From the NCBI RefSeq assembly GCF_012027305.1, contig NZ_SNUF01000001.1, forward strand, positions 806,001 to 870,000: DNA of 64,000 nt, in the 5' to 3' direction. This DNA is from Thermococcus sp. MAR1. Lineage in GTDB: Archaea; Methanobacteriota_B; Thermococci; Thermococcales; Thermococcaceae. Below are positions 1 through 64,000 of this stretch, in pieces. How positions within the stretch are numbered: the first letter of the stretch is position 1; the number at the start of each line of letters is the position of its first letter. A program made the translations under genes and the position numbers. The notes beneath the pieces were generated by a model. It was given only the letters and a program-made list of their open reading frames with translations. It did no database searches and was not told the DNA's origin.

Positions 1-883
1 TTAAATCCTGCGTTGCCGAGAACTTCTTTATTGCCCTTCCTATGGTCCGGTCGTAGTCCGTGAGGCAGTTATGTGGCCCGCGCTTCGAGCCAGCCCCCAC
101 CGGGTCGCTCAGGATCCTCTTGTTGGGGAAGCGCTTCTTCGCCCATATTAGGACTTCAACCGCGCTCCAGAGCCAGGGCGGGCGATACTCATTCTTCTCC
201 CAGAGTCTCTCGTAGAGCGTCCCCTTCTGGATATCGGTGATGTTTATCGAGAAGGTGTCAGTGTAGGGCTCGGCTTTGATTATGCTCTCCTTGACGTCCT
301 CTATGCCGTCGCGTTCGCTCAGGAAAATCGGCTTCAGCAGGAGGTATGTTTTGACCCTTGCCCCGGCTTCGTGTGTAATCTCGGCCGCTTTAACGAAGTC
401 CTCGAAGGTGTTCCCCTTGTTGATTGAGACATCGGCTATATCGTCGTTGGCCGTTTCAAGACCTATGGCAACTTCGAAGTGCTTATCCGGGACTATCTCT
501 GCCAGCTCCTTAACGGCCTCGTATCTCACGAGTTCGCTCCTGCTCTCTACCACGATTTCCTCGACGTTTTCCATCCCAGCTAAAAGCTCGAAGATTCTCC
601 TCCGGGTTTCGGGCTTCAGCTCACCGTTGTCTAGGAAAGAGCCGGAGGTGAACATCCTCACCGCGAAGGGCCCCTTCTTGCCTTCGATTTTTTTGAGGGC
701 CTCCTTAACGTAGTCCACTATGGCATCTTGGCTCCACTTAACCTTTGGCGCGGCAGTTGGGTAGGCGCACATGTAACAGGCCTGGTTGATCCTGAAGCGG
801 TAGCAGCCTATCGTGGGCAGGATTATGAAAAGTGCCGTTCCGGGCTTCCCGGCGACGTTGTCCTCGCTTGTCCAGTATGTCAT
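1..883 (-). CDS. Radical SAM protein, probable archaeosine synthase subunit RaSEA (3' end outside window)
   Basis: Open from ATG at 883 (MTYWTSEDN) to the left edge with no stop, so the C-terminus is missing. A radical-SAM cluster motif CYRFRINQACYMC gives cysteines spaced C-x8-C-x2-C near residue 34, as in the Elp3/TIGR01210-like branch. Further on are SGSFLDNGEL, VESRSELV and GLETANDD stretches typical of that branch. In Thermococcales the TIGR01210 protein is RaSEA, which with ArcS converts preQ0-lysine-tRNA to archaeosine; that assignment is from family knowledge, not proven here. ArcTGT, an earlier enzyme of the same pathway, lies at 32607-34349. Confidence 0.75.
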   Translation of the reverse strand, partial: MTYWTSEDNVAGKPGTALFIILPTIGCYRFRINQACYMCAYPTAAPKVKWSQDAIVDYVKEALKKIEGKKGPFAVRMFTSGSFLDNGELKPETRRRIFELLAGMENVEEIVVESRSELVRYEAVKELAEIVPDKHFEVAIGLETANDDIADVSINKGNTFEDFVKAAEITHEAGARVKTYLLLKPIFLSERDGIEDVKESIIKAEPYTDTFSINITDIQKGTLYERLWEKNEYRPPWLWSAVEVLIWAKKRFPNKRILSDPVGAGSKRGPHNCLTDYDRTIGRAIKKFSATQDL

Positions 884-973
884 TCTCTCACCTAAGCCTC
901 GCTGGGAGTTAGGGTTTTTAAAGGTGAGGGAAGGTTTAAATTGATCGGCACCGAGGGTTTTAATGGTGAGAAA

Positions 974-1162
974 ATGGAGGACGTTGAGAAAATCATAGCC
1001 CGTCACAAGACTGACGATCCCCTTTGGCTTGAGATTCAACTCGCCCTTCTCTTGGGCAAGATTGACAAGGAAGAAGCACTGAGGAGGTCTAAGGGAATAA
1101 TGAAAACCTCCAAATCCTGGCAGGAGCTGGAGGCAGAGATGTATGATGAGCTTGTTCCTTGA
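974..1162 (+). CDS. Small antitoxin-like protein (VapB partner)
   Basis: 62 residues from ATG 974, preceded by GGTGAG at 966-970; an upstream TTG at 941 would add 11 residues but sits on a TATA-like AGGTTTAAATTG, so ATG 974 is preferred. The protein is acidic, helical and low in recognisable motifs (EKIIARHKTDDPLW, then a helix ending YDELVP). Its 3' end overlaps the start of the PIN-domain gene by 20 bases, the usual arrangement of an antitoxin before a VapC toxin. I infer the antitoxin role from position and size only. No AbrB or RHH motif is evident. Confidence 0.6.
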   Translation: MEDVEKIIARHKTDDPLWLEIQLALLLGKIDKEEALRRSKGIMKTSKSWQELEAEMYDELVP

Positions 1163-1610
1163 CAGTAACCTCTTCATTGAACACCTTAAGGGCAACTCAG
1201 ATGCCTCTGCGCTCCTCTCAGAGTTAATGAGGAGAAATTTCCGATTGTTTACCAACGAAACCGTATACAACGAAGTTCTCTTTGTTTACCTTCGCACCAA
1301 TGTTGGCGGATACTGGAAGCTGAAAAAGAACATAGAAGAGGTTAAAGAAGCTGCCAAAACTTTCATTCTTCAGGTCTTGCCCCTGCTGAGTTCTACTAAT
1401 TTCCTAGACACCACTCATGAGGTTAGCCTTCTCTCGCTTAAATTCACTGCAAAATACGGTCTCCTCCCAAGCGATGCCCTAATACTAGCAACCGCGAAAT
1501 ACTACGGTCTCGACGGCATTGTTAGTCTCGATACTGATCTCCTCCAGATTGCACCCAAGGAGGGATTGCTTGCTATTTCAAAGGTTGGGGATTTGGAGGG
1601 AGAACGGTGA
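1143..1610 (+). CDS. PIN-domain protein, VapC-type RNase toxin
   Basis: 155 residues, starting FLDSNLFIEHL, which carries the first PIN acidic residue (D7). A second conserved acid follows in the TNETVYNEVLFVYLR region, and LPSDALILATAKYYG plus IVSLDTDLLQI supply the remaining acidic residues of the PIN active site. Family knowledge: VapC toxins are Mg-dependent endoribonucleases held inactive by the upstream antitoxin. It overlaps the antitoxin gene by 20 bases and surE by 4, so all three are probably co-transcribed. Confidence 0.85.
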   Translation: MMSLFLDSNLFIEHLKGNSDASALLSELMRRNFRLFTNETVYNEVLFVYLRTNVGGYWKLKKNIEEVKEAAKTFILQVLPLLSSTNFLDTTHEVSLLSLKFTAKYGLLPSDALILATAKYYGLDGIVSLDTDLLQIAPKEGLLAISKVGDLEGER

Positions 1611-2386
1611 GAATCCTCCTCACCAACGATGACGGGATTTATTCCAAAGGGCTTCAAGCCGCTGTCGAGGCCGTCAAGGACCTCGGCGAGGTCTACGTGG
1701 TTGCACCGCTCTTTCAGAGGAGCGCAAGTGGCAGAGCCATGACCCTCCACAGGCCGATAAGGGCCAAGCGCGTGAACGTTCCCGGAGCGAAGGTTGCTTA
1801 CGGCCTTGATGGAATGCCCGTAGACTGTGTAATCTTCGCCCTCGCGCGCTTCACCGACTTCAACCTCGCCATAAGCGGGATAAACCTCGGCGAGAACCTC
1901 AGCACCGAGATAACCGTTTCGGGAACCGCTTCAGCTGCTATAGAGGCCGCCACCAACGGGATTCCGAGCATAGCGATAAGCCTTGAGGTGAGCCGGGAGA
2001 AATACAAGTTCGGCGAGGGAAGTGAGGTTGACTTCTCTGCAGCCTCTCACTTCCTAAGGAAGATTGCGCGAGCCGTTTTGACCAAGGGTCTCCCCGAAGG
2101 CGTCGACATGCTCAACGTGAACGTTCCGGACGATGCCAGCGAGGGAACAGAGATAGCCGTCACGAGACTTGCCCACAGGATGTACCGGCCAACGGTCGAG
2201 GAGCGCATAGATCCCAAGGGCAACCCGTACTACTGGATAGTCGGCAGAAAATGTCGTGAGTTCGAGCCGGGAACCGACGCCTATGCACTGAAGGTCGAGA
2301 GGAAGGTCAGCGTCACGCCGGTGAACATAGACATGACGGCGAGGATTGATTTCGGGGAATTGAGAAAGATTCTATCAGGGGAATGA
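1607..2386 (+). CDS. surE: 5'-nucleotidase / survival protein SurE
   Basis: 259 residues, usual SurE length. GTG start at 1607 lies inside the end of vapC. The N-terminus MRILLTNDDGIYS contains the metal-binding NDDG, followed by VVAPLFQRSASGRAMTL, SGINLGENL with the conserved Asn, and VSGTASAAIEA, all SurE hallmarks. SurE proteins dephosphorylate nucleoside 5'- or 3'-monophosphates using a divalent metal. The four-base overlap with the toxin gene suggests translational coupling, though no functional link is known to me. Confidence 0.95.
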   Translation: MRILLTNDDGIYSKGLQAAVEAVKDLGEVYVVAPLFQRSASGRAMTLHRPIRAKRVNVPGAKVAYGLDGMPVDCVIFALARFTDFNLAISGINLGENLSTEITVSGTASAAIEAATNGIPSIAISLEVSREKYKFGEGSEVDFSAASHFLRKIARAVLTKGLPEGVDMLNVNVPDDASEGTEIAVTRLAHRMYRPTVEERIDPKGNPYYWIVGRKCREFEPGTDAYALKVERKVSVTPVNIDMTARIDFGELRKILSGE

Positions 2387-2423
2387 CAGCTGGGGACGTT
2401 CCTCTCCGTGGAGGATCAGCCAT

Positions 2424-2857
2424 TGAAACGTTAGGGAATTCCTTTTCTACCTCTCTGTTATTGCCCTCTCAATGGCATGGGAGCTCCTTCTCTTATACAA
2501 CATGACTTGGCTGAGGGGCTACTACATCGAAAGCGGGAGGTTTTACATCAGGGACGGTATTCCCTCCGGCTGGTTCAGGTACTATCAATCACCGGAATTC
2601 GCTGTTTTAGTCCTTCTGCCCGCCATCGTTTCCCTTGCCCTGTACCTGGTCTTCAGAGATTCCACGCTCCTGAAAGAGGGCCTTGTGTTGGTTCCTCGGT
2701 CCTGACCGATGCCTTCATCGGGAAAGGGCGTTGCTCGCTATCGAGGGGCTTTTACCAGGTTTTCCGTGCTGGCGATTATACTCGACGGACTCGGCGTGAG
2801 CTGCTGACTGGAGTCTTAGTCATTTGGAGAACTTTACCTTCCACACAGAGGACGTAA
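2424..2857 (+). pseudogene. Degraded small membrane-protein gene (frameshifted remnants)
   Basis: One frame gives VREFLFYLSVIALSMAWELL up to about 2520, then a GYYIESGRFYIRDG loop and a second hydrophobic stretch FAVLVLLPAIVSLALYLVF, ending at a stop near 2705. Shortly after, another frame gives FTRFSVLAIILDGLG, again membrane-like, and stops near 2800. No single frame holds a full protein and no good start is present. I read this as a multi-pass membrane gene broken by at least two frameshifts. The family is not recognised. The remaining bases to 2900 show nothing else. Confidence 0.4.
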
Positions 2858-2900
2858 AAGTCCACCTCCAAGGGGAGAAAAGAAAGGTTGTTACACCCTT

Positions 2901-3803
2901 TTATTCTCCAAAAATCCTCTCCACGAACCACTTCTCGTCGAACGGCTTTAAGTCGTCGTAGCCCTGGCCGACGCCGACGAAGAGTATGGGAGCACCGATG
3001 GCATGGCTTATGCTTAGAGCTGCACCACCCCGTGCATCGGCGTCGAGCTTTGTGAGGATTACTCCGTCTATCTTTACGGCCTCATTGAACTGCTTTGCCT
3101 GCTCCACCACCGAGTTGCCTGCTAAGCTGTCACCGACAAAGATGACGAGGTCAGGCTTGGTTACGCGCGCTATCTTCTTCATCTCGTCCATGAGGTTCCT
3201 GTTCAGCTCGTTCCTTCCGGCGGTGTCTATGAGGACGACATCCAGCCCCCTGGCCTTCGCGTGCTGGATTGCATCGTAAGCAACAGCCGCCGGGTCGGCG
3301 CCGTAGGAGTGCTTGATGACCCTGACGCCGACGCGCTTCGCGTGCTCCTCAACCTGCTCTATCGCTCCAGCCCTGAAGGTGTCGCTCGCGGCTATGACGA
3401 CTCCGAGGCCGTTCTTTTTCAAAAAGTTGGCGAGCTTGGCTATGGTCGTCGTCTTTCCGGAGCCGTTGAAGCCCACGAAGGCTATGACGAAGGGCTTCTC
3501 CTTCTTTGACCGAATCAGCTCAAGGAGGTCTATCTTCTTCTCCGGCGTCAGAACCTCAAGGACGGCCTCACGGACTGCTTCTTCAACCAGTGCCTTCTTG
3601 TTCGTCCCTATTTTTACCTTCTGGCCGACGAGTTTCTCCTTTATCCTCTCTTTGAGCTCCTCAACGGTTTCGAGGGCGACGTCCGCCTCGAGAAGCTCTA
3701 TCTCCAGATCCCAGAGGGCGTTTTCAACGTCCTTCTCGCTTATTTCAGTCTGCGAGACCTTGTCCACAAATGAGCCTAACTTCTCCTTGAGTTTTCCCAG
3801 CAT
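2901..3803 (-). CDS. ftsY: Signal recognition particle receptor FtsY
   Basis: 300 residues from ATG 3803 ([12 protein letters not shown]), with GGTGG six bases upstream; the open frame reaches a GTG nine bases earlier. An N-domain helical bundle (residues 1-95) precedes the G domain. G1 is GFNGSGKTT (111-119), followed by [13 protein letters not shown], the DTAGR motif, and [13 protein letters not shown] GTPase that docks ribosome-SRP complexes at the membrane translocon. The short N-terminus without a large acidic A domain is usual in archaea. Its TATA box is ATTATATAGG at about 3835-3847, minus strand. Confidence 0.95.
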
Positions 3804-3853
3804 CTCTACCACCCTATGGGCGAGGGGCTTAAGCCTATATAATTATTATGAAT

Positions 3854-3911
3854 GCCCTCGGCGATAGCTGGTTTCATCATGCCTCAGACCCGAAACCGCT
3901 CGTCATCGGGC
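3854..3911 (-). ncRNA. C/D box guide sRNA, dual 23S rRNA guides
   Basis: Read on the minus strand: stem GCCC (3911-3908), C box ATGACGA (3906-3900), 12-nt guide GCGGTTTCGGGT, D' CTGA (3887-3884), GGC spacer, C' ATGATGA (3880-3874), 12-nt guide AACCAGCTATCG, D box CCGA (3861-3858), stem GGGC (3857-3854). GCCC/GGGC closes a kink-turn. Guide 1 is complementary to ACCCGAAACC, guide 2 to CGATAGCTGGTT, both conserved 23S rRNA segments I recall from domain II. The D+5 rule would place 2'-O-methylation on the G of ACCCG and the second A of GATAG. A TATA box GTTTATAAAC lies about 25 bases upstream. Targets are from memory, not alignment. Confidence 0.82.
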
Positions 3912-3932
3912 GGGAGTGTTCTCCTTCCCAGA

Positions 3933-3943
3933 GTTTATAAACC
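3933..3943 (-). promoter_or_regulatory. TATA box for the C/D box sRNA
   Basis: GGTTTATAAACT on the minus strand, roughly 25-30 bases before the expected 5' end of the sRNA at 3911. ftsY has its own TATA box downstream of the sRNA, so the sRNA probably has an independent promoter. Confidence 0.65.
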
Positions 3944-3955
3944 GCACGTGCCCCT

Positions 3956-4405
3956 TCAGTACCTCCTGACGTAGGTCTTGTTCTCCACTATCCTCCCGTT
4001 CTCAAGGCGCATGACGTCCAGCCTCTCAAAGCCAACCGTTTCCCTTTTGTATGCGATTAAATAATCGATGAATTCCTTTATTTCATAGCGGGTTATGGAG
4101 TCCTTCACGTACTTGTGCTCGTAGAGCAGAACAAGCTTGTCCCTGTGCTCCCCCAGCCAGTCCTTCAGTTTTTTCCTCTCCGCCTTGGAGCGTGAGAGCG
4201 GGTTGACTATGAGGTACACCTCGAAGTCGTCGCTCTCGAAGGGGGAACCTATGTAAACGTCACCATCGACCTGGAACGGCAGATACTCAGCAAGTATGCG
4301 TCTCCCTGCCTTTCCCCATGCGTTCAGGTATATTCTCGCAAGTCTCTTCCCGTCGCCGGTAATTAAAACCGCTCCCGAATTTAATTCGGCTATCTCCTTC
4401 AACAT
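3956..4405 (-). CDS. Conserved hypothetical protein
   Basis: 149 residues from ATG 4405 (MLKEIAELN); GTGAT just upstream serves as ribosome binding site, and in-frame ATG 4411 and GTG 4414 are less likely. The protein is soluble and mixed alpha/beta: SGAVLITGDGKRLARIYLN at the N-terminus resembles a nucleotide or ligand loop, followed by DFEVYLIVNPLSRSKAERKKL and a C-terminal Lys/Arg-rich part ending NKTYVRRY. No catalytic motif is recognised. Its own promoter is shared with nothing else; it diverges from the BMP transporter operon. Confidence 0.7.
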   Translation of the reverse strand: MLKEIAELNSGAVLITGDGKRLARIYLNAWGKAGRRILAEYLPFQVDGDVYIGSPFESDDFEVYLIVNPLSRSKAERKKLKDWLGEHRDKLVLLYEHKYVKDSITRYEIKEFIDYLIAYKRETVGFERLDVMRLENGRIVENKTYVRRY

Positions 4406-4474
4406 GGTCATCACAAAAAACTTTTACTCTGAGGTTAAAATTCTTTCTCAGATTTTCGGCGTTCAGAGAACCAT

Positions 4475-4487
4475 AAAGTATATATTG
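4475..4487 (+). promoter_or_regulatory. TATA box of the nucleoside ABC transporter operon
   Basis: AAAGTATATATT, about 45-55 bases before the start codon at 4529, with GGGGTG as the ribosome binding site at 4519-4523. Confidence 0.65.
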
Positions 4488-4528
4488 CGCTTCACAGCTA
4501 TACCTTTGAAAACTCGCGGGGTGTTAGC

Positions 4529-5761
4529 ATGAAGAAGCTGTTTAGCCTGTTTTTAATTGGACTCCTGGCCCTCGGTGTAGTGGCCAGCGGCTGCATTTCT
4601 TCAGGTGGTGAAAAGGAATCCACTACGGGCGCCATTGCCATCGTTTATGACGTTGGCGGCAGGGGTGACCTGAGCTTCAACGATATGGCGTACCTTGGTG
4701 CCTCCAAGGCGGCAAAGGACTTCGATCTGGAGCTGGTCGAGCTTCAGAGCAACAGTGAGGACGACTACGTCAAGAACCTTGAGACCCTCGCAAGCCAGAA
4801 GAAGTACCTAGTTATTATAGCCGTCGGCTTCATGATGACGGACGCCGTCAAGCAGGTTGCCGATGAATATCCAGACCAGAAGTTCGCCATAATCGATGGC
4901 TACATCCCTGACAAGGACAACGTCATGAGCATTCTCTTCAAGGAAAACGAAGGTTCGGCCCTTGCCGGTGCTCTCGCAGGTCTTATAGCGGCCAACAGCG
5001 GCAAGGACAAGGTTGGAATAGTCCTTGGCATGGAGATACCGGTTCTCTACAAGTTCGAAGCCGGCTACCGCTTCGGTGTCAAGTGGGCCGAGGACTACTA
5101 CAAGCAGCACGAGGGCAAGGAGGTCAGCATAGACGTCATCTACCAGTACACCGGAACCTTCAACGACGCCGCCAAGGGTAAGGCGGCCGCCAGGGCCCAG
5201 CTCGCCCAGGGTGCGTGGGTCATCTACCAGGTCGCTGGTGGAACCGGTCTCGGTGTCTTCGACGCCGTTTCAGAGGTCCTTGACTCCCAGGGCAAGAAGA
5301 TGGGTCCGCCCTTCGCTATCGGTGTTGACTCAGCCCAGGACTGGATAAAGCCGGGCGTTATAATAGCCAGCATGATGAAGCGTGTTGACGTCGGTGTCTA
5401 CACTGCAGTTAAGGACGCCGTCGAGGGCAACTTTAAGGGTGGTATCGTCGAGCTTGGCCTCAAGGAGGGCGGTGTTGGCATAAGCACCGTGGACGACGTT
5501 ATGGCCATGTTCGACTCGCTTCCTGAGGACACCCAGAAGCAGAAGCTTAAAGACCTCGGTTTCAACAGTAAGGACGAGCTCAAGAAGTACCTCGAGGACA
5601 CCAGGGCCCAGGTTCCCAACTGGATATGGGAAGCCGTGAACGATCTTGCGGGCAAGATCAAGACCGGTACCATCAAGGTTCCGGCTCCGATGGACAAGGA
5701 AGGCATAGAGAAGGTCCGCGCCGCTAAGACCTGGCAGGAAATGATGGAGCTCGCCAAGTGA
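4529..5761 (+). CDS. BMP-family lipoprotein, nucleoside ABC transporter substrate-binding protein
   Basis: 410 residues with a lipoprotein signal: hydrophobic stretch 4-18, lipobox ASGC with Cys22, then a Ser/Gly linker. The mature part holds the Bmp/PnrA pattern: VYDVGGRGDLSFNDMAYLGA, LVIIAVGFMMTDAV, KDKVGIVLGMEIPVLYKFE and GVDSAQDWIKPG. Family members bind purine nucleosides or ribosides outside the membrane and hand them to RbsA-like ATPase/permease complexes. It heads a four-gene operon with ATPase and two permeases. A C-rich/G-rich inverted repeat follows the gene. Purine nucleoside is the likely substrate but this is inference. Confidence 0.9.
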   Translation: MKKLFSLFLIGLLALGVVASGCISSGGEKESTTGAIAIVYDVGGRGDLSFNDMAYLGASKAAKDFDLELVELQSNSEDDYVKNLETLASQKKYLVIIAVGFMMTDAVKQVADEYPDQKFAIIDGYIPDKDNVMSILFKENEGSALAGALAGLIAANSGKDKVGIVLGMEIPVLYKFEAGYRFGVKWAEDYYKQHEGKEVSIDVIYQYTGTFNDAAKGKAAARAQLAQGAWVIYQVAGGTGLGVFDAVSEVLDSQGKKMGPPFAIGVDSAQDWIKPGVIIASMMKRVDVGVYTAVKDAVEGNFKGGIVELGLKEGGVGISTVDDVMAMFDSLPEDTQKQKLKDLGFNSKDELKKYLEDTRAQVPNWIWEAVNDLAGKIKTGTIKVPAPMDKEGIEKVRAAKTWQEMMELAK

Positions 5762-5769
5762 GCTCTTAA

Positions 5770-5797
5770 CCCCTTTCTTTTCTCCACTTAAAAGGGG
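5770..5797 (+). promoter_or_regulatory. Inverted repeat between binding-protein and ATPase genes
   Basis: CCCCTTT (5770-5776) pairs with AAAGGGG (5791-5797) across a 14-base, T-rich loop. The right arm overlaps the GGGGGTG ribosome binding site of the ATPase gene. It could act as partial terminator or mask translation, giving more binding protein than ATPase. This is inference from layout. Confidence 0.4.
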
Positions 5798-5805
5798 GTG
5801 CTGCA

Positions 5806-7344
5806 ATGGAGAGGACGCCAATAATCGAGATGAAGGGAATAGTCAAGGTGTATCCTGATGGCACTAAGGCCCTCAAGGGCGTTGACCTTACCGTGTATAA
5901 AGGCGAGATTTTGGGTCTCCTCGGTGAGAACGGCGCCGGAAAGACCACCCTTATGAAAATCCTTTTCGGTATGCTCCACCCAACCTCGGGTAAAATCTTC
6001 ATAAGGGGCGAGGAGGTCAGGTTCAAAAGCCCCTCCGATGCCATCGCTCACGGCATCGGTATGGTTCATCAGCATTTCACGCTCGTTGAGGTTTTCGATG
6101 CCCTCCACAACATAATCCTGGGCATGGAGGGCCATGGACTGTTTTCAAAGATTGACGTTGATAGGGCCACCGGGAAGCTTCAGGAGCTTATGGATAACCT
6201 CAACTTCAAGGTCCCCCTGGACGTCCCGGTGGAGGACCTGCCCGTTGGAGTCCAGCAGAGAATTGAAATCCTAAAGATGCTCTTCAGGGACGTTGACGTT
6301 CTCATACTCGATGAGCCAACGGCGGTACTAACGCCAATTGAGGTCGAGGAACTCTTTGCCGTTCTCAAGAAGCTGAAGGCCGAGGGGAAGACGATAATCT
6401 TCATCAGCCACAAGCTCAACGAGGTCATGGAGCTCACCGACCGCGTCACCGTCATTAGGAAGGGTGAGGTCATAGGAACCGTCAACACGAGCGAGGCAAC
6501 GCCGCAGTTACTCGCGAGGATGATGGTTGGAAGGGACGTGGTTCTCAGGATACAGAAGCCTCCAAAAGAACCCGGGGAGCCTATACTTGAGATCAAAGAC
6601 CTCTGGGTTAAAGGAGATAGGGGCGAGGATGCCGTTAAGGGTCTGTCCTTCGAGGTAAGGGCCGGTGAGATATTCGGAATAGCCGGCGTCGAGGGCAACG
6701 GTCAGACGGAGCTCATCGAGGCAATAACCGGACTTAGGAGGCCCGAAAAAGGGCATGTGATTCTGAATGGGGCTGAGATAACTGGTAGAAGCCCTAAGGA
6801 ACTCTATGAGGCGGGAATGGCCCACATCCCAGAGGACAGAACCCACATGGGACTGATACTCAACATGACCGTCACGGAGAACGCTATCCTCGGTCTCCAG
6901 TGGATGAAAGAGTTCCAGCGCTGGAAGGGAACGATAGACTGGAACAAGGCCAGGGAGCACACGGAGAGGCTCATTGAGGAGTTCGAGATAGTTGCCCCGG
7001 GTGTTGACGCCCCGGTCAAGAGCCTCAGCGGCGGCAACCAGCAGAAGCTCATCGTTGCAAGGGAGGTCAGCAAGAAGCCCGTGCTCATAGTGGCCTCTCA
7101 GCCCACGAGGGGTGTTGACGTCGCCTCGACCGAATACATCAGGAACTATCTCGTAAAGCTCAGAAACGAAGGTAAGGCCGTTCTTCTCGTCTCGGCAGAC
7201 CTCGACGAGGTCGTCCAGCTCAGTGACAGGATGGGAATAATCTACGAGGGCGAGTTCATGGGCATTGTGAAGCCCGAGGAGGTCACCACGGAAGAGATCG
7301 GTATGATGATGGGGGGAATACGCTATGAAGAAATCAGGAAGTGA
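5806..7344 (+). CDS. Nucleoside ABC transporter ATPase, duplicated nucleotide-binding domains
   Basis: 512 residues, the length of RbsA/YufO-type tandem ATPases. Domain 1 has Walker A GENGAGKTT at 40-48, a HQHF Q-loop and VLILDEPTAVL. Domain 2 has a degenerate Walker A GVEGNGQTEL, a good signature LSGGNQQKLIVAREV and the family-typical ASQPTRGVD in the Walker B region. ATG start at 5806 follows GGGGGTG. Energises import of the substrate bound by the upstream lipoprotein; its last 20 bases overlap permease 1. Confidence 0.93.
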   Translation: MERTPIIEMKGIVKVYPDGTKALKGVDLTVYKGEILGLLGENGAGKTTLMKILFGMLHPTSGKIFIRGEEVRFKSPSDAIAHGIGMVHQHFTLVEVFDALHNIILGMEGHGLFSKIDVDRATGKLQELMDNLNFKVPLDVPVEDLPVGVQQRIEILKMLFRDVDVLILDEPTAVLTPIEVEELFAVLKKLKAEGKTIIFISHKLNEVMELTDRVTVIRKGEVIGTVNTSEATPQLLARMMVGRDVVLRIQKPPKEPGEPILEIKDLWVKGDRGEDAVKGLSFEVRAGEIFGIAGVEGNGQTELIEAITGLRRPEKGHVILNGAEITGRSPKELYEAGMAHIPEDRTHMGLILNMTVTENAILGLQWMKEFQRWKGTIDWNKAREHTERLIEEFEIVAPGVDAPVKSLSGGNQQKLIVAREVSKKPVLIVASQPTRGVDVASTEYIRNYLVKLRNEGKAVLLVSADLDEVVQLSDRMGIIYEGEFMGIVKPEEVTTEEIGMMMGGIRYEEIRK

Positions 7345-8377
7345 GCTCTTCAAATCCCTGAACGTCCGCCCGTTCATCGAGAGCCTTATAGCTATATTCG
7401 TTGGCTTCCTCATAGGTGCAATAGTCCTCCTGGCTTTCGGCTACAACCCCTTTGAGGCCTACTACTGGCTCTTCCAGGGCGCACTAGGCTCCACCAGGGG
7501 TATCGCCTCGACCCTCAAGTACGCCACCCCTATAATGCTCACGGCACTGACCTTCGCGATAGGCACCAGGACGGGAATATTCAACATAGGTGCAGAAGGC
7601 TCCTTCTACTTCGGAGCAATAGCGGCGGTGATATTCACCAACGTCTGGAACAACATGCTCTTCGGCCTCGTCATGGGTATGCTCCTCGGAGCACTCTGGG
7701 CCTTGCCTGCGGCGGTTCTCAAGGTCTACCGCGGCGTTCACGAGGTCATCTCAACAATCATGCTCAACTGGATAGGCTGGTTCTTCGTGCTCTGGCTTAT
7801 AGTTGGGCCATACGCCAACCCCAACGATCCCAATAAGACCATCAGAATTCCCGTAGAGGCCAGACTTCCCGAAATCGGCTATGGCCTTTCGATAGCCGTC
7901 ATAATCGCGGTAATCGCCTCACTGCTGACGTACTTCCTGCTCTGGCACACGACCATGGGCTTTGGAATGCGCGCCAGCGGAATGAACGAGAAAGCCGCGC
8001 GCTACGCCGGAATGAACCCGAAGATGGCCGTCATGTGGTCGTTCCTCATCGGTGGCCTGCTCAGCGGACTGGGTGGTGCCATGAAGATAATGGGTGAGGG
8101 GCCGACGTACGCCATCAGCCAGGGAGGAGCTAACATCTACGGCTTCGGTTTTGACGGTATCGGTGTCGCCCTGGTCGGAAGAAACCATCCACTCGGAATC
8201 ATCCTCGCGGCGATCTTCTTCGGGATGCTCCGCGCTGGAACGGCTCTAATGCAGGCGCAAGCCCAGGTTCCTCTGGAGATCATCAAGGTCATACAGGGAA
8301 TCATAGTCATAACCGTTGCCATCCCGAGCCTGTACGACCTGATTAAGAAGGCCATCCACAGGGGGGCTGCCCAATGA
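7325..8377 (+). CDS. Nucleoside ABC transporter permease 1
   Basis: 350 residues, about eight to ten hydrophobic segments, beginning after a short basic N-terminus (FIESLIAIFVGFLIGAIVLLA). Carries the BPD_transp_2 family features GTRTGIFNIGAEGSFYFGA and MRASGMNEKAARYAGMNPK, the cytoplasmic loop contacting the ATPase. Starts inside the ATPase gene and ends in an ATGA overlap with permease 2, so the two permeases are translated as a pair. Confidence 0.92.
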   Translation: MKKSGSELFKSLNVRPFIESLIAIFVGFLIGAIVLLAFGYNPFEAYYWLFQGALGSTRGIASTLKYATPIMLTALTFAIGTRTGIFNIGAEGSFYFGAIAAVIFTNVWNNMLFGLVMGMLLGALWALPAAVLKVYRGVHEVISTIMLNWIGWFFVLWLIVGPYANPNDPNKTIRIPVEARLPEIGYGLSIAVIIAVIASLLTYFLLWHTTMGFGMRASGMNEKAARYAGMNPKMAVMWSFLIGGLLSGLGGAMKIMGEGPTYAISQGGANIYGFGFDGIGVALVGRNHPLGIILAAIFFGMLRAGTALMQAQAQVPLEIIKVIQGIIVITVAIPSLYDLIKKAIHRGAAQ

Positions 8378-9267
8378 ACGTTGGTGACGTCCTCACGGTA
8401 CTTTTCACGTCTCTCATGGCCATGGTGCCGATAGTGCTCACTAGCGTTGGTGCCGCCTGGAGCGAGCGCGCCGGTGTGGTCAGCATTGGCTACGAGGGCG
8501 TTCTTCTGATGAGTGCCTTTTTCGGTGCTATATTCGCTGAGCTTGCGCACAACGCCCTCGTTGGCCTCATTGGCGGAATACTCATAGGCGTCCTGCTCGG
8601 AATGCTCCACGGTGCCCTTACGGTCTACCTTAAGGGCGACCACGTCATCCCTGGTATAGGCATCAACCTGCTCGCCATGGGTGTGGTTCCCTTCGGCATA
8701 CTGGCCTACTGGGGAACCGCTGGCCAGCATCAGCTTCCCCACGATGCCCAGATGTGGCACTGGAAAACTCCCTACGGCGAGCTGAGCCCGATGGTCTTCG
8801 TGACCGTATTGATAGCCATCGTGACTTGGTGGGTGCTCTTCAAAACCCCCCTTGGACTGCGCGTTAGGTCGGTCGGTGAGAACCCTGAGGCGGCAGACGC
8901 GCTGGGCATAAACGTCGAGAAGTACAGGTTCTGGTCAACGGTCTACGGACACGCTTTGGCCGGTCTCGGCGGGGCATTCATGAGCGTTGACTGGCTCGGG
9001 CTGGTTCACAAGACTATGTCTGGAGGCAGGGGTTTCATAGCCCTCGCCAACATGGTCTTTAGTGGCTGGAATCCGCTGGTCTCACTGATAGGCGGCTGGC
9101 TCTTCGGATTCTTCGATGCCCTCGCCACGTGGCTGGCACCGAAGCACATAATCCCCGGGCAGTTCATTCTCATGCTGCCCTACATAATGACCATCATCAT
9201 TGTGGCGGGGATAATAGGCAAGGCCAGACCGCCGAAGTGGGACGGAAGGCCCTACAAGAGGGAGTGA
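8374..9267 (+). CDS. Nucleoside ABC transporter permease 2
   Basis: 297 residues, multi-pass. N-terminal VGAAWSERAGVVSIGYEGVLLMSA is the counterpart of the GIFNIGAEG region in permease 1, and LRVRSVGENPEAADALGINVEKY is the ATPase-coupling loop. Same BPD_transp_2 family. It overlaps permease 1 by four bases and is the last gene of the operon; a T-rich stretch CCCTTTTCTTT follows before the convergent ZnuA-like gene. Confidence 0.92.
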   Translation: MNVGDVLTVLFTSLMAMVPIVLTSVGAAWSERAGVVSIGYEGVLLMSAFFGAIFAELAHNALVGLIGGILIGVLLGMLHGALTVYLKGDHVIPGIGINLLAMGVVPFGILAYWGTAGQHQLPHDAQMWHWKTPYGELSPMVFVTVLIAIVTWWVLFKTPLGLRVRSVGENPEAADALGINVEKYRFWSTVYGHALAGLGGAFMSVDWLGLVHKTMSGGRGFIALANMVFSGWNPLVSLIGGWLFGFFDALATWLAPKHIIPGQFILMLPYIMTIIIVAGIIGKARPPKWDGRPYKRE

Positions 9268-9310
9268 TTTCCCCTCCCTTTTCTTTGAATTTTGCAAAAA
9301 GGAAAAAGCG

Positions 9311-10291
9311 TCACTTCTTGAGAACCACACCCAGCGCCGTTCCCAGAACGATTCCAACCACGAGGGAGACTGCAACGTAGCGGTTCACGTTGACCCTCGT
9401 CGCGGGTCCTTCCTCCGGTGCCTTTCCTCCGAGTGCCCGGATTATCTCGGCGCTGTTCTCCCTGAGAACTTCGGTGTACGGCTCATCCTTCCAGAAGACC
9501 CTTATCTTGGCGGACGGCTTCCCACTCTTGGCGGACAGCTCCTTTGCGGCATCCTTCAGCTGGTCGGGACTGTCCACGGCGTAGACCACAACGTCCGCCT
9601 TGGCCGCGGTGGGAAGGAGTTCATCCACACCCATGGCAGGCACCTCTTCCTCCGGCTTTATTGAGGCGATTGCCTTGATTCCAAGCCATTCCAGAGCGTA
9701 CTGGTCGGGGGGCATCTGAATCACTGCGGTGTGGTTCTCATCAACGAGGGCGTGGTAGGCTTCCACTATCGTCCTCACCCTCACCTCGAAATCTCTGTAT
9801 CCAGCGAGATACTCCTCGGCGTTAACGGGGTCAGCTTTCTCAAGGGCTTTTTCGGTGGCCTTAGCTATGGCCAGCGCGTTCGTGGGGTCAAGCCAGACAC
9901 CGTGGGGGTTGTCCTTATCGTTGTACCAGTGTTCTGGGAGATAGCGGAAGCCCTCACGTTTGTAATCCTCAAGAAAGAGCGCCTCACCCGTTATCGTCCC
10001 TTCCTCCTTCAGCTCAGCTATCTTCTTCTCCACCGGAAGATGGCCGCCGGTGGTTACTATCACGTCGGCTTTCCTCAGGAGTTCGATCTGGCTCGCGGTC
10101 AGCTGGTACTCGTGGGGGTCGGCTCCTGGTGGAATGAGGTAGACGACCTCAACGGAGTCTCCGAAGGCGTCCTGAACTATCGAAGCAATCGGGGCTATGC
10201 TTGTAACTACGAGGGGTTTCTCACTCGCCGCGCCTGCGAACGGTGCTATCATGCTGGCGATGAGAATCATGATTATCAGTAACCTCCTCAT
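9311..10291 (-). CDS. Orphan ZnuA-like metal-binding lipo/membrane-anchored solute-binding protein
   Basis: 326 residues from ATG 10291, preceded by GGTGA; earlier in-frame Met at 10372 lies in promoter DNA. Signal sequence MRRLLIIMILIASMIAPFAGA, then the ZnuA/TroA core: VVTSIAPIASIVQDAFGDSV, PPGADPHEYQLT (first His), and PHGVWLDPTNAL (second His). Where the family usually has a third His there is VIQMPPDQYAL without His. The C-terminus has a membrane anchor VAVSLVVGIVLGTALGVVL followed by KK. No ATPase or permease gene is adjacent. Substrate (Zn or Mn) is uncertain. Confidence 0.85.
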   Translation of the reverse strand: MRRLLIIMILIASMIAPFAGAASEKPLVVTSIAPIASIVQDAFGDSVEVVYLIPPGADPHEYQLTASQIELLRKADVIVTTGGHLPVEKKIAELKEEGTITGEALFLEDYKREGFRYLPEHWYNDKDNPHGVWLDPTNALAIAKATEKALEKADPVNAEEYLAGYRDFEVRVRTIVEAYHALVDENHTAVIQMPPDQYALEWLGIKAIASIKPEEEVPAMGVDELLPTAAKADVVVYAVDSPDQLKDAAKELSAKSGKPSAKIRVFWKDEPYTEVLRENSAEIIRALGGKAPEEGPATRVNVNRYVAVSLVVGIVLGTALGVVLKK

Positions 10292-10322
10292 TTTTCGGTC
10301 ACCCGAACTCTTTTTAATGGCC

Positions 10323-10354
10323 GGCTTTAAAAAGCCCTCGGAAACTTTAAATAT
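10323..10354. promoter_or_regulatory. Divergent promoters of the ZnuA-like and HELGH-protein genes
   Basis: GGCTTTAAAAAGCC at 10323-10336 is a perfect dyad that holds the minus-strand TATA element for the binding protein. ACTTTAAATAT at 10344-10354 is the plus-strand TATA element for the gene at 10384. The dyad could bind a regulator acting on both genes. Confidence 0.5.
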
Positions 10355-10383
10355 CTCCCGCCGAAATACCACCGGGTGTCGTG

Positions 10384-12177
10384 ATGAAGCGACTGTGGGC
10401 TTTAATAATCCTCACGCTTTTCATCGGAGCAATCGCGCCGCAGGTGACCGGCTACGATGTGACCGGAAAGGTGAGCGTCGGGATAAGTCCCAACTCCGAG
10501 CTGCTGAGCGTGGTTTACTACCTTGCCTTTGGACGGAGCGACCCCTTCGTCATAGACCGTGGCAGTTATGTCGATGAGGTTGATTCGTACTTTGCTCCCT
10601 ACAGGAACCACCGCGCGGTTCAAATGCTTCGAGAACACCTTGAAAAGGCCGCTTCCATCTCGGAGAGGGATCTCAGGCTGTTCTACACCGAATACTACCT
10701 CCTTCTCTGCACGGAACCTCCTGAGCTCCAGCCCTGGGGGAACATCGACGACCCCTGGACCCTCGACTTCATCGAGGCCCTTAGGGACTTCGCCAGGGAG
10801 AGCAACTTCATGACCTTTTACAGAACCCACCAGGATTACTACCGAGAAGACCTCGGGATATACACGAACGCGCTCTCGCTCCTGCCACCGGACGAGTTCC
10901 TGAGCAGATACACGGACGTTTCCAACGTTCGCTTCGAATTCCTGCACCCGTTCCTGGTGGCGATACACGGCCACAGCTTCAACCCCGTCAGGGACGGCGT
11001 CCATATATACGGGGCCGGGGGAATGGTGCCGCTCGTGAGGCGCGACCCACAGAGGACGGCCTGGAGCTACAAGACCGCTAGAGACACGATGTTCGGCCTG
11101 CCCCTCAACAGGGACTACGTGAACAACACCGGCCTCGACGAGCTTATCTACCTGGGCTTCGTCTACCACGAGCTGGGCCACGACATTACTCTACCGGGCC
11201 TCTACGCCAACTACGGCGACACCTACTCGCTGGCCTACCTGGAGGAGGCCATTGAGGAGGACATGCCATACCTCGCGCGCTACGACATTCACTTCTGGGA
11301 CCGGACGGGAATGATATACGAGGGCTTCGCCGACGGCTGGCTGGACTTCGCTCTATCTAGAGTCGATCCGGACTACGCAGCTCTGGCGGTGTGGCTCCAG
11401 AGGGCCTGGGGCGAGTTCTGGATAGACGAGGTGCTCCAGCTCTACGGCAAGTACGCGGCAATGAGCGTCGGGAACTCCGTCCCCATTGACGACTACGTGG
11501 ACGAGATGCTCGTTGACCTGAGGGCAATGATTCCCCCAGGGAATGCCGGAAAGCTCTACAGCGAGCGCGTCCCGGTGACCCCGCTGAGGGCCTTCGACAG
11601 GGGCGCCGTTACGGGAAAAGTCGTGGTGGTCTACGGAACGCAAAACCCAGACCCAAAGGGAACGGAATACGACAGAGAAACCGCTGAACTCATAGCCGAC
11701 AACCTAAAGATCTTCTACTCCCAATGGAACGGAAGCGTGGAGATAGTCGTTAAAGCCGACGTGAACGTGACGGAAGATGAACTTGGAGAAAACCTTGTTC
11801 TTGTTGGAGGTCCAGCGGCGAACTCGATTGTCGCTGAAATGCAGGAGCACTTCCCGCTGCGCTTTGTGAAGGAAGGGAACTACTGGGTGATTGACCACAG
11901 CATCAATTGGAGCGTCGCTTCGTTCATAATAACGGAGAACGAGAGCGACCCAGTGCTGAAAGGGCAGCTCGATCTGTCCGATGACATCACCGCAGCGCTC
12001 CTGCTTGCGGTGAGAAACTCCAACAACCCCAGGAACTACATCGTCTGGATAGCCGGAGCGGACCGCTACGGCACCAGACTCTTCAGAAACCCGACGTACT
12101 ACCTTTCAAGCTACGAGATATTTACGGGAAAAGAGATAGAGATGGGTTTCTACGTTCAGCCACTTTCCCCTTCCTGA
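10384..12177 (+). CDS. Secreted putative zinc metalloprotease with HELGH motif (DUF4932-like)
   Basis: 597 residues from ATG 10384, with GGGTG six bases upstream (GTG 10381 is in frame). Signal sequence MKRLWALIILTLFIGAIAPQ. The centre holds FVYHELGHDITLPG, an HExxH-type zinc motif with H262, E263 and H266; acidic candidates for the third ligand lie in LEEAIEED and YEGFADGW. The C-terminal third (VVVYGTQNPD, LVLVGGPAANSIV, WSVASFIITEN) resembles a Rossmann-like surface domain seen on Thermococcus exoproteins. Family DUF4932 is suggested from memory. Probably extracellular or surface peptidase; substrate unknown. Confidence 0.75.
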   Translation: MKRLWALIILTLFIGAIAPQVTGYDVTGKVSVGISPNSELLSVVYYLAFGRSDPFVIDRGSYVDEVDSYFAPYRNHRAVQMLREHLEKAASISERDLRLFYTEYYLLLCTEPPELQPWGNIDDPWTLDFIEALRDFARESNFMTFYRTHQDYYREDLGIYTNALSLLPPDEFLSRYTDVSNVRFEFLHPFLVAIHGHSFNPVRDGVHIYGAGGMVPLVRRDPQRTAWSYKTARDTMFGLPLNRDYVNNTGLDELIYLGFVYHELGHDITLPGLYANYGDTYSLAYLEEAIEEDMPYLARYDIHFWDRTGMIYEGFADGWLDFALSRVDPDYAALAVWLQRAWGEFWIDEVLQLYGKYAAMSVGNSVPIDDYVDEMLVDLRAMIPPGNAGKLYSERVPVTPLRAFDRGAVTGKVVVVYGTQNPDPKGTEYDRETAELIADNLKIFYSQWNGSVEIVVKADVNVTEDELGENLVLVGGPAANSIVAEMQEHFPLRFVKEGNYWVIDHSINWSVASFIITENESDPVLKGQLDLSDDITAALLLAVRNSNNPRNYIVWIAGADRYGTRLFRNPTYYLSSYEIFTGKEIEMGFYVQPLSPS

Positions 12178-12470
12178 GGGTCTTCTTCCTTTCCGTTTCC
12201 GTTGCTCTTGATGTGGGGCTTGCCTATGGCTATCGTGAACCCCTTGAAGCTGTCGTCCTTTCTGTTGAACTCTATCGCCAGCGGAAGCCCGTTGTCTTCG
12301 TTGAAGACTATGCGCACTATCCTCGCCCGCGAGTGGTCGTTCAGGTAGTCCTCCTTGAGGTCGTCGTAGTTATCGAGCACCTCATCTATGCTGTCGCTGT
12401 GCATATCGTAGATTTCCCTAGCGTAAACGCTGTGGTTCTTGATTTCCTCGACCTTTTTCTCCTTATTCAA
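12156..12470 (-). CDS. Hypothetical acidic protein
   Basis: 104 residues from ATG 12470, highly charged (KEKKVEEIKNHSVYAREIYD), with RARIVRIVFNEDNGLPLAIEF and FKGFTIAIGKPHIKS suggesting a short beta unit, and a Gly/Glu/Asn-rich tail. The 3' end overlaps the convergent secreted-protein gene by 22 bases. No family recognised. It lies 21 bases downstream of the PRTase gene on the same strand and may share its transcript. Confidence 0.6.
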   Translation of the reverse strand: MNKEKKVEEIKNHSVYAREIYDMHSDSIDEVLDNYDDLKEDYLNDHSRARIVRIVFNEDNGLPLAIEFNRKDDSFKGFTIAIGKPHIKSNGNGKEEDPQEGESG

Positions 12471-12491
12471 ACTATCACATCCTGGACTTCA

Positions 12492-13139
12492 TCATGCCCT
12501 GCGCCAGGCACCCTCCCGGAATTTAAAAACCTTCCTTCTTTCGGCCATGCGGAGGGCTTCCTCTAGCTTACCCTTCGGAACATCCATACCGTGGAGTTCC
12601 TTGAACAGCTCGATGATTTCATCCGTGGTCAAGGCATCCTTCTCCTCGAAGAGGTTGTTCACGAGGTTTATCATGTCCTCGACAAAGTTCCATGGGAACA
12701 CTATCCATGCCCAGTCGATTTCCTCGCCGTAGTAGTCCGGCTTGAAGCGCGAGCCCTTTATGGTGAGGAGCGTTGCAACTTTTATCTCTGCCGGCTTCTG
12801 TTCCTCGACGTAGTTCTTTGCGAGCGTTAGGCTCTCCCCGGTGTCGCTGATGTCGTCCACTATGAGAACCTTCTTGCCTCCAAGGTCGTAGTTGCTTCCG
12901 TACTTGAGTCTGGCTTTTCCGTCTGGAGTTGCTGTAACGCCCCAGTGCTCGACCTTGAGGCTGACGAGGTCCTTGACGCCGAGGTAGTCGCAGTAGAGCC
13001 TCGCCGCAACCCAGCCGCCTCTGGCGAGGCCGACTATAACGTCGGGCCTCCAGCCGTCCTCCAGAACCTTCCAGGCACCTTCCTTTGCCCACCTTTCTAT
13101 GTCATCCCAAGAAGCGAGATAAGCCGGAAACTTCTTCAT
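12492..13139 (-). CDS. Phosphoribosyltransferase (purine PRTase-like)
   Basis: 215 residues. PRPP-binding signature KVLIVDDISDTGESL, with an upstream GLARGGWVAARLYCDYL loop of type I PRTases and EHWGVTATPDGKARLKY as flexible loop. The hood region FPWNFVEDMINLV and a helical C-terminal extension (DEIIELFKELHGMDVPKGKLEEAL) are typical of archaeal xanthine/guanine PRTase-like proteins. Salvage of a purine base with PRPP is likely, but which base cannot be told. A TATA element GTTATATTTAAGCG lies at about 13170. Confidence 0.85.
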   Translation of the reverse strand: MKKFPAYLASWDDIERWAKEGAWKVLEDGWRPDVIVGLARGGWVAARLYCDYLGVKDLVSLKVEHWGVTATPDGKARLKYGSNYDLGGKKVLIVDDISDTGESLTLAKNYVEEQKPAEIKVATLLTIKGSRFKPDYYGEEIDWAWIVFPWNFVEDMINLVNNLFEEKDALTTDEIIELFKELHGMDVPKGKLEEALRMAERRKVFKFREGAWRRA

Positions 13140-13229
13140 TGTATTTCCCTTAACGGAGCAAGGGGAAGGTTATATTTAAGCGTTACGCTCGGAGCTTTGA
13201 CGTAAATATGGCAAAAGAAGGTAGGGAAA

Positions 13230-14660
13230 TCAGACCTTAACTCTTTTCCATATCGTTCCCTGTGGTGTGTCTTCGAGCTGAATGCCCATCTCCCTGAGCT
13301 GGGCCCTTATCTTGTCCGCTAGGGCAAAGTTCCTCTCCTTCCTGAGCTGGGCGCGGACCTCGATAAGAAGGTTGATTAGCCCCTCCTCCTCACCGGCCCT
13401 CTGCTCCCTGAAGTAGTCCTCGAAGAGACCGAAGACCTCGCTGACGATCCTGAAGAACTCCCACGCCTTCCTGAGGATGCTCTCCTTCGGCTTCTCAACC
13501 TTTGTCAGATACCTGTTGACTGCGTTGCTTACCTCGAAGACGGCCTTGAGCGCCTCTGCCGTGTTGAAGTCGTCGTCCATCGCCTTGTAGAACCTCTCCC
13601 TCGCGTTTCTTATGGCCTCGTAGGCCTCGAACTCTTCTTTACCCCACTTGAAGGAAATCTCGGCCTTTTCAAGTGCAATCCTTATGTTCTCAAGGGTGTT
13701 ATACAGACGCTCAAGGTTGTTCTTGGCGTGTTCCATGCCCTCCTCCGTGTAGTCGAGCGGCGAGCGGTAGTGCCTCTGGAGGACGAAGAGTCTGATGACC
13801 TCTGGGTCGTAGCGTTCGAGCATCTCCCGTATCGTCACGAAGTTGCCGAGGCTCTTGCTCATCTTCTCGCCGTTGACCATCAGGAAGCCGGTGTGGAGCC
13901 AGTATTTGACCCACTGCTGGCCGGTGCATGCCTCGGTCTGGGCTATCTCGTTCTCGTGGTGCGGGAAGATGAGGTCGTTGCCGCCGCCGTGGATGTCGAA
14001 GCTCTCTCCGAGGTACTTGGTGCTCATCGTGGAGCACTCTATGTGCCAGCCGGGCCTTCCCTCGCCCCATGGGCTTTCCCATTTGGGCTCCCCTGGCTTG
14101 GCCTTCTTCCAGAGGGCAAAGTCTTCGGGGTTCCTCTTGCCCTCACCGGGCTCAACTCTTGCACCCTTCCTGAGCTCTTCAAGCTTTATCCCGCTGAGCT
14201 TTCCGTACTCCCTGAACCTCTGAACCTCGAAGTAAACGCCGTCAGAGCCTTCGTAGGCGTAGCCCTTCTCCTCCAGCTTTTTCACAAAGTCTATGATGTC
14301 CTCGATGTGCTCGGTAACGCGCGGGTAAATATCGGCTGGCTTGACCTTGAGGGCCTTCATGTCCTCAAGGAAGTATCTCAAAAAGCGCTCGGCCAGCTCC
14401 TTTGGGTCTTCCCCGGTCTCGTTGGCTCTCCGGATTATCTTGTCGTCTATGTCCGTGAAGTTCATGACCATTAGAACCGTGTAACCGCGGTGCTCCAGGT
14501 ACCTCCTGATGACGTCAAAGGCTATGTAAGTTCTGGCATGCCCGAGATGAGTGTAATCGTAAACCGTCGGCCCACAGACGTACATCCTGACCTCGCCTTC
14601 TCTAATGGGCCTGAACTCCTCCTTCTGTTTCGTCAGGGTGTTGTACACTCTTATGGCCAT
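13230..14660 (-). CDS. cysS: Cysteinyl-tRNA synthetase
   Basis: 476 residues, normal for class I CysRS. N-terminal VRMYVCGPTVYDYTHLGHARTY contains the zinc-ligand Cys and the HIGH-type motif (HLGH). WHIECSTMS and DLIFPHHENEIAQ supply further zinc ligands and the CysRS-specific motif, and EKMSKSLGN is the KMSKS loop. The C-terminal anticodon-binding helical part ends GIQLEDTPQGTIWKRVKV. Charges tRNA-Cys with cysteine. Confidence 0.97.
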   Translation of the reverse strand: MAIRVYNTLTKQKEEFRPIREGEVRMYVCGPTVYDYTHLGHARTYIAFDVIRRYLEHRGYTVLMVMNFTDIDDKIIRRANETGEDPKELAERFLRYFLEDMKALKVKPADIYPRVTEHIEDIIDFVKKLEEKGYAYEGSDGVYFEVQRFREYGKLSGIKLEELRKGARVEPGEGKRNPEDFALWKKAKPGEPKWESPWGEGRPGWHIECSTMSTKYLGESFDIHGGGNDLIFPHHENEIAQTEACTGQQWVKYWLHTGFLMVNGEKMSKSLGNFVTIREMLERYDPEVIRLFVLQRHYRSPLDYTEEGMEHAKNNLERLYNTLENIRIALEKAEISFKWGKEEFEAYEAIRNARERFYKAMDDDFNTAEALKAVFEVSNAVNRYLTKVEKPKESILRKAWEFFRIVSEVFGLFEDYFREQRAGEEEGLINLLIEVRAQLRKERNFALADKIRAQLREMGIQLEDTPQGTIWKRVKV

Positions 14661-14835
14661 CTTCTCACCACCGGGGGAACTTTGGAAGGTTCTTTTATTA
14701 GGTTATCGCCTTCGCTCTGGGCAGATTTGGGCATAGTTTTCGATTGTTCCCTAACCCTTTGCCGCCCCAGTACCTCGGCAAAAGCTTAAAAACCGACCCC
14801 TTCAATCGGGGTTAGAGCAGTGAAAGGAGGTTACG

Positions 14836-15873
14836 ATGATGAAGGTTCAGAAGGGAGACGTCATAAGGCTCCACTACACCGGAAAGGTCAAAGAAACTGG
14901 CGAGATATTCGACACCACATTTGAGGATGTCGCCAAGGAGGCGGGCATATACTCAGAGAAGGGAATCTACGGTCCGGTTCCAATAGCCGTTGGAGCGGGC
15001 CACGTCCTTGGAGGCCTTGACGAGCAGCTCGAGGGACTTGAGGTTGGGAAGAAGTACGAGCTCGTGATCCCCCCGGAGAAGGGCTTCGGGAAACGCGACC
15101 CCAAGCTCATAAAGACCTTCACCCTCGGGCAGTTCAGGAGGCAGGGCATCTACCCGTTCCCTGGAATGCCGGTTGAGATAGAGACCGAGAGTGGAAGGAA
15201 GCTCAAGGGTAAGGTCATGACCGTCAGTGGAGGTAGAGTAAGGGTTGACTTCAACCACCCCTACGCCGGCAAGCACCTCGTATATGAGGTTGAGATCGTC
15301 GAGAAGATTGAAGATCCGATCGAGAAGGTAAAAGCCTTAATAGAGCTCCGCATGCCGAGGGTCGACACTGAGAAGGTCATCATCGAAGTCGGTGAGAAGG
15401 ACGTTACCGTTGACTTCGGCCAGCTCCTCAACGAGGTTGACAAGAACACCCTCGTCCTCGGCGAGATACTCCTCGAGAGCGATCTCAAGTTCATAGGCTA
15501 CGAGGAGGTCACCTTCAAGCCCTCCGTCGACGAACTCCTCAAACCGCCCGAGGAGGAGAAAGAGATCGTGGAGCTCGAGGAGGAGGTCAGCGAGCCCCTC
15601 GTGGAGGAAGTTGAGGAGAAGGCTGAAGAGGTCAAAGAAGAGCCCGAGGCTGAGAAGGCCGAGGAGAAGCCGGATGAAGTCACCGAGGAAAAGGCCAAGG
15701 AACCAAAGGAAGCCGAGGAGCCTGAAGAGACAGAGAAAGAGGAGAAGCCCAAGAAGAAGACCACCAGGAAGAGCACCAAGGGCAGGAAGACCAGGAGAAC
15801 AACCACCAGAAAGACCACCAGCAAGAAGAAGGCCAAGGCCGCTGAGGAGAGCAGTGAAAAGAAGGAGGAGTGA
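14836..15873 (+). CDS. Long FKBP-type peptidyl-prolyl isomerase with charged tail
   Basis: 345 residues; GGAGG sits six bases before the start. FKBP/SlyD fold: GDVIRLHYTGKVKETGEIFDTTFEDVA, an IF (insert-in-flap) domain about residues 85-150, and GGLDEQLEGLEVGKKYELVIPPE. Residues 150-235 form the extra C-terminal domain of the archaeal long FKBP. From about 238 the protein becomes Glu/Lys repeats, then a Lys/Arg/Thr block (TTRKSTKGRKTRRTTTRKT) before ending SSEKKEE. Isomerase and chaperone for proline peptide bonds. The basic block may bind nucleic acid, which is inference. Confidence 0.93.
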   Translation: MMKVQKGDVIRLHYTGKVKETGEIFDTTFEDVAKEAGIYSEKGIYGPVPIAVGAGHVLGGLDEQLEGLEVGKKYELVIPPEKGFGKRDPKLIKTFTLGQFRRQGIYPFPGMPVEIETESGRKLKGKVMTVSGGRVRVDFNHPYAGKHLVYEVEIVEKIEDPIEKVKALIELRMPRVDTEKVIIEVGEKDVTVDFGQLLNEVDKNTLVLGEILLESDLKFIGYEEVTFKPSVDELLKPPEEEKEIVELEEEVSEPLVEEVEEKAEEVKEEPEAEKAEEKPDEVTEEKAKEPKEAEEPEETEKEEKPKKKTTRKSTKGRKTRRTTTRKTTSKKKAKAAEESSEKKEE

Positions 15874-15906
15874 AAGACTTTTATCCTCCTCCACCAACTT
15901 TTCTCC

Positions 15907-16509
15907 ATGAGGGTCAGGAGAAATCCCTGGGTTCTCTACATTGCACTGCTACCGTTTATTGTTATCGTCCGCTCCACCGGGGGCGGAATCTTCCAGTGGG
16001 CAGGTTATAACTTCCTATTCTACTTTGCTTTTCCTCTCCTTCTCGCGAGGTTACTCGGGTTTAAGCCCGCTGAACTGGGGGTGAAGGCTGGAAAGAAAGG
16101 GGGATATGAGCTGGCGCTGATACTGTTTCTGCTGACGATCCCCCTGAGCCTCTACGGCACGACCATGCCCTCTATGAAGGAGTATTACCCGATATTCCAG
16201 TACTCCGGCTGGGATGATTTCTTCCTCAAGGAGCTGGCGGTGGGGGTGATAATGTTCTCCCACGAGGTGTTCTACCGGGGGATTGTCCTCTTTCCACTCG
16301 CCAGGAAGAACGAGTGGCTCGGCATACTCGCACAGGATGTTCCCTACACGCTCGTGCACATCGGCAAGCCGGGAATAGAGGTTCCATACTCCTTTGTGGC
16401 GGGGATAGTCTTCGCCAAGATGGACCTCAAGAGCGGGAGCTTTCTTCCGAGCTTTCTGCTCCACTGGCTTGGTTCGGTTCTCTTTGATCTTCTCTGCGTC
16501 CTTCTCTGA
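15907..16509 (+). CDS. CPBP-family intramembrane metalloprotease-like protein
   Basis: 200 residues, about six membrane segments. FSHEVFYRGIVLF matches CPBP motif 1 (EExxxR) except that the first Glu is His; YTLVH corresponds to FxxxH and LLHWLGS to the third motif. Family members are Rce1/Abi-like membrane proteases. No Shine-Dalgarno is seen, while CTTTTATCC at 15877-15885 is about 25 bases before the ATG, so the mRNA may be leaderless. Altered motif 1 leaves activity uncertain. Confidence 0.75.
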   Translation: MRVRRNPWVLYIALLPFIVIVRSTGGGIFQWAGYNFLFYFAFPLLLARLLGFKPAELGVKAGKKGGYELALILFLLTIPLSLYGTTMPSMKEYYPIFQYSGWDDFFLKELAVGVIMFSHEVFYRGIVLFPLARKNEWLGILAQDVPYTLVHIGKPGIEVPYSFVAGIVFAKMDLKSGSFLPSFLLHWLGSVLFDLLCVLL

Positions 16510-16547
16510 ACGAAAGGCCTATTTAGGGGAAGGCATAAACCCCTTCC

Positions 16548-17294
16548 ATGTTCGGCTCCGAGATATACACCGACCGCCGCTACTGGGAAATCGACCTGCT
16601 CCGCGGCATCGGAATAACTATGATGGTGGTCTCGAACTTTGTGACCGATTTACAACTTTTTCTTGGCTATAACGAGAACCCGGCGCTCTGGTGGTTCTTT
16701 GCCCGTCTTACTGCCTCAACCTTTGTCTTCGCCTCGGGCCTCTCGATGTGGATAAGCTACTCCAGAACGCTGGGAAAAAGTGCCAGCCCCTACAGGAAGT
16801 ACTTCAAGAGATTTCTCAAGCTCTTCGGCCTCGGACTGCTGATAACTGCAGTAACGTATTTCCTGAGCATAACAATCCATTTTGGAATTCTCCACTTCCT
16901 CGGCCTTGCGACGCTCCTTGGAATGCTTTTTTACAGGTTCGGGCGTCGTAATGCTCTCTGGGCGGCGTTTTTTATCCTGGGATATCTGGTTCTCAGGAAC
17001 TTCCACGATGGGCTCTGGCTTCTGCCTGTTGGAATAATGCCGGAAAACTATTTCACCCCTGACTACTTCCCGATATTCCCCTGGTTCGGGGTCTTCTTAC
17101 TCGGAATGACTGCGGGGAGCGTTCTCTATCCTGACGGGAGGAGAAAAAGGGATATTGGTCTCCCGTCGAGTCCATTAGTTCACTTCCTTGCCTTCGCTGG
17201 TAGGCACACCCTGGCAATCTACCTGCTCCATCAGCCGGTTCTCGTGGGCCTCCTCAGGCTCATTTACGGTCCTCTTCCCGGCCTTCCAATTTAG
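16548..17294 (+). CDS. HGSNAT-like (DUF1624) membrane acyltransferase
   Basis: 248 residues with about seven membrane segments. The start FGSEIYTDRRYWEIDLLRGIGI and the following MMVVSNFVTDL, ASTFVFASGLSMWISYSR, FPWFGVFLLGM and FAGRHTLAIYLLHQPVL are characteristic of the heparan-alpha-glucosaminide N-acetyltransferase catalytic family. In archaea it is thought to acetylate envelope or lipid-linked glycans; substrate unknown. CCTATTTAGGG at 16518-16528 would place transcription start at the ATG. The 3' end overlaps the convergent fusion ATPase gene by 35 bases. Confidence 0.8.
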   Translation: MFGSEIYTDRRYWEIDLLRGIGITMMVVSNFVTDLQLFLGYNENPALWWFFARLTASTFVFASGLSMWISYSRTLGKSASPYRKYFKRFLKLFGLGLLITAVTYFLSITIHFGILHFLGLATLLGMLFYRFGRRNALWAAFFILGYLVLRNFHDGLWLLPVGIMPENYFTPDYFPIFPWFGVFLLGMTAGSVLYPDGRRKRDIGLPSSPLVHFLAFAGRHTLAIYLLHQPVLVGLLRLIYGPLPGLPI

Positions 17295-19179
17295 ATATCC
17301 TTGCCGTCCCGTAGCCGACGAAGAGCACCTTGTCCGGATCCAAAGCCTTTAGAACCTCCGGCCTGTGGGTTATTATCAAAGCTGTTATCCCTGCCTCACG
17401 GATTATCTCCGCGACCTTCTTGGCCACCCTCATTGCCGTGAGCGTATCGAGATGCGCCGCGAACTCGTCCATCAGGAGGAGGTTTGGCTTCTCGGCCAGA
17501 AGCGAGGCTATCTTTGCCCTCTCTTTTTGCCCGGTGCTCAGCTCCGAGAACCTGGCCCTATACAGCACCGCATCGCTCAGGCCGGCCCTGTTGAGTATCT
17601 CCACCGCGGCGTTTATGTCCCTGATCTTTCGGTAAACGTGCTCCAATATGCTCTCGGAGCCGAAGTTAGGCTCGAACTCGCCGGGTATCAGGACGGAGGC
17701 CTTTACGTTCCCGGGCACCTCTATCCGACCGGTGGTTGGTCTGTATTTCTCCTCCCACCAGCCGTTTGCAGAGCCGAGGATCAGCCTCAGGAGAGTCGTC
17801 TTTCCGGCCCCGCTCGCACCCACTATTGCAACCAGCTCCCCGGGCCCTATCTCGAAGTTGAGGTTCCTCAGGACAGGCCTCTGAATGACGCGGTGCCTTA
17901 CGCCGAAAGCCTTCAGAAGTTCCTGAATCTCCTCCGGCAATCCCCTAATGTCGAGCTCGCTCTCGAAGACCTTGGAGACGTTGACGAAGCGTATCGGCCC
18001 GTTCAGGGGTTCAACCTTCCCGTAGCTTGGCCTCCAAAGCCTTCCTTCGGGAGGTGCGTAGGGGTCTTCCTTCAAAAAGCGGTCAATGTATTCTCTGGCG
18101 TCTTCGCTCAGCGGGTAGAATAGGACGGGCCTTCCGCTGGCAGTCTCCCAGAGGAACTTGAAGCCGACCTTCTCGAAGAAGGGGTTGTAGCGGGCCATCT
18201 GGGCTATGGTCTCGACGAGGTGCTTCCTCTTCCTCATCTCGGGAACCCTGCGCTCGGCTATCCATTCGAGGGCGGATTTAACGCTTAACTGCCCCAGTCC
18301 ATCGGAGCGGTAGTCTGGATGAACCACAACGCGCGCAATCCTCGCTCCAGCGGTGTTGGTCTCCGCCAAGGCCTTCCATTTGGCCTCTTCCCAGAGGTAT
18401 GAGCGCGCTATTCTTTTCTTGTATTTCTTCCTCAGCTCCTCGTAAAGCTCTCTCATTATCCTCTCAGGCCAGAAAGCCGGGTGAAACCACTCCTCCGGGA
18501 ATACCTTTTCCCGGATGTTTTTCTCAACTTCGCCGTTCGGCAGTCTGCGGTGCATGAGGGGTATGGGCGGGTCAATCCGGACGTAGCTCAGAATCTTTGG
18601 CTCGTACTCCTCCCTTTCGACGAGCTCAAGGATCAGGAAACGCGATGCCGGAGTAGAACCCTTTATCTCAAGGATGTGCACATCCTCGCTCCCGCAGACG
18701 GGACATCTCTGCTTGGTGTTTGCCTCGAAGATGTGCCCGTTCTCACAGCGCCACAGGGCGACCTTCTCCTTCTGGCTCGCGTAGTGGTACTGCTCAAGCT
18801 CCGCTATGGCCTCAAAATCACTCTCGTATTTGGCCTCCCTCGCGCGGAGTCTGTAGGTGTAGAGCAGCTCACCGGTTAAAGGCGAGTAGCGCTTTGCCTC
18901 GACGGTTTTCTCGAAGAGGGGCCATACAGGAATTTTATCCCCCCCGTAGAACTTCCAGAGACGGTAGTCGTCGAAGTCGAGTACCTTGAGTCCGTCTCTC
19001 TCCTTCGGCTCGCTCAAAACTTCAATCTCGACCTCGTCGCCCGTCAGGAACCACTGGGCGACATTACCCGTCATGTAGAGGCGGTATTTTTCCTCCCCGG
19101 CCTCAACTTCAAGGATTCCAAACCAGCGGTGTTTGAAGCGCGGGATTTCGCTCCCGACGACCTTCCCGCGTATCATCAT
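17260..19179 (-). CDS. ABC-type ATPase fused to acetyltransferase-like domain (COG2401 type)
   Basis: 639 residues from ATG 19179, with GGGGTGG upstream. Order of parts: N-terminal beta domain (1-110); a zinc ribbon with CENGHIFEANTKQRCPVCG near 165-185; a GNAT-like acetyl-CoA fold about 280-390 (ARIARVVVHPDYRSDGLGQ, then FFEKVGFKFL); and a soluble ABC ATPase with GASGAGKTT, LSTGQKERAKIASLLA and PNLLLMDEFAAHLD. There are no membrane segments, so this is not a transporter. The combination matches COG2401. Function unknown; RNA or protein acetylation coupled to ATP hydrolysis is possible. Confidence 0.88.
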   Translation of the reverse strand: MMIRGKVVGSEIPRFKHRWFGILEVEAGEEKYRLYMTGNVAQWFLTGDEVEIEVLSEPKERDGLKVLDFDDYRLWKFYGGDKIPVWPLFEKTVEAKRYSPLTGELLYTYRLRAREAKYESDFEAIAELEQYHYASQKEKVALWRCENGHIFEANTKQRCPVCGSEDVHILEIKGSTPASRFLILELVEREEYEPKILSYVRIDPPIPLMHRRLPNGEVEKNIREKVFPEEWFHPAFWPERIMRELYEELRKKYKKRIARSYLWEEAKWKALAETNTAGARIARVVVHPDYRSDGLGQLSVKSALEWIAERRVPEMRKRKHLVETIAQMARYNPFFEKVGFKFLWETASGRPVLFYPLSEDAREYIDRFLKEDPYAPPEGRLWRPSYGKVEPLNGPIRFVNVSKVFESELDIRGLPEEIQELLKAFGVRHRVIQRPVLRNLNFEIGPGELVAIVGASGAGKTTLLRLILGSANGWWEEKYRPTTGRIEVPGNVKASVLIPGEFEPNFGSESILEHVYRKIRDINAAVEILNRAGLSDAVLYRARFSELSTGQKERAKIASLLAEKPNLLLMDEFAAHLDTLTAMRVAKKVAEIIREAGITALIITHRPEVLKALDPDKVLFVGYGTARISKLEGREEDRK

Positions 19180-19219
19180 GATGACCACCCCTATGAACTC
19201 GTCGCCAAAGGTTATAACG

Positions 19220-20512
19220 TTAGCCCAGAAGTTCCTTAACTTTTCTCACAACCTCCCGTGCGTCCCTACCGAAGATTAGAACCATTGGCTCCTTGCCCCA
19301 GTCCCCGAGGTGATAAACTAAGTCGGGCTTTCTTCCGGCCTTCTTTACAGCGGTCTCGATGCCCCATTCCATCGTTCCCCTCTCGGCTCTCTTCACTTCC
19401 TCCGGCTCCTCCCGCCTGTCGTAGAAGGAAACCGTGAGACCGAGCTTTTCAGCGCGCTCTATCAACCCTTCCGAATAGCGCAGGTTTAGGACGGCCCGGA
19501 CTTCAGGATAGAACTCACGCATCTTAAGCAAAGCCCTCCTCAGGTGGTCGCTGGCGTTCAATTCGACCGGCCCCACTGGTTTTACGGCTTTTCCGTAGCG
19601 GACGATTCTGCCCTTGACGGCGAAGACCTCGCCGAGGGGAGTCGCCAGTGCGAAGTTGGTCCCGACCTCGGGGACGTGAGGGTTAAGTTGTTCCCCCAGC
19701 TTCACGAGCTCTTCAACGGCCTTTTCAAGCTCTTCTCTTGCCCTCCAGCGGTGGGAATCTCTCTGGAGCTTCCAGAGGGGATTGACGGCCTTTGCCTCTG
19801 TCTTCGAGAACCGTATGGAGTTTTCGACGAAGCGCTTGGCCCTTTCGACAGCTTCGGGAAGCTCAAGGCCCTTGGCGAGGAAAGTGGCTAAAGCCGAGGA
19901 GAAGGCACAGCCCGTCCCGTGGGTGAAGCCATCAACTTTTCTTCCCTTAAACTCGAAGAACTCCCCGTTCCAGTAGAGGAGATCGGTTAGGTCCAGGTGT
20001 CCGCCTTTGACTATTACCGCCTCCGCTTTCAGAGTTTGGGCGATGAACCTGGCAGATTCCTTCATGTCCTCGATCGAGCGGATTTTAAGACCGCTTAGAG
20101 CTTCGGCCTCCGGGACGTTTGGGGTAACTATTGAGCCCTCCACAAGGACTTTGAGCGACTCGATGTCGTCCACGAGCTTTTCCCCGGTGCTTGAAGCCAT
20201 CACCGGGTCGAAGACCCTCCTTAAACCTTCCGTCTCCTTGGCGACGGCCTTCGCTATTCCCCCGCTCCCAAGCATTCCGATTTTGACTGCATTAATATCG
20301 AAATGTCCCTTAACGGCCCTTAACTCCCTCCTCACGACTTCCGGGGGAAGGGGATGGTATCCCGAGACTCCCTCCGGGTTCTGGTAGGTTACCGCTGTCA
20401 GAACCGGGAGCGGGTGCTCGCTCAGAGCCGAGACAGTTTCGATGTCGGCCTTCAAACCCGCCCCGCCCCCGGTGTCGAGGCCGGCTACAATCAAAACGGC
20501 CAACCCTATCAC
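19220..20512 (-). CDS. thiDN: Bifunctional HMP(-P) kinase / thiamine-phosphate synthase ThiD-ThiN
   Basis: 430 residues. Residues 1-245 are ThiD: VAGLDTGGGAGLKADIETV, VFDPVMASSTGEKLV and DGFTHGTGCAFSSALA. Residues about 260-430 are ThiN, the archaeal thiamine-phosphate synthase: PEVGTNFALATPLGEVFAV, GRIVRYGKAV, EVRAVLNLRYSE and YHLGDWGKEPMVLIFG. The fusion phosphorylates HMP to HMP-PP and joins it to the thiazole. GTG start overlaps the stop of thi4 (GTGA), so the two are translated together. Confidence 0.95.
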   Translation of the reverse strand: MIGLAVLIVAGLDTGGGAGLKADIETVSALSEHPLPVLTAVTYQNPEGVSGYHPLPPEVVRRELRAVKGHFDINAVKIGMLGSGGIAKAVAKETEGLRRVFDPVMASSTGEKLVDDIESLKVLVEGSIVTPNVPEAEALSGLKIRSIEDMKESARFIAQTLKAEAVIVKGGHLDLTDLLYWNGEFFEFKGRKVDGFTHGTGCAFSSALATFLAKGLELPEAVERAKRFVENSIRFSKTEAKAVNPLWKLQRDSHRWRAREELEKAVEELVKLGEQLNPHVPEVGTNFALATPLGEVFAVKGRIVRYGKAVKPVGPVELNASDHLRRALLKMREFYPEVRAVLNLRYSEGLIERAEKLGLTVSFYDRREEPEEVKRAERGTMEWGIETAVKKAGRKPDLVYHLGDWGKEPMVLIFGRDAREVVRKVKELLG

Positions 20513-21261
20513 CTCAGCTTCTCAAGGATTTCGAGGGCCGCTTTTCTACCGCTCAGGAACATTCCGCCGAATATTGGTCCCATTCTCGGGGCACCGCTTA
20601 TCGCGTTCGCGGCCATTCCAGTGACGTAGAGGCCGGGAAAGATTTCCCTCGTGTGCTCGACGGTCAGCTCTTCCCCCTTCTCGGCCCACATCGGGCCCTC
20701 CCCGGGAACCTCAAGCATGCCGCGCCTGACGAGGTGCTGACTTATCTGCGCCCCGTGACCCGTTGAATCGATTACAAACTTCGCCTCAACTGTTAAAGGG
20801 TCCACGTGGAGGCCCGTCATGAGAACCGGCGTCCAGTTGATCACTATTCCAGCCACGCGGTCGTCCTTGACAACCAGGTCCTCGACCTCGACCATGTTGA
20901 AGAACCGCACACCGGCCTTTACAGCCTTGCTCGCTATCGTCGTTGCCGTCTCGATTGCATCTGCCACGTAGAGGCCTTTTCCGAAGGGCTTGTACGTTAT
21001 CCCGAACTCGTCGAGGATTTCCCTCGCTTCTTCCTGCACGACTATTTTGTTGAAGCCCATCGCGCCGCCCCAGATTCCGCCACCGATTGAGAGCTTCTTT
21101 TCAAATATCGCAACCTTGGCCCCGTTCTTGGCGAGGTAATAGCCGGCAACCATGCCAGAGGGGCCCGCGCCCACAATAGCGACGTCGAGGCTCAAGCTCT
21201 CGAGAAGCTCCCTCGTATAGGCCTCGATTATCGCCCTGCTTATCTCCGTCTCCCTAAGCAT
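20509..21261 (-). CDS. thi4: Sulfide-dependent ADP-thiazole synthase, archaeal Thi4
   Basis: 250 residues from ATG 21261 (MLRETEISRA). FAD/NAD-type nucleotide site VAIVGAGPSGMVAGYYLAKNG, the EKKLSIGGGIWGG loop, STGHGAQISQHLVRRG and the C-terminal ISGAPRMGPIFGGM are Thi4 features. The protein contains no cysteine at all, so it cannot be the self-sacrificing yeast type and should use free sulfide with iron, as shown for archaeal homologues. Makes the thiazole half of thiamine from NAD and glycine. Divergent from thiC. Confidence 0.93.
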   Translation of the reverse strand: MLRETEISRAIIEAYTRELLESLSLDVAIVGAGPSGMVAGYYLAKNGAKVAIFEKKLSIGGGIWGGAMGFNKIVVQEEAREILDEFGITYKPFGKGLYVADAIETATTIASKAVKAGVRFFNMVEVEDLVVKDDRVAGIVINWTPVLMTGLHVDPLTVEAKFVIDSTGHGAQISQHLVRRGMLEVPGEGPMWAEKGEELTVEHTREIFPGLYVTGMAANAISGAPRMGPIFGGMFLSGRKAALEILEKLR

Positions 21262-21299
21262 CGTGACCACCCAAAACCTTTTAAGCCGCGGTAAAAACT

Positions 21300-21344
21300 A
21301 AGTTTTGAAATTTAAAAACTTTGTTATAAACGGGTTTTAAAACC
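21300..21344. promoter_or_regulatory. Divergent thi4/thiC promoter region with two dyads
   Basis: AAGTTTT (21300-21306) and AAAACTT (21315-21321) form an inverted repeat that contains the TATA-like AAATTTAAAAAC. GGTTTTAAAACC (21333-21344) is a perfect 12-base palindrome just before the thiC ribosome binding site GGTGAT. Both are good operator candidates for a thiamine regulator such as ThiR, which controls thi genes in Euryarchaeota. The regulator itself is not in the window. Confidence 0.5.
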
Positions 21345-21355
21345 GGGTGATGGGA

Positions 21356-22645
21356 ATGACCCAGCTTGAGGAGGCCAAACGCGGGGTAATCACCGAGGAG
21401 ATGAAGTTCATAGCCGAGAGGGAGGGTATAAATGCCGAGAAGCTCAGGAAGAGCGTGGCCAAAGGCCACACCGTAATCTTCCGCAACGTCCGCCACGACT
21501 GGGTGAAGCCGGTAGCTGTCGGGGAAGCTGTCCGCGTTAAGGTGAACGCCAACATAGGCACCTCCCGCGACATAGTGGACGTCGAAGCTGAGATAGAGAA
21601 GGCCAAGGTCGCCCTCAAGTACGGCGCTGACACGATAATGGACCTTTCCACCGGCGGTGACCTTGACTCCATAAGGAAGGCCATAATGCACGCCGTTGAT
21701 GTGCCAATCGGAACGGTGCCGATTTACCAGGCCGCCGAGGAGATGCTAGCAAATGGGAAGGCCATCATCGAGATGAGCGAGGACGACATGTGGAAAGCCC
21801 TTGAGAAGCACTTCAGGGACGGCGTTGACTACACCACTATTCACGTTGGAGTAACCAGGGAAGTCGTCGAGAAGATGAAGAGGGTAAAGAGAGTTGTCGG
21901 CATGGTCTCGCGCGGAGGAACATTTTTGGCGGCATGGATACTCCACTGGGGCGAGGAGAACCCCTTCTACAGGGACTACGACTACCTCCTTGAGCTGGCC
22001 AAAGAGTACGACGTCGTTCTCAGCCTCGGCGACGGGTTAAGACCGGGTGGACTTCCAGATGCCGGCGATGAGCTTCAAATAGCGGAACTCTACACCCTCG
22101 GGAGGCTCGTGAAGCGCGCGAGGGAAGCGGGCGTCCAGACGATGGTCGAGGGGCCGGGCCACGTCCCGATTGACCAGATTCCGGCCCAGGTGAAGCTCGC
22201 CAAGGTTGCAACGGACAACGCGCCCTTCTACGTTTTGGGGCCAATAGTCACGGATATCTTCCCGGGCTACGACCACATCACGGCGGCTATAGGCGGGGCG
22301 ATAGCCGCTTTAAACGGCGCGGACTTTCTCTGCTACGTAACGCCGGCGGAGCATCTCGGACTGCCAACGGTGGAGCACGTGAGGGAGGGCGTGATTGCAG
22401 CAAGGATAGCAGCCCACGCGGTAAACCTGACGCGCTTCGAGGCGGACTTCAGGAAGGACTACCTCATGAGCGTCGCGAGGGGCAGGCTCGACTGGGCAAA
22501 GCAGTTCGAGCTGAGCGGGGACAGGGACAGGTTCATTGAGATAAGGAAGGAGAGGCCGACTAAAACAGAGGCCTGTTCGATGTGCGGTGACCTCTGCGCG
22601 ATAAAGCTCATCAACGACATGCTGAGGAAGGGTGAGGCCGAGTGA
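21356..22645 (+). CDS. thiC: Phosphomethylpyrimidine synthase ThiC
   Basis: 429 residues from ATG 21356, with GGTGAT four bases before it; ATG 21350 and GTG 21347 lie within that site. Conserved stretches: VNANIGTSRD, DTIMDLSTGGDLD, SRGGTFLAAW, LSLGDGLRPGG and EGPGHVPIDQ. The C-terminal cluster motif is CSMCGDLC (C-x2-C-x3-C). Radical SAM enzyme converting the purine intermediate AIR to HMP-P. GTGA overlap with purC places it on one transcript with late purine genes. Confidence 0.96.
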   Translation: MTQLEEAKRGVITEEMKFIAEREGINAEKLRKSVAKGHTVIFRNVRHDWVKPVAVGEAVRVKVNANIGTSRDIVDVEAEIEKAKVALKYGADTIMDLSTGGDLDSIRKAIMHAVDVPIGTVPIYQAAEEMLANGKAIIEMSEDDMWKALEKHFRDGVDYTTIHVGVTREVVEKMKRVKRVVGMVSRGGTFLAAWILHWGEENPFYRDYDYLLELAKEYDVVLSLGDGLRPGGLPDAGDELQIAELYTLGRLVKRAREAGVQTMVEGPGHVPIDQIPAQVKLAKVATDNAPFYVLGPIVTDIFPGYDHITAAIGGAIAALNGADFLCYVTPAEHLGLPTVEHVREGVIAARIAAHAVNLTRFEADFRKDYLMSVARGRLDWAKQFELSGDRDRFIEIRKERPTKTEACSMCGDLCAIKLINDMLRKGEAE

Positions 22646-23301
22646 GGCTCATCTACCGCGGCAAAACGAAGGACGTTTACGAGGATGGCCCGTATCTAGT
22701 CTTTTACTTCAAGGACTCCCTGCTGGGCGAAGACGGCAGAGAGGACACGGGTGGCAACGAGGTGATAGGCGAGAGACCGGGCAAGGGGACTGCAGTTCTT
22801 GGACAGACGGAGTTCTTCTTCAGCCTGCTGGAAAGGAACGGGATAAGGACCCACTTCGTCGAGCGGATTGACGAGCGGAGGGCGCGCTTTCTGAAAGCAG
22901 AGAGGATTCCGCTGGAGACTATATACCGCTTTAAGGCTTACGGAAGCTTTCTCAGGAGATACAGAGGCTGGGTGAAGTCCCTCCAAGAGCTGGGAATAGT
23001 TGAGTTCACCCTCAAGGACGACTCGCTCGGCGACCCCCTCATAACCGAAGAAGCAATATTACAGCTAGGTATAGCGAGCGAAGGGGAGCTGGAGAAAATG
23101 AAGGAGGTAACGAAAAGGGTCGCCGAAATCCTGGCGGAGTTCTTCTCCGCTAAGGGGCTTGAGCTAATAGACTTCAAGCTGGAGTTCGGCAGGCTGAATG
23201 GAGAGCTTCTGGTGATAGACGAGCTCAGCGGCGACACGATGCGCGTTATGAAGGGTGGAAGGCTTTTGAGCCAGGAAGAGCTCCTGGAGGTGGTAGAATG
23301 A
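22642..23301 (+). CDS. purC: SAICAR synthetase
   Basis: 219 residues, GTG start inside the thiC stop. N-terminal YRGKTKDVYEDGPYLVFYFKD is the ATP-binding phosphate loop of PurC, followed by IDERRARFLKAERIPLETIYRFKAYGS, and the catalytic/metal region LIDFKLEFG and VIDELSGDTMRV. Ligates aspartate to CAIR in purine synthesis. Heads purC-purP-purO, each overlapping the next by four bases. Confidence 0.95.
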   Translation: MRLIYRGKTKDVYEDGPYLVFYFKDSLLGEDGREDTGGNEVIGERPGKGTAVLGQTEFFFSLLERNGIRTHFVERIDERRARFLKAERIPLETIYRFKAYGSFLRRYRGWVKSLQELGIVEFTLKDDSLGDPLITEEAILQLGIASEGELEKMKEVTKRVAEILAEFFSAKGLELIDFKLEFGRLNGELLVIDELSGDTMRVMKGGRLLSQEELLEVVE

Positions 23302-24230
23302 TAATCTCCACCATAGCTTCCCATTCCTCACTTCAGATACTCCTGGGGGCAAAGAGAGAGGGTTTCAGAACGAGGCTCTACGTCAAACCGGGTAGAAAGG
23401 CTTTCTACTCCTCCATCCCGCTTGTCGATGAAATCGTCGTAACGGAAAACATGAGGGAAGTACTCGGTGATGACGGCATCATCGTACCCCACGGCTCTTT
23501 TGTGGCATACCTTGGCATAGAGGCCATCGAGAAAGCAAAGGCTAAGTTCTTCGGCAACAAGCGTTTCCTCAAGTGGGAAACCAGCTTTGAGCTCCAGGAT
23601 AGGGTCCTTAAAAAGGCCGGAATTCCGATGGTTGAAGTCATCGAGCCCGAAGAGGCTAAGCCAGACGAGCTTTACTTTGTCCGCCTTGAGGGACCGAGGG
23701 GCGGAAGCGGGCACTTCTTGGCTTACGGTTATGAACTGGAGGAGAAGACCAAAGGCCTGAGCGAACCCTACAGGATTGAACGCTTCACAGACGGCGTTTA
23801 CCTCTACGTCCACTTCTTCTATTCGCCGATTTTAAACCGTTTGGAGCTCTTCGGCGTTGATGAGCGCCTGGTCATCGCGGACGCAAACAAGAGGCGGCCC
23901 TTCAGGACCCTCCCATACACCATTGCGGGAAACAAGGCCGTAGCGCTGAGGGAGTCGCTCATTCCAGTGCTCTACGATTATGGATTGGCTTTCGTCAAGG
24001 CCATGGAAGAGCTTGAACCTCCCGGCATCATAGGTCCCTTCGCTCTCCACTTCGCCTACGATGGTGAATTCCACTGCATAGGCTTCGCCTCACGCATAGA
24101 CGGCGGCAGCAATGCCAAACACTGGTACTCGGCCCTCTACTGGGAGAGGCCGATGCTCATGGGCGAGAGGATAGCGCGCGAGATTAAGTTCGCCCTCGAG
24201 GAGGACCGCCTTAAGGAGGTGGTAACTTGA
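23298..24230 (+). CDS. purP: Formate-dependent AICAR ligase PurP
   Basis: 310 residues. ATP-grasp enzyme: N-terminal IISTIASHSSLQILLGAKREGFRT, VPHGSFVAYLG, then YFVRLEGPRGGSGHFLAYGYE, YVHFFYSPILNRLELFGVDER and GPFALHFAYDGEFHCIGFASRIDGGSNA carrying the Mg/ATP carboxylates. PurP formylates AICAR with free formate and ATP, the archaeal substitute for the folate-dependent PurH transformylase. Both ends overlap neighbours by four bases. Confidence 0.93.
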   Translation: MIISTIASHSSLQILLGAKREGFRTRLYVKPGRKAFYSSIPLVDEIVVTENMREVLGDDGIIVPHGSFVAYLGIEAIEKAKAKFFGNKRFLKWETSFELQDRVLKKAGIPMVEVIEPEEAKPDELYFVRLEGPRGGSGHFLAYGYELEEKTKGLSEPYRIERFTDGVYLYVHFFYSPILNRLELFGVDERLVIADANKRRPFRTLPYTIAGNKAVALRESLIPVLYDYGLAFVKAMEELEPPGIIGPFALHFAYDGEFHCIGFASRIDGGSNAKHWYSALYWERPMLMGERIAREIKFALEEDRLKEVVT

Positions 24231-24814
24231 CGTACACGGGTAGAACTCTAGGAATTGGCCTGATGAACGGCGAGCCCTTCGCCTTTTATTTGCTCTGCTC
24301 CCGCTCCTTCCCGAAGAGAAAGGCCATCGTTAAAGGGAGGGCAGTTTACATCGAGAACCTGACGGAGACGGACAACCCCTACGTCAGTTACCCCGTGGTG
24401 AGGCTCCTTGACGGGTACGCCGTTGTCACCAACGGCCTCCAGACGGACTTTATCGCTCAAACCCTTGAGTGGGAGAGCCCCAAGAAGGCTCTAACCCACG
24501 TTTTAGACGCCCTCGACTACGAAAGGGACAATTACAGCACGCCGAGAATAGCGGGTATAATCGGGACCGATGGCAGGGGCTGGTTGGGCTTCGCCGGCCG
24601 GGACGAGTTCTGGGTGAAGACTCTGGGACTCAAAGATGGAAAGGCCTTCGTAACGGCAACATACGATCTCGGCCTTGTCGAGCTCGATTTCCCGGTCTTT
24701 GGGAGTGCAGAGGAGCTTGCCGAGAAGGCTATGGAGTTGCCCTTCGAGAACAAGGTTCTGGCGATTGGGGTGGTTAATGAGGGTAGTAAGTGGAAAGTGA
24801 GGGCCTTTCCCTAA
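24227..24814 (+). CDS. purO: Archaeal IMP cyclohydrolase PurO
   Basis: 195 residues with a TTG start at 24227, supported by GGAGGTGGT at 24215-24223 and by overlap with the purP stop. YTGRTLGIGLMNGEPFAFYLLCSRSFPKRKA and NPYVSYPVVRLLDGYAVVTNGLQTDF are typical of PurO. Later TPRIAGIIG and TATYDLGLVELDFP complete the Ntn-hydrolase-like fold. Closes FAICAR to IMP, the last step of purine synthesis. Confidence 0.93.
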   Translation: MTYTGRTLGIGLMNGEPFAFYLLCSRSFPKRKAIVKGRAVYIENLTETDNPYVSYPVVRLLDGYAVVTNGLQTDFIAQTLEWESPKKALTHVLDALDYERDNYSTPRIAGIIGTDGRGWLGFAGRDEFWVKTLGLKDGKAFVTATYDLGLVELDFPVFGSAEELAEKAMELPFENKVLAIGVVNEGSKWKVRAFP

Positions 24815-24856
24815 ACATTTTTATGCCCTTCGTCGAACGTTAAGATGGTGATTTTC

Positions 24857-26701
24857 ATGGAAGACCCCTACGCATGGATGGAGAACCTCGAAGATGAGCG
24901 GGTTATCAGGCTCGTTGAGGAGGAGAACAGGCGCTTCAGGGAGTTCATTGGGGAGCTGAGCGACGAACTGTTCCCGGAGGTATGGGAGTACTATTCAATG
25001 CCGGCCCTCTACGGCGCAAAGCTCACCGAGAAGGGCATCATAGCAATGTACAAGGAGAGGGATAGACAGCTTATCAGGTGGCTCGGTGGAGACCTCATAG
25101 TCGACTCCAAGGCCCTTGAGGAGGAGCTCAACGACGAGGTTCTGCTCCAGGGCTTCACCGCCGATGGGAAGGGGAGGTTTTTGGCTTACAGTTTTTCAAT
25201 AGGCGGCGCCGACGAGGGCATAACCCGAATCATAGACCTCGAAACCAGGAGGCTCATCGACGAGATGAAGCCCTCGGTCTGGAATGTTACCTTCCTTAAG
25301 GACGGCTACTACTTCTCCCGCTTCTACCGGCACGGGGAGACGCCCGATGGGGTTAAGGCTCCAGCGGTGAGGCTCTTCTGGAAGGACGGTAGCGGGGAGA
25401 AGATGGTCTTCGGCGAGGGCCTCGGCTCCGGCTACTTCATCGGGCTGAGGAAGAGCACCGACGGAAAGTGGGCGATGGTAACCGTGACCTTCGGCTGGAA
25501 CAGGGCAGAGGTATACGTCGGGCCGATTGAGGAGCCGGGAATGTGGAAGAAGGCCTATTCGGCGGAGGTGCCTGCGGAGCCGATCGATGTAATCGACGGA
25601 AAGCTCTACGTCCTTACGAAGGAAGGAAAGGGCCTCGGAAAGGTTATAACGGTAGAAGACGGCGAAGTTACCGAGATCATCCCTGAAGGGGAATTCCCGC
25701 TGGAGTGGGCGGTCATCGTGGACGGTAAAATCCTCGCCGGCAGGCTCGTCCACGCGAGCCACCGGCTTGAGGTCTACTCGTTCGATGGAGAAAAGCTTGA
25801 CGAAGTAACTTTTGACCTCCCGGGAAGCGTCTATCCACTCGACACCGACGGGAAGAGAGCTTTACTCCGCTACGAGAGCTTCACGGTTCCGTACAGGCTC
25901 TACGGGTTCGATGGGAAGCTCAACCTCATAGAGGGGCAAGAAGTTGAAGGGGACTTCAGGGTCGAGGAGGACTTCGCGGTCTCGAAGGACGGGACGAGGG
26001 TTCACTACTTCCTCGTTAAGGGAACCAGAGATGAGAAGAAGGCGTGGGTCTTCGGCTACGGCGGCTTCAACATAGCCCTGACCCCGAGGTTCTTCCCGCA
26101 GGCGATACCCTTCATAAAGCGCGGCGGAACCTTCGCCATGGCCAACCTCCGCGGCGGTTCCGAGTACGGCGAGGAGTGGCACAGGGTAGGAATGAGGGAG
26201 AACAAACAGAATGTCTTCGATGACTTCGTAGCGGTTCTCGACAAGCTCAAAGGCGAGGGTTACCGGGTAGCGGCTTGGGGTAGGAGCAACGGCGGACTTC
26301 TCGTCTCGGCAACGCTCGTCCAGCGGCCGGACGTGATGGACGCCGCGCTGATAGGCTATCCCGTCATTGACATGCTCCGGTTCCACAGGCTATACATCGG
26401 GAGCGTCTGGGTTCCCGAGTACGGCAATCCCGACGACCCGAAGGACAGGGAGTTCCTGCTGAAGTACTCACCGTACCACAACGTGAAAAAGCAAAAGTAT
26501 CCGCCGACGCTCCTCTATACCGGCCTCCACGACGACCGCGTGCATCCGGCGCACGCCCTGAAGTTCTTTGCTAGGATGAAGGAAGTCAGTAAAGATGTTT
26601 ACCTCCGCGTTGAGACGAAGAGCGGCCACATGGGTGCCTCTCCGGAAACGAGGGCGAAGGAGCTGACGGATTTGCTGGCCTTTGTCATCAAGGCTGTTTG
26701 A
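24857..26701 (+). CDS. Prolyl oligopeptidase (S9)
   Basis: 614 residues from ATG 24857, with GGTGAT just upstream (in-frame ATG 24845 precedes it). N-terminal DPYAWMENLEDERVIRLVEEEN is the usual S9A opening, then a beta-propeller. Catalytic domain: GRSNGG with Ser477, LHDDRVHP with the Asp, and KSGHMGA with the His, the same residue order as the P. furiosus enzyme (about 616 aa). GFNIALTPRF and ANLRGGSEYGEEWH form the oxyanion region. Intracellular cleavage of short peptides after proline. No signal sequence. Confidence 0.93.
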   Translation: MEDPYAWMENLEDERVIRLVEEENRRFREFIGELSDELFPEVWEYYSMPALYGAKLTEKGIIAMYKERDRQLIRWLGGDLIVDSKALEEELNDEVLLQGFTADGKGRFLAYSFSIGGADEGITRIIDLETRRLIDEMKPSVWNVTFLKDGYYFSRFYRHGETPDGVKAPAVRLFWKDGSGEKMVFGEGLGSGYFIGLRKSTDGKWAMVTVTFGWNRAEVYVGPIEEPGMWKKAYSAEVPAEPIDVIDGKLYVLTKEGKGLGKVITVEDGEVTEIIPEGEFPLEWAVIVDGKILAGRLVHASHRLEVYSFDGEKLDEVTFDLPGSVYPLDTDGKRALLRYESFTVPYRLYGFDGKLNLIEGQEVEGDFRVEEDFAVSKDGTRVHYFLVKGTRDEKKAWVFGYGGFNIALTPRFFPQAIPFIKRGGTFAMANLRGGSEYGEEWHRVGMRENKQNVFDDFVAVLDKLKGEGYRVAAWGRSNGGLLVSATLVQRPDVMDAALIGYPVIDMLRFHRLYIGSVWVPEYGNPDDPKDREFLLKYSPYHNVKKQKYPPTLLYTGLHDDRVHPAHALKFFARMKEVSKDVYLRVETKSGHMGASPETRAKELTDLLAFVIKAV

Positions 26702-26785
26702 TATCCTGCCCATTTTCATTTTGTTCCGGGAAGCTCGAAAAGTTCTTATATCTGGGAATGAGAGTAATAAATCAGGGGCTGAATC

Positions 26786-27490
26786 ATGTACGGCAAAAGG
26801 ATATCAACGGGTATCCCAGGACTCGATGTCATGCTCAGGGGCGGTCTAATACCTGGAAGGACGTACCTCGTCAAAGGTGCTCCCGGTACGGGTAAAACAA
26901 CGCTCGCAATGCACTTCGCAATGGCGGGCATCGCCAACGGTGAGAACGTCCTCTACGTGACGCTTGAAGAGCCGGCCGAGAACCTTAGGGCGGACATGGC
27001 CAAGATGGGCTTTAGAATCAACGACAGCCGATTCACTCTGATAGATGCAACACCGACCTCGGAGAGGTACGTCCTCGTGGAGGACTTCTTCGAGTCGTTC
27101 GCCGGCAGTCTGGAGAAGATGACAAACGCGATAAGGGAACAGATACGGGAGAGGCATTACACAAGGGTCGTGCTCGACCCCGTGACCATGCTGAAGCTAA
27201 CAGCCTCCGACGAGATGGAGTACCGAAAGGCTTTCCTGGGATTCGTGAAATCCATGATGCGCATGAGGGCCACTGTCCTGATGACATCCGAACTTCAGAA
27301 GACTGATATCGAGGAATATCTCGTGAGCGGTGTTATGGAGCTGAGGATGTTTGATATTCAGGGTACGCTCTACCGCGGACTGAAGATACTGAAGTTCAGG
27401 GGTAGTGGGTTTGATCACAGCATGCGCCCCTATGAGATAACCGACAGGGGAATAGTCGTCCACCACGACCGCGTCATTTCACTACCCTGA
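26786..27490 (+). CDS. KaiC-like single-domain RecA-fold ATPase
   Basis: 234 residues. ISTGIPGLDVMLRGGLIPGRTYLVKGAPGTGKTTLA gives the KaiC N-terminal pattern with Walker A GAPGTGKTT, followed by YVTLEEPAENLRADMAKMG and a Walker B VVLDPVTML. RGLKILKFRGSGFDHSMRPYEITDRGI is the family C-terminus. One KaiC domain only, so it is not a clock protein; such archaeal ATPases are linked to signalling or recombination. TTCTTATATCTGG near 26742 is a likely TATA element. Overlaps the convergent helicase gene by nine bases. Confidence 0.85.
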   Translation: MYGKRISTGIPGLDVMLRGGLIPGRTYLVKGAPGTGKTTLAMHFAMAGIANGENVLYVTLEEPAENLRADMAKMGFRINDSRFTLIDATPTSERYVLVEDFFESFAGSLEKMTNAIREQIRERHYTRVVLDPVTMLKLTASDEMEYRKAFLGFVKSMMRMRATVLMTSELQKTDIEEYLVSGVMELRMFDIQGTLYRGLKILKFRGSGFDHSMRPYEITDRGIVVHHDRVISLP

Positions 27491-30082
27491 CGCCTCTATC
27501 ATCGCCATTATCTTTCTGTGGAGCTGTTTTATCATCTCCCTTCTGTCCTCCATGAGGACCACGTCGCTTGAGCCTATCACCTCAAGGTTGAAGGCGAACG
27601 GACTTGGGAGTTCGTTGTGCTCGACCACCACCTTTATCCTGCCCTTTTTAATCCAGCCCAGGAAGAGTTCGGCAGCCTCAACGTCCATCTTGTCCTCCAT
27701 TATCTCACGGTAGACCTCCTTAAGCAGCGGAAAGTCCGGATGGTTTTCCTTGAGAACCCTCAGCAGTGCCACTGCCATAACCTGCTGCCTCCCGAGGCGC
27801 TTGCTCCTTCCGATGTATCTCCTAAGTATTAGAAGCCCGCGGTTGGCGACGTGCCTGAAGCGCCTCTTGAGGAGCTCCGTGTTGTCAAGGGCCCTCTTAA
27901 GAACATCACGGAGATCTTCAATTTCAAACAGGGACATTATCTCCTCATCACTCAGCCTTTTTTCGGGTGGAAGGAGCAAGGCGAAGCCGTTGTCGTTTAT
28001 GGCAACACCGACGTTGGTCTTCTTTTTCTTGCTCACGAGATATGCAAAGGCCCTGCTCAGGGCATCGTTGGCTCTTCTCCCGATGAGTGTGTGGAAGAAG
28101 TAGCGGTTGCGCCTCTCCCCAAGGACCTCTTCAACGAGAACCGTCTCATCGTCTGGAACCGTTGAATACTTCACCTGCTCGCGGAAATAAGCTAAAATCG
28201 CCTTGGCTGCCCTCTCGTCTATGCCGTACTTTCTCATGAGCAGGCTCTTGGCGCGGCGATTTCCCACGAGACCTGCAACCTCTCTCCTGAAGCGCTGGAC
28301 ATCTAAAGCTAAGTCGAAGCTGAGCGGAAGCATCTCCGAGAACCAGGCTGGAATGGTGGGCTTAGCCCCCTCACGGGGAATCACATAAATCTTGTTGCCC
28401 CTGCTCTTGACGAACTCGTAGGTTCTCCCAGCTAAAACGAAGATGTCGCCGGGCATCAGCCTCTCAGCAAACTCCTCCTCAACCGTTCCGATCATCTGCT
28501 TGTCCATGGTGTAGACCCGAATCTTTGCCTCGTCCGGTATTGTGCCGACGTTCATGTAGTAAATCGCCCTCGTCATCTTGCCGCGTCTCCCAAAGCGGCC
28601 GTCCTCAAGCCATATCTTCGCGTAGACCTTCCTCTCCTCCAGGCCGGCGTACTCGCCTGCCAAATACCTCAGCACGCTCATGAAGTCATCAAAGGGCAGG
28701 TCGCGGTATGGGTAGGCACGTCTCACAAGCCTATATGCCTCCTCTACGTCCCACACCTGGTTGAGCGCCATCCCGAGGAGGTGCTGAACGAGAACATCGA
28801 GGGGGTTCTTGGGAATCCTTATCCGGTCAAGCCTTCTGTTGCGGGCGTTGTGGGCCAGGACGGTAACCTCGACGAGGTCGTCGCGGTCGAGGGCGAGGAT
28901 TACTCCTTTGCTGATGTCGTGGAGCCTGTGGCCGGCCCTTCCAATCCTCTGTAGGGCTCTATTAACGCTCTTCGGCGAACCGATGAGGATCACGAGGTCA
29001 ATCGTTCCAATGTCAATCCCGAGCTCAAGGCTCGTCGAAGTCACAACCGCCTTAAGCTCACCCCTCTTGAGCCTCTCCTCAACGTCCAGGCGAACCTCCC
29101 TTGAAAGGCTTGAGTGGTGTGCCTCTATTAAACCCTCAAACTCCGGATAGCGCTTTTTCAGGTTGTATGCGACCCTCTCAGCGCCACTCCTTGTGTTTGT
29201 GAAGATTAGCGTTGTCCTGTGCTCCCTGATGAGCTCCGCCAGACGGCGGTACAGGGCATTGCTGAGCGTCCCAGCGTCCGTGTAAACGAGGTCATCTACA
29301 ACGCTCTCGACCCATATTTTAGTCTCCTTGGCGAAGCTGACGTCGACTATCAGGCCCGGCCTCGGCTTCCCATCGTCACCGAAGCCGAAGACGAATTTGG
29401 CGACCTCCTCAAGCGGATGAATCGTCGCGCTCAGTCCTATCCTCACGAACTCGTTCTCCGACCAGTGGGCGAGCCTCTCGACGCTGAGCGCGAGGTGAGT
29501 GCCGCGCTTGTTCTCGGCTAAGGCGTGAACCTCGTCTATGATGAGGTATTTGACCGTCTTAAGCCTCTCGCGGAACTTGGGGGCGTTCAGGGCTATGGCG
29601 AGGCTCTCGGGGGTTGTGATCAGGATGTGCGGCGGCCTCTTCACCATCTTGCTCTTCTCGTAGCTTGAGGTATCGCTCGTCCTTATGCCCACCCTTATGT
29701 CCGGAATCTCGTAGCCGAGCTCCTTTGCCACTTCCTTTATCTCGGCCAGGGGCCCCTCCAAGTTGCGCTTGATGTCGTTGTTCAAAGCTCTCAGCGGGGA
29801 GACGTAGAGCACGTAGATTTTGTCCTCAAGCTTTCCGGCCTTGGCCAAGAGTATCAGCTCGTTTATGGCCGCGAGGAAAGCCGAGAGGGTCTTTCCAGAA
29901 CCTGTTGGAGACGAGATAAGCACGTTCTCTCCTCTGTGGATCTCGATGACCGCGTACCGCTGTGGTGGCGTAAATGTCCCAAACTTCCGCCTAAACCACT
30001 CCCTAACCGGCTCGCTGAGTATCTCAAATATCTCCTCGTCAGTGTATTCTCTCTCGGCGTAACGTATTCCCTGCCCGCTCAT
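27482..30082 (-). CDS. lhr: Lhr-family ATP-dependent helicase
   Basis: 866 residues. Helicase motifs: FTPPQRYAVIEI (Q/motif I region), SSPTGSGKT, YVSPLRALNND, TPESLAI, LIIDEVHALAENKRGTHLAL, GLSATIHP, LIFTNTRSGAERVAY, STSLELGIDIG and RIGRAGHR. The C-terminal Lhr-specific winged-helix and beta-sheet region follows (DEEFAERLMPGDIFVLAGRTY). Archaeal Lhr proteins translocate on single-stranded DNA or RNA and unwind branched substrates. The length matches archaeal Lhr core proteins. Confidence 0.94.
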   Translation of the reverse strand: MSGQGIRYAEREYTDEEIFEILSEPVREWFRRKFGTFTPPQRYAVIEIHRGENVLISSPTGSGKTLSAFLAAINELILLAKAGKLEDKIYVLYVSPLRALNNDIKRNLEGPLAEIKEVAKELGYEIPDIRVGIRTSDTSSYEKSKMVKRPPHILITTPESLAIALNAPKFRERLKTVKYLIIDEVHALAENKRGTHLALSVERLAHWSENEFVRIGLSATIHPLEEVAKFVFGFGDDGKPRPGLIVDVSFAKETKIWVESVVDDLVYTDAGTLSNALYRRLAELIREHRTTLIFTNTRSGAERVAYNLKKRYPEFEGLIEAHHSSLSREVRLDVEERLKRGELKAVVTSTSLELGIDIGTIDLVILIGSPKSVNRALQRIGRAGHRLHDISKGVILALDRDDLVEVTVLAHNARNRRLDRIRIPKNPLDVLVQHLLGMALNQVWDVEEAYRLVRRAYPYRDLPFDDFMSVLRYLAGEYAGLEERKVYAKIWLEDGRFGRRGKMTRAIYYMNVGTIPDEAKIRVYTMDKQMIGTVEEEFAERLMPGDIFVLAGRTYEFVKSRGNKIYVIPREGAKPTIPAWFSEMLPLSFDLALDVQRFRREVAGLVGNRRAKSLLMRKYGIDERAAKAILAYFREQVKYSTVPDDETVLVEEVLGERRNRYFFHTLIGRRANDALSRAFAYLVSKKKKTNVGVAINDNGFALLLPPEKRLSDEEIMSLFEIEDLRDVLKRALDNTELLKRRFRHVANRGLLILRRYIGRSKRLGRQQVMAVALLRVLKENHPDFPLLKEVYREIMEDKMDVEAAELFLGWIKKGRIKVVVEHNELPSPFAFNLEVIGSSDVVLMEDRREMIKQLHRKIMAMIEASG

Positions 30083-30172
30083 CGGGGGATGGTTGGGCTT
30101 TGGATTTTTAAACTATTCGGTTAACCTAACAAACTTTTTAAGTGTCGATTAAGAACTGAAATCGGTGAGAGA

Positions 30173-30484
30173 ATGGAAAGGAAAACTGGACAACTGGGGA
30201 AAATCCTTGAGGAGTTCAACAGGCTTCATGGAAGCGAGGCCCAGGCGAGAATACTTCGGGTTGAGGGTGACGAGGTCATCATTGAGTTCTCCGGCTCCTT
30301 CTGCGCCACGTGCGGACTCTACGACTACTTCGATGATATCAAGTGGGAGGCCATGGACTTCGGCCTGGAAATAGAGCCGGTGGAGGTTCTTGAGGCTGAG
30401 GAAGATGAGTTCGAGCACGGTCGCTATGTGGTGAGGTACAGGGTTGGAAAAGTCCCCTCCTTGGAACTCCCAGATAAAGATTAA
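30173..30484 (+). CDS. Hypothetical protein with CxxC pair
   Basis: 103 residues, acidic. RILRVEGDEVIIEFSGSFCATCGLYDYFDDI contains a CATC pair on a beta-beta-alpha unit that faintly recalls NifU C-terminal folds, but the match is weak. The rest is beta-rich (FGLEIEPVEVLEAEEDEFEHGRYVVRYRVG). TATA element AACTTTTTAAGTG at 30131-30142 and GGTGAG before the ATG support expression. It is followed 24 bases later by the glycosyltransferase gene. Confidence 0.7.
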   Translation: MERKTGQLGKILEEFNRLHGSEAQARILRVEGDEVIIEFSGSFCATCGLYDYFDDIKWEAMDFGLEIEPVEVLEAEEDEFEHGRYVVRYRVGKVPSLELPDKD

Positions 30485-30508
30485 AAGCTTCCCACCGGAA
30501 TCCCTAAC

Positions 30509-31558
30509 ATGAACCCGCTCCTCCTCGCTCTCTTCGTCATCCTCCTCTGGGACGGTTACTTTTTCTTCAATTACATAATTAGCCTCTTCAAGAATTACAG
30601 AATTCGGGAATGGTCTCCCAAAGTCTCAATCATTATCCCTGCTTACAACGAAGGAGAAAGGGTTCTTAGGGCGATAAAATCTGCTCTCGCTCAGAATTAT
30701 CCCGACTTCGAAGTTATAGTAATTGACGACGGGAGCGAGGACAACACCTTCAAAGTGGCTTCCTCAGTAAAAGACCCCCACCTGAGGGTTTACAGGGCAG
30801 AGCATGGAGGAAAGGCTAAAGCCTTGAACTTCGGCCTCTCGAAGGCCAGTGGGGAGATTGTAGTCACGACCGACGCCGACAGCTCTCTCGAACCTGATGC
30901 CGTGGGAGAGCTGGTGAGGCGCTTCTACTCCGATGAAGTCCTCGGCGTCGGCGGTCAGGTCCGCGTCGCCGGAAGCTCTTTTCTTGAGATGGCGCAGGAT
31001 GCCGAGCACCTCAGGATAGCGATGTTCCGCAGGGCGAAGGAGCTGGACGACCTGAGCCTAGCCCCGGGCCCGATAGCGGCCTTCCGCAGGGAGGCCCTTG
31101 AGAGGATAGGCGGCTTCGTTGAGGATATAGTTGAGGACTACGCCACGACGAAGGCCGTTAAGGAGTTTGGGAAGGTCGTCTACGCTCCCCGCGCGAGGGT
31201 CTGGACTGAGATGCCAAAGAGCCTAAGGATCCTTTGGGGACAGAGAAAGCGCTGGTTTCTCGGCGACCTGAAGAACCTTGGCGGCGGTTTCACCAAGGAC
31301 CTGGCCTTTCTGCTCCTCTCCGATGTTGTGGCGTTTTTCGATGTGATTGTTCCTCCTCTTCTTCTCATCACCGGACAGTTTGAGCTCTTCGCCCTATGGT
31401 GGTTCTTCGAGACCTTCACGATGCTTTTACCGACTCTCTTCGAGGGCGGTAGGCTGATAAACGCGCTCCTGTTTCCGGTCATAGTCTGGTTCTGGGCGGC
31501 CTTTTACCTAGCGCTCCACGTTTATGGCTACCTCTCGGTGCTCCCCGGGAGGGTATGA
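30509..31558 (+). CDS. Family 2 membrane glycosyltransferase
   Basis: 349 residues. An N-terminal membrane segment (PLLLALFVILLWDGYFFFNYI) leads to the GT2 catalytic domain: VSIIIPAYNEGERVLRAI, VIVIDDGSEDNTF, VVTTDADSS (DxD), GPIAAFRREAL, DIVEDYATTKAV (catalytic ED) and the QRKRW acceptor motif. Three C-terminal membrane helices complete the processive-type architecture. Transfers sugars from a nucleotide donor at the inner face of the membrane; product unknown. Confidence 0.9.
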   Translation: MNPLLLALFVILLWDGYFFFNYIISLFKNYRIREWSPKVSIIIPAYNEGERVLRAIKSALAQNYPDFEVIVIDDGSEDNTFKVASSVKDPHLRVYRAEHGGKAKALNFGLSKASGEIVVTTDADSSLEPDAVGELVRRFYSDEVLGVGGQVRVAGSSFLEMAQDAEHLRIAMFRRAKELDDLSLAPGPIAAFRREALERIGGFVEDIVEDYATTKAVKEFGKVVYAPRARVWTEMPKSLRILWGQRKRWFLGDLKNLGGGFTKDLAFLLLSDVVAFFDVIVPPLLLITGQFELFALWWFFETFTMLLPTLFEGGRLINALLFPVIVWFWAAFYLALHVYGYLSVLPGRV

Positions 31559-31603
31559 TGCAACACTGAGCGAAAACCTTTTAAGTGCTCAACCATGTGC
31601 TAC

Positions 31604-31641
31604 ATAGACTATATAGATTATGTGTCAACAAATAGACTATA
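31604..31641 (+). promoter_or_regulatory. Direct repeats ATAGACTATA before the phosphate transporter gene
   Basis: ATAGACTATA occurs at 31604-31613 and 31632-31641, 28 bases apart, with a partial third copy ATAGATTAT between them. A TATA-like CCTTTTAAGTGC lies at 31577-31588, so the repeats cover the expected transcription start and leader. They look like tandem repressor sites. Confidence 0.45.
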
Positions 31642-31650
31642 GTGATAACG

Positions 31651-32565
31651 ATGATAATCCCGACGGCTCTCTTCATGGCGTGGGCGATAGGTGCGAACGA
31701 CAGTGCAAAGGCCGTTGGAACTGCCGTTGGCTCAGGGGTTATCGGCTTCAAACGGGCCGTGCTGCTCATAGGTATCTTCACAACGCTCGGCGTTATCATC
31801 GGTGGTTCCAGCGTTTCTGGAACGGTCAGCGGACTGGCCGAGGGAATGTCCGCGGTTGAGGTCGGTCTCGTCCTCTTCAGCGCCGCCTCCGCTGTAACCC
31901 TCGCGAGCCTCTGGGGAAGGCCAATCTCAACGACCCAGTCCATAATAGGTGGCCTCGTCGGGGCTTCCCTTGCCCTTGGACTGCCGGTCGACTGGTGGAC
32001 CGTTGGAAAAATAGCATCGGCGTGGGTTCTCTCACCGATCGTCGCCGCGCTCTTCGCGGTGGCCGTCTACCGTCTCTATAAGCCCATGGTGAGGAGGATA
32101 AAATGCCTAAGAAACCTTGAACTGACCCAGAAGTGGCTCGTCTTCACGGCGGCGGCTTTTTCGGCCTTCAACCTCGGTGCCAACGAGCTCTCCAACGTCG
32201 CTGGACTGATGGAGGGCCTAGGAATCAACGGCCCCTTCAGACTGGCTCTGGCCATTACCCTGGCTCTGGGAGCACTGACCTTCAGCTACGAGGTGATGAT
32301 GACGGTCGGAAGGGACATCTCACCCCTCGGGCCAACGTCGGCCTTTTCAAGCCAGTTCGGTGCATCTTTAGCAGTGAGCGCGGCCAACCTCATCGGCCTG
32401 CCCGTCAGCTCGGGCCAGGCCATAGTGGGGGCCATAAGCGGCCTGGGCCTCTACAAGGGCGAGCATGTGAACCTCAAACTCCTCGCGGGGATTGTGAAGG
32501 GCTGGGTAATAGCCCCGGTTTTCGCGGGAACCATAGCATACGTTCTCATCACGTTTTTAGCTTAG
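31651..32565 (+). CDS. PiT-family inorganic phosphate transporter
   Basis: 304 residues from ATG 31651; GTG 31642 upstream overlaps GTGAT, its ribosome binding site. Two PiT signatures: GANDSAKAVGTAVGSG near the start and GANELSNVAGLMEG in the second half, each followed by hydrophobic stretches. About nine to ten membrane helices. Imports phosphate with a co-transported cation. Transcribed from its own promoter with tandem repeats. Confidence 0.92.
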   Translation: MIIPTALFMAWAIGANDSAKAVGTAVGSGVIGFKRAVLLIGIFTTLGVIIGGSSVSGTVSGLAEGMSAVEVGLVLFSAASAVTLASLWGRPISTTQSIIGGLVGASLALGLPVDWWTVGKIASAWVLSPIVAALFAVAVYRLYKPMVRRIKCLRNLELTQKWLVFTAAAFSAFNLGANELSNVAGLMEGLGINGPFRLALAITLALGALTFSYEVMMTVGRDISPLGPTSAFSSQFGASLAVSAANLIGLPVSSGQAIVGAISGLGLYKGEHVNLKLLAGIVKGWVIAPVFAGTIAYVLITFLA

Positions 32566-32606
32566 GCTTTTAAACCCCCCGCCGAAGGTCTCAGCGGTGT
32601 TGAGAG

Positions 32607-34349
32607 ATGGTCGAGTTCAGGTTTGAGGTCAGGGCGAGAGACGCCGCCGGAAGGATAGGGAAGCTGACCGTTAACGGAAAAACGATAGAGACTCCAGCTA
32701 TAATGCCGGTCATCAACCCGAAGCAGCTTATAGTGACACCGAAGGAACTCAGGGAGATGGGCTTTGGAATGATAATCACTAACTCCTACATCATCTACAA
32801 GACGCCCGAACTCAGGGAGAAGGCCCTTGAGCTTGGAATCCACGGGCTCCTCGGTTACGACGGCATAATCGAGGTGGATTCCGGCTCCTTCCAGCTCATG
32901 CGCTACGGCGGCGTGGACGTCACGAACCGCGAAATAATCGAGTTCCAGGAGATGATAGGCGTCGATGTAGGCACCTTTCTTGACATTCCGACCCCACCGG
33001 ATGCACCGAGAGAGAAGGCCGAGGAGGACCTCAGAATAACCCTTGAAAGGGCAAAGGAAGCCGAGGAAGTCAAGAACATCGCGATGAACGCGGCAGTCCA
33101 GGGATCCACCTATCCTGACTTGAGAACCTATGCCGCTAAAAAGCTCAGCGATATGAACTTTGAGATTCACCCGGTTGGGGCAGTCGTCCCGCTGATGGAG
33201 AGCTACAGATATAAAGACCTTGTTGATGTAGTTATCGCTTCAAAGCAGGGGCTCAGGCCCGACAGGCCGGTTCACCTCTTCGGCGCAGGCCACCCGATGA
33301 TTTTCGCTTTAGCGGTCGCGATGGGGATTGACCTCTTCGACTCAGCCAGCTACGCCCTCTACGCCAAGGATGACCGCTACCTGACGCCCGAGGGGACGAA
33401 GAGGCTTGAGGAGCTCGAGTACTTCCCCTGCTCCTGTCCGGTCTGTTCCCGCTACACGCCTCAGGAACTCCGCGAGATGCCGAAGGAAGAGAGGACGAGG
33501 CTTCTGGCTCTCCACAACCTCTGGGTAATCCGCGAGGAGCTCAACCGGGTCAAGCAGGCGATAAAGGAGGGAATCCTCTGGGAGCTCGTCGATGAGCGCG
33601 CCCGCTCACACCCGAAGATGTTCGCCGCCTACAAGAGACTGCTGGAGTATAGGGACTACCTCGAAAAGAACGAGCCGGTGACCAAGGCGAGTGCCTTCTT
33701 CAAGGTGAGCGAGGAGGCACTGCGCTGGCCGACTGCTGTGAGGGCTAAGGAGAGGGCAGAGCGCGTTAAGAGCAAGTTCCCTGAGACGGTAGAACACCCT
33801 ATATTCGGCGGGATTCCGAAGTACCTCAGCCTCAGCTATCCCTTCGCCCAGAGCGAGGGCGAGGAGGACTTCACCATAACCAAGCCCGCCAGGGGGGAGG
33901 CGAGGAGCTACATCATGGCCATAGCGGAGTACCAGTTCGGAGAAGGCGCTGGGGAAGCGTTCAGAGATGCCTTCGTCGAGCTGTCGAGAAAGACCGGAAT
34001 GCCGAGGCAGATAAAGGCCAAGGGCAAGCACCTCGCGACCTTCAGGGCTGAAGATGGCCTCTTAACCCTCGGCATCGAGGGGGCTAAGAGACTCCACGAG
34101 ATACTGCCGTTCCCGAGGATGCGCGTTGTGGTTAACAGTGACGCTGAGCCCTTCGCGAGGAAGGGTAAGAACGTCTTTGCCAAGTTCGTCGTTGATGCCG
34201 ACCCCGAGATAAGGCCCTACGACGAGGTTTTGGTGGTGAACGAGAGGGACGAGCTCCTAGCGACTGGACAGACACTCCTGAGCGGTGAGGAACTGAAGGT
34301 CTTCCGGAGCGGTTTAGCCGTGAAGGTTCGCAGGGGCGTTGGGAAGTAG
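32607..34349 (+). CDS. tgtA: Archaeosine tRNA-guanine transglycosylase ArcTGT
   Basis: 580 residues, usual for archaeal TGT. Catalytic domain: IEVDSGSFQLMRYGG with the nucleophile Asp, TPPDAPREKAEEDL, GAVVPLMESYRYKDLV and FGAGHPMIFALA. The zinc site is CSCPVC with a later His. The C-terminal part holds the PUA domain (MRVVVNSDAEPFARKGKNVFAKFV ... EVLVVNERDELLATGQTLLSGEE). Exchanges G15 of tRNA for preQ0, an early step of archaeosine synthesis. A tRNA gene follows directly. Confidence 0.96.
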   Translation: MVEFRFEVRARDAAGRIGKLTVNGKTIETPAIMPVINPKQLIVTPKELREMGFGMIITNSYIIYKTPELREKALELGIHGLLGYDGIIEVDSGSFQLMRYGGVDVTNREIIEFQEMIGVDVGTFLDIPTPPDAPREKAEEDLRITLERAKEAEEVKNIAMNAAVQGSTYPDLRTYAAKKLSDMNFEIHPVGAVVPLMESYRYKDLVDVVIASKQGLRPDRPVHLFGAGHPMIFALAVAMGIDLFDSASYALYAKDDRYLTPEGTKRLEELEYFPCSCPVCSRYTPQELREMPKEERTRLLALHNLWVIREELNRVKQAIKEGILWELVDERARSHPKMFAAYKRLLEYRDYLEKNEPVTKASAFFKVSEEALRWPTAVRAKERAERVKSKFPETVEHPIFGGIPKYLSLSYPFAQSEGEEDFTITKPARGEARSYIMAIAEYQFGEGAGEAFRDAFVELSRKTGMPRQIKAKGKHLATFRAEDGLLTLGIEGAKRLHEILPFPRMRVVVNSDAEPFARKGKNVFAKFVVDADPEIRPYDEVLVVNERDELLATGQTLLSGEELKVFRSGLAVKVRRGVGK

Positions 34350-34351
34350 AA

Positions 34352-34362
34352 AATTTTATAAC
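34352..34362 (+). promoter_or_regulatory. TATA box of tRNA-Val
   Basis: AAATTTTATAAC, immediately after the tgtA stop codon and about 27-35 bases before the tRNA 5' end. Confidence 0.7.
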
Positions 34363-34387
34363 GTCCCTCCCTTCTCCTATTTCGGGC

Positions 34388-34464
34388 GGGCCCGTGGTCT
34401 AGATGGTTATGACGCCACCCTTACAAGGTGGAGGTCCGGGGTTCGAATCCCCGCGGGCCCACCA
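34388..34464 (+). tRNA. tRNA-Val (anticodon TAC)
   Basis: 77 bases including an encoded CCA. Acceptor stem GGGCCCG (34388-34394) pairs with CGGGCCC (34454-34460); discriminator A34461. Anticodon stem CCACC/GGTGG encloses CTTACAA, giving anticodon TAC for GUA codons. T arm CGGGG-TTCGAAT-CCCCG is perfect. No intron. Confidence 0.97.
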
Positions 34465-34800
34465 TAACAGCCCTTTCTGACGAAAGCGCTGGCGGAAAAT
34501 TGGGTGCCTTTTCTAAGAATTAGCAAGTTCCGAAATGGGTTTTTTACTCAACTTGCTCTTTGGTGAGTGTTTTGCTTGGAAAGGCGCCCGTTGGGCGCCG
34601 AGAATAAAGTTAAAACTGCTTTGGAGTTGTTATTTGAGATATAAACCCCTCTTAAAGTTGTCTTTAGTTAGTGCACAGCTAATCACTGCTCATTTAATGA
34701 GAAGGGTACTGTTTTGGTCAAGCTTTTTCTAAAAGCTTGTTCGCCTGCGCGACGTCGAGCTTTGCTCGACGCAAGGGCGATGTTTCTGCAATAACCCGCT
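34465..34800. other. Gene-free stretch with three short-loop hairpins
   Basis: No convincing gene: the only plus-strand frame (34535-34732) has no ribosome binding site and unnatural composition. Three perfect inverted repeats with three-base loops stand out: GGCGCCC/GGGCGCC (34583-34599), CAAGCTTTT/AAAAGCTTG (34719-34739) and CGTCGAGC/GCTCGACG (34753-34771), the last extended by an imperfect CGCC/GGCG outer stem. It may be a structured RNA or scar of an integrated element beside the tRNA. Neither is shown. Confidence 0.5.
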
Positions 34801-35889
34801 TTATCTCCTCAGCGCAAACTCCAGCACGGGGTCGGCTATGTGGTAGGTAATATTCCTGCCCTTGACCTTTTTCTCTATAAACGAGGCTTTGAGGAGAGCG
34901 TCAAGGAGCCTAGCAAGGGTTGCATCCGTTATCTCGCGCTTTTCCGCTTTTTCAAGCTCCCCCTTTAGCTCGCTCCAGGTGTTTTTTCCGCGGGCTATTG
35001 CATGGAGAATTGTCAGATATCGCTTTCTCGCGAGGGGTCTCTTCTCAAGGAAGCGGTCAAGCTCCCCCAAAGCCATCTTTGAAGCCTCTTCAAGAACCCC
35101 ATCCACTGTTTTTCTGCTCAGTCCCTCTCTGAGAGAGATTACCCCGAATTTAACAAGCCATCCAACTATGCCGTCAAGCCTATTAACTGCATCCTCCAGA
35201 ATCTCCTCAGGGGCTTCTATTCCTGCCTGTTCAAAGCCTTTACGCAAAAAATCGAGGCTCTGCTCTCTTGAGAACCGTGAAAGCTCTATCTCGTGAAAAA
35301 CTCTCCCGTAAAGGGGGGCAGTGGGGTCCTTAATACCTGCGAAGTCATAGAGCAGTCCGACCTCACTTCCGGTTAATATGAAGCTCGTCTCTCCGTAGTC
35401 GTAGAAATGGGCTATCAATGAAGCCAGCTCCTTTCCGGCTGGCCCTCTAATCTCCTGAACCTCATCGAACGCTATTAGGAATCCCTCTCTTTCAAGGGCG
35501 GAGATCAGGGAATACAACGTTTCGGGGTTCTTCCACGAGAGCGAGACGCCCACACCGGAAATCCTCACACCGTCTATGAGCTTTATCCTGTCCTTCAATC
35601 TTTTGAGGAGGGGGGCGTTTTTCGAGAGGTATTCGTTGAGTGCCGCCTGAAAGCGGAGGTAGAGGTCACGCCTTGAGTTGGGGTTCACTCCCCTGAGGTC
35701 AACTATAACGTGAGGGAGTTTCGCTTCGTTGAGGGCCACCCTTAGGAGGGAGGTCTTCCCAAGCCTGCGTATTCCTTTGAGCAGTATGAGGGGCTTCCGT
35801 GAGTTTATGGAGCTCAGTAGCTCTTCCAACTCACTCTCCCTGTCATAGAGGTCATCTCTCCTGACCTTGGGTCTTTCATCAAAGTACAA
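34801..35889 (-). CDS. Archaeal AAA-type ATPase (COG1672/SSO1545-like)
   Basis: 362 residues if started at TTG 35889 (LYFDERPKVRRDDLYDRE, the usual family opening), with GGGGTGG four bases upstream; GTG 35916 would add nine residues but lies in the operator region. Walker A GIRRLGKTS, Walker B FLIAFDEVQEI, sensor FILTGSEVG and a C-terminal winged helix (ITDATLARLLDALLKASFIEKKVKG). STAND/MNS-like ATPases of this group are common in mobile regions and defence; function unknown. Located next to a tRNA. Confidence 0.88.
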   Translation of the reverse strand: MYFDERPKVRRDDLYDRESELEELLSSINSRKPLILLKGIRRLGKTSLLRVALNEAKLPHVIVDLRGVNPNSRRDLYLRFQAALNEYLSKNAPLLKRLKDRIKLIDGVRISGVGVSLSWKNPETLYSLISALEREGFLIAFDEVQEIRGPAGKELASLIAHFYDYGETSFILTGSEVGLLYDFAGIKDPTAPLYGRVFHEIELSRFSREQSLDFLRKGFEQAGIEAPEEILEDAVNRLDGIVGWLVKFGVISLREGLSRKTVDGVLEEASKMALGELDRFLEKRPLARKRYLTILHAIARGKNTWSELKGELEKAEKREITDATLARLLDALLKASFIEKKVKGRNITYHIADPVLEFALRR

Positions 35890-35894
35890 ACTAC

Positions 35895-35931
35895 CACCCC
35901 GATAGTATACTATCACCCCGATAGTTAAAAG
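35895..35931 (-). promoter_or_regulatory. Operator-like repeats before the ATPase gene
   Basis: On the plus strand CACCCCGATAGT is repeated at 35895-35906 and 35914-35925, and GATAGTATACTATC (35901-35914) is a perfect 14-base palindrome linking them. The TATA element (CCTTTTAAC on the minus strand, about 35924-35932) sits just upstream, so the palindrome covers the likely transcription start. Suggests tight repression, perhaps autoregulation. Confidence 0.5.
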
Positions 35932-35934
35932 GAT

Positions 35935-37083
35935 TTAGGTTGGCCTCTTCTCTTCCTCCGGGAACTTCCAGTTTCTGGTTATTTTCGTCACGTTCCGGAC
36001 GAGGGCCTTCTCCTCCGGGTGCCTTGAGACCAGCTCCTCAAGGAACGAGATGAGCTCGTCGTAGGCGGGCTTGTCTATCGGGAAAGGCACTCTATCTTTC
36101 CCCCCGACGGCGTAGGTGAACTTGAAGGGGTCGGGCGGATGCGTTACGGGGTCTTTCCAGCTCGGGTGGACGTCGTAGACCAGCTCAAGGACGAGCGAGA
36201 GAGCGCGCAAAGTGCTCGGGCCGAGGCCCTTGAGAAGGAGAAACTCATCGTAGTTGCTCACACTAAGCTCGCGGGCAAACTCTAATGCCCTCTTGTTCAG
36301 CTCAAACCTTCCCAGACTTTCGTAGCGCCTTAGGATGGAAACCTCATTGACGTTGCGGGGCTTGTAGTAAACGAGCGGGCGGTAGCCTTTTGCGAGCGCT
36401 TTCAGACTCTCAAGCTCGCGCTCTATTTTAACCGGGTCCTCCTGAACCACATCGAGGAGCGTCTTCTGGTATTCTTTGGCTTCCTTTGAGACGGTGTTGA
36501 GGGCGAACTCCCTCTGCAGGCCCGCTATTGCCTTATGTGGGTCGAGCGTAAAGGTTTCGGCATCGAACCAGTGGAAGCGCCTCGCCATCCTCTCCCTCTC
36601 GTTCATCCCCTGCTGTACCACTGCCCAGTTGCCTTCCTCATCGAGGAAGAAGACGTGGTGGTAGAGCCCGTAGCCGGTCTGGAGCGCAACCGTGTCAACC
36701 TTGGCTACGAGACGTGATGTTCTGACGTAAGGCTCCGGATCAAGGTCGTAAAGCTCCGCTATTCCCCTAAGCTCCTCCGGTGTAGCACGGCTCTTCTTCC
36801 CCTTGCCCCCTGCCGCTTTAACCCCAAGCTCCTCTCTCCAGAGGGCGTCCTTTATCATGCCCGCCGTTACGGTTGTCGAGCCGGAGGAGTCCCAGTCCAT
36901 CCCGATGACGTTGTTAAACGCCTGGAACCAGACCGGGTCGGAGAGCCTCTCAAGGAGGCCCTTCGTTCCGTACTCCTCGACTGCGAGAACCAGCACTAAT
37001 CGGGTGAGCTTCCTCATCCTCTGGGCTAGCCACGCCGGGACGCGGCCGCCGTGGAGGGGCAAATCTGCAACGTTCCTCATCAT
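35935..37083 (-). CDS. DUF763 domain protein
   Basis: 382 residues, full family length. The opening RNVADLPLHGGRVPAWLAQRM is the DUF763 hallmark, followed by NVIGMDWDSSGSTTVTAGMIKDAL and YGLYHHVFFLDEEGNWAVVQQGMN. Near the C-terminus, EFLLLKGLGPSTLRALSLV is a helix-hairpin-helix, which suggests DNA or RNA binding. COG1415; biochemical role unknown. Divergent from serK. Confidence 0.9.
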   Translation of the reverse strand: MMRNVADLPLHGGRVPAWLAQRMRKLTRLVLVLAVEEYGTKGLLERLSDPVWFQAFNNVIGMDWDSSGSTTVTAGMIKDALWREELGVKAAGGKGKKSRATPEELRGIAELYDLDPEPYVRTSRLVAKVDTVALQTGYGLYHHVFFLDEEGNWAVVQQGMNERERMARRFHWFDAETFTLDPHKAIAGLQREFALNTVSKEAKEYQKTLLDVVQEDPVKIERELESLKALAKGYRPLVYYKPRNVNEVSILRRYESLGRFELNKRALEFARELSVSNYDEFLLLKGLGPSTLRALSLVLELVYDVHPSWKDPVTHPPDPFKFTYAVGGKDRVPFPIDKPAYDELISFLEELVSRHPEEKALVRNVTKITRNWKFPEEEKRPT

Positions 37084-37175
37084 TATTTCCTCGTATCAAA
37101 ACGATTTAACCTTTGCCACAACCTTTTTATCCCCCGGCACGTTTACCCCATCGTAAACCCACGGGAGGTATGCTC

Positions 37176-37904
37176 ATGGGAGTTGAAAAGGTTCCGAAGT
37201 ACGACATTCCGACCAAGAAGGTTGACTACGTTTTTATCGAACTCGACAAGATGAAGCCCCACGAGCAGCTCGTTCAGAAGGAGCTTGAGGCCTTCATCGA
37301 GAGCGTTACCGGTAGTGGAATCTTCTGGAAGCCCATGCTCCTTGCCAAGGTTCCCGGTGAGGACATGTACCTCATCGTTGACGGCCACCACCGCTGGGCC
37401 GGTCTCCAGAAGCTCGGTGCCAAGAAGGCCCCCTCCGTTATACTCGACTACTTCAGCGACGACGTCAAGGTTTACACCTGGTATCCGGCCTTCAAGGGAA
37501 GCCTTGAGGAGGTTCTTGAGAGGCTTAAGAAGGAAGGCCTCGAAGTCATCGAGGACCCCAATGCTGAGGAGAAGGCCGAGAGGGGCGAGATAGCATTTGC
37601 CCTCGTCGGCGAGAAGAGCTTTGCCATACCCGGAGGCCTTGATGAGCAGAAGAAGGTCAGCAAGGTTCTCGACGAGATGAGCGTCGAGGGTAAAATCGAG
37701 CTCATCTACTACGGCCTCAAGGAGGACGCCAGAGAGGATATGGCAAAGGGTGAAATCGACTACGTCTTCATCAGGAAGGCCCCGAGCAAGGAAGAGGTTA
37801 TGGAGCTCGTCAAGCGCGGCGAGGTCTACTCCCCGAAGACCACCAGGCACGTCCTGCCCTTCAACCCGGACAAGATCGACGTCAAGCTTGAGGAGCTGTT
37901 CTGA
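37176..37904 (+). CDS. serK: ADP-dependent L-serine kinase SerK
   Basis: 242 residues from ATG 37176, with GGAGGT at 37164-37169; in-frame ATG 37170 directly abuts that site and is rejected. VEKVPKYDIPTKKVDYVFIEL, EKVTG-like ESVTGSGIFWKPMLLAKVP and IVDGHHRWAGLQKLG carry the ParB/Srx-like fold and catalytic residues. Length and sequence agree with the T. kodakarensis enzyme that phosphorylates free serine with ADP on the way to cysteine. The C-terminus VLPFNPDKIDVKLEELF is also family-typical. Confidence 0.96.
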   Translation: MGVEKVPKYDIPTKKVDYVFIELDKMKPHEQLVQKELEAFIESVTGSGIFWKPMLLAKVPGEDMYLIVDGHHRWAGLQKLGAKKAPSVILDYFSDDVKVYTWYPAFKGSLEEVLERLKKEGLEVIEDPNAEEKAERGEIAFALVGEKSFAIPGGLDEQKKVSKVLDEMSVEGKIELIYYGLKEDAREDMAKGEIDYVFIRKAPSKEEVMELVKRGEVYSPKTTRHVLPFNPDKIDVKLEELF

Positions 37905-37907
37905 AAC

Positions 37908-37916
37908 CTTTTAACC
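37908..37916 (+). promoter_or_regulatory. TATA box for the second C/D box sRNA
   Basis: CCTTTTAAC, about 25 bases before the sRNA 5' stem at 37936. The same transcript would continue into the HAD gene. Confidence 0.55.
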
Positions 37917-37935
37917 TCTTTTCCCTACTTTCTAC

Positions 37936-37992
37936 GCCGATGACGAGGGATCAACCGGCTGAAGGATGATGACCAGTCCAGGAGGCCGAGGC
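37936..37992 (+). ncRNA. C/D box guide sRNA, guide against the 16S rRNA 5' end
   Basis: Stem GCC (37936-37938), bulge G, C box ATGACGA (37940-37946), 12-nt guide GGGATCAACCGG, D' CTGA (37959-37962), AGG, C' ATGATGA (37966-37972), 13-nt guide CCAGTCCAGGAGG, D box CCGA (37986-37989), stem GGC (37990-37992). GCC/GGC closes a kink-turn like that of the sRNA at 3854-3911. Guide 1 is complementary to CCGGTTGATCC, the start of archaeal 16S rRNA; D+5 would target the first U of GGUUGAU. No target is recognised for guide 2, which contains the HAD gene's GGAGG. The RNA ends exactly at the HAD start codon. Confidence 0.78.
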
Positions 37993-38661
37993 ATGCTCAA
38001 GGGATTGATATTCGACGTTGATGAGACCCTGGTTTACTATGAGGGTTACAATCACAGGGAATGGTACGAGAAGTGGGTTATGCCCGCCCTTCAAGAGCGG
38101 GGCATCGAGCTGGACTACGAGACATACAGAAAGACGGTAACCGGTGAACTGCCAAGGAGCTACGTGAAGCGGTTCGGGATAGACCACGTGGAGTTATGGA
38201 AGATCATTGACGGTGTGAACCTCCGCTACCGGAGGGAAATGGCGCGGCTCGGCAGGATAAAGCCGTTCCCCGATGTTGGTGCGCTGGGAGAACTGAAAAA
38301 GATGGGTCTGAGGCTGGCCGCGGTGAGCAACGCTTCCCAGGAGTGCACGGAGTTCGTTCTGAGCCTCTTTGGCCTGGAGAAGTATTTCAACGTTGTGTAC
38401 GGCAAGGACTACTCCAACCTTGACGGCGTCAAGCCAAGCCCCTACCTCGTTGAAAAGGCCCTGAAGACGCTCGGTCTGAAACCCAGAGAGACTATGATGG
38501 TAGGCGACAGTCATCATGACGTGCTCGCAGGAAAGCGCGCCGGCATGAAGGTGGTTAACGTAACGCGCTTTGGTGAAATTGATGGTGCCGACTACTACGT
38601 GAACGACCTGTGGGAGCTTGTGGGATTGATAAGAAAAATTTTGGGGACTCAATCCCCGTAG
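37993..38661 (+). CDS. HAD-family phosphatase
   Basis: 222 residues from ATG 37993 (MLKGLIFDVDET), GGAGG at 37981-37985; upstream in-frame ATG 37966 lies inside the sRNA C' box. Motif I FDVDET, motif II VSNAS, a Lys in KPSPYLVEKAL and motif IV GDSHHDVLAGKRAG are all present, with an alpha-helical cap in between (EWYEKWVMPALQERG). Hydrolyses a small phosphorylated metabolite; substrate unknown. Its leader overlaps the C/D sRNA. Confidence 0.88.
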   Translation: MLKGLIFDVDETLVYYEGYNHREWYEKWVMPALQERGIELDYETYRKTVTGELPRSYVKRFGIDHVELWKIIDGVNLRYRREMARLGRIKPFPDVGALGELKKMGLRLAAVSNASQECTEFVLSLFGLEKYFNVVYGKDYSNLDGVKPSPYLVEKALKTLGLKPRETMMVGDSHHDVLAGKRAGMKVVNVTRFGEIDGADYYVNDLWELVGLIRKILGTQSP

Positions 38662-39422
38662 AATTCCTTTTCAAAGACGTCTATTCCAACTTCCATGCTT
38701 TCGAGCCAGTCGAGGAATTTCCCGACGTTCTCGTCCCTGAATATCGCACCGTGCTGGGGGGCTATGACCTTTGGATTCAACCTTCTAACCGAGCGAACCC
38801 ACGCCCTCAAAGCTTTAGTTGAGCTCATATATCTCCTGTGAAAGCCTTCCATGTGCTTGGCGTGTTCATCAAAATCCTCGACGAAGAGGTACCACTCACC
38901 CTCCGGAAAGGCCGCCGCACCTATGTCAGTGCTGAAGAGGATTCCGCTCTTCTCGTCGTAGAACGAGAAGTTGCCGGGGCTGTGGAGATAATGGGACGGG
39001 ATGGCCTTTATCTTAGAGCTTCCGAGCTGGAAGTCCATTCCCTTGTCGGGTATCCCTATGGTCCTGCCAGCGCTTAGAACCGCCATATGGGGTATGAACC
39101 GAACCCACAGCTCCGAGACGGCTACCTTTGCGAGGGGCGCGTATTCGAACCACAGGTTTAGTCCAGCCACAACGTCCGGATCTTGGTGGGAGTACATAAG
39201 ATATTTTATCTGCGTCGGAGGAACGAGTGAAGTAACGTTCTTTAGCACACGGGAGAAGACAAAGAACCCTCCCGGTTCTATCAGGGCCGCTTCGCTTCCG
39301 TCTATGACCAAGTACTGGTTGGTGAGTATTCCCTTCTCATCCTCGCTCTCCTCTATTCCGAGCCAGTAAACCCTGTGCTCCCCATCGTCGTAGAGGGGGT
39401 AGCTGTTCATGTTCTTTATCAT
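38649..39422 (-). CDS. MBL-fold protein of the ODP / flavodiiron beta-lactamase type
   Basis: 257 residues from ATG 39422, GGAGGTG upstream. Metal-site motifs of the flavodiiron/ODP branch: SHQDPDVVAGL, PSHYLHSPGNF, STDIGAAAF and IAPQHG, rather than classical HxHxDH. There is no flavodoxin domain, so it resembles stand-alone ODP oxygen-binding or diiron sensor proteins. Last gene of a three-gene minus operon; converges on the HAD gene with a 13-base overlap. Oxygen or redox sensing is an inference. Confidence 0.82.
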   Translation of the reverse strand: MIKNMNSYPLYDDGEHRVYWLGIEESEDEKGILTNQYLVIDGSEAALIEPGGFFVFSRVLKNVTSLVPPTQIKYLMYSHQDPDVVAGLNLWFEYAPLAKVAVSELWVRFIPHMAVLSAGRTIGIPDKGMDFQLGSSKIKAIPSHYLHSPGNFSFYDEKSGILFSTDIGAAAFPEGEWYLFVEDFDEHAKHMEGFHRRYMSSTKALRAWVRSVRRLNPKVIAPQHGAIFRDENVGKFLDWLESMEVGIDVFEKEFYGD

Positions 39423-40223
39423 TCAAACACCTCCAACGGGAACCCAGACGTTAATCATGTGTGGGCCTTCTATCCTTGAGATGAGTTCCAGAGCGCTGCG
39501 GGCGGAGTCTTCATCCTTAACCTTAATTGTGAGAACGCCCTTCTCATCTCGGTACTCCACCGCGCGCACCTGTGTCCCGGCCAGAAGTATCTTGAAGGAT
39601 CTGAGGCCGTCCTGGGTGACCCCTGAAACGTAGAGAACCGTTTCTCCAATGTCCTTTCTGAGATCACCGACGACCTCAAGGAACTTGCCTCTCTCTATTA
39701 TATGGAGCCCCGTGTAAACCATCTTGGACTTTGATAGGAAGTTAGCAACGCTCATGGGGTCTGAAAAATCAACGATCTCAATGAGTTTTTGTGTTTCTAG
39801 GCTCTCGGCAGTGGGTTTCAAGGCTTCACCTTCTGCCAGTTCCCTGAGGCCTTTTGCGATTCCCTCAACTAACAGTTGAAGGGTCTTTCCCAGAAAAAAC
39901 TCTCCCCTTCCCTTGTATGAGAGCTCCATAGCGGCCTCGGTCTCCTTTTGCCATTCCTTTAATGTAACAACAAGGATCAGATGGCTTTTCTCTCCAGTTC
40001 CTTCGTAAACATAGCTGTTGAAGTCCTGTGCATATTGAAACCTGTAAACATCCCTGAACTTGAAAACGAACCTGGGAAGTTCTATCTCCGCAGTTAGGCC
40101 GTCTTTGGTACTGACCCTGACGACGTAGGGCCAGTTTGTTATGAAGGAGGGAGCATCATCAAGAACACGCTCAATTGCCTCTTTGGGAGCGGGAATCTTC
40201 ACGATCGTACTCTTTCGCTTCAT
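39423..40223 (-). CDS. Conserved hypothetical protein (possible SRPBCC-like N-terminus)
   Basis: 266 residues. The first 140 residues (KIPAPKEAIERVLDDAPSF, TAEIELPRFVFKFRDVYRF, SHLILVVTLKEWQKETEAAM, GRGEFFLGKTLQLLVEGIAKGLREL) have the helix-beta pattern of START/SRPBCC lipid-binding folds. The C-terminal half (ESLETQKLIEIVDFSDPMSVANFLSKSKM, then HIIERGKFLEVVGDLRKDIGETVLYVSG) seems a separate domain. ATGA overlap with the upstream small gene and one-base spacing to the MBL gene show an operon. Function unknown. Confidence 0.75.
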   Translation of the reverse strand: MKRKSTIVKIPAPKEAIERVLDDAPSFITNWPYVVRVSTKDGLTAEIELPRFVFKFRDVYRFQYAQDFNSYVYEGTGEKSHLILVVTLKEWQKETEAAMELSYKGRGEFFLGKTLQLLVEGIAKGLRELAEGEALKPTAESLETQKLIEIVDFSDPMSVANFLSKSKMVYTGLHIIERGKFLEVVGDLRKDIGETVLYVSGVTQDGLRSFKILLAGTQVRAVEYRDEKGVLTIKVKDEDSARSALELISRIEGPHMINVWVPVGGV

Positions 40224-40555
40224 TGTAACACCCCTAGAAGTTTGAGAAGCCTGAGATATGCTCCTTCCACGCCCTCTTGCGGGTCTATTGGAAATACAAA
40301 GTACACATCCCCCTCATCGGAAAACTTGACCTCTAGTGGAGCATCATGAAAAGAGACACCCATGTCAATCCGACCTATGTGGCCATCTTCGACTTTGGCT
40401 GTTCCGACCAAGTGAGGAACCGCCCCAGAGTCATTCATACTTACAACAGACGGCCACAAGCGGTACAGAATGTCAAAAGGTTCGACACGATAACCCGCGT
40501 TCTTAAAGTTCCGAGTTTTCAATTCATTAAACACCATTCCAACCACATCTTGCAA
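40220..40555 (-). CDS. Hypothetical small protein
   Basis: 111 residues if TTG 40555 is used; ATG 40537 (MVFNELKTRN) is an alternative. Content: NAGYRVEPFDILYRLWPSVV, VPHLVGTAKVEDGHIGRIDMG and EVKFSDEGDVYFVFPIDPQEG, a short alpha/beta protein of unknown family that recalls the first half of SRPBCC proteins. First gene of the minus operon; TATA element TATTTAAAAG at about 40579-40588. Confidence 0.65.
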   Translation of the reverse strand: MQDVVGMVFNELKTRNFKNAGYRVEPFDILYRLWPSVVSMNDSGAVPHLVGTAKVEDGHIGRIDMGVSFHDAPLEVKFSDEGDVYFVFPIDPQEGVEGAYLRLLKLLGVLQ

Positions 40556-40592
40556 ATTTTCCAGCTGTTTGAATTCACTTTTAAATAGTGAT

Positions 40593-40720
40593 AAGTTTAA
40601 TATTTAAGTTTGTCGTTTGAAGTTATTACCTTAAACTTATTTTGGCCCCCAAATTTTATTAAGAAACTCAAACTTTCTCGTTTTTAAGTTTGAATCCCAA
40701 ACTAACGGCACGCTTAAATA
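40593..40720. promoter_or_regulatory. Repeat-rich divergent promoter of the MBL and SPFH operons
   Basis: AAGTTT or its complement AAACTT occurs at 40593, 40606, 40633, 40670 and 40686, and TCAAACTT (40668-40675) with AAGTTTGA (40686-40693) forms a perfect inverted repeat. The region is far more AT-rich than its neighbours. CTTAAATAC at 40713-40721 is the TATA element of the zinc-ribbon gene. The repeats look like multiple sites for one regulator controlling both operons. Confidence 0.5.
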
Positions 40721-40752
40721 CATTGGAGTGACTACTTAAAATAGTGGTGACA

Positions 40753-41769
40753 ATGGAAGCTCTGAGTTTCAAATGTGAGAGGTGCGGTGCGCCCCTCGAG
40801 GTTTCGCCCGAAACGATAGTCGCGATCTGTCCCTACTGCGGCTTTCCCAACCACCTGAGCGGCAACCTGAAGACGGATAACATCTTCATAGTCCCGACAC
40901 TCGACAAGAACGCCATTGCCAAGGCCTTCTGGGATAGGGTTGAGAGGGACTTCGACCTCAAGAGAATGAAGGAGAAACTGGAGATAGTTGAGGTGGAGGG
41001 GCACTACACCCCCTACTGGGTCGGGACGGTTCACGTAGAGGGTATCGTGGAGTACACCGTCCGCGAGGAGGAATGCCACACGGACTCAAAGGGAAACACC
41101 CACTGCCACACCGTTGAGAGGCACTACAGGGACAGGATAAACGAGAACCTTCCGCTCATAGGATCCGCACGGAGGCAGGTGAAGAGCCTCGGCGTTGACG
41201 ATATGATAAACCACTACGCCCGTTCCAGACCTGAGGGGAAGAAGCTCCTTGAGCTGGGGGAAGACGAGTGGGGAAAGGTGAAGCTTGAGATACTCAACAC
41301 GGAGATGGACGAGACCCAGGCAAAGACGATAATGCGGGAGGACGCTATAGATGTGATAAGGGACCGCTACTCGGCCAAAGCCGACAGGATAGACCGCTTT
41401 GACATCACCGCGGACGAGCCCGAAAACGTTCACCTCGTTCTCCTTCCGATGTGGACCGTCTATTACCGCTTCGAGAACTCCATATTCTACACGGTCTTCG
41501 CGGGCTGGGACGGGAAGGACGTCATGTCCACCGAGCCGATGCCCGTCTGGAGGCGCGCCCAGTATCTCGCTGGAACGGTCTTCGGCATTTTGATAGGGGC
41601 AGCTGGAGCAGCTTACGGGGGAATCAATGGGGCACCGGTGGTGTCAATCCTGGCGATCCTCCTCGGCGCCGGGGCGAGCGGCTACTTCGGAAGGCTCGTT
41701 CTGGAGGGACAGAGAATAGAACGCTCCGGCGGAATCCTTGGAAACTTCGCCGGGGCCTTTAAGAGGTGA
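40753..41769 (+). CDS. Zinc-ribbon membrane protein 1
   Basis: 338 residues from ATG 40753, GGTGA upstream. N-terminal zinc ribbon CERCGAPLEV ... CPYCGFP, then a long soluble region including HYTPYWVGTVHVEG and a His/Cys stretch ECHTDSKGNTHCH. Two C-terminal membrane helices (AGTVFGILIGAAGAAYGG and VVSILAILLGAGASGYFG). Similar in plan to bacterial YdjG-type zinc-ribbon proteins found beside SPFH proteins. First gene of a four-gene operon; paralogous in outline to the next gene. Confidence 0.8.
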   Translation: MEALSFKCERCGAPLEVSPETIVAICPYCGFPNHLSGNLKTDNIFIVPTLDKNAIAKAFWDRVERDFDLKRMKEKLEIVEVEGHYTPYWVGTVHVEGIVEYTVREEECHTDSKGNTHCHTVERHYRDRINENLPLIGSARRQVKSLGVDDMINHYARSRPEGKKLLELGEDEWGKVKLEILNTEMDETQAKTIMREDAIDVIRDRYSAKADRIDRFDITADEPENVHLVLLPMWTVYYRFENSIFYTVFAGWDGKDVMSTEPMPVWRRAQYLAGTVFGILIGAAGAAYGGINGAPVVSILAILLGAGASGYFGRLVLEGQRIERSGGILGNFAGAFKR

Positions 41770-41774
41770 TCACG

Positions 41775-42674
41775 ATGGAGGTTCAGTGTCCCACTTGCTC
41801 GGCCAGGTTCAAGGTCCCCGATACGGTTAGCGTGGCCACGTGCCCCTACTGCGGCACAACCTTTCACGTCCACACTGGAGAGAAAAGCGAGGAGGAGCAC
41901 TTCTTCTTCCCACCGATGAGGAAAGATGCCGGGGGAGTTCTCCTTAAGTTCCTTTCAAGGCAGTACGGGGCTCCGGCCGATATAACCGGCGCGAGAATAA
42001 CGAAAAAGGAACTCCACTGGGTTCCGGTTTACTTCTTCTACCTCCACGGAAGGAGCACCCGCTGGTCCACCGTCGAGGAGGTGCGATTCCTTGGCATTCC
42101 GGCCGCCTCAAAGTTCATGAAGCTCCTTGACCACTACCCGTTCCCCATCAGAGGGAAGCGCTTTTTCGACGAAGCGACTGTGAAAAAAGGAAAATACTAC
42201 GAGCCTGAGCTGACGAAGGAGCAGGCGGAAGCTATGGCAAAGGCCGAGATGGAGGGCGCACTCAGGAGCGAGGCAAGAGAGGAGGACAAATCCGTGGGCG
42301 GAATGGAAATCGAGGTTCGATATCTGGGACTGATCCACTACCCAGTCTGGGAGGTTCACTATGAATACGGCGGGGAGAGCTTTGCCGGCTACGTCGATGG
42401 GACCGATGGGCGGGTTATCCTCGGTGAGTATCCTCTCATGAGCAGTGCCAGAAAAAAGGCGACGGTTTTGGGAGCCGGGGTTCTGGCGGCCGGCCTGGTC
42501 TTCGGCGTTGCCGCCGCAGGTGCGTACGGAAGTGCCTGGGGTCTCATCGGAGGTCTGATTCCTGCCGGCGTCGGGGCATTTGGGATATTCTCCAAGGGCT
42601 CCGTCAAGAGGAGGAAGGTCAGCGAGGTCATGAGGACCGGTGAGGGGAACCTGTATTTCAAGCCTATGAGGTGA
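41775..42674 (+). CDS. Zinc-ribbon membrane protein 2
   Basis: 299 residues from ATG 41775, GGTGAT before it. Same plan as protein 1: zinc ribbon CPTCSARFKV ... CPYCGTTF, a soluble middle (ELHWVPVYFFYLHGRS, GLIHYPVWEVHYEYGG) and two C-terminal hydrophobic helices (VLGAGVLAAGLVFGVAAAG, GLIGGLIPAGVGAFGIF). A gene duplication of the neighbour is likely. Function unknown; envelope association inferred. Confidence 0.8.
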   Translation: MEVQCPTCSARFKVPDTVSVATCPYCGTTFHVHTGEKSEEEHFFFPPMRKDAGGVLLKFLSRQYGAPADITGARITKKELHWVPVYFFYLHGRSTRWSTVEEVRFLGIPAASKFMKLLDHYPFPIRGKRFFDEATVKKGKYYEPELTKEQAEAMAKAEMEGALRSEAREEDKSVGGMEIEVRYLGLIHYPVWEVHYEYGGESFAGYVDGTDGRVILGEYPLMSSARKKATVLGAGVLAAGLVFGVAAAGAYGSAWGLIGGLIPAGVGAFGIFSKGSVKRRKVSEVMRTGEGNLYFKPMR

Positions 42675-42678
42675 TAAC

Positions 42679-43173
42679 ATGGGGAAGGAGACCAAACTTT
42701 TGGAGAAGATAGAACTGATCGTTCCCGGATACCACGGCTACAAGAAGAAGGAACTGCTCAGGGAGGACGACAGGATAGTACGGGGAAAGGTGGCAGACAT
42801 CATAGCTCTCGCACGGAAGGACCTTGAGAGGGCCATGCAGAGGTGTGCCATGCTTAACTGCGCCCAGCTGGTTGCGATAGACACCATGAGGAAAAAGCTA
42901 ATCGCCCTTGAGAGCAGGATCAGGCATGCCGAGGCGGGCTACTCCGGATACTTTGACAGGATATCGGTCAGGGAGAAGGAGATAGAGAGACTCATAGAGT
43001 ACGACGCAAAGCTGATAGAGACGGCTCAGGCGGTAGAAGCGGCCGTGAAGAGGCTCAACGGCGCTATGGCAGACCCGAATTCCCTGGGGATGGCGGTGTT
43101 TGAGCTCGATGATAAGGTGAGGGAACTCGAGGAGCTTCTCGATGGAAGAAAGAGGGTAATAATGGGTGATTGA
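42679..43173 (+). CDS. Coiled-coil protein of the SPFH operon
   Basis: 164 residues, almost entirely helical with charged heptads: KVADIIALARKDLERAMQR, TMRKKLIALESRIRHAE, REKEIERLIEYDAKLI and ELDDKVRELEELLDG. An N-terminal IVPGYHGYKKKELLREDDRIVR is short and conserved-looking. It occupies the operon position of PspA-like proteins in bacterial YdjFGHI-type clusters, though I do not see PspA homology. A partner or scaffold of the SPFH protein is likely. Confidence 0.75.
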   Translation: MGKETKLLEKIELIVPGYHGYKKKELLREDDRIVRGKVADIIALARKDLERAMQRCAMLNCAQLVAIDTMRKKLIALESRIRHAEAGYSGYFDRISVREKEIERLIEYDAKLIETAQAVEAAVKRLNGAMADPNSLGMAVFELDDKVRELEELLDGRKRVIMGD

Positions 43174-43174
43174 T

Positions 43175-44173
43175 ATGGTGCAGGTTATCGAATGGACGAA
43201 TCCCGGCGAGGACGAGATTATCTGGAGGTATCCCAACGAGGTCATCAAGTGGGGGGCCCAGCTGATAGTTCACGAGTACGAAGTGGCAATATTCATGCGC
43301 GACGGCAAGGTTTACGACGTCTTCGGGCCGGGCAGGCATACCCTAACGACGCAGAATTTACCCCTCCTCTACAAGCTCGTTGGCGGTTCAAACAGTCCCT
43401 TCAAGGCAACGGTGATATTCGTCAGTATGAAGCAGTTCCAGGGGCGCTATGGAGGAGAAACGCAGACGAGGGAGCTCGCTCCCGTCAAGTACTACGGCGT
43501 TTACTGGTTCAAGGTTTCTGATCCTGTTCTCTTCCTGACGGAAGTTGTCGGCGGCCAGAGCCTCTACGACACCCAGGACGTTACGAAGTTCATCAGGGCG
43601 TACTTCAACGAGGGCATGATGAAGCACCTCTCGGCCTATTCAATAGTCGACCTCTTCCAGAACCTTGACATGGTGAGCACGCAGGTAAAGGTCAAGCTCA
43701 TGGAGGACTTCCGCAGGTTGGGCCTTGAGCTGGTCGATGTGAAGATTGAAGGCGTTAACACCACCGACGAGTGGCGCCAGAGGCTCTTCTGGATAATGCA
43801 GACCGGCAACGCTCAAGCTGTTATGCAGATGGACACGGCGAAACAGGTGGCGGCGGAACTCGGAAAGAGTGAGGGTGCTGCTATCGGGGCTGGTATGATG
43901 ATAATGCCCCAGCTCCTCCAGCAACCGGCACAACCTGCTCAACCGACCCAGCCCTACGCCGGTGGAGGTGCTCCGCCGGCTGGATATCAAGGAGCCCAGC
44001 CTGCCGGAGCGGCTCAACCTAACCAGGAAATCTGCCCCTACTGCGGCAAGCCAATCCCGCCCGGAGCGCGCTTCTGCCCCTACTGCGGGCACGAAATTAA
44101 GCGCTGTCCCAACGGTCACATAGTTCCAGAGGGGGCGAAGTTCTGCCCGGTCTGCGGGGCAAAGATTGAGTGA
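43175..44173 (+). CDS. SPFH-domain protein with C-terminal double zinc ribbon
   Basis: 332 residues from ATG 43175; GTG 43166 overlaps its GGTGAT ribosome site. SPFH/band-7 domain about residues 5-230: VIEWTNPGEDEIIWRYPNEVIKWGAQLIVHEYEVAIF, VFGPGRHTLTTQNLPLL and LGLELVDVKIEGVNTTDEW. A Gln/Pro/Ala/Gly-rich linker (about 245-285) leads to two zinc ribbons: CPYCGKPIPPGARFCPYCGHEI and a second with C-x9-type spacing ending CPVCGAKIE. Architecture equals bacterial YdjI-like 'virion core' SPFH proteins. Probably a membrane-stress scaffold. Confidence 0.9.
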   Translation: MVQVIEWTNPGEDEIIWRYPNEVIKWGAQLIVHEYEVAIFMRDGKVYDVFGPGRHTLTTQNLPLLYKLVGGSNSPFKATVIFVSMKQFQGRYGGETQTRELAPVKYYGVYWFKVSDPVLFLTEVVGGQSLYDTQDVTKFIRAYFNEGMMKHLSAYSIVDLFQNLDMVSTQVKVKLMEDFRRLGLELVDVKIEGVNTTDEWRQRLFWIMQTGNAQAVMQMDTAKQVAAELGKSEGAAIGAGMMIMPQLLQQPAQPAQPTQPYAGGGAPPAGYQGAQPAGAAQPNQEICPYCGKPIPPGARFCPYCGHEIKRCPNGHIVPEGAKFCPVCGAKIE

Positions 44174-44297
44174 GCTTTTCATTTTTCTATTTCTCCAAAT
44201 CGATGAATTAGACGACTGTGCATCTGGTCCTTATGGAGGAATAAGCGACATTTTCACATTGGCTTTTTGCCAAAAACCATTTATACCTGGCAGGATT

Positions 44298-44314
44298 ACC
44301 ACCGAAATGGTGGT
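44298..44314 (+). promoter_or_regulatory. Dyad over the vapB leader
   Basis: ACCACC (44298-44303) and GGTGGT (44309-44314) form an inverted repeat that includes the ribosome binding site of vapB. TATA element CATTTATACC lies at 44278-44287, so the dyad covers the transcription start. Fits autoregulation by the AbrB-type antitoxin. Confidence 0.45.
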
Positions 44315-44317
44315 TAT

Positions 44318-44536
44318 ATGGAAACCCTGGTTAAGAAGTTTGACTCCCAGGGCCGGCTTCTCCTCCCGAAGGAGCTGAGGGAGAAGCTCGGTGAGGAGGT
44401 GATAATAGTCGATCTCGGAGACAGGGTGGAACTCCTTCCAAGGAAAAAGGCCAGCCTGAAGAAGTTCTTCGACAGCGTTGAGGTCGATGAACTGAAGGAG
44501 TGGAATGAGCTCAAGAAGGAGCTGTGGGCGGAATGA
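44318..44536 (+). CDS. vapB: AbrB-family antitoxin VapB
   Basis: 72 residues from ATG 44318. LVKKFDSQGRLLLPKELREKLGEEVIIVDLGDRVELLPR is the swapped-hairpin AbrB/SpoVT DNA-binding domain, followed by an acidic helix (FFDSVEVDELKEWNELKKEL) that should bind the toxin. The stop codon overlaps the vapC start (ATGA). Likely neutralises VapC and represses its own promoter. Confidence 0.9.
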   Translation: METLVKKFDSQGRLLLPKELREKLGEEVIIVDLGDRVELLPRKKASLKKFFDSVEVDELKEWNELKKELWAE

Positions 44537-44949
44537 GGTTCATAGATGCCAACGTCTTCATCTACGCGTTTCTGAAACCGAGAAAGGAGCCACCGGAGAA
44601 CGTTAAGCGAATCAAGGAACAGGCTAAGGAGATAATCTCAAGAATCAGCGAAGGAGAGCGCGTGATTACCACGGTCGTTCACCTGAGTGAAGTTGCCAAC
44701 GTCATCGAGAGCAGAGGTGGAAAGAGGAAGGCATCCGAGGTCGTTTTGACTGTTCTTACAAGCGAGAACATAGAGGTTTTGCCAGTTTCTGGGGGTGACT
44801 ATTTGAAGGCCGCAATCATAGCGGAAGAGAAGGACCTCGGAGTGAACGATGCTTTGGCCTATGTCAAGATGAAAGAACTCGGTATCGAGGGGATTTACAC
44901 CTTTGACGGAGACTTTGAAAAACTTGACGTCAGGATTCTAAGGAAATAA
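44533..44949 (+). CDS. vapC: PIN-domain toxin VapC
   Basis: 138 residues from ATG 44533. RFIDANVFIYAFL provides the first acidic residue, VVHLSEVANVIE the second (Glu), and VNDALAYVKMKELG with IYTFDGDFEKLD the remaining active-site acids. RNase toxin of the VapBC family. Unlike the pair at 974-1610, here the antitoxin is of the AbrB type, so the two modules should not cross-neutralise. Confidence 0.9.
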   Translation: MRFIDANVFIYAFLKPRKEPPENVKRIKEQAKEIISRISEGERVITTVVHLSEVANVIESRGGKRKASEVVLTVLTSENIEVLPVSGGDYLKAAIIAEEKDLGVNDALAYVKMKELGIEGIYTFDGDFEKLDVRILRK

Positions 44950-44968
44950 AAAGAGCTAAACGGGAGCA

Positions 44969-45985
44969 TCAAACCCCAAACCTCTCCTCGATGTAAGCCC
45001 TAATCAGCTTTCTCGTCGCTAGGAGGCCCTTAATGTGCGTCCTCTCCATGCCGTGGCTGGCATGGACTCCTGGGCCGATTAAAGCAACTCTAACGTCCCA
45101 GCCCGCCCTCAAGGCCGCCGAGCCGTCGGAGCCGTAGTAGGGGAACACGTCGACGACGTGGGGAATATCGTGCTTCTCAGCCAGTTCGATGAGTTTCGTC
45201 GTCATCTCGTAGTCGTACGGCCCGCTTGAATCCTTGGCCGCTATCGACACTGCCGTTTCCTTGCCCGCGACGCCCTCTCCAACGACGCCCATGTCAACGA
45301 CGAGGAGTTCCTTCATACTCCTCGGATAGCCTGCCGAACCGCCGTGGCCGACCTCTTCGTAGGGCGAGAAGAAGAATGCCACCGGGAGTTTTTCGAGTTC
45401 GTCCGACAAATCGAGGAGCAGGTCAATCATAACCGCAACGCTCGCCTTGTCGTCGAGGAAGTGGGCCTTGACAAAGCCGTTGACGTATTCAAACTTTGGG
45501 TCGAAGGCTATGAAGTCGCCGGGCCTTATGCCGAGCTTCTCCGTGTCCTCTTTCTTCTCAACGAGCTCGTCCAGGCGGATGTACATATTCTCCTCCTTGC
45601 GCTCCTTCTTACCGGCCTCCTTGTTCACGTGGACGCTCGGATTCTTGAGGAGAAGCGTCCCGCGGTAGCGTTTGCCCGAGCGGGTGATTATCGTGCAGTA
45701 CTCGCCCTCAAAGGCCGGAAGGTGAAGGCCGCCTATCCTGGTGAAGCTCAGGTGCCCGTTCGACAGGATTCCCGTAACCATCGCGCCGAGCGTATCTACA
45801 TGACCCGCTATGACGAGTTCTGGCTCGGGATGATTGCCGGCTATCAGGGCACCCTTGTTGGTGTAAAACGTCTTTATACCGCTCTCGTTGAGGAGCTGGG
45901 CAATGTGGGCTGTAACCTCCTTCGTATAGCCCGTTGGGGAAGGTATCTCAAGTATCTCCTTCAGAATCTCAACGACGCGCTCCAT
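44969..45985 (-). CDS. M42 family aminopeptidase (TET-type)
   Basis: 338 residues from ATG 45985, GGTGG upstream. Metal ligands and catalytic residues: VIAGHVDTLGAM, HFLDDKASVAV, FSPYEEVGHGG with the catalytic Glu pair, LVVDMGVVG, and VALIGPGVHASHGMERTH. SPTGYTKEV at the start is the usual M42 opening. Large self-compartmentalising aminopeptidase that trims peptides downstream of the proteasome. It lies 41 bases from the AEC transporter gene and may be co-transcribed with it. Confidence 0.93.
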   Translation of the reverse strand: MERVVEILKEILEIPSPTGYTKEVTAHIAQLLNESGIKTFYTNKGALIAGNHPEPELVIAGHVDTLGAMVTGILSNGHLSFTRIGGLHLPAFEGEYCTIITRSGKRYRGTLLLKNPSVHVNKEAGKKERKEENMYIRLDELVEKKEDTEKLGIRPGDFIAFDPKFEYVNGFVKAHFLDDKASVAVMIDLLLDLSDELEKLPVAFFFSPYEEVGHGGSAGYPRSMKELLVVDMGVVGEGVAGKETAVSIAAKDSSGPYDYEMTTKLIELAEKHDIPHVVDVFPYYGSDGSAALRAGWDVRVALIGPGVHASHGMERTHIKGLLATRKLIRAYIEERFGV

Positions 45986-46034
45986 CCTAACCACCGTTAA
46001 AAGCTCGCTCGAAGGGTTAAAAAGGGCATCGGTT

Positions 46035-46913
46035 TTAACCTATCAGTGCGCTGAATGAGAGGAAAAACGCCAGAACCAGGAGCGTCAGAACAACCGTCAC
46101 GCCTATAGCTTCCTCTGCTTTCAGGCCGTAGTGGGCGAGTATTACGTTCGCCATTATAGCTGGTGGCATCGAAGCCTCCACAAGGACGGCGTAATAAACA
46201 TCTCCAGTCCCTCGGAGAGTTAGAAATACGAGGATAAACGGAATAATGCTCCTGAAGAGCCCGACCTCCAGCAGGTGGCTCCACCTGAATTCCCTCAGGT
46301 TTATTATGGAGCCGAAGTATATGAGAAGCAGGGGTATGCTCCACCAGCCCACTGCCTTGGCCGGCTCAAGAATCCATTCTGGGAGCCTGATCCCCAGGAG
46401 TACGAGGGCAATGGCCAGCAAGTTGGCAGCAGTTGGAGGGAACTTCAGGGCCTTAATAAGGCTGTTTTTCACCGAGGCCTTTCCGCTTGAGTAGTGGGCC
46501 GCTATGAACGTTGCCAGAGGGAGGACGAGGAGGCTGTTGGTGGTCGAATAGAGTATGGCTGGTGTTATATCGCTGAGGAAGAGGCTTGCTATTGGAAAGC
46601 CCATGGCGGCCGTGTTCGGATAAGCCGAGAGGATCATAAGCGCCCCGGCCCAGTTCTCGTCCCCAACGAAGCGGCGGGCGTAGAGGTAAGAAAGGCCGAG
46701 GCTCAGGGCTATTATAAGGAGCACGTAGAGGAAGACGAGCCTTATGCTCAGGAGGTACGCGAGGTCTTTGCTAGCAACGTTGCCGAAGACGAAGAGCGTG
46801 AGAAGAAACCTTGTTGAGAGTACGTTAAGCCATCTGAAGGGCCTATCGTCCCTGATTATCCTTTTAAGTATGTACCCCGCCGCTATGAGGGTAAGCATCT
46901 GATAGACATCCAT
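46035..46913 (-). CDS. AEC-family transporter
   Basis: 292 residues, about ten membrane helices. NPTA-type features: LSAYPNTAAMGFPIASLFL, ALKFPPTAANLLAIALVLL, WWSIPLLLIYFGSIINL, and VEASMPPAIMANVILAHYG are diagnostic of the auxin efflux carrier family. In prokaryotes members move organic acids or amino acids; substrate unknown. Its promoter (CGCTTAAATCC, about 46925-46935) is divergent from the ArsR-type regulator. Confidence 0.88.
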   Translation of the reverse strand: MDVYQMLTLIAAGYILKRIIRDDRPFRWLNVLSTRFLLTLFVFGNVASKDLAYLLSIRLVFLYVLLIIALSLGLSYLYARRFVGDENWAGALMILSAYPNTAAMGFPIASLFLSDITPAILYSTTNSLLVLPLATFIAAHYSSGKASVKNSLIKALKFPPTAANLLAIALVLLGIRLPEWILEPAKAVGWWSIPLLLIYFGSIINLREFRWSHLLEVGLFRSIIPFILVFLTLRGTGDVYYAVLVEASMPPAIMANVILAHYGLKAEEAIGVTVVLTLLVLAFFLSFSALIG

Positions 46914-46967
46914 GGCTGAGACTGGGATTTAAGCGTTAAAACGTTTTTGGCACATCGACCGATAAAC

Positions 46968-47034
46968 TTTTATATACCTAGCGCACTAGTTAAGTACAGA
47001 AAATTGTACTACAAAAATCTGTACCTGGTGGTAC
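46968..47034 (+). promoter_or_regulatory. Promoter and long dyad operator of the ArsR-type gene
   Basis: TATA element TTTTATATACC at 46968-46978. It is followed by a 31-base dyad (46994-47024) centred on C47009: outer arms GTACAGA/TCTGTAC and inner arms TTGTA/TACAA are exact, and only the three bases between them break symmetry. A further GTACC/GGTAC pair spans 47021-47034. GTAC recurs four times. Position over the transcription start fits repression, probably by the encoded regulator itself. Confidence 0.7.
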
Positions 47035-47035
47035 C

Positions 47036-47446
47036 ATGGAGGATCTCAGAGTCCAGCTCGAGGAGCTGAAGAAGAGGCTAGAGGTGCTGGAGGAGAGCAT
47101 TGACCCCGTTGATGAGGTCATGCTCTCGATAAAGGCCCGCCTCAGGAGAAAGCTCGAAGGTGGAAGTTTGCCAGAGATAGACGAGGAGAGAGCTGCGAGA
47201 ACCCTCAAGGCCCTCGCCAACCCGGACAGGATAAGGATACTCAAAATGCTCTCCGAGGGGCCGATGGGCTTCAAGGAAATAAAGGATGCCCTTGGGGTGG
47301 AAAGCCCCACGGTTTCCCACCACCTGAAGCTCCTGGTGAAAACCCGGATGGTGAGAAAGGGGGAAAGATACGAAATATCGCCCGATGGACGTCTCTTTTT
47401 GCGCTTGCTTGAGATAATAACTGCCCTCGAGGAGGTGGAAGAATGA
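47036..47446 (+). CDS. ArsR-type winged-helix regulator with N-terminal coiled coil
   Basis: 136 residues. An N-terminal coiled coil (LEELKKRLEVLEESIDPVDEVM) precedes a winged helix: RTLKALANPDRIRILKMLSEG, FKEIKDALGVESPTVSHHLKLLVKTRMVRKGERYEISPDGRLFLR. No metal-binding cysteine is present, so sensing is not of the classic ArsR metal type. Its stop overlaps the next gene (ATGA). It most likely controls its own operon through the dyad upstream. Confidence 0.88.
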   Translation: MEDLRVQLEELKKRLEVLEESIDPVDEVMLSIKARLRRKLEGGSLPEIDEERAARTLKALANPDRIRILKMLSEGPMGFKEIKDALGVESPTVSHHLKLLVKTRMVRKGERYEISPDGRLFLRLLEIITALEEVEE

Positions 47447-48741
47447 GTTTTGGATGGAAGTACCAAGCCTATCATAAAAGCCCAAGGTTTAAGCTGGCGG
47501 AGTACCTTAAGGCCCTCACGGCGATACTGCTCATTGCGTGGCTGTTCAAGGGGCCGCTGAGGCTTGAGGCATACAACGATCAGCTGGTGTACGCAATAGT
47601 GGCGCTCCTGTTCGCCTTCGAGCTGCTGAGCGTCGGCAAATGGTTCGGAGTAACGATAAGCGGAATAGTCTTTGCTTTGGCTAAAGGCTTCTTCTGGACG
47701 AGCGTTTTCCTGTTCTTCGGCCAGTGGCTGGGAATGAGCGAAGCCCTCCACGACTACGCGGGAACGGCCTTCGCTTATGCAGTCGTCCTCGTCATAGCGG
47801 GAATTCTGCTGGCTAAGTTCGATGAGAGAAAATTTGACATCAAAGTTGAAGGTAAGGCCTACGAGTTCAGCGGGGCAGACTTCGGCGAGGTGAAGCTCAG
47901 GGGGACTGGCAAGGCCTATCCCGTGAAGTTTGGAAGGAAGAACGTTGCCTGGGTGATAGATGGAAGCGTTGAAGTCGAGGCGGAGACACCGCTCGGGAGG
48001 ATAACGAAAAGGCTCCTCAGCCCGGTCATCGTGTGGACCGAGGAGAGGATAGCCGGGCGGAAAACTTCCGCGGATCCCGGCTTTGTCTCAAGGGTGAACG
48101 ACCTCGTGAACCCCGACAGGCTTTACAAGAAGGGCAAGAGGGACAGCGTAGTTGACCTCGGCTTCATCAAGGTCTACGAGGGCGAAGGCTTTGAGTACGT
48201 GAAACTGCCCTTCATCGAGGTCATAGAGACGCCGGGCGGTGAGGAGGTCAAGATAGGCCCGATGAGGTTCCGGGAGGGCAACCCTGAGATGCCCCCGGCT
48301 GAGATGCTGACCATACGAGAACTCCATAACGGCTTCCAGCTCACCAAGGTCGGCGAGAGGCTGAAGGTCCAGACCGACGAGTACTCCATCGAGGTCGACG
48401 GTGAGAGGGTGACCTACCGGAGCGGAAACGAAGTTCTGAGCCTTGGTGAGACTGTCTCGCTCCGCTCGGGAGACGTCTCGGTCAGCGTTGGCAGGGGAAG
48501 GGCCAAGATACGCATTGAGGACGTCGTCATTTCAGCCAGAGAGGGCAAAGTCAGGATAAGGGCCGGAGGAAGGACTTACACGGTGGAAGACCCAGATGCA
48601 TACAGGCTCGTCATGGAGAAGGCGAAGGATATAGTGGAGGAGCAGAGCGCCGAGCTGATAGAGGGCCTTGGCATAGACAGAACCCTGCTCAACAGGCGCG
48701 TGAAGGAGCTTCTCGACGAGCTGATGGGCTATATCGGGTGA
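47443..48741 (+). CDS. Membrane protein with C-terminal beta-rich domain
   Basis: 432 residues. Four hydrophobic segments lie in the first 130 residues (YLKALTAILLIAWLF, LVYAIVALLFAFELL, GFFWTSVFLFFGQWL, AYAVVLVIAGILLA). A long beta-rich part follows, with repeated short strands near the C-terminus (SIEVDGERVTYRSGNEVLSL, VSVSVGRGRAKIRIEDV), then a helix. Family not recognised. Co-transcribed with the regulator, and in plan like membrane-anchored toast-rack proteins of bacterial envelope-stress operons. Confidence 0.75.
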   Translation: MSFGWKYQAYHKSPRFKLAEYLKALTAILLIAWLFKGPLRLEAYNDQLVYAIVALLFAFELLSVGKWFGVTISGIVFALAKGFFWTSVFLFFGQWLGMSEALHDYAGTAFAYAVVLVIAGILLAKFDERKFDIKVEGKAYEFSGADFGEVKLRGTGKAYPVKFGRKNVAWVIDGSVEVEAETPLGRITKRLLSPVIVWTEERIAGRKTSADPGFVSRVNDLVNPDRLYKKGKRDSVVDLGFIKVYEGEGFEYVKLPFIEVIETPGGEEVKIGPMRFREGNPEMPPAEMLTIRELHNGFQLTKVGERLKVQTDEYSIEVDGERVTYRSGNEVLSLGETVSLRSGDVSVSVGRGRAKIRIEDVVISAREGKVRIRAGGRTYTVEDPDAYRLVMEKAKDIVEEQSAELIEGLGIDRTLLNRRVKELLDELMGYIG

Positions 48742-48826
48742 GGGGAATGGAAGCCACTGCCGTCCAGAGGCCTCCGCAGAGGGATTCCGTCGGTGGAAAT
48801 GGGGATGGGGGGCTCAAAAAGGCATC

Positions 48827-48849
48827 GGGGCATGAAAAGCCCCTTTTTG
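48827..48849 (+). terminator. Hairpin followed by T5
   Basis: GGGGC (48827-48831) and GCCCC (48839-48843) with a seven-base loop, then TTTTT at 48844-48848. A wider pair CAAAAAGG (48815-48822) and CCTTTTTG (48842-48849) competes with it. It lies in the 124-base gap before the toast-rack genes and probably terminates or attenuates the regulator transcript. Confidence 0.5.
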
Positions 48850-48865
48850 ATTTCCTCCCGGAGGG

Positions 48866-49546
48866 ATGGCTGTGAGGTTTGAAGGCATCGAAGAGGTCTG
48901 GATGAAGCTCGTCGACGTTGACCTCAAAATAGCCGCCTGGGACAGGGACTACGTGGAGCTTAATCCCCGCTCAGAGAAGGGCATCAAAGTCCGGGTCAAA
49001 GACGGCAGGCTTTCGGTGGACTACAAGGCCCTATGGAAGCTCGGAAAGACCATAAAGCGGGACAGGGGCCTGGAACCCCTGGAACTCCGCGTCCCTTTCG
49101 GGGTTCCGGTTTCGGTAGGGATTAAGAGAGGAGAAGTCACGGCAGAGGGCGTGCGCTTTGAGAGCCTTTCGGTCGGCGAGTGCAAAACCTCGCTAAAAAG
49201 ATGCATCATTGGAGACCTAATCTCCGCCGTCTCCACCCTCAGCGGATCAGTTGTGGTGAAGGAAAAGGCGTCCGTAATGGCAATAGCCGGGAGGGTCACC
49301 CTGAAGGTTGAGGAACTTGATGGGGACATCGAGGCTGTCAGCAATATGGGAATACTAAAGCTGGCTATCCCGATTGACTCCGACGCCTCGATAAAAGTTG
49401 AGGACAACGGAGGGGTCGTTAAGCTGGAAGGTATCAACCCGAAAGACCCCATCCTCGGGGATGGAAGGAACACGGTAACGCTCAGGGCGGAGATTGGGGG
49501 GATACTGGAGCTGTCCATCTTGGAAGGTGATGAGGATGATATTTGA
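48866..49546 (+). CDS. DUF4097/toast-rack-like beta-helix protein 1
   Basis: 226 residues, no membrane segment. Regular short strands: VWMKLVDVDLKIAAWDRDYVEL, VRVKDGRLSVDY, VPFGVPVSVGIKRGEVTAEGVRFESLSVGECK, SGSVVVKEKASVMAIAGRVTLKVEELDGDIEAVSNMG. This is the right-handed beta pattern of DUF4097 (toast rack) domains, which accompany PspC/LiaF stress proteins in bacteria. Overlaps the next gene by 11 bases. Confidence 0.72.
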   Translation: MAVRFEGIEEVWMKLVDVDLKIAAWDRDYVELNPRSEKGIKVRVKDGRLSVDYKALWKLGKTIKRDRGLEPLELRVPFGVPVSVGIKRGEVTAEGVRFESLSVGECKTSLKRCIIGDLISAVSTLSGSVVVKEKASVMAIAGRVTLKVEELDGDIEAVSNMGILKLAIPIDSDASIKVEDNGGVVKLEGINPKDPILGDGRNTVTLRAEIGGILELSILEGDEDDI

Positions 49547-50189
49547 AAACGTCCGAGAAGTTGAGATAAATGCCACCAACGGCCGGATCGAGATAGAGGG
49601 CTGGGAAAACGACTACGCCGAGGTGAACTACACCGTCCACGGCGAGGTAAACGTTGAAGTCGAGCAGAAGGGAAGCAGGCTCATCATCCGGGAGGAGCCG
49701 AAGAAGAGGTTCCTGAACCTGCTCAGGGGAAACGGCTGGGCCGAGATAGTTGTGAAGGTTCCACGGAGCGTCCCGGTGAAGGCCAGAAACGTGAACGGTG
49801 AGCTTAAGGCCAGGAGCGTGCGCTTTGAGGACGTCACGACGGTAAACGGCGAAATAAGCCTAGAAGACTGCGAGGCCGAAAAGCTCAACACCGTGAACGG
49901 TGAGGTACGGGCCCATCTAACGGTCGCCGGACCGCTCCAAGCTAAAACCGTGAACGGGGAAATCGAGCTTACCATCGAGGAGCTTGAGGGGGACGTCGAG
50001 GTAAGCTGCGTTAACGGAGACATCGTGCTTCGCCTGACCGAGTTCTGCGATGCTAGGATTGTCAGCAAAAGGGTCAACGGAGACGTCAAGCTGGTCGGGG
50101 TAGATCCTGACGAACCAATTATAGGGACTGGTGAGTTCGAAGTTAAGGTCAGCACCGTGAACGGCGACATTAGGGTCGAACTGATTTAG
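49536..50189 (+). CDS. DUF4097/toast-rack-like beta-helix protein 2
   Basis: 217 residues from ATG 49536, GGTGAT before it; ATG 49530 is an alternative. Clear internal repeats of a VNGE/VNGD turn: ARNVNGELKA, TVNGEISLE, TVNGEVRAHL, TVNGEIELTI, CVNGDIVLRL, RVNGDVKLVG and TVNGDIRVEL, spaced about 20 residues. This is the DUF4097 beta-solenoid. A paralogue of protein 1, with stronger repeats. It follows the same operon; role presumed in envelope-stress scaffolding. Confidence 0.8.
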   Translation: MIFENVREVEINATNGRIEIEGWENDYAEVNYTVHGEVNVEVEQKGSRLIIREEPKKRFLNLLRGNGWAEIVVKVPRSVPVKARNVNGELKARSVRFEDVTTVNGEISLEDCEAEKLNTVNGEVRAHLTVAGPLQAKTVNGEIELTIEELEGDVEVSCVNGDIVLRLTEFCDARIVSKRVNGDVKLVGVDPDEPIIGTGEFEVKVSTVNGDIRVELI

Positions 50190-50202
50190 TTCTTTAATTC
50201 TT

Positions 50203-50224
50203 CAATTACTTAATTCGGTAATTG
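50203..50224. promoter_or_regulatory. Inverted repeat CAATTAC/GTAATTG
   Basis: Exact 7-base arms at 50203-50209 and 50218-50224 with an eight-base AT-rich loop, in the 56-base gap before the MFS gene. Could be an operator or a weak terminator. Confidence 0.35.
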
Positions 50225-50245
50225 GGCTAGTGGGGGTTAGATGAG

Positions 50246-51484
50246 ATGTTCGAGGCTAAGCTCGGTAGGAACTTCTGGCTCTACACCATAGGCAGGTGGA
50301 TATCCCAGGCCGGCTGGGTTATCCAGGATGTCGCCGTTCCGCTTTACGTGCTCGACCAGACCGGCAGCGGGACGATGATGAGCGTCTTCATAATGGCCGA
50401 GCTGATTCCGAGGCTTCTTGTAAACCCCATAGCCGGGGTGATAGGCGACCGTTACGACAGGAAGAAGCTCATGTATGGGTTGGACATAGCGAGGGGAGTT
50501 CTCCTCTTCGCGGTCATAGGGTTCAACCTGCTGGGGATATACCAGCTCCTTGTGGTTCAGATGGCGATGAGCGTTATGGGGGCGTTCTTCTCGGCTGGCA
50601 TAGTCGGGATGTTCCCAGACCTGGTGGAGAGAGAGCAGCTTGCGAGGGCGAACTCGATACTGCAGAGCGGCGGCCAAATACTCAGAATACTCGGCCCGAT
50701 CCTCGGCGGGTTAATCTACGCCATCGGGGGCATTAAGCTGGCCATCCTCATCAATGCGGTCAGTTTCTTCGGCTCGGGACTGTTTGAAATCCTGATAGAG
50801 TACCACAGGGAAACGCGGGAGCTGTCGAGCATCGGCGAAGTCTGGGACGACATGGTCGAGGGATTCCGCTTCATAAAAGCTTCACGGGCGGTTGTCCTGC
50901 TGATGAGCTACGCCGTAATACTCAACACACTCCTCAACCCGGTGTTTACTCTTCTCGTACCCTATATGACCCGCGTCGTTCTTGGATTTTCTGCGGTTCA
51001 GTTCGGGAGCGTTGGAACCGCTGCCACCCTGGGGGCGCTGATGGGAAATCTTCTCATAGCGGGGAAGCTCAGGGAGCGTTCCGAGAACCTGATCTTCAAA
51101 GCAATGTTCGGGCAACTGGGCCTTATGCTTCTGCTGGCGGCAGTCCCTTTCCTGGGTAGAGTCTCTTACCCCGCTCTCCTGATCCTTGTCTCGCTGATAG
51201 GGCTGTGCAATGTCTTCGTGAACGTTCCCCTGTTCACCAAGCTCTAGAAGGCAGTTCCGAGCGACGTCCGCGCACGGGTCTTTTCTGCATTTGAAACAGC
51301 TGTAATGGCTACAACCCCCCTTGGAATGGCCGTAGCCGGCCCCCTCCTTGACATGATTGGAATTGTCCCCCTGGTCGTTGCCACGGTAGTGCCGAGTATT
51401 CTGGTCTCCCTGTACTACCTTCGGTTTAAGGAACTCCTGCTGGGCATTGGCTTTGAAAAAGGGCCCAATGATGTGGTGGGATGA
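50246..51484 (+). pseudogene. MFS transporter gene interrupted by an amber codon
   Basis: The frame reads as a complete MFS permease of 412 residues except for TAG at 51245-51247. Before it: GRWISQAGWVIQDVAVPLYVL, the MFS loop GVIGDRYDRKKLMYG, and about nine membrane helices. After it the same frame continues KAVPSDVRARVFSAFETAVMA, GMAVAGPLLDMIGI and a last helix, to TGA at 51482. The stop context PLFTKL*KAVP suggests CAG (Gln) changed to TAG. The second part has no start of its own. Either an inactive gene or an error in the sequence. Confidence 0.8.
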
Positions 51485-51532
51485 CCTCTGGCAGGACTTG
51501 CCAGGTGATGAACGGGAGAAAATAAGAGGAGG

Positions 51533-52048
51533 CTACTTGACCCCCCTAAGCTTCCCCTCCCTCTTCTCTATCGTCCTCGCCATTATGAAAATCAGGTCGC
51601 TGAGCCTGTTGAGGTAGACGAGAGCGTTTTGGCCAAACCCGTAGTCAAGGACGAGCTTGGCAACTCTCCTCTCGGCCCTCCTCGCTATCGCCCTGCATAC
51701 ATCCAGCTTGGCGCTCGCTATCGTCGAGCCCGGGAGGACGAAGGCCCGGAGCTGGACTTCCTCTTCGTATCTATGGATGAGTCCCTCAAGCCACTCGACC
51801 TCCTCCTCACCGACCTTTTGGTACTTTCCCTTGCTGGCCAGCTCGGCCATGAGGTCGTAGAGCTGAACCTGGATTTTTTCGAGAATCTCGACCATCTCTT
51901 CGGGAACGTAGTGCTTTGCCTCTCCCAGAAAGCTGTCCAGCTCGTCTATAGTCCCGTTGGCTTCCATAATAGGCGAGTACTTCGCCACGCGGTCGCCGGT
52001 GAAGAGGCCTGTTAAACCCTTATCTCCCGTCTTAGTGGTGATGGACAT
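51533..52048 (-). CDS. Cob(I)alamin adenosyltransferase, PduO type
   Basis: 171 residues from ATG 52048 (MSITTKTGDKGLTGLF). TKTGDKGLTGLFTGDRV is the ATP-binding N-terminal loop of PduO, then GTIDELDSFLGEAK, VLPGSTIASAKLDVCRAIARRAERRV, and YLNRLSDLIFIMAR, all PduO signatures. Adds the adenosyl group to cobalamin, serving B12-dependent enzymes. Single-gene transcript with GGTGG before the ATG. Confidence 0.94.
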   Translation of the reverse strand: MSITTKTGDKGLTGLFTGDRVAKYSPIMEANGTIDELDSFLGEAKHYVPEEMVEILEKIQVQLYDLMAELASKGKYQKVGEEEVEWLEGLIHRYEEEVQLRAFVLPGSTIASAKLDVCRAIARRAERRVAKLVLDYGFGQNALVYLNRLSDLIFIMARTIEKREGKLRGVK

Positions 52049-52188
52049 TTTGACCACCTCTTTAATAGGTATCTCTACGCTTTTTAGCTTTTGTGGACAC
52101 TGATGAACACTTAGGGTGATAAACAGAATGAGTAAAAGGTAGAAAAACTTATTTATACATCAATGACCTTCTTTTTTGGGTGATTCCT

Positions 52189-55100
52189 ATGAAAAGATGG
52201 GGATTGATAATATCCCTGGTTTTAATTTTAAGCTTGATTCCAGCATGGGCTGTGAAGCCTGCATTTTCGAGCTCCCCCTCTGTACAGAGTTTCAAAATAT
52301 ATGCCTCAGAGGACACGTGGATAGATGAAGGCGGTTATGTGGACAGCAAGAACTATCGTCTCAGGGTAGGTACCTATAACGGGAAGGAAGAAAGGCCATA
52401 TCTAAAATTCAATTTGTCGAGTATTCCAAGAGATGCAGTTATTGTTAGAGCAACACTTCATTTGCATGCGTACTATCACCATGGCTCATTATCCCATAAC
52501 ATCACAGTCTATGGGGTTCTAAATGACTCATGGAGCGAAAATGAGTTAACATGGAACAATCAACCATTGGACGTTACTGGTCCACTAGCATGGAGCATTC
52601 TTGATCTTCCTAATGGGACAGTTGATTACAGCGTCTCTTGGGATGTAACTGAATTTGTCAAAGCTCAGCTTGAGGATGATGGAGTGGCTAGCTTTTACCT
52701 TCATTCAAATCTAAGCGACGTAAACACAAAGGATTACATCTATTTCAACTCCAGAGAAAGCTCCTATGATAACCATCCCTATCTTGAAATCGAATACTAT
52801 GCATTGTCCACAGTTTCAATCCAGGAAATCCAGAGCAACACCGTCGACGGTGACGCTTCTACCTATGACGGCCAGAAAGTTGCCACCGAGGGTGTTGTTA
52901 CTGCTGTGGCCCCCAAGGGGTTCTTCATTCAGAACGGTACAGGGCCATGGAGCGGTATCTACGTTTATCTAGGATCAACTCCAGATGTTAACCAGGGAGA
53001 CTACGTGAGGGTAATCGGTACTGTGGATGAGTACTACGGGATGACGGAGCTCAAGGTAGCTCCAGAGAATGTTACAGTCCTGGGAACCTCTGATGTGCCG
53101 GAGCCAGTCGTTCTCCAGACCGGCGATGTTGCCCAGGAGCAGTGGGAAAGTGTTCTGGTTAAGGTTGAAAACGTTGTTGTCACGAACCCCAACCTTGGAT
53201 ACGGCGAATGGGAGATTGACGATGGAAGTGGCCCTGTTAGGGTTGACGACCTCATGTATAGGTACACCCCACAAGCGGACCAGGCTCTCGATTACGTTGT
53301 GGGCGTTGTCTACTACTCCTACGGAAACTTCAAGATTGAGCCGAGGGGCGAAGGGGACATAGGTGTTCCACCCGAGATTCCGGTTGTCTCGATCCAGGAG
53401 ATACAGAGTAACACCACTAACGGGGATTCCTCAGCTTACAAGGATCAGATCGTAACTACTCGGGGTGTCGTAACGTTTGTTGACGGAAATGGATTTGCCA
53501 TTCAGAACGGTACAGGGCCATGGAGTGGAATATGGGTATACACCGGAAGCGTCCCAGACGTGGAGGTGGGGGACCTAGTTGAAGTGCGGGCGATGGTGAA
53601 TGAATACTACGGGTTTACAGAGCTCAACTATAAAAACACGGATGAAGACCTCAGGTATATTCAGGTGTTGGGAACATCAGATGTCCCTGGGCCGGTAGTT
53701 CTTTCAACGGGTGAAGTTGGACAGGAGCAGTGGGAAGGTGTCCTTGTCGAGGTCAGAAACGTAACCGTCGTTGATCCCGACCTCGGATACGGCGAGTGGC
53801 TTGTCGATGATGGGAGTGGGCCGATCAGGATAGACGACAGGTTCTATGACTACTCACCAGACAGGATGATGTACCGCTACATAAGGGGCATAGTTTGGTA
53901 TTCCTATGGCAACTACAAAATCGAGCCAAGATACGCAGATGATATCAAACCGTACGTTCCATCCCTGTTCGTGAGCTCGGTCGAATGGCCGTATGCTCTC
54001 TTCACGGACGTTCCAGCAAAGATTGTGGTAAAAGTTGTCAACAACGGGACTGAGGCGGACAACGCCACTGTGATCCTTTACGCCGGTGGAGTAAAGGTAG
54101 GAAGCAAATCCAGTCCCATTGGGGCTAAAGAAAGCGCGACCTACGAGTTTATTTACATGCCCACAAAGAGCGGGGAACTGCTACTGGGAGTCTCAGTTAT
54201 TGATGGAACGGGACACACAACCGATATAGTTCGCAAGTTGTATCTCGTAATTCCAAACCCCTATCAACTCTCGTATGGTCTCACCCCCTACTACGAGAGA
54301 CTTTATAACAAGGAAAGGGACACCCTGACACCGCTGTATGAGAACTTTACATGGCTGGTCAAAGAACTTCAGGGCTGTGGAGTTGACCTTGGTGACCTTG
54401 AGCCAAGGATACAGTGGATAAACGAGACTATGGGAGAGGTACAGAGGGAGTACTCGATCTACAACACCCTCAAGGGACTCCTCATCCAGCAGAATCCCTA
54501 CAGAAGTGCATACTACTACCCCGTCATGATGCACATAAGAAAGGCCGCAATGATGAATAGGGATATAATGAGAGAACTTGAGTTCGTGCTTCCTATCCTG
54601 CAGAGCACCTACGAACAGGTGGAGCCAATCTGTCACCCACCAGCGCCAGCCAACGAGACTATGCCTGGGAATGAGACCGGTGGAGCTCCCACAAATCAGA
54701 CGAACGTTACACCTTCCCCCAACGTGACGATACAGGTAACAAAGGTTCTCATTGATGCCACCCATGGACAGTACTACGTGAAAAAAGTTGGTGTCAGCTA
54801 CCTTATGAACGAGATCGAGACGGAGCTGGGATGGGAAGTTGAGCTCAACCAGCTTCCGCTGACCTACGACCACCTCAAGGACTATGACGTGCTGATACTT
54901 CTCAATCCCAAGGACGACCTTACTGAGGCTGAAATTTCAGCCATCCAGCAGTTCGTTGAAAACGGCGGGGGCCTCTTCATCGCGGGTGAGTGGTACAAGT
55001 ATCTCAACATTGAGAGCCTAAACGCCCTCGTTGAAAAGTACGGCATAGAGTTCAACGCCGACGAGCTCATGGACGATGACCACAACAGTGGAAAGCCGTG

Positions 55101-55440
55101 GTATCCTTTCGTCGGAATCTACAACAAGAACCACCCGGTCATGAAGTTCGTGCCCGACGACTGGACGATGTACTACAACGGTGACACTCTCAAGATAAGC
55201 GGAAACGCCGTCTGGCTAATCAAAGGCTACGACACGAGCTACTCGGTAGATGCAGATGGAAACGTGGTCTACGCAAAGGGAACCAATCCAATAATAGCCG
55301 CCGCTGTGGACCTCGGCACCGGTAGGATAGTCGCCTACGGCTCAAGCAAAGCCCTCAGCGACAGTTACTACCAGAAATACATCAAGAGCACCTGGCCCTT
55401 CATCAAAGGTGCCCTCCTCTGGCTTGCCCACCAGGAGTGA
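52189..55440 (+). CDS. Large mosaic surface protein: DNRLRE-like, two OB-type repeats, CARDB-like, GATase1-like domain
   Basis: 1,083 residues from ATG 52189 (GTG 52180 in frame; GGGTGAT upstream). Signal sequence (WGLIISLVLILSLIPAW). Residues about 30-205 resemble a DNRLRE carbohydrate-type beta domain (EDTWIDEGGYVDSKNYRLRVG). Two tandem repeats of about 190 residues follow, each opening VSIQEIQSNT and holding FIQNGTGPWSGI, GYGEWEIDDGSGP and YSYGNFKIEPR. Next are a CARDB-like domain, a helical part, a Pro/Asn/Thr linker, and a GATase1-like C-terminus (KDYDVLILLNPKDDLTEAEI). TATA element TTATTTATA at 52149-52157. Function unknown; extracellular binding likely. Confidence 0.85.
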   Translation: MKRWGLIISLVLILSLIPAWAVKPAFSSSPSVQSFKIYASEDTWIDEGGYVDSKNYRLRVGTYNGKEERPYLKFNLSSIPRDAVIVRATLHLHAYYHHGSLSHNITVYGVLNDSWSENELTWNNQPLDVTGPLAWSILDLPNGTVDYSVSWDVTEFVKAQLEDDGVASFYLHSNLSDVNTKDYIYFNSRESSYDNHPYLEIEYYALSTVSIQEIQSNTVDGDASTYDGQKVATEGVVTAVAPKGFFIQNGTGPWSGIYVYLGSTPDVNQGDYVRVIGTVDEYYGMTELKVAPENVTVLGTSDVPEPVVLQTGDVAQEQWESVLVKVENVVVTNPNLGYGEWEIDDGSGPVRVDDLMYRYTPQADQALDYVVGVVYYSYGNFKIEPRGEGDIGVPPEIPVVSIQEIQSNTTNGDSSAYKDQIVTTRGVVTFVDGNGFAIQNGTGPWSGIWVYTGSVPDVEVGDLVEVRAMVNEYYGFTELNYKNTDEDLRYIQVLGTSDVPGPVVLSTGEVGQEQWEGVLVEVRNVTVVDPDLGYGEWLVDDGSGPIRIDDRFYDYSPDRMMYRYIRGIVWYSYGNYKIEPRYADDIKPYVPSLFVSSVEWPYALFTDVPAKIVVKVVNNGTEADNATVILYAGGVKVGSKSSPIGAKESATYEFIYMPTKSGELLLGVSVIDGTGHTTDIVRKLYLVIPNPYQLSYGLTPYYERLYNKERDTLTPLYENFTWLVKELQGCGVDLGDLEPRIQWINETMGEVQREYSIYNTLKGLLIQQNPYRSAYYYPVMMHIRKAAMMNRDIMRELEFVLPILQSTYEQVEPICHPPAPANETMPGNETGGAPTNQTNVTPSPNVTIQVTKVLIDATHGQYYVKKVGVSYLMNEIETELGWEVELNQLPLTYDHLKDYDVLILLNPKDDLTEAEISAIQQFVENGGGLFIAGEWYKYLNIESLNALVEKYGIEFNADELMDDDHNSGKPWYPFVGIYNKNHPVMKFVPDDWTMYYNGDTLKISGNAVWLIKGYDTSYSVDADGNVVYAKGTNPIIAAAVDLGTGRIVAYGSSKALSDSYYQKYIKSTWPFIKGALLWLAHQE

Positions 55441-55473
55441 CCTTTTCTTTTCTACCTCTTTTGCTTGGCCGGC

Positions 55474-56301
55474 TCATATCTCCTTTGGAGGGATCAAAAC
55501 TCCGAACTCCGTTATGATGCCCCTAACGTACCGCCAGGGGGTAACGTCGAAGAGCAGGTTTCTCACGCGGTAGCCCTGTCTCGCGTAGGGCCTCTCGACT
55601 ATCTCTATCTCTTCCGAGGTCAGCGCGGGGTGGAGCTTGAAGCTCTCCGCGGCGACGTAGAAAGGAACACCGTTGTCGTGGCAGGCCAAGGAGAGGAGAT
55701 AGGTTCCGGCCTTGTTGACCACCGCCCCGTCGCGGGTAACGTTGTCGGCACCGACCAGGGCGAGGGTGGCCTTTTTTGCGAAAAGACCGAGCTGGGCATC
55801 GGTTATCACCTCAAACGAAATTCCAAGGGAATCCAGCTCCCTCGCTAGGGCTATCCCCTCGTAGTCGGGCGCGCTCTCGGTTAGTATCACCCTGAAGTGC
55901 TTGCCCTTCCTCTTCGCGGCCTTGAATATCTCAAGAACGGCCGAGGAGAATGAGTGCGTGATTACAACCTCGTTCTCGTCTATCAGCTCGCTCCCGATGT
56001 TGCCTATCTCGCGCTTTGCCTCTTCACCAAGGCGGATGAACTCCTCAGCCTTTGCCCTCACCAAGTCGGGATTGCCCGTTATGGGCATGAAGCGCGAGAG
56101 GTTGTAAAGCGACGCCATCGTCCTGTTGACGGCTGGGATTTCCTCTTTCATTTCCTTCAGGGCACTCTCAAGCTCTTCCCCTTCGAGGAGTTCGGAGAGG
56201 AGCATGTATGCCTCAGCGCCCCTCTTAGCGAGCCAGCCCGCGCCCCTGATTCTCTCGGCCCTCATCTCTTCAATGATTGAACGAACCTCGGCAGGAAGCA
56301 T
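55474..56301 (-). CDS. eIF2B-like protein (aIF2B-II family)
   Basis: 275 residues from ATG 56301, GGTG before it. Helical N-terminus (LPAEVRSIIEEMRAERIRGAGWLAKRGAEA) and the eIF2B/MtnA-like Rossmann C-terminus: VITHSFSSAVLEIFKAAKRKG, VILTESAPDYEGIALARELDSLG, GADNVTRDGAVVNKAGTYLLS, VPFYVAAESFK. At 275 residues it is shorter than the ribose-1,5-bisphosphate isomerase of the AMP pathway (about 322), so it is more like the small aIF2B paralogue. Substrate unknown; sugar-phosphate isomerase activity cannot be excluded. Confidence 0.85.
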   Translation of the reverse strand: MLPAEVRSIIEEMRAERIRGAGWLAKRGAEAYMLLSELLEGEELESALKEMKEEIPAVNRTMASLYNLSRFMPITGNPDLVRAKAEEFIRLGEEAKREIGNIGSELIDENEVVITHSFSSAVLEIFKAAKRKGKHFRVILTESAPDYEGIALARELDSLGISFEVITDAQLGLFAKKATLALVGADNVTRDGAVVNKAGTYLLSLACHDNGVPFYVAAESFKLHPALTSEEIEIVERPYARQGYRVRNLLFDVTPWRYVRGIITEFGVLIPPKEI

Positions 56302-56366
56302 GGGCAACACCTTGCGTTATTGGCCCGGAACGCGGTTAATTCGCCTTTTCCCTTATCAGCATTTCG

Positions 56367-57125
56367 CTACCAGCCCTCCTCGAAGCGAATCCCTCTGGAT
56401 TCCATGAAAGCCTTCGCGCGCTCTATCTCCTCCTCGCTCTCGCCGAAGACTATGATGCCGATGTACCTGCCGAAGCCCTTCGGAGATGAGTGTATCCTCA
56501 CGCGGAACTTCTTGAGAGCCTTGATGAGAATCGGCGCGAGCTTGCTCTCGTCGGTTATCTCAGCCAAAAGCTTTCTCTGGATGAACCTCCTCTCGCCGAG
56601 CCTTGGCATGACTTCCTCCTCAAGCATGGCCTTCATCTCGCGCGGCATCCCCGGAAGGACGAATATCTTGACTCCTTCATGCTCGATGTATGCCCCTGGC
56701 GCGGCTCCCTCGGTGTTCTCCAGAGGCTCCGCACCCTCTGGCAGGTAGGCCATCTTCTTCCTTCCCTCGTTGAGTTCGGGGTCGTCTATGAGGCCCTTCT
56801 CGTAGAGTTCGCGGTAGAACTTCCTGATTCTCTCAAGACACTCCTCGCAGAGGACAAGTTTCCGTTCTAGGGCCTCTGCAACCGCCATCATCGTAACGTC
56901 GTCGTGGGTTGGACCTAATCCACCAGAAATCACCAGAACCTCTGGTTTTCTACCCAAGATTTCCCTCACGACGGCCTTTATCTCCCCGACATCATCGCCA
57001 ACCGTAGTCTTCCGCCTCACCCAGTAGCCCCTCTCTGTGAGCTTCTGGGCAATAAAGGCGGAGTTGCTGTCCACGGTGTTTCCCGTGAGAAGCTCATCGC
57101 CTATCGTGAGTATCTCGGCGAACAT
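56367..57125 (-). CDS. CinA-like molybdopterin-binding-domain protein
   Basis: 252 residues from ATG 57125 (MFAEILTIGDELL). AEILTIGDELLTGNTVDSNSAFI, TTVGDDVGEIKAVV, VISGGLGPTHDDVT and FVLPGMPREMKAMLEEEV are the MoCF/CinA N-terminal (COG1058) motifs. No CinA C-terminal amidohydrolase domain follows. COG1058 proteins hydrolyse pyrophosphate bonds such as ADP-ribose; exact substrate here unknown. Confidence 0.88.
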   Translation of the reverse strand: MFAEILTIGDELLTGNTVDSNSAFIAQKLTERGYWVRRKTTVGDDVGEIKAVVREILGRKPEVLVISGGLGPTHDDVTMMAVAEALERKLVLCEECLERIRKFYRELYEKGLIDDPELNEGRKKMAYLPEGAEPLENTEGAAPGAYIEHEGVKIFVLPGMPREMKAMLEEEVMPRLGERRFIQRKLLAEITDESKLAPILIKALKKFRVRIHSSPKGFGRYIGIIVFGESEEEIERAKAFMESRGIRFEEGW

Positions 57126-57217
57126 CTCAACCACCTGTAGACTATCGGGCAGACCGGCTTATAACCCCAGCGGAAGTCATTTGCAGGAAAATGTAAAAAT
57201 CGCCGACTTGGGGGGCA

Positions 57218-57238
57218 GTTTTCACCGCGGGTGAAAAC
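57218..57238 (+). promoter_or_regulatory. TGM-like 21-base palindrome upstream of gap
   Basis: GTTTTCACC (57218-57226), GCG, GGTGAAAAC (57230-57238): perfect 9-base arms. Its core TTTCAC-N5-GTGAAA has the spacing of the Thermococcales glycolytic motif TATCAC-N5-GTGATA bound by Tgr. It lies just upstream of the TATA region (GCTTAAGTATTTTA, about 57242-57253), the position at which Tgr activates gluconeogenic genes. Two substitutions per half-site leave the regulator open. Confidence 0.6.
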
Positions 57239-57281
57239 AAGGCTTAAGTATTTTATCGCGATAAAATTCTCCGGTGGTAGC

Positions 57282-58286
57282 ATGAAGGTGAAGGTTGGAG
57301 TTAACGGTTACGGAACGATAGGAAAGCGCGTCGCCTACGCGGTCACGAAGCAGGACGATATGAAGCTCATGGGCGTTACCAAGACGAAGCCGGACTTTGA
57401 AGCTTACCGCGCGATGGAGCTTGGAATTCCCGTCTATGCCGCGAGCGAGGAGTTCCTGCCAAGGTTCGCGAAGGCGGGCTTTGAGGTGGCAGGAACCCTG
57501 AAGGACCTCCTTGAGGAGGTTGACGTCATTGTAGATGCCACCCCCGGGGGAATGGGAGCCAAAAACAAGGAGCTCTACGAGAAGGCAGGAGTTAAGGCGA
57601 TTTTCCAGGGTGGCGAGAAGGCTAGCGTCGCGGAGGTTTCCTTCGTGGCTCAGGCCAACTACGAGAAAGCATTGGGGAAGGACTACGTCCGCGTTGTCTC
57701 GTGCAACACCACGGGCCTTACCAGAACCCTCTCGGCCATTCAGGAGTACATCGACTACGTTTACGCCGTGATGATTCGCCGTGCAGCAGACCCAAACGAC
57801 TCCAAGCGCGGTCCAGTGAATGCAATAACGCCGAGCGTAACGGTTCCTTCGCACCACGGCCCGGACGTCCAGACGGTGATTCCGATTAACATCGAGACGT
57901 CTGCCTTTGTTGTCCCGACAACTCTCATGCACGTTCACAGCATAATGGTCGAGCTGAAGAAGCCTGTCGAGGCCGGGGACATCGTCGATATCTTCGAGAA
58001 CACCACACGCGTTCTCCTCTTCGAGAAGGAGAAGGGGTTTGAGAGCACGGCACAGCTTATAGAGTTCGCCCGCGACCTGCACCGCGAGTGGAACAACCTC
58101 TACGAGATTGCCGTCTGGAAGGAGAGCATAAACGTTCGCGGAAACAGGCTGTTCTACATTCAGGCCGTTCACCAGGAGAGCGACGTCGTTCCGGAGAACA
58201 TAGACGCGATAAGGGCCATGTTCGAGCTGGCAGACAAGCGGGAGAGCATAAAGAAGACGAACGAGAGCCTGGGGATCTTGAAGTGA
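57282..58286 (+). CDS. gap: Phosphorylating glyceraldehyde-3-phosphate dehydrogenase, archaeal type
   Basis: 334 residues from ATG 57282, GGTGG before it. NAD(P)-binding [19 protein letters not shown], catalytic [10 protein letters not shown] with Cys141, [18 protein letters not shown] with the catalytic His, and the C-terminal [23 protein letters not shown] are archaeal GAPDH features. In Thermococcales this enzyme works in gluconeogenesis, while GAPOR and GAPN run glycolysis. The upstream palindrome fits that role. Confidence 0.97.
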
Positions 58287-58577
58287 TTACAGCCCCAATT
58301 TTTTCTTGATTTCCTCAGGGGTTAGCCTCTTAACCACCAGATCCTTCTCCCTGCTCGTCTCACCCCTGACGAGCTCAACCTCCACACCGAGAACCTTCGA
58401 GAGGAACTTGACGAGTTCTTTGTTGGCTTTTCCACCTACGGGCGGGGCCTTGATTTTGACCTTTAAGCGACCGCGCCACTCATCAACGCCTTCAATCTCG
58501 TTCCTCTTCGCCTTTGGCTGGACATAGACTAGGAGAAGCGTCCCATCCTTGGTCTCCTTCAGGAGCTTCGCGCTCAT
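58287..58577 (-). CDS. DUF167/YggU-family protein
   Basis: 96 residues from ATG 58577, GGAGGG upstream; the start follows the stop of the DUF402 gene by two bases. VYVQPKAKRNEIEG and the conserved LKVKIKAPPVGGKANKELVKFLSKVLGVE identify UPF0235. Small alpha/beta fold, function unknown, widespread in archaea and bacteria. Co-transcribed with the DUF402 gene. Confidence 0.9.
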   Translation of the reverse strand: MSAKLLKETKDGTLLLVYVQPKAKRNEIEGVDEWRGRLKVKIKAPPVGGKANKELVKFLSKVLGVEVELVRGETSREKDLVVKRLTPEEIKKKLGL

Positions 58578-58579
58578 TA

Positions 58580-59095
58580 TCAATCCCTCCAGTTGTATCT
58601 CCACACGATATCTGGCGGGAACTCATTCCGTTTAATCTTTTCGAGGATTTCCCTCGCAACGCGGTAGGCGAAGTCAAAGGTCTCCCCCTCAATCACTCCG
58701 TAGTTAAGTGCCATCTCAAGCTCGTCTTCATCGAGGAGGAAGGCCTCACCGCTCGGAAAGACGAAGATATCCAAAAACAGGTCCAGCATCTCAAGGGTGT
58801 TTTCTTCGCGCCTTGTATAAGCTAGAACGTCGATGTAGAGGCCTTTGAAGTTTCCCTTCTCGTCGTAGACCTTCAGGATGTCGTAGTTCTCTCCGACAAA
58901 GGCAAAATAGAGCATATTATAACCGTTCTTGATTACCTCGACGCCGTTCACTCTCAGCGGGGCAAGCATGCCCTCAAAGCGGGATTTGGCAACTATGACA
59001 TCTCCCAAATCAGCGACTACCTCATCATCACGCTCAAGAATCCTGTTCGGAAGGCGGCGGTAGATGAGGTGGATTTTAGATATCAGATTATTCAT
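58580..59095 (-). CDS. DUF402 domain protein
   Basis: 171 residues if started at ATG 59095. No Shine-Dalgarno is visible, and TATA element ATTTATAAC lies about 30 bases upstream, so the mRNA may have almost no leader. VEVIKNGYNMLYFAFVGENYDILKVYDEKGNFKGLYIDVLAYT, LFLDIFVFPSGEAFLLDEDELEMAL and the C-terminal RVAREILEKIKR are DUF402 motifs with the conserved Asp/Glu metal or phosphate site. DUF402 proteins include nucleoside-triphosphate phosphatases and RNase-E/G-linked proteins. Function here unknown. Confidence 0.82.
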   Translation of the reverse strand: MNNLISKIHLIYRRLPNRILERDDEVVADLGDVIVAKSRFEGMLAPLRVNGVEVIKNGYNMLYFAFVGENYDILKVYDEKGNFKGLYIDVLAYTRREENTLEMLDLFLDIFVFPSGEAFLLDEDELEMALNYGVIEGETFDFAYRVAREILEKIKRNEFPPDIVWRYNWRD

Positions 59096-59170
59096 GAATT
59101 TAGACACTGAGTGAAATGTTATAAATGTGCCGAAATCTTTAAATTGATACTTGAGTCAAAAAACTAAATA

Positions 59171-60397
59171 ATGGGAATTGATGTTATAAAGAGGGTATTA
59201 GAAGGTATTATAACCAGGATTTGTATGGGAGATCATTTAATTGTTGAGCAGTTAGGGTTAGTATTAACATATCCCCCAGATTGCACAAAAGAGAATACTT
59301 GGAAAAGTCTGTTCTGTAGGAAATGGTACAAAAAAATAAAAGATATACTTCCGGTACCAATTCTAGTGGTTATATTGCTTTCTCAAGCCTTCACTATTAT
59401 CCATTTACATGTTAATGGACTAAGTTTTTCAGATTTTGTCGGATACTATTTGCTGGGATTTGTAATCTGGATTATTGGAACAATCTTAGTGTACCCTGCA
59501 GTCGAACGAACTCTCGCTAGATCCCAAGCGGAATCTCATAATTTTGTTCATTATATTACACTAGAAAAAATGTTTTCGGTATTGCTGGATAAAAGATCCA
59601 AACCTAAATTAAAGCCCCTAAACTATTGTGTTTTGAACTTAGCAATTGTGTTATTAACTCTCCTCCCAATATTGTTATTTTGGTTTCCCTTAGTTGTAAA
59701 AAACAATGACATTTATCTCTGGATATCCGCTCCCTTTTATCTTCTTCTCTGGATGGTAGCTGTTTCAGGTGTTGTTGTATCATTTAGGTTTTCCTATGAT
59801 CTCTACACAACATTAACCATCTCGCGCTCAATGCATGATTACATCTTGGATAAATACATTGAGAAGATTGTACGGGCAACATGGGATGGAGAACAACTCG
59901 AAGGCAATCTTTCTAATTGCAGAGAAGGTTATCCACTAAAATGTTTTATGGAGTTCAAGAAAGAACTCAAAAGGATATTTGCACCTATCCTATCTATAGC
60001 ATTGAGAACAATAATAGTTATCTCATTAGTGTTCTATATCCTAGCACTTCTTCCAATCATAGGGAAAAATTTGTCCTCTAAAGAGATACATGACCTCAAA
60101 ACAACACTTTACATAATTCTCATCCCGGCACTCAGTGTGGTCGTCATATTTACTTACTTGATATTCAGGCTTTCATTCAAGTTTAAGAGCATCTTCATTA
60201 CAGAATTAGGAGAAGTTAAATTGCGTTTTATTAACGAGGAAAATCAGATGGCTGTTCAAATTGTAGACCTCTTTGAGAAATTACTCTCAGAGGATCCCTT
60301 GCTTTTTGCATCTTCAAGAAATATTGGAGAGGTAGCGGCTGCAATTGTAGCACTGCTGATAAATGCTGTCATATTCATTTTCCAGACTCACTCATGA
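59171..60397 (+). CDS. AT-rich orphan multi-pass membrane protein
   Basis: 408 residues; no ribosome binding site, TATA-like CTTTAAATTG at 59135-59144. About seven membrane helices: PVPILVVILLSQAFTIIHL, YYLLGFVIWIIGTILVYP, LNLAIVLLTLLPILLFWF, ISAPFYLLLWMVAVSGVVV, TIIVISLVFYILALLPII, LYIILIPALSVVVIFTYLI and a last C-terminal one. The DNA is clearly AT-rich and uses AT-ending codons, unlike every neighbour, so it was probably acquired recently. Family not recognised. The end overlaps the convergent glyS gene by 23 bases. Confidence 0.72.
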   Translation: MGIDVIKRVLEGIITRICMGDHLIVEQLGLVLTYPPDCTKENTWKSLFCRKWYKKIKDILPVPILVVILLSQAFTIIHLHVNGLSFSDFVGYYLLGFVIWIIGTILVYPAVERTLARSQAESHNFVHYITLEKMFSVLLDKRSKPKLKPLNYCVLNLAIVLLTLLPILLFWFPLVVKNNDIYLWISAPFYLLLWMVAVSGVVVSFRFSYDLYTTLTISRSMHDYILDKYIEKIVRATWDGEQLEGNLSNCREGYPLKCFMEFKKELKRIFAPILSIALRTIIVISLVFYILALLPIIGKNLSSKEIHDLKTTLYIILIPALSVVVIFTYLIFRLSFKFKSIFITELGEVKLRFINEENQMAVQIVDLFEKLLSEDPLLFASSRNIGEVAAAIVALLINAVIFIFQTHS

Positions 60398-62093
60398 TAA
60401 GCTCCCTCAGTTTTTCCGGCAGCTCCTCGATCCTCACCCTCATCTGCTCCCTCGTGTCGCGGTCGCGGATAGTAACGGTGTTATCCTCGGGCGTCTGGTT
60501 GTCTATTGTGACGCAGTAGGGCGTTCCTATCTCGTCGTAGCGGATGTATCTCCTCCCGATGGTGTCCTTCTCGTCGTAAACAACTATGAAGCCCGCCTTC
60601 TGGAGTGTTCTAAAGACGTCGTAGGCTATGCTCTTCAGTGGCTCCTTGGCGACGAGGGGCAGAACCGCGACCTCGATCGGCGCCATATCCTTCTTCAGTT
60701 TGAGGTAGGTTCTATCCTCCTCGATGACGAGACTGTTCTCAAGGAGCAGGTAGAACGGCCTGTCTATTCCAAAGCTCGGCTCGAGGACGTGGGGCACTAT
60801 CTTTTCTCCGGTGATCTTTTCTTCTACTTCCTTGATTATGAAGTCGTCCTTCTCAAGCTCGTAGCCCTCGATGATAGCCTTTCCGTCCCTTTCGAGGAGT
60901 TCAACCAGCTCGCGCTTCTTCTCCTCATCCCAGCCCTGGATGAGGTCGTTTATCCTCTTGGCGTCCTTCTTCAGCTTGGGACCAACCTTCTTCATGTTGA
61001 GGCTTACCTTGAGGCGTCTGACTATCTTGGGCTCGTCGTAGTGTATGAGGACGGTTAAGTCAGCCCCGCTCATCTTCATGTGCTTGCTGAGGTCGTAGTC
61101 GCCGCGGTAGGCTATGCCGACGCACTCCACCCAGCCGAAGCGCTCGCTGTGTATCTCAACGTCCCAGGTGTCGCTTGAGTAGTGTGCCCTTTCCTCCGGC
61201 AGCTGCTGGCGGAAGCGTATGGCCTTCTCGGGGATACCGATGTCGAGGAGCGTTCTTTTGACCATGACCATGTAGTAGGCGAAGAATGTGTTCAGGACGT
61301 AGCCCTTCTTGACGGCATCCTCGGCGGTTATTTCAATCATCCCGAGGTTTTTGAGCTGGTGCTCTATTGGATAGAGGCGCAGAACCTCGTCCTTGACCTC
61401 GTCGAAGTGCGGATGCTCCGTCTCCTTAGGGTTGAAGAATATCTCTGCCTCAGCCTGTGTGAACTCCCTCAGGCGGAGCATCCCCTGTCTCGGCGAAATC
61501 TCGTTTCTGTAGGCCTTTCCAATCTGGAAGACACCGAAGGGGAGCTTGTTCCTTGCGAAAGCGTTTAAGCGCCTGAAGTTGACGAAGATGCCCTGAGCCG
61601 TTTCAGGCCTCAGGTAGCCCTTCTGGTCACCGTAGGGACCGATTTTGGTCTCGAACATGAGGTTGAAGTACCAGACATCGGAAAGCTCGCCGCCGCACTC
61701 GGGGCAGCGGATGTCGTGCTCGCGGATGAGTTCAGTTAGGTGCTCGGCGCTCATGCCCTCTGTGTCTATGCCGAGGGCTTCTTCAACGAGGTGATCTGCC
61801 CTAAAGCGCGCACCGCACTTCTTACACTCGACCAGCGGGTCAACGAACTTGTCAACGTGGCCGCTCGCTATGAAGACCTTCTCAGGAGTTATATCCGGGG
61901 TCTCAAGCTCGAAGAAGCCCTCCCTCTGGAAGGCCTCGCGTATCTTCCGCTCGATTTTCCTCTTTATTGTAGCTCCAAGAGGACCGTAATCGTAAAAACC
62001 CCTCGCACCGCCGTAGATTTCAAAGCTTCCCCAGGCAAAGCCTCTCCTTCTCATCAAATCCTGAAGAATCTCGTACTTATCCACCTCTCCCAT
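60375..62093 (-). CDS. glyS: Glycyl-tRNA synthetase, archaeal alpha2 type
   Basis: 572 residues from ATG 62093, with GGTGGTGAG upstream. Class II motifs: motif 2 FGVFQIGKAYRNEISPRQGMLRLREFTQAE, motif 3 region EPSFGIDRPFYLLL. Two CxxC pairs (CKKCGARFRADH and CPECGGEL) form the archaeal zinc ribbon. RRRGFAWGSFEIYGGARGFYDYGPLG is the GlyRS N-terminal signature, and the C-terminal VAVLPLVAKEPL domain binds the anticodon. Charges tRNA-Gly. Confidence 0.97.
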   Translation of the reverse strand: MGEVDKYEILQDLMRRRGFAWGSFEIYGGARGFYDYGPLGATIKRKIERKIREAFQREGFFELETPDITPEKVFIASGHVDKFVDPLVECKKCGARFRADHLVEEALGIDTEGMSAEHLTELIREHDIRCPECGGELSDVWYFNLMFETKIGPYGDQKGYLRPETAQGIFVNFRRLNAFARNKLPFGVFQIGKAYRNEISPRQGMLRLREFTQAEAEIFFNPKETEHPHFDEVKDEVLRLYPIEHQLKNLGMIEITAEDAVKKGYVLNTFFAYYMVMVKRTLLDIGIPEKAIRFRQQLPEERAHYSSDTWDVEIHSERFGWVECVGIAYRGDYDLSKHMKMSGADLTVLIHYDEPKIVRRLKVSLNMKKVGPKLKKDAKRINDLIQGWDEEKKRELVELLERDGKAIIEGYELEKDDFIIKEVEEKITGEKIVPHVLEPSFGIDRPFYLLLENSLVIEEDRTYLKLKKDMAPIEVAVLPLVAKEPLKSIAYDVFRTLQKAGFIVVYDEKDTIGRRYIRYDEIGTPYCVTIDNQTPEDNTVTIRDRDTREQMRVRIEELPEKLRELIMSESGK

Positions 62094-62178
62094 CACTCAC
62101 CACCTGAAACTGGAGTAAGGCCATTTCATAAAAAGCTTTTGGGAGGGGCCTCGTCTATCCGTCAACGTTCCTTCCTCT

Positions 62179-62207
62179 GGAAACGGAAAGAGTTATAAAC
62201 CGTTTCC
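62179..62207 (+). promoter_or_regulatory. Dyad flanking the TATA box of lsm-rpl37e
   Basis: GGAAACGG (62179-62186) and CCGTTTCC (62200-62207) are exact inverted arms on each side of AGTTATAAA (62191-62199), the likely TATA box. A protein bound here would directly compete with TBP. It may also be partly a BRE feature. Confidence 0.5.
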
Positions 62208-62250
62208 CTCGTTATCGTTACGAGCTTTGATTATTTGGAGGTGCGTGAAA

Positions 62251-62481
62251 ATGGCGGAAAGACCACTCGACGTTATCCACAGGTCGCTTGACAAGGACGT
62301 GCTCGTGCTCCTGAAGAGGGGTTCCGAGTTCAGAGGGAAGCTCATCGGTTATGACATCCACCTGAACGTCGTCCTCGCCGATGCCGCCCTAATTCAGGAC
62401 GGCGAGGTCGTGAAGAAGTACGGTAAAATCGTCATCAGGGGAGACAACGTTCTGGCCATTTCCCCTGTCGAGATTGAGTGA
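62251..62481 (+). CDS. Archaeal Sm-like protein (Lsm, SmAP1 type)
   Basis: 76 residues from ATG 62251, GGAGGTG upstream. Sm1 motif VIHRSLDKDVLVLLKRGSEFRGKLIGYDIHLNVVLADA and Sm2 motif YGKIVIRGDNVLAI give the full Lsm fold. Forms heptameric rings that bind U-rich RNA. The C-terminal PVEIE is usual. Co-transcribed with rpl37e 25 bases downstream, a conserved archaeal pair. Confidence 0.96.
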   Translation: MAERPLDVIHRSLDKDVLVLLKRGSEFRGKLIGYDIHLNVVLADAALIQDGEVVKKYGKIVIRGDNVLAISPVEIE

Positions 62482-62506
62482 AGTGAGACCTTAGAGGGGT
62501 GATAGC

Positions 62507-62698
62507 ATGGGAAGCGGGACTGCACCGAAGGGCAGGAGGAACCACACTCCAACTCACATTAAGTGCAGGCGCTGTGGAAGGCGCGCCTACAACATCAAGA
62601 AGGGCTACTGCGCCGCTTGCGGTTTCGGCAGAAGCAGGCGCATGAGGAAGTACAGCTGGTCCCACAAGTGGAGGAAGAAGAGGAACCTCCCCTACTGA
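62507..62698 (+). CDS. rpl37e: 50S ribosomal protein L37e
   Basis: 63 residues, normal length. [38 protein letters not shown] carries the C-x2-C ... C-x2-C zinc finger, followed by the basic [18 protein letters not shown] tail. Binds 23S rRNA in the large subunit. Second gene of the lsm operon; a T-rich stretch CCCTTTTTATTTTCTCC follows as terminator. Confidence 0.97.
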
Positions 62699-62787
62699 CC
62701 CTTTTTATTTTCTCCTTCTGCATCTTCCGGTTCACCGCAATTCTTATTAACTTAAATGTCATTCTGTTCGTTTAGAGGGACGTCTTA

Positions 62788-64000
62788 ATGTTGCACTTCA
62801 ACGAGGAGCAGAGAAGGCTCTGGAAGCTTGCCTGGCCCGCAATCATGGGCAACATATCCCAGACGCTTCTCAACCTAGTGGACATGATGATGGTCGGCCA
62901 GCTCGGGGCTTTGGCCTTAGCCGCTGTCGGCCTCGGCGGTCAGGTCAGCTGGTTCATGATGCCCATTATGGCTGCCGTAGCCACGGGGACCCTCGCGCTG
63001 GTGGCGAGGTTCGTTGGGGCTAAAGACGAGGAAAACGCAACCTTAGCTTTGGAGCAGAGCCTTTACCTGGCGTTCCTCCTTGGAATCCCCGTCATGCTCT
63101 TCGGCTGGTTTCTCGGCGACGACATCCTGAGGATAATGGGCGCTAAGCCGGACGTAGTTGCTCTGGGCTACGAGTACATTAAGGTAATCTTTGCCTTCTA
63201 TCCCATTCGATTCGCCGGCTTTACGGCCTTCTCGGCCCTCAGAGGGGCTGGAGACACGAAGACACCCATGAAGCTCGGCATCCTTATGAACGTGGTAAAC
63301 GCGGTTCTCGATTACCTCCTCATATTCGGAAAGCTCGGTTTTCCACAGCTCGGCCCCGTTGGAGCGGCCTGGGCATCGGGAATAGGAATCACCACCTCGT
63401 TCCTTATCGGTCTCTACCTCCTCTGGAGCGGGAGGCTCGTGCTGAGGTTCCGGCCGAGCTGGAGCTTCCACCCCGAGATGGCGAGCAGAATCCTCCGCAT
63501 CGGTGTGCCAACGATGATAGAGCGCGGCATCTTCAGCTTCTACAACTTCCTCTATATGAGCATCGTTACGCGTTTCGGAACCGTGGCCCTTGCCTCCCAT
63601 CAGGTTGGTCTCCGCGTTGAGAGCATAGCATACATGCCCGCCTTCGGCTTCAACGTGGCGACATCAGCTTTAGTCGGTCAGAGCCTCGGTGAAGGAAAAC
63701 CCGAAAAGGCTGAAAAGACCGTCTATGAGGCGCTCAAGATGGTGGGCCTGTTTATGAGCGTCATGGCGGCTGTCCTGATAATATTCCCGCGCTACCTTGT
63801 CATGCCCTTCATAAGCCCGAGCGACCCGAACTACAGCGAGGTCATGAGACTGGCGAGCATATACCTCATAATAGTCGGAATAAGCGAGATTCCCCTCGGA
63901 TGGCTCTTCGTCCTTGGAGGTGCACTGAGGGGAGCCGGCGATACTAAAACGCCGATGTACATCACAGCGGTCAGCAAGCTCCTCTTCCGCATAGTGCCGG
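62788..64000 (+). CDS. MATE-family efflux transporter (3' end outside window)
   Basis: Open from ATG 62788 to the right edge, 404 codons so far. RRLWKLAWPAIMGNISQTLLNLVDMMMVGQLGALALAAVGLG is the MATE N-lobe opening, with further MATE patterns ARFVGAKDEENATLALEQS, SALRGAGDTKTPMKLGIL, APVGAAWASGIG-like GPVGAAWASGIG and, in the C-lobe, FGTVALASHQVGLRVESIA and ALRGAGDTKTPMYIT. About eleven helices are present. Exports drugs or metabolites with Na or H. GAGGGA lies before the start. Confidence 0.93.
   Translation, partial: MLHFNEEQRRLWKLAWPAIMGNISQTLLNLVDMMMVGQLGALALAAVGLGGQVSWFMMPIMAAVATGTLALVARFVGAKDEENATLALEQSLYLAFLLGIPVMLFGWFLGDDILRIMGAKPDVVALGYEYIKVIFAFYPIRFAGFTAFSALRGAGDTKTPMKLGILMNVVNAVLDYLLIFGKLGFPQLGPVGAAWASGIGITTSFLIGLYLLWSGRLVLRFRPSWSFHPEMASRILRIGVPTMIERGIFSFYNFLYMSIVTRFGTVALASHQVGLRVESIAYMPAFGFNVATSALVGQSLGEGKPEKAEKTVYEALKMVGLFMSVMAAVLIIFPRYLVMPFISPSDPNYSEVMRLASIYLIIVGISEIPLGWLFVLGGALRGAGDTKTPMYITAVSKLLFRIVP

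Follow-up and report, generated by a model that had tools for sequence, protein, structure and literature searches.

We analysed a 64,000-nucleotide stretch of the Thermococcus sp. MAR1 genome, hereafter the window. It carries a C/D box sRNA, supported by its box architecture, a covariance model and ortholog mapping, between the genes of a serine kinase and a HAD-family hydrolase. The features are the following.

37176..37904, + strand: serK (ADP-dependent L-serine kinase), the upstream neighbour (NCBIfam NF053625, 411 bits)
37909..37914, + strand: TATA element of the sRNA promoter, TTTTAA; the sRNA model has its 5' limit 26 nt further downstream, at 37935
37936..37992, + strand: C/D box sRNA, its terminal stem included
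37936..37938, + strand: 5' strand of the terminal stem, GCC
37940..37946, + strand: box C, ATGACGA
37947..37958, + strand: guide 1 (D' guide), GGGATCAACCGG, 12 nt, complementary to 16S nt 4-15, with U8 at N+5
37959..37962, + strand: box D', CTGA
37966..37972, + strand: box C', ATGATGA
37973..37985, + strand: guide 2 (D guide), CCAGTCCAGGAGG
37981..37985, + strand: GGAGG within guide 2, the Shine-Dalgarno sequence of the HAD gene, 7 nt 5' of its ATG
37986..37989, + strand: box D, CCGA, giving C.C instead of U.U with box C
37990..37992, + strand: 3' strand of the terminal stem, GGC
37993..38661, + strand: HAD-family hydrolase gene, ATG at 37993 immediately after the sRNA, start backed by relatives

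The original prediction had read this segment as a C/D box sRNA, and every element that it named was found in place. Boxes C, D', C' and D follow each other in order with a D'-C' spacer of 3 nt and guides of about 12 nt, as in C/D sRNAs; boxes C and D are each one base off. The GCC/GGC stem, a 3-nt bulge and intact tandem G.A pairs would together form a terminal k-turn. The full C-guide-D'-C'-guide-D architecture occurs twice in the window and never in 60 Markov-1 copies of it. The other occurrence is Rfam sR28 (3856-3910, - strand, 54.7 bits), whose boxes C and D likewise read ATGACGA and CCGA.

At position 3b.3n of the k-turn (37944/37987) the window has C.C, Pyrococcus has U.U, and other relatives have A-U, C.U or G.U; in copies of the T. 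kodakarensis type the C.C pair sits in C'/D' instead. Two of six independent pairs are concordant and none is discordant, so that as a proof of structure this covariation is suggestive only.

Guide 1 pairs with 16S nt 4-15 at 12 of 12 positions, 11 of them Watson-Crick and one G·U. Its score against 16S is 11.3, while the maximum among 60 shuffles is 10.3, and the next-best site in rRNA or tRNA offers only 7 bp. The predicted match to the 16S 5' end and the position of U8 are thus confirmed; the guide had been described as an exact complement of 11 nt, and it is 12 nt long with one G·U pair. According to the structure line that Rfam gives for 16S, helix 1 consists of nt 4-8 with nt 16-20, and its loop is nt 9-15. 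We take this loop to include also the 5' strand of the central pseudoknot. A C-to-T variant of the guide, GGATTAACCGG, retains the pairing as U.G. Guide 1 abuts a good D' box and its N+5 pair is regular, which is what a methylation guide should show. The 3.2 A map of the P. abyssi 30S subunit lists Am373 and Cm1376 as its only ribose methylations, with no Um8, at a resolution that may miss others.

With at most two mismatches, the guide-1 module is found in about 77 genomes, all of them Thermococcaceae, and in none of 21 other genomes of the phylum sample (control 0). A covariance model built from 17 relatives likewise finds the sRNA across Thermococcaceae with guide 1 essentially unchanged. 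Lack of conservation had been named beforehand as a possible refutation; the boxes and guide 1 are conserved in related genomes, and this conservation is independent of the flanking genes.

The model hit at 316132-316189 in genome G011 coincides with T. kodakarensis sR15, which is Tko-sR16 (316130-316191), and a second G011 locus also agrees with published T. kodakarensis coordinates (832368-832425 against 832364-832425). Tko-sR16 is 62 nt long, with 1,629,229 small-RNA reads and 698 circular reads, and the circular form is lost in an RNA-ligase knock-out (PMC9014305). It shares guide 1, the box order and the position after serK with the window copy. However, its guide 2 is CATCGGTCTTGT, with 16S G454 as predicted target, and the HAD gene lies elsewhere, so there is no start-codon junction. 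That the window RNA too would be an abundant, circular species is carried over from this relative.

The same comparison bears on the ends of the RNA. It had been proposed to end one base before the HAD start, and the stem does end at 37992; the mature end, by homology with T. kodakarensis, is placed at about 37995 instead. Judged from the ends mapped in that species, with a mapping tolerance of +/-5 nt, the mature RNA probably reaches about 2-3 nt beyond each stem (about 37933-37995) and thus includes the AUG.

In Rfam the best match of the window copy is sR14 (RF01145). Its score of 34.1 bits is below the gathering cut-off of 38, owing to the replaced guide 2; the cut-off is exceeded by the orthologs in Pyrococcus, T. 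kodakarensis and g14. The boxes are the same as in sR14 and guide 1 is similar, but the consensus guide 1 of sR14 is one base shorter.

Several relatives show changes in the sRNA itself. In two genomes (G018, L017; G028, L018) it has been lost naturally with serK and HAD retained, indicating that the sRNA is dispensable; in G018 this natural deletion leaves HAD 46 nt after serK with a GGTGG of its own. Genome G021 (L008, 1539-1596) has a decayed copy with box D CCGG, an altered guide 1 (GAGGTCAACCGG) and an altered C' box, in which HAD still abuts and GGAGG is kept. In six Thermococcus genomes (L095, L096, L097, L098, L103, L104) the D'-C' spacer is enlarged and measures about 19-21 nt instead of 3, and most of them have a G+C-rich hairpin there, such as ACCGCG-CTT-CGCGGT. 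The hairpin would make the usual k-loop a full k-turn, as in the engineered P. furiosus sR26.

In most of 78 genomes a TATA element (TTTTTAA) lies 26-30 nt before the start of the sRNA model. Its distance to the sRNA is constant while the distance to serK varies from 34 to 65 nt, or serK is missing. As the element is kept with or without adjacent serK or HAD, the sRNA is an independent gene with its own promoter. From the position of the TATA element, transcription in the window would start close to the sRNA 5' end. Between the sRNA and HAD, the window has no space for a promoter.

The HAD start is backed by an in-frame TGA, contained in box D CTGA, just upstream in several genomes. An alternative start at the ATG of the C' box (37966) was rejected, since these relatives have the in-frame stop in between. 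GGAGG inside guide 2 had been proposed as the ribosome site, and its spacing to the ATG agrees with this. It lies directly 5' of box D, which places the k-turn next to the Shine-Dalgarno sequence.

HAD directly abuts the sRNA in 23 genomes. In the others it is 7, 10, 17 or 41 nt off, separated from the sRNA by an inserted gene (about 540 nt), or at another genomic location, and on the serK tree there are 14 changes of the adjacency state. The junction with the HAD ATG is lineage-specific, being confined to a subset of Thermococcus. In six of the non-abutting loci (L012, L013, L015, L016, L034, L035) a conserved stretch, CACCTACATA..CACTTACAAAAAAGG, with a TATA-like element comes after the sRNA; it is probably the promoter or operator of the next gene.

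The end of guide 2 varies with this junction. It is GG, as part of GGAGG, in 22 of the 22 abutting genomes that could be parsed. In contrast, among ten non-abutting genomes with the same guide-2 core, only three have GG, and the other seven have AA, AT, GA or TA. For this association Fisher's test gives p = 3.6e-5, a value weakened by kinship and the small number of independent events; on well-supported branches there are only two independent contrasts, both concordant or neutral. Such covariation is predicted by use as a Shine-Dalgarno sequence, while a role as guide does not require it.

As a guide, the window version of guide 2 is, judged from its sequence, an orphan. It has no convincing target in 16S, 23S, tRNA, SRP RNA or RNase P RNA, the best matches being no better than those of shuffled guides, and no match in the 5' ETS. 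A bulged pairing of 6+3 bp at 16S 749-757 was equalled in 13 of 40 shuffles and was rejected. In none of the 15 loci scanned for 10-mer complements of guide 2 in the genome is there an RNA gene at the site. Conservation as coding sequence was also rejected, as the core, CAGTCCAGGA, which is common to abutting and non-abutting genomes, is kept without HAD behind it. In general guide 2 is labile, with at least six versions and nine changes on the serK tree; for CATCGGYCTTG and for the version of g13 the indicated site is 16S nt 441-461. The D guide of P. furiosus sR26 (CGGAGGUGAUC) shows complementarity to the 16S rRNA 3' end with its anti-Shine-Dalgarno sequence (PMC7089733), which means that a guide bearing GGAGG can face the 16S 3' tail.

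From the boxes, the guide match and their conservation, the promoter, the abutment, the Shine-Dalgarno position and the restricted end of guide 2, all read from the genomes, we consider it probable that the locus is an sRNA gene under a promoter of its own, that its 3' module also serves HAD as leader and Shine-Dalgarno sequence, and that sRNP assembly and translation would be mutually exclusive. Protein binding, methylation and this exclusion are steps that we infer. L7Ae, Nop5 and fibrillarin would assemble on the two k-turn motifs, and the D' guide would pair with its 16S site, leading to 2'-O-methylation of U8 and keeping both helix 1 and the 5' pseudoknot strand open during early 30S assembly. 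The sRNP proteins and the ribosome would compete for the same 57 nt of one primary transcript. Assembly of the sRNP and trimming to the sRNA would destroy the HAD leader, and probably its AUG too, while a full transcript that is translated would serve as HAD mRNA. HAD could also be translated from an mRNA that reads through from serK.

There are precedents for parts of this arrangement. Among the snoRNAs of T. kodakarensis, 11 are located in 5' UTRs and another 12 within 5' coding regions (PMC4247193). According to Tripp 2017, as summarised in PMC7994747, 7% of archaeal C/D genes overlap the 5' end of a gene, lowering downstream expression. Like the window sRNA, these genes share DNA with the gene behind them, and cases in which the start codon comes after box D have been described (PMC7994747, PMC4247193). 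What is new here is not the overlap but the placement of the Shine-Dalgarno sequence within a guide, and the covariation of the guide end with abutment across many species. Another precedent is the leader of l7ae, where L7Ae binds a k-turn in its own 5' UTR and masking of the Shine-Dalgarno sequence has been proposed (PMC5539422). Both have a k-turn beside the Shine-Dalgarno sequence; however, the l7ae leader contains only one k-turn and does not act as a guide RNA, and HAD, unlike L7Ae, is not part of the sRNP.

The junction could also be a neutral by-product of genome compaction. The sRNA would then be an ordinary guide gene, with GGAGG in use but neither regulation nor selection for the overlap, a reading to which we give somewhat less than an even chance. 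Of the archaeal C/D sRNA genes, most lie close against a gene end or overlap it, and their processing needs the boxes only (PMC7994747); the HAD distance is also freely variable, and adjacency has changed many times on the serK tree. However, the invariable GGAGG of the abutting genomes suggests that at least its use as a Shine-Dalgarno sequence is selected, and lack of space for a separate HAD promoter makes a coupling of the two products hard to avoid.

Guide 1 is not restricted to Thermococcaceae. A search of 84,980 genomes for a 23-base pattern of box, guide 1 and box gave 50 matches, where about one is expected by chance; every match is archaeal, and 32 of the 50 are outside Thermococcaceae. 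Within one mismatch it is found in 13 of 121 sampled genomes of the phylum of G060 (control 0). This phylum is GTDB Thermoproteota, as judged from the Methanomethylicota hit that it contains; an Rfam search of the Thermoproteota versions gave no match. Their partner guides are mostly aimed at the 16S core: at nt 504-516 in Desulfurococcaceae and Pyrodictium, at nt 760-769 in Wolframiiraptor, where the guide resembles the Pyrococcus partner guide, and at nt 847-856 (h27) in others.

The combination of an h27 and an h1 guide occurs in 10 genomes from seven Thermoproteota families (control 0), at loci L281-L291 (G132, G140, G176, G225, G237, G250, G274, G333, G347, G363). These dual-guide C/D sRNAs, of the form TTCAGCCTTnn-CTGA...GGATCAACCG, would pair with both of the SSU sites that U3 uses in eukaryotes. 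There U3 base-pairs with 18S rRNA, at H1 and H27, and holds back the central pseudoknot (PMC9196750). Like box A/A' of U3, guide 1 belongs to a C/D box RNA directed at the SSU rRNA 5' end, on h1 and the central pseudoknot strand. U3, however, does not methylate there; it has further pairings, with H27 and the 5' ETS, and a domain structure of its own. The window sRNA is predicted to share the pairing with the SSU rRNA 5' end; pairing with h27 is absent from its version and present in the Thermoproteota sRNAs.

Guide 1 might serve mainly as a U3-like chaperone in the folding of the 16S 5' end and not as a methylation guide, a reading that we find unlikely. It does cover the 5' strand and loop of h1, where U3 binds (H1; PMC9196750), and in the seven Thermoproteota families the second guide pairs with h27. 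On the other hand, the good D' box and the regular N+5 pair fit methylation, and the second guide of the window does not reach h27.

Even less probable, to the point of being very unlikely, is that the element is mainly a cis-regulatory, L7Ae-responsive k-turn leader of HAD that has ceased to work as methylation guide in this lineage. The l7ae-like arrangement, the orphan guide 2 and the G021 copy, which still abuts HAD with its decayed box D, are consistent with this. But guide 1 and box D' are equally conserved in abutting and non-abutting genomes, promoter and terminal stem are kept, and the ortholog is an abundant small RNA. An artefact of the archaeal 16S forward primer was dismissed, as the motif lies in closed genomes and within a box architecture.

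Returning to the sRNA that doubles as leader, a wider picture can be drawn, although it is rather doubtful. Archaea would have U3-like C/D sRNAs, with a GGATCAACCGG guide on h1 and the central pseudoknot and often a second guide on the 16S core (h27 in the seven Thermoproteota families), that time pseudoknot formation; one Thermococcus lineage would have given up the partner guide and turned it into a ribosome binding site, which would link a metabolic phosphatase with 30S assembly. By analogy an archaeal RNA may act like U3, or the two may have converged on an accessible site. No description of a U3-like archaeal RNA was found in the literature searched; the specialist papers on Pyrococcus and Pyrobaculum sRNAs lie outside that search, and an earlier description is possible.

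The close relatives form a comparative series, with the sRNA and HAD fused, near, separated by an insertion, moved or with the sRNA lost, from which one can measure how a guide RNA affects the gene that follows it. More generally, a guide that recurs in two archaeal phyla matches the rRNA segment that is guarded by U3 in eukaryotes.
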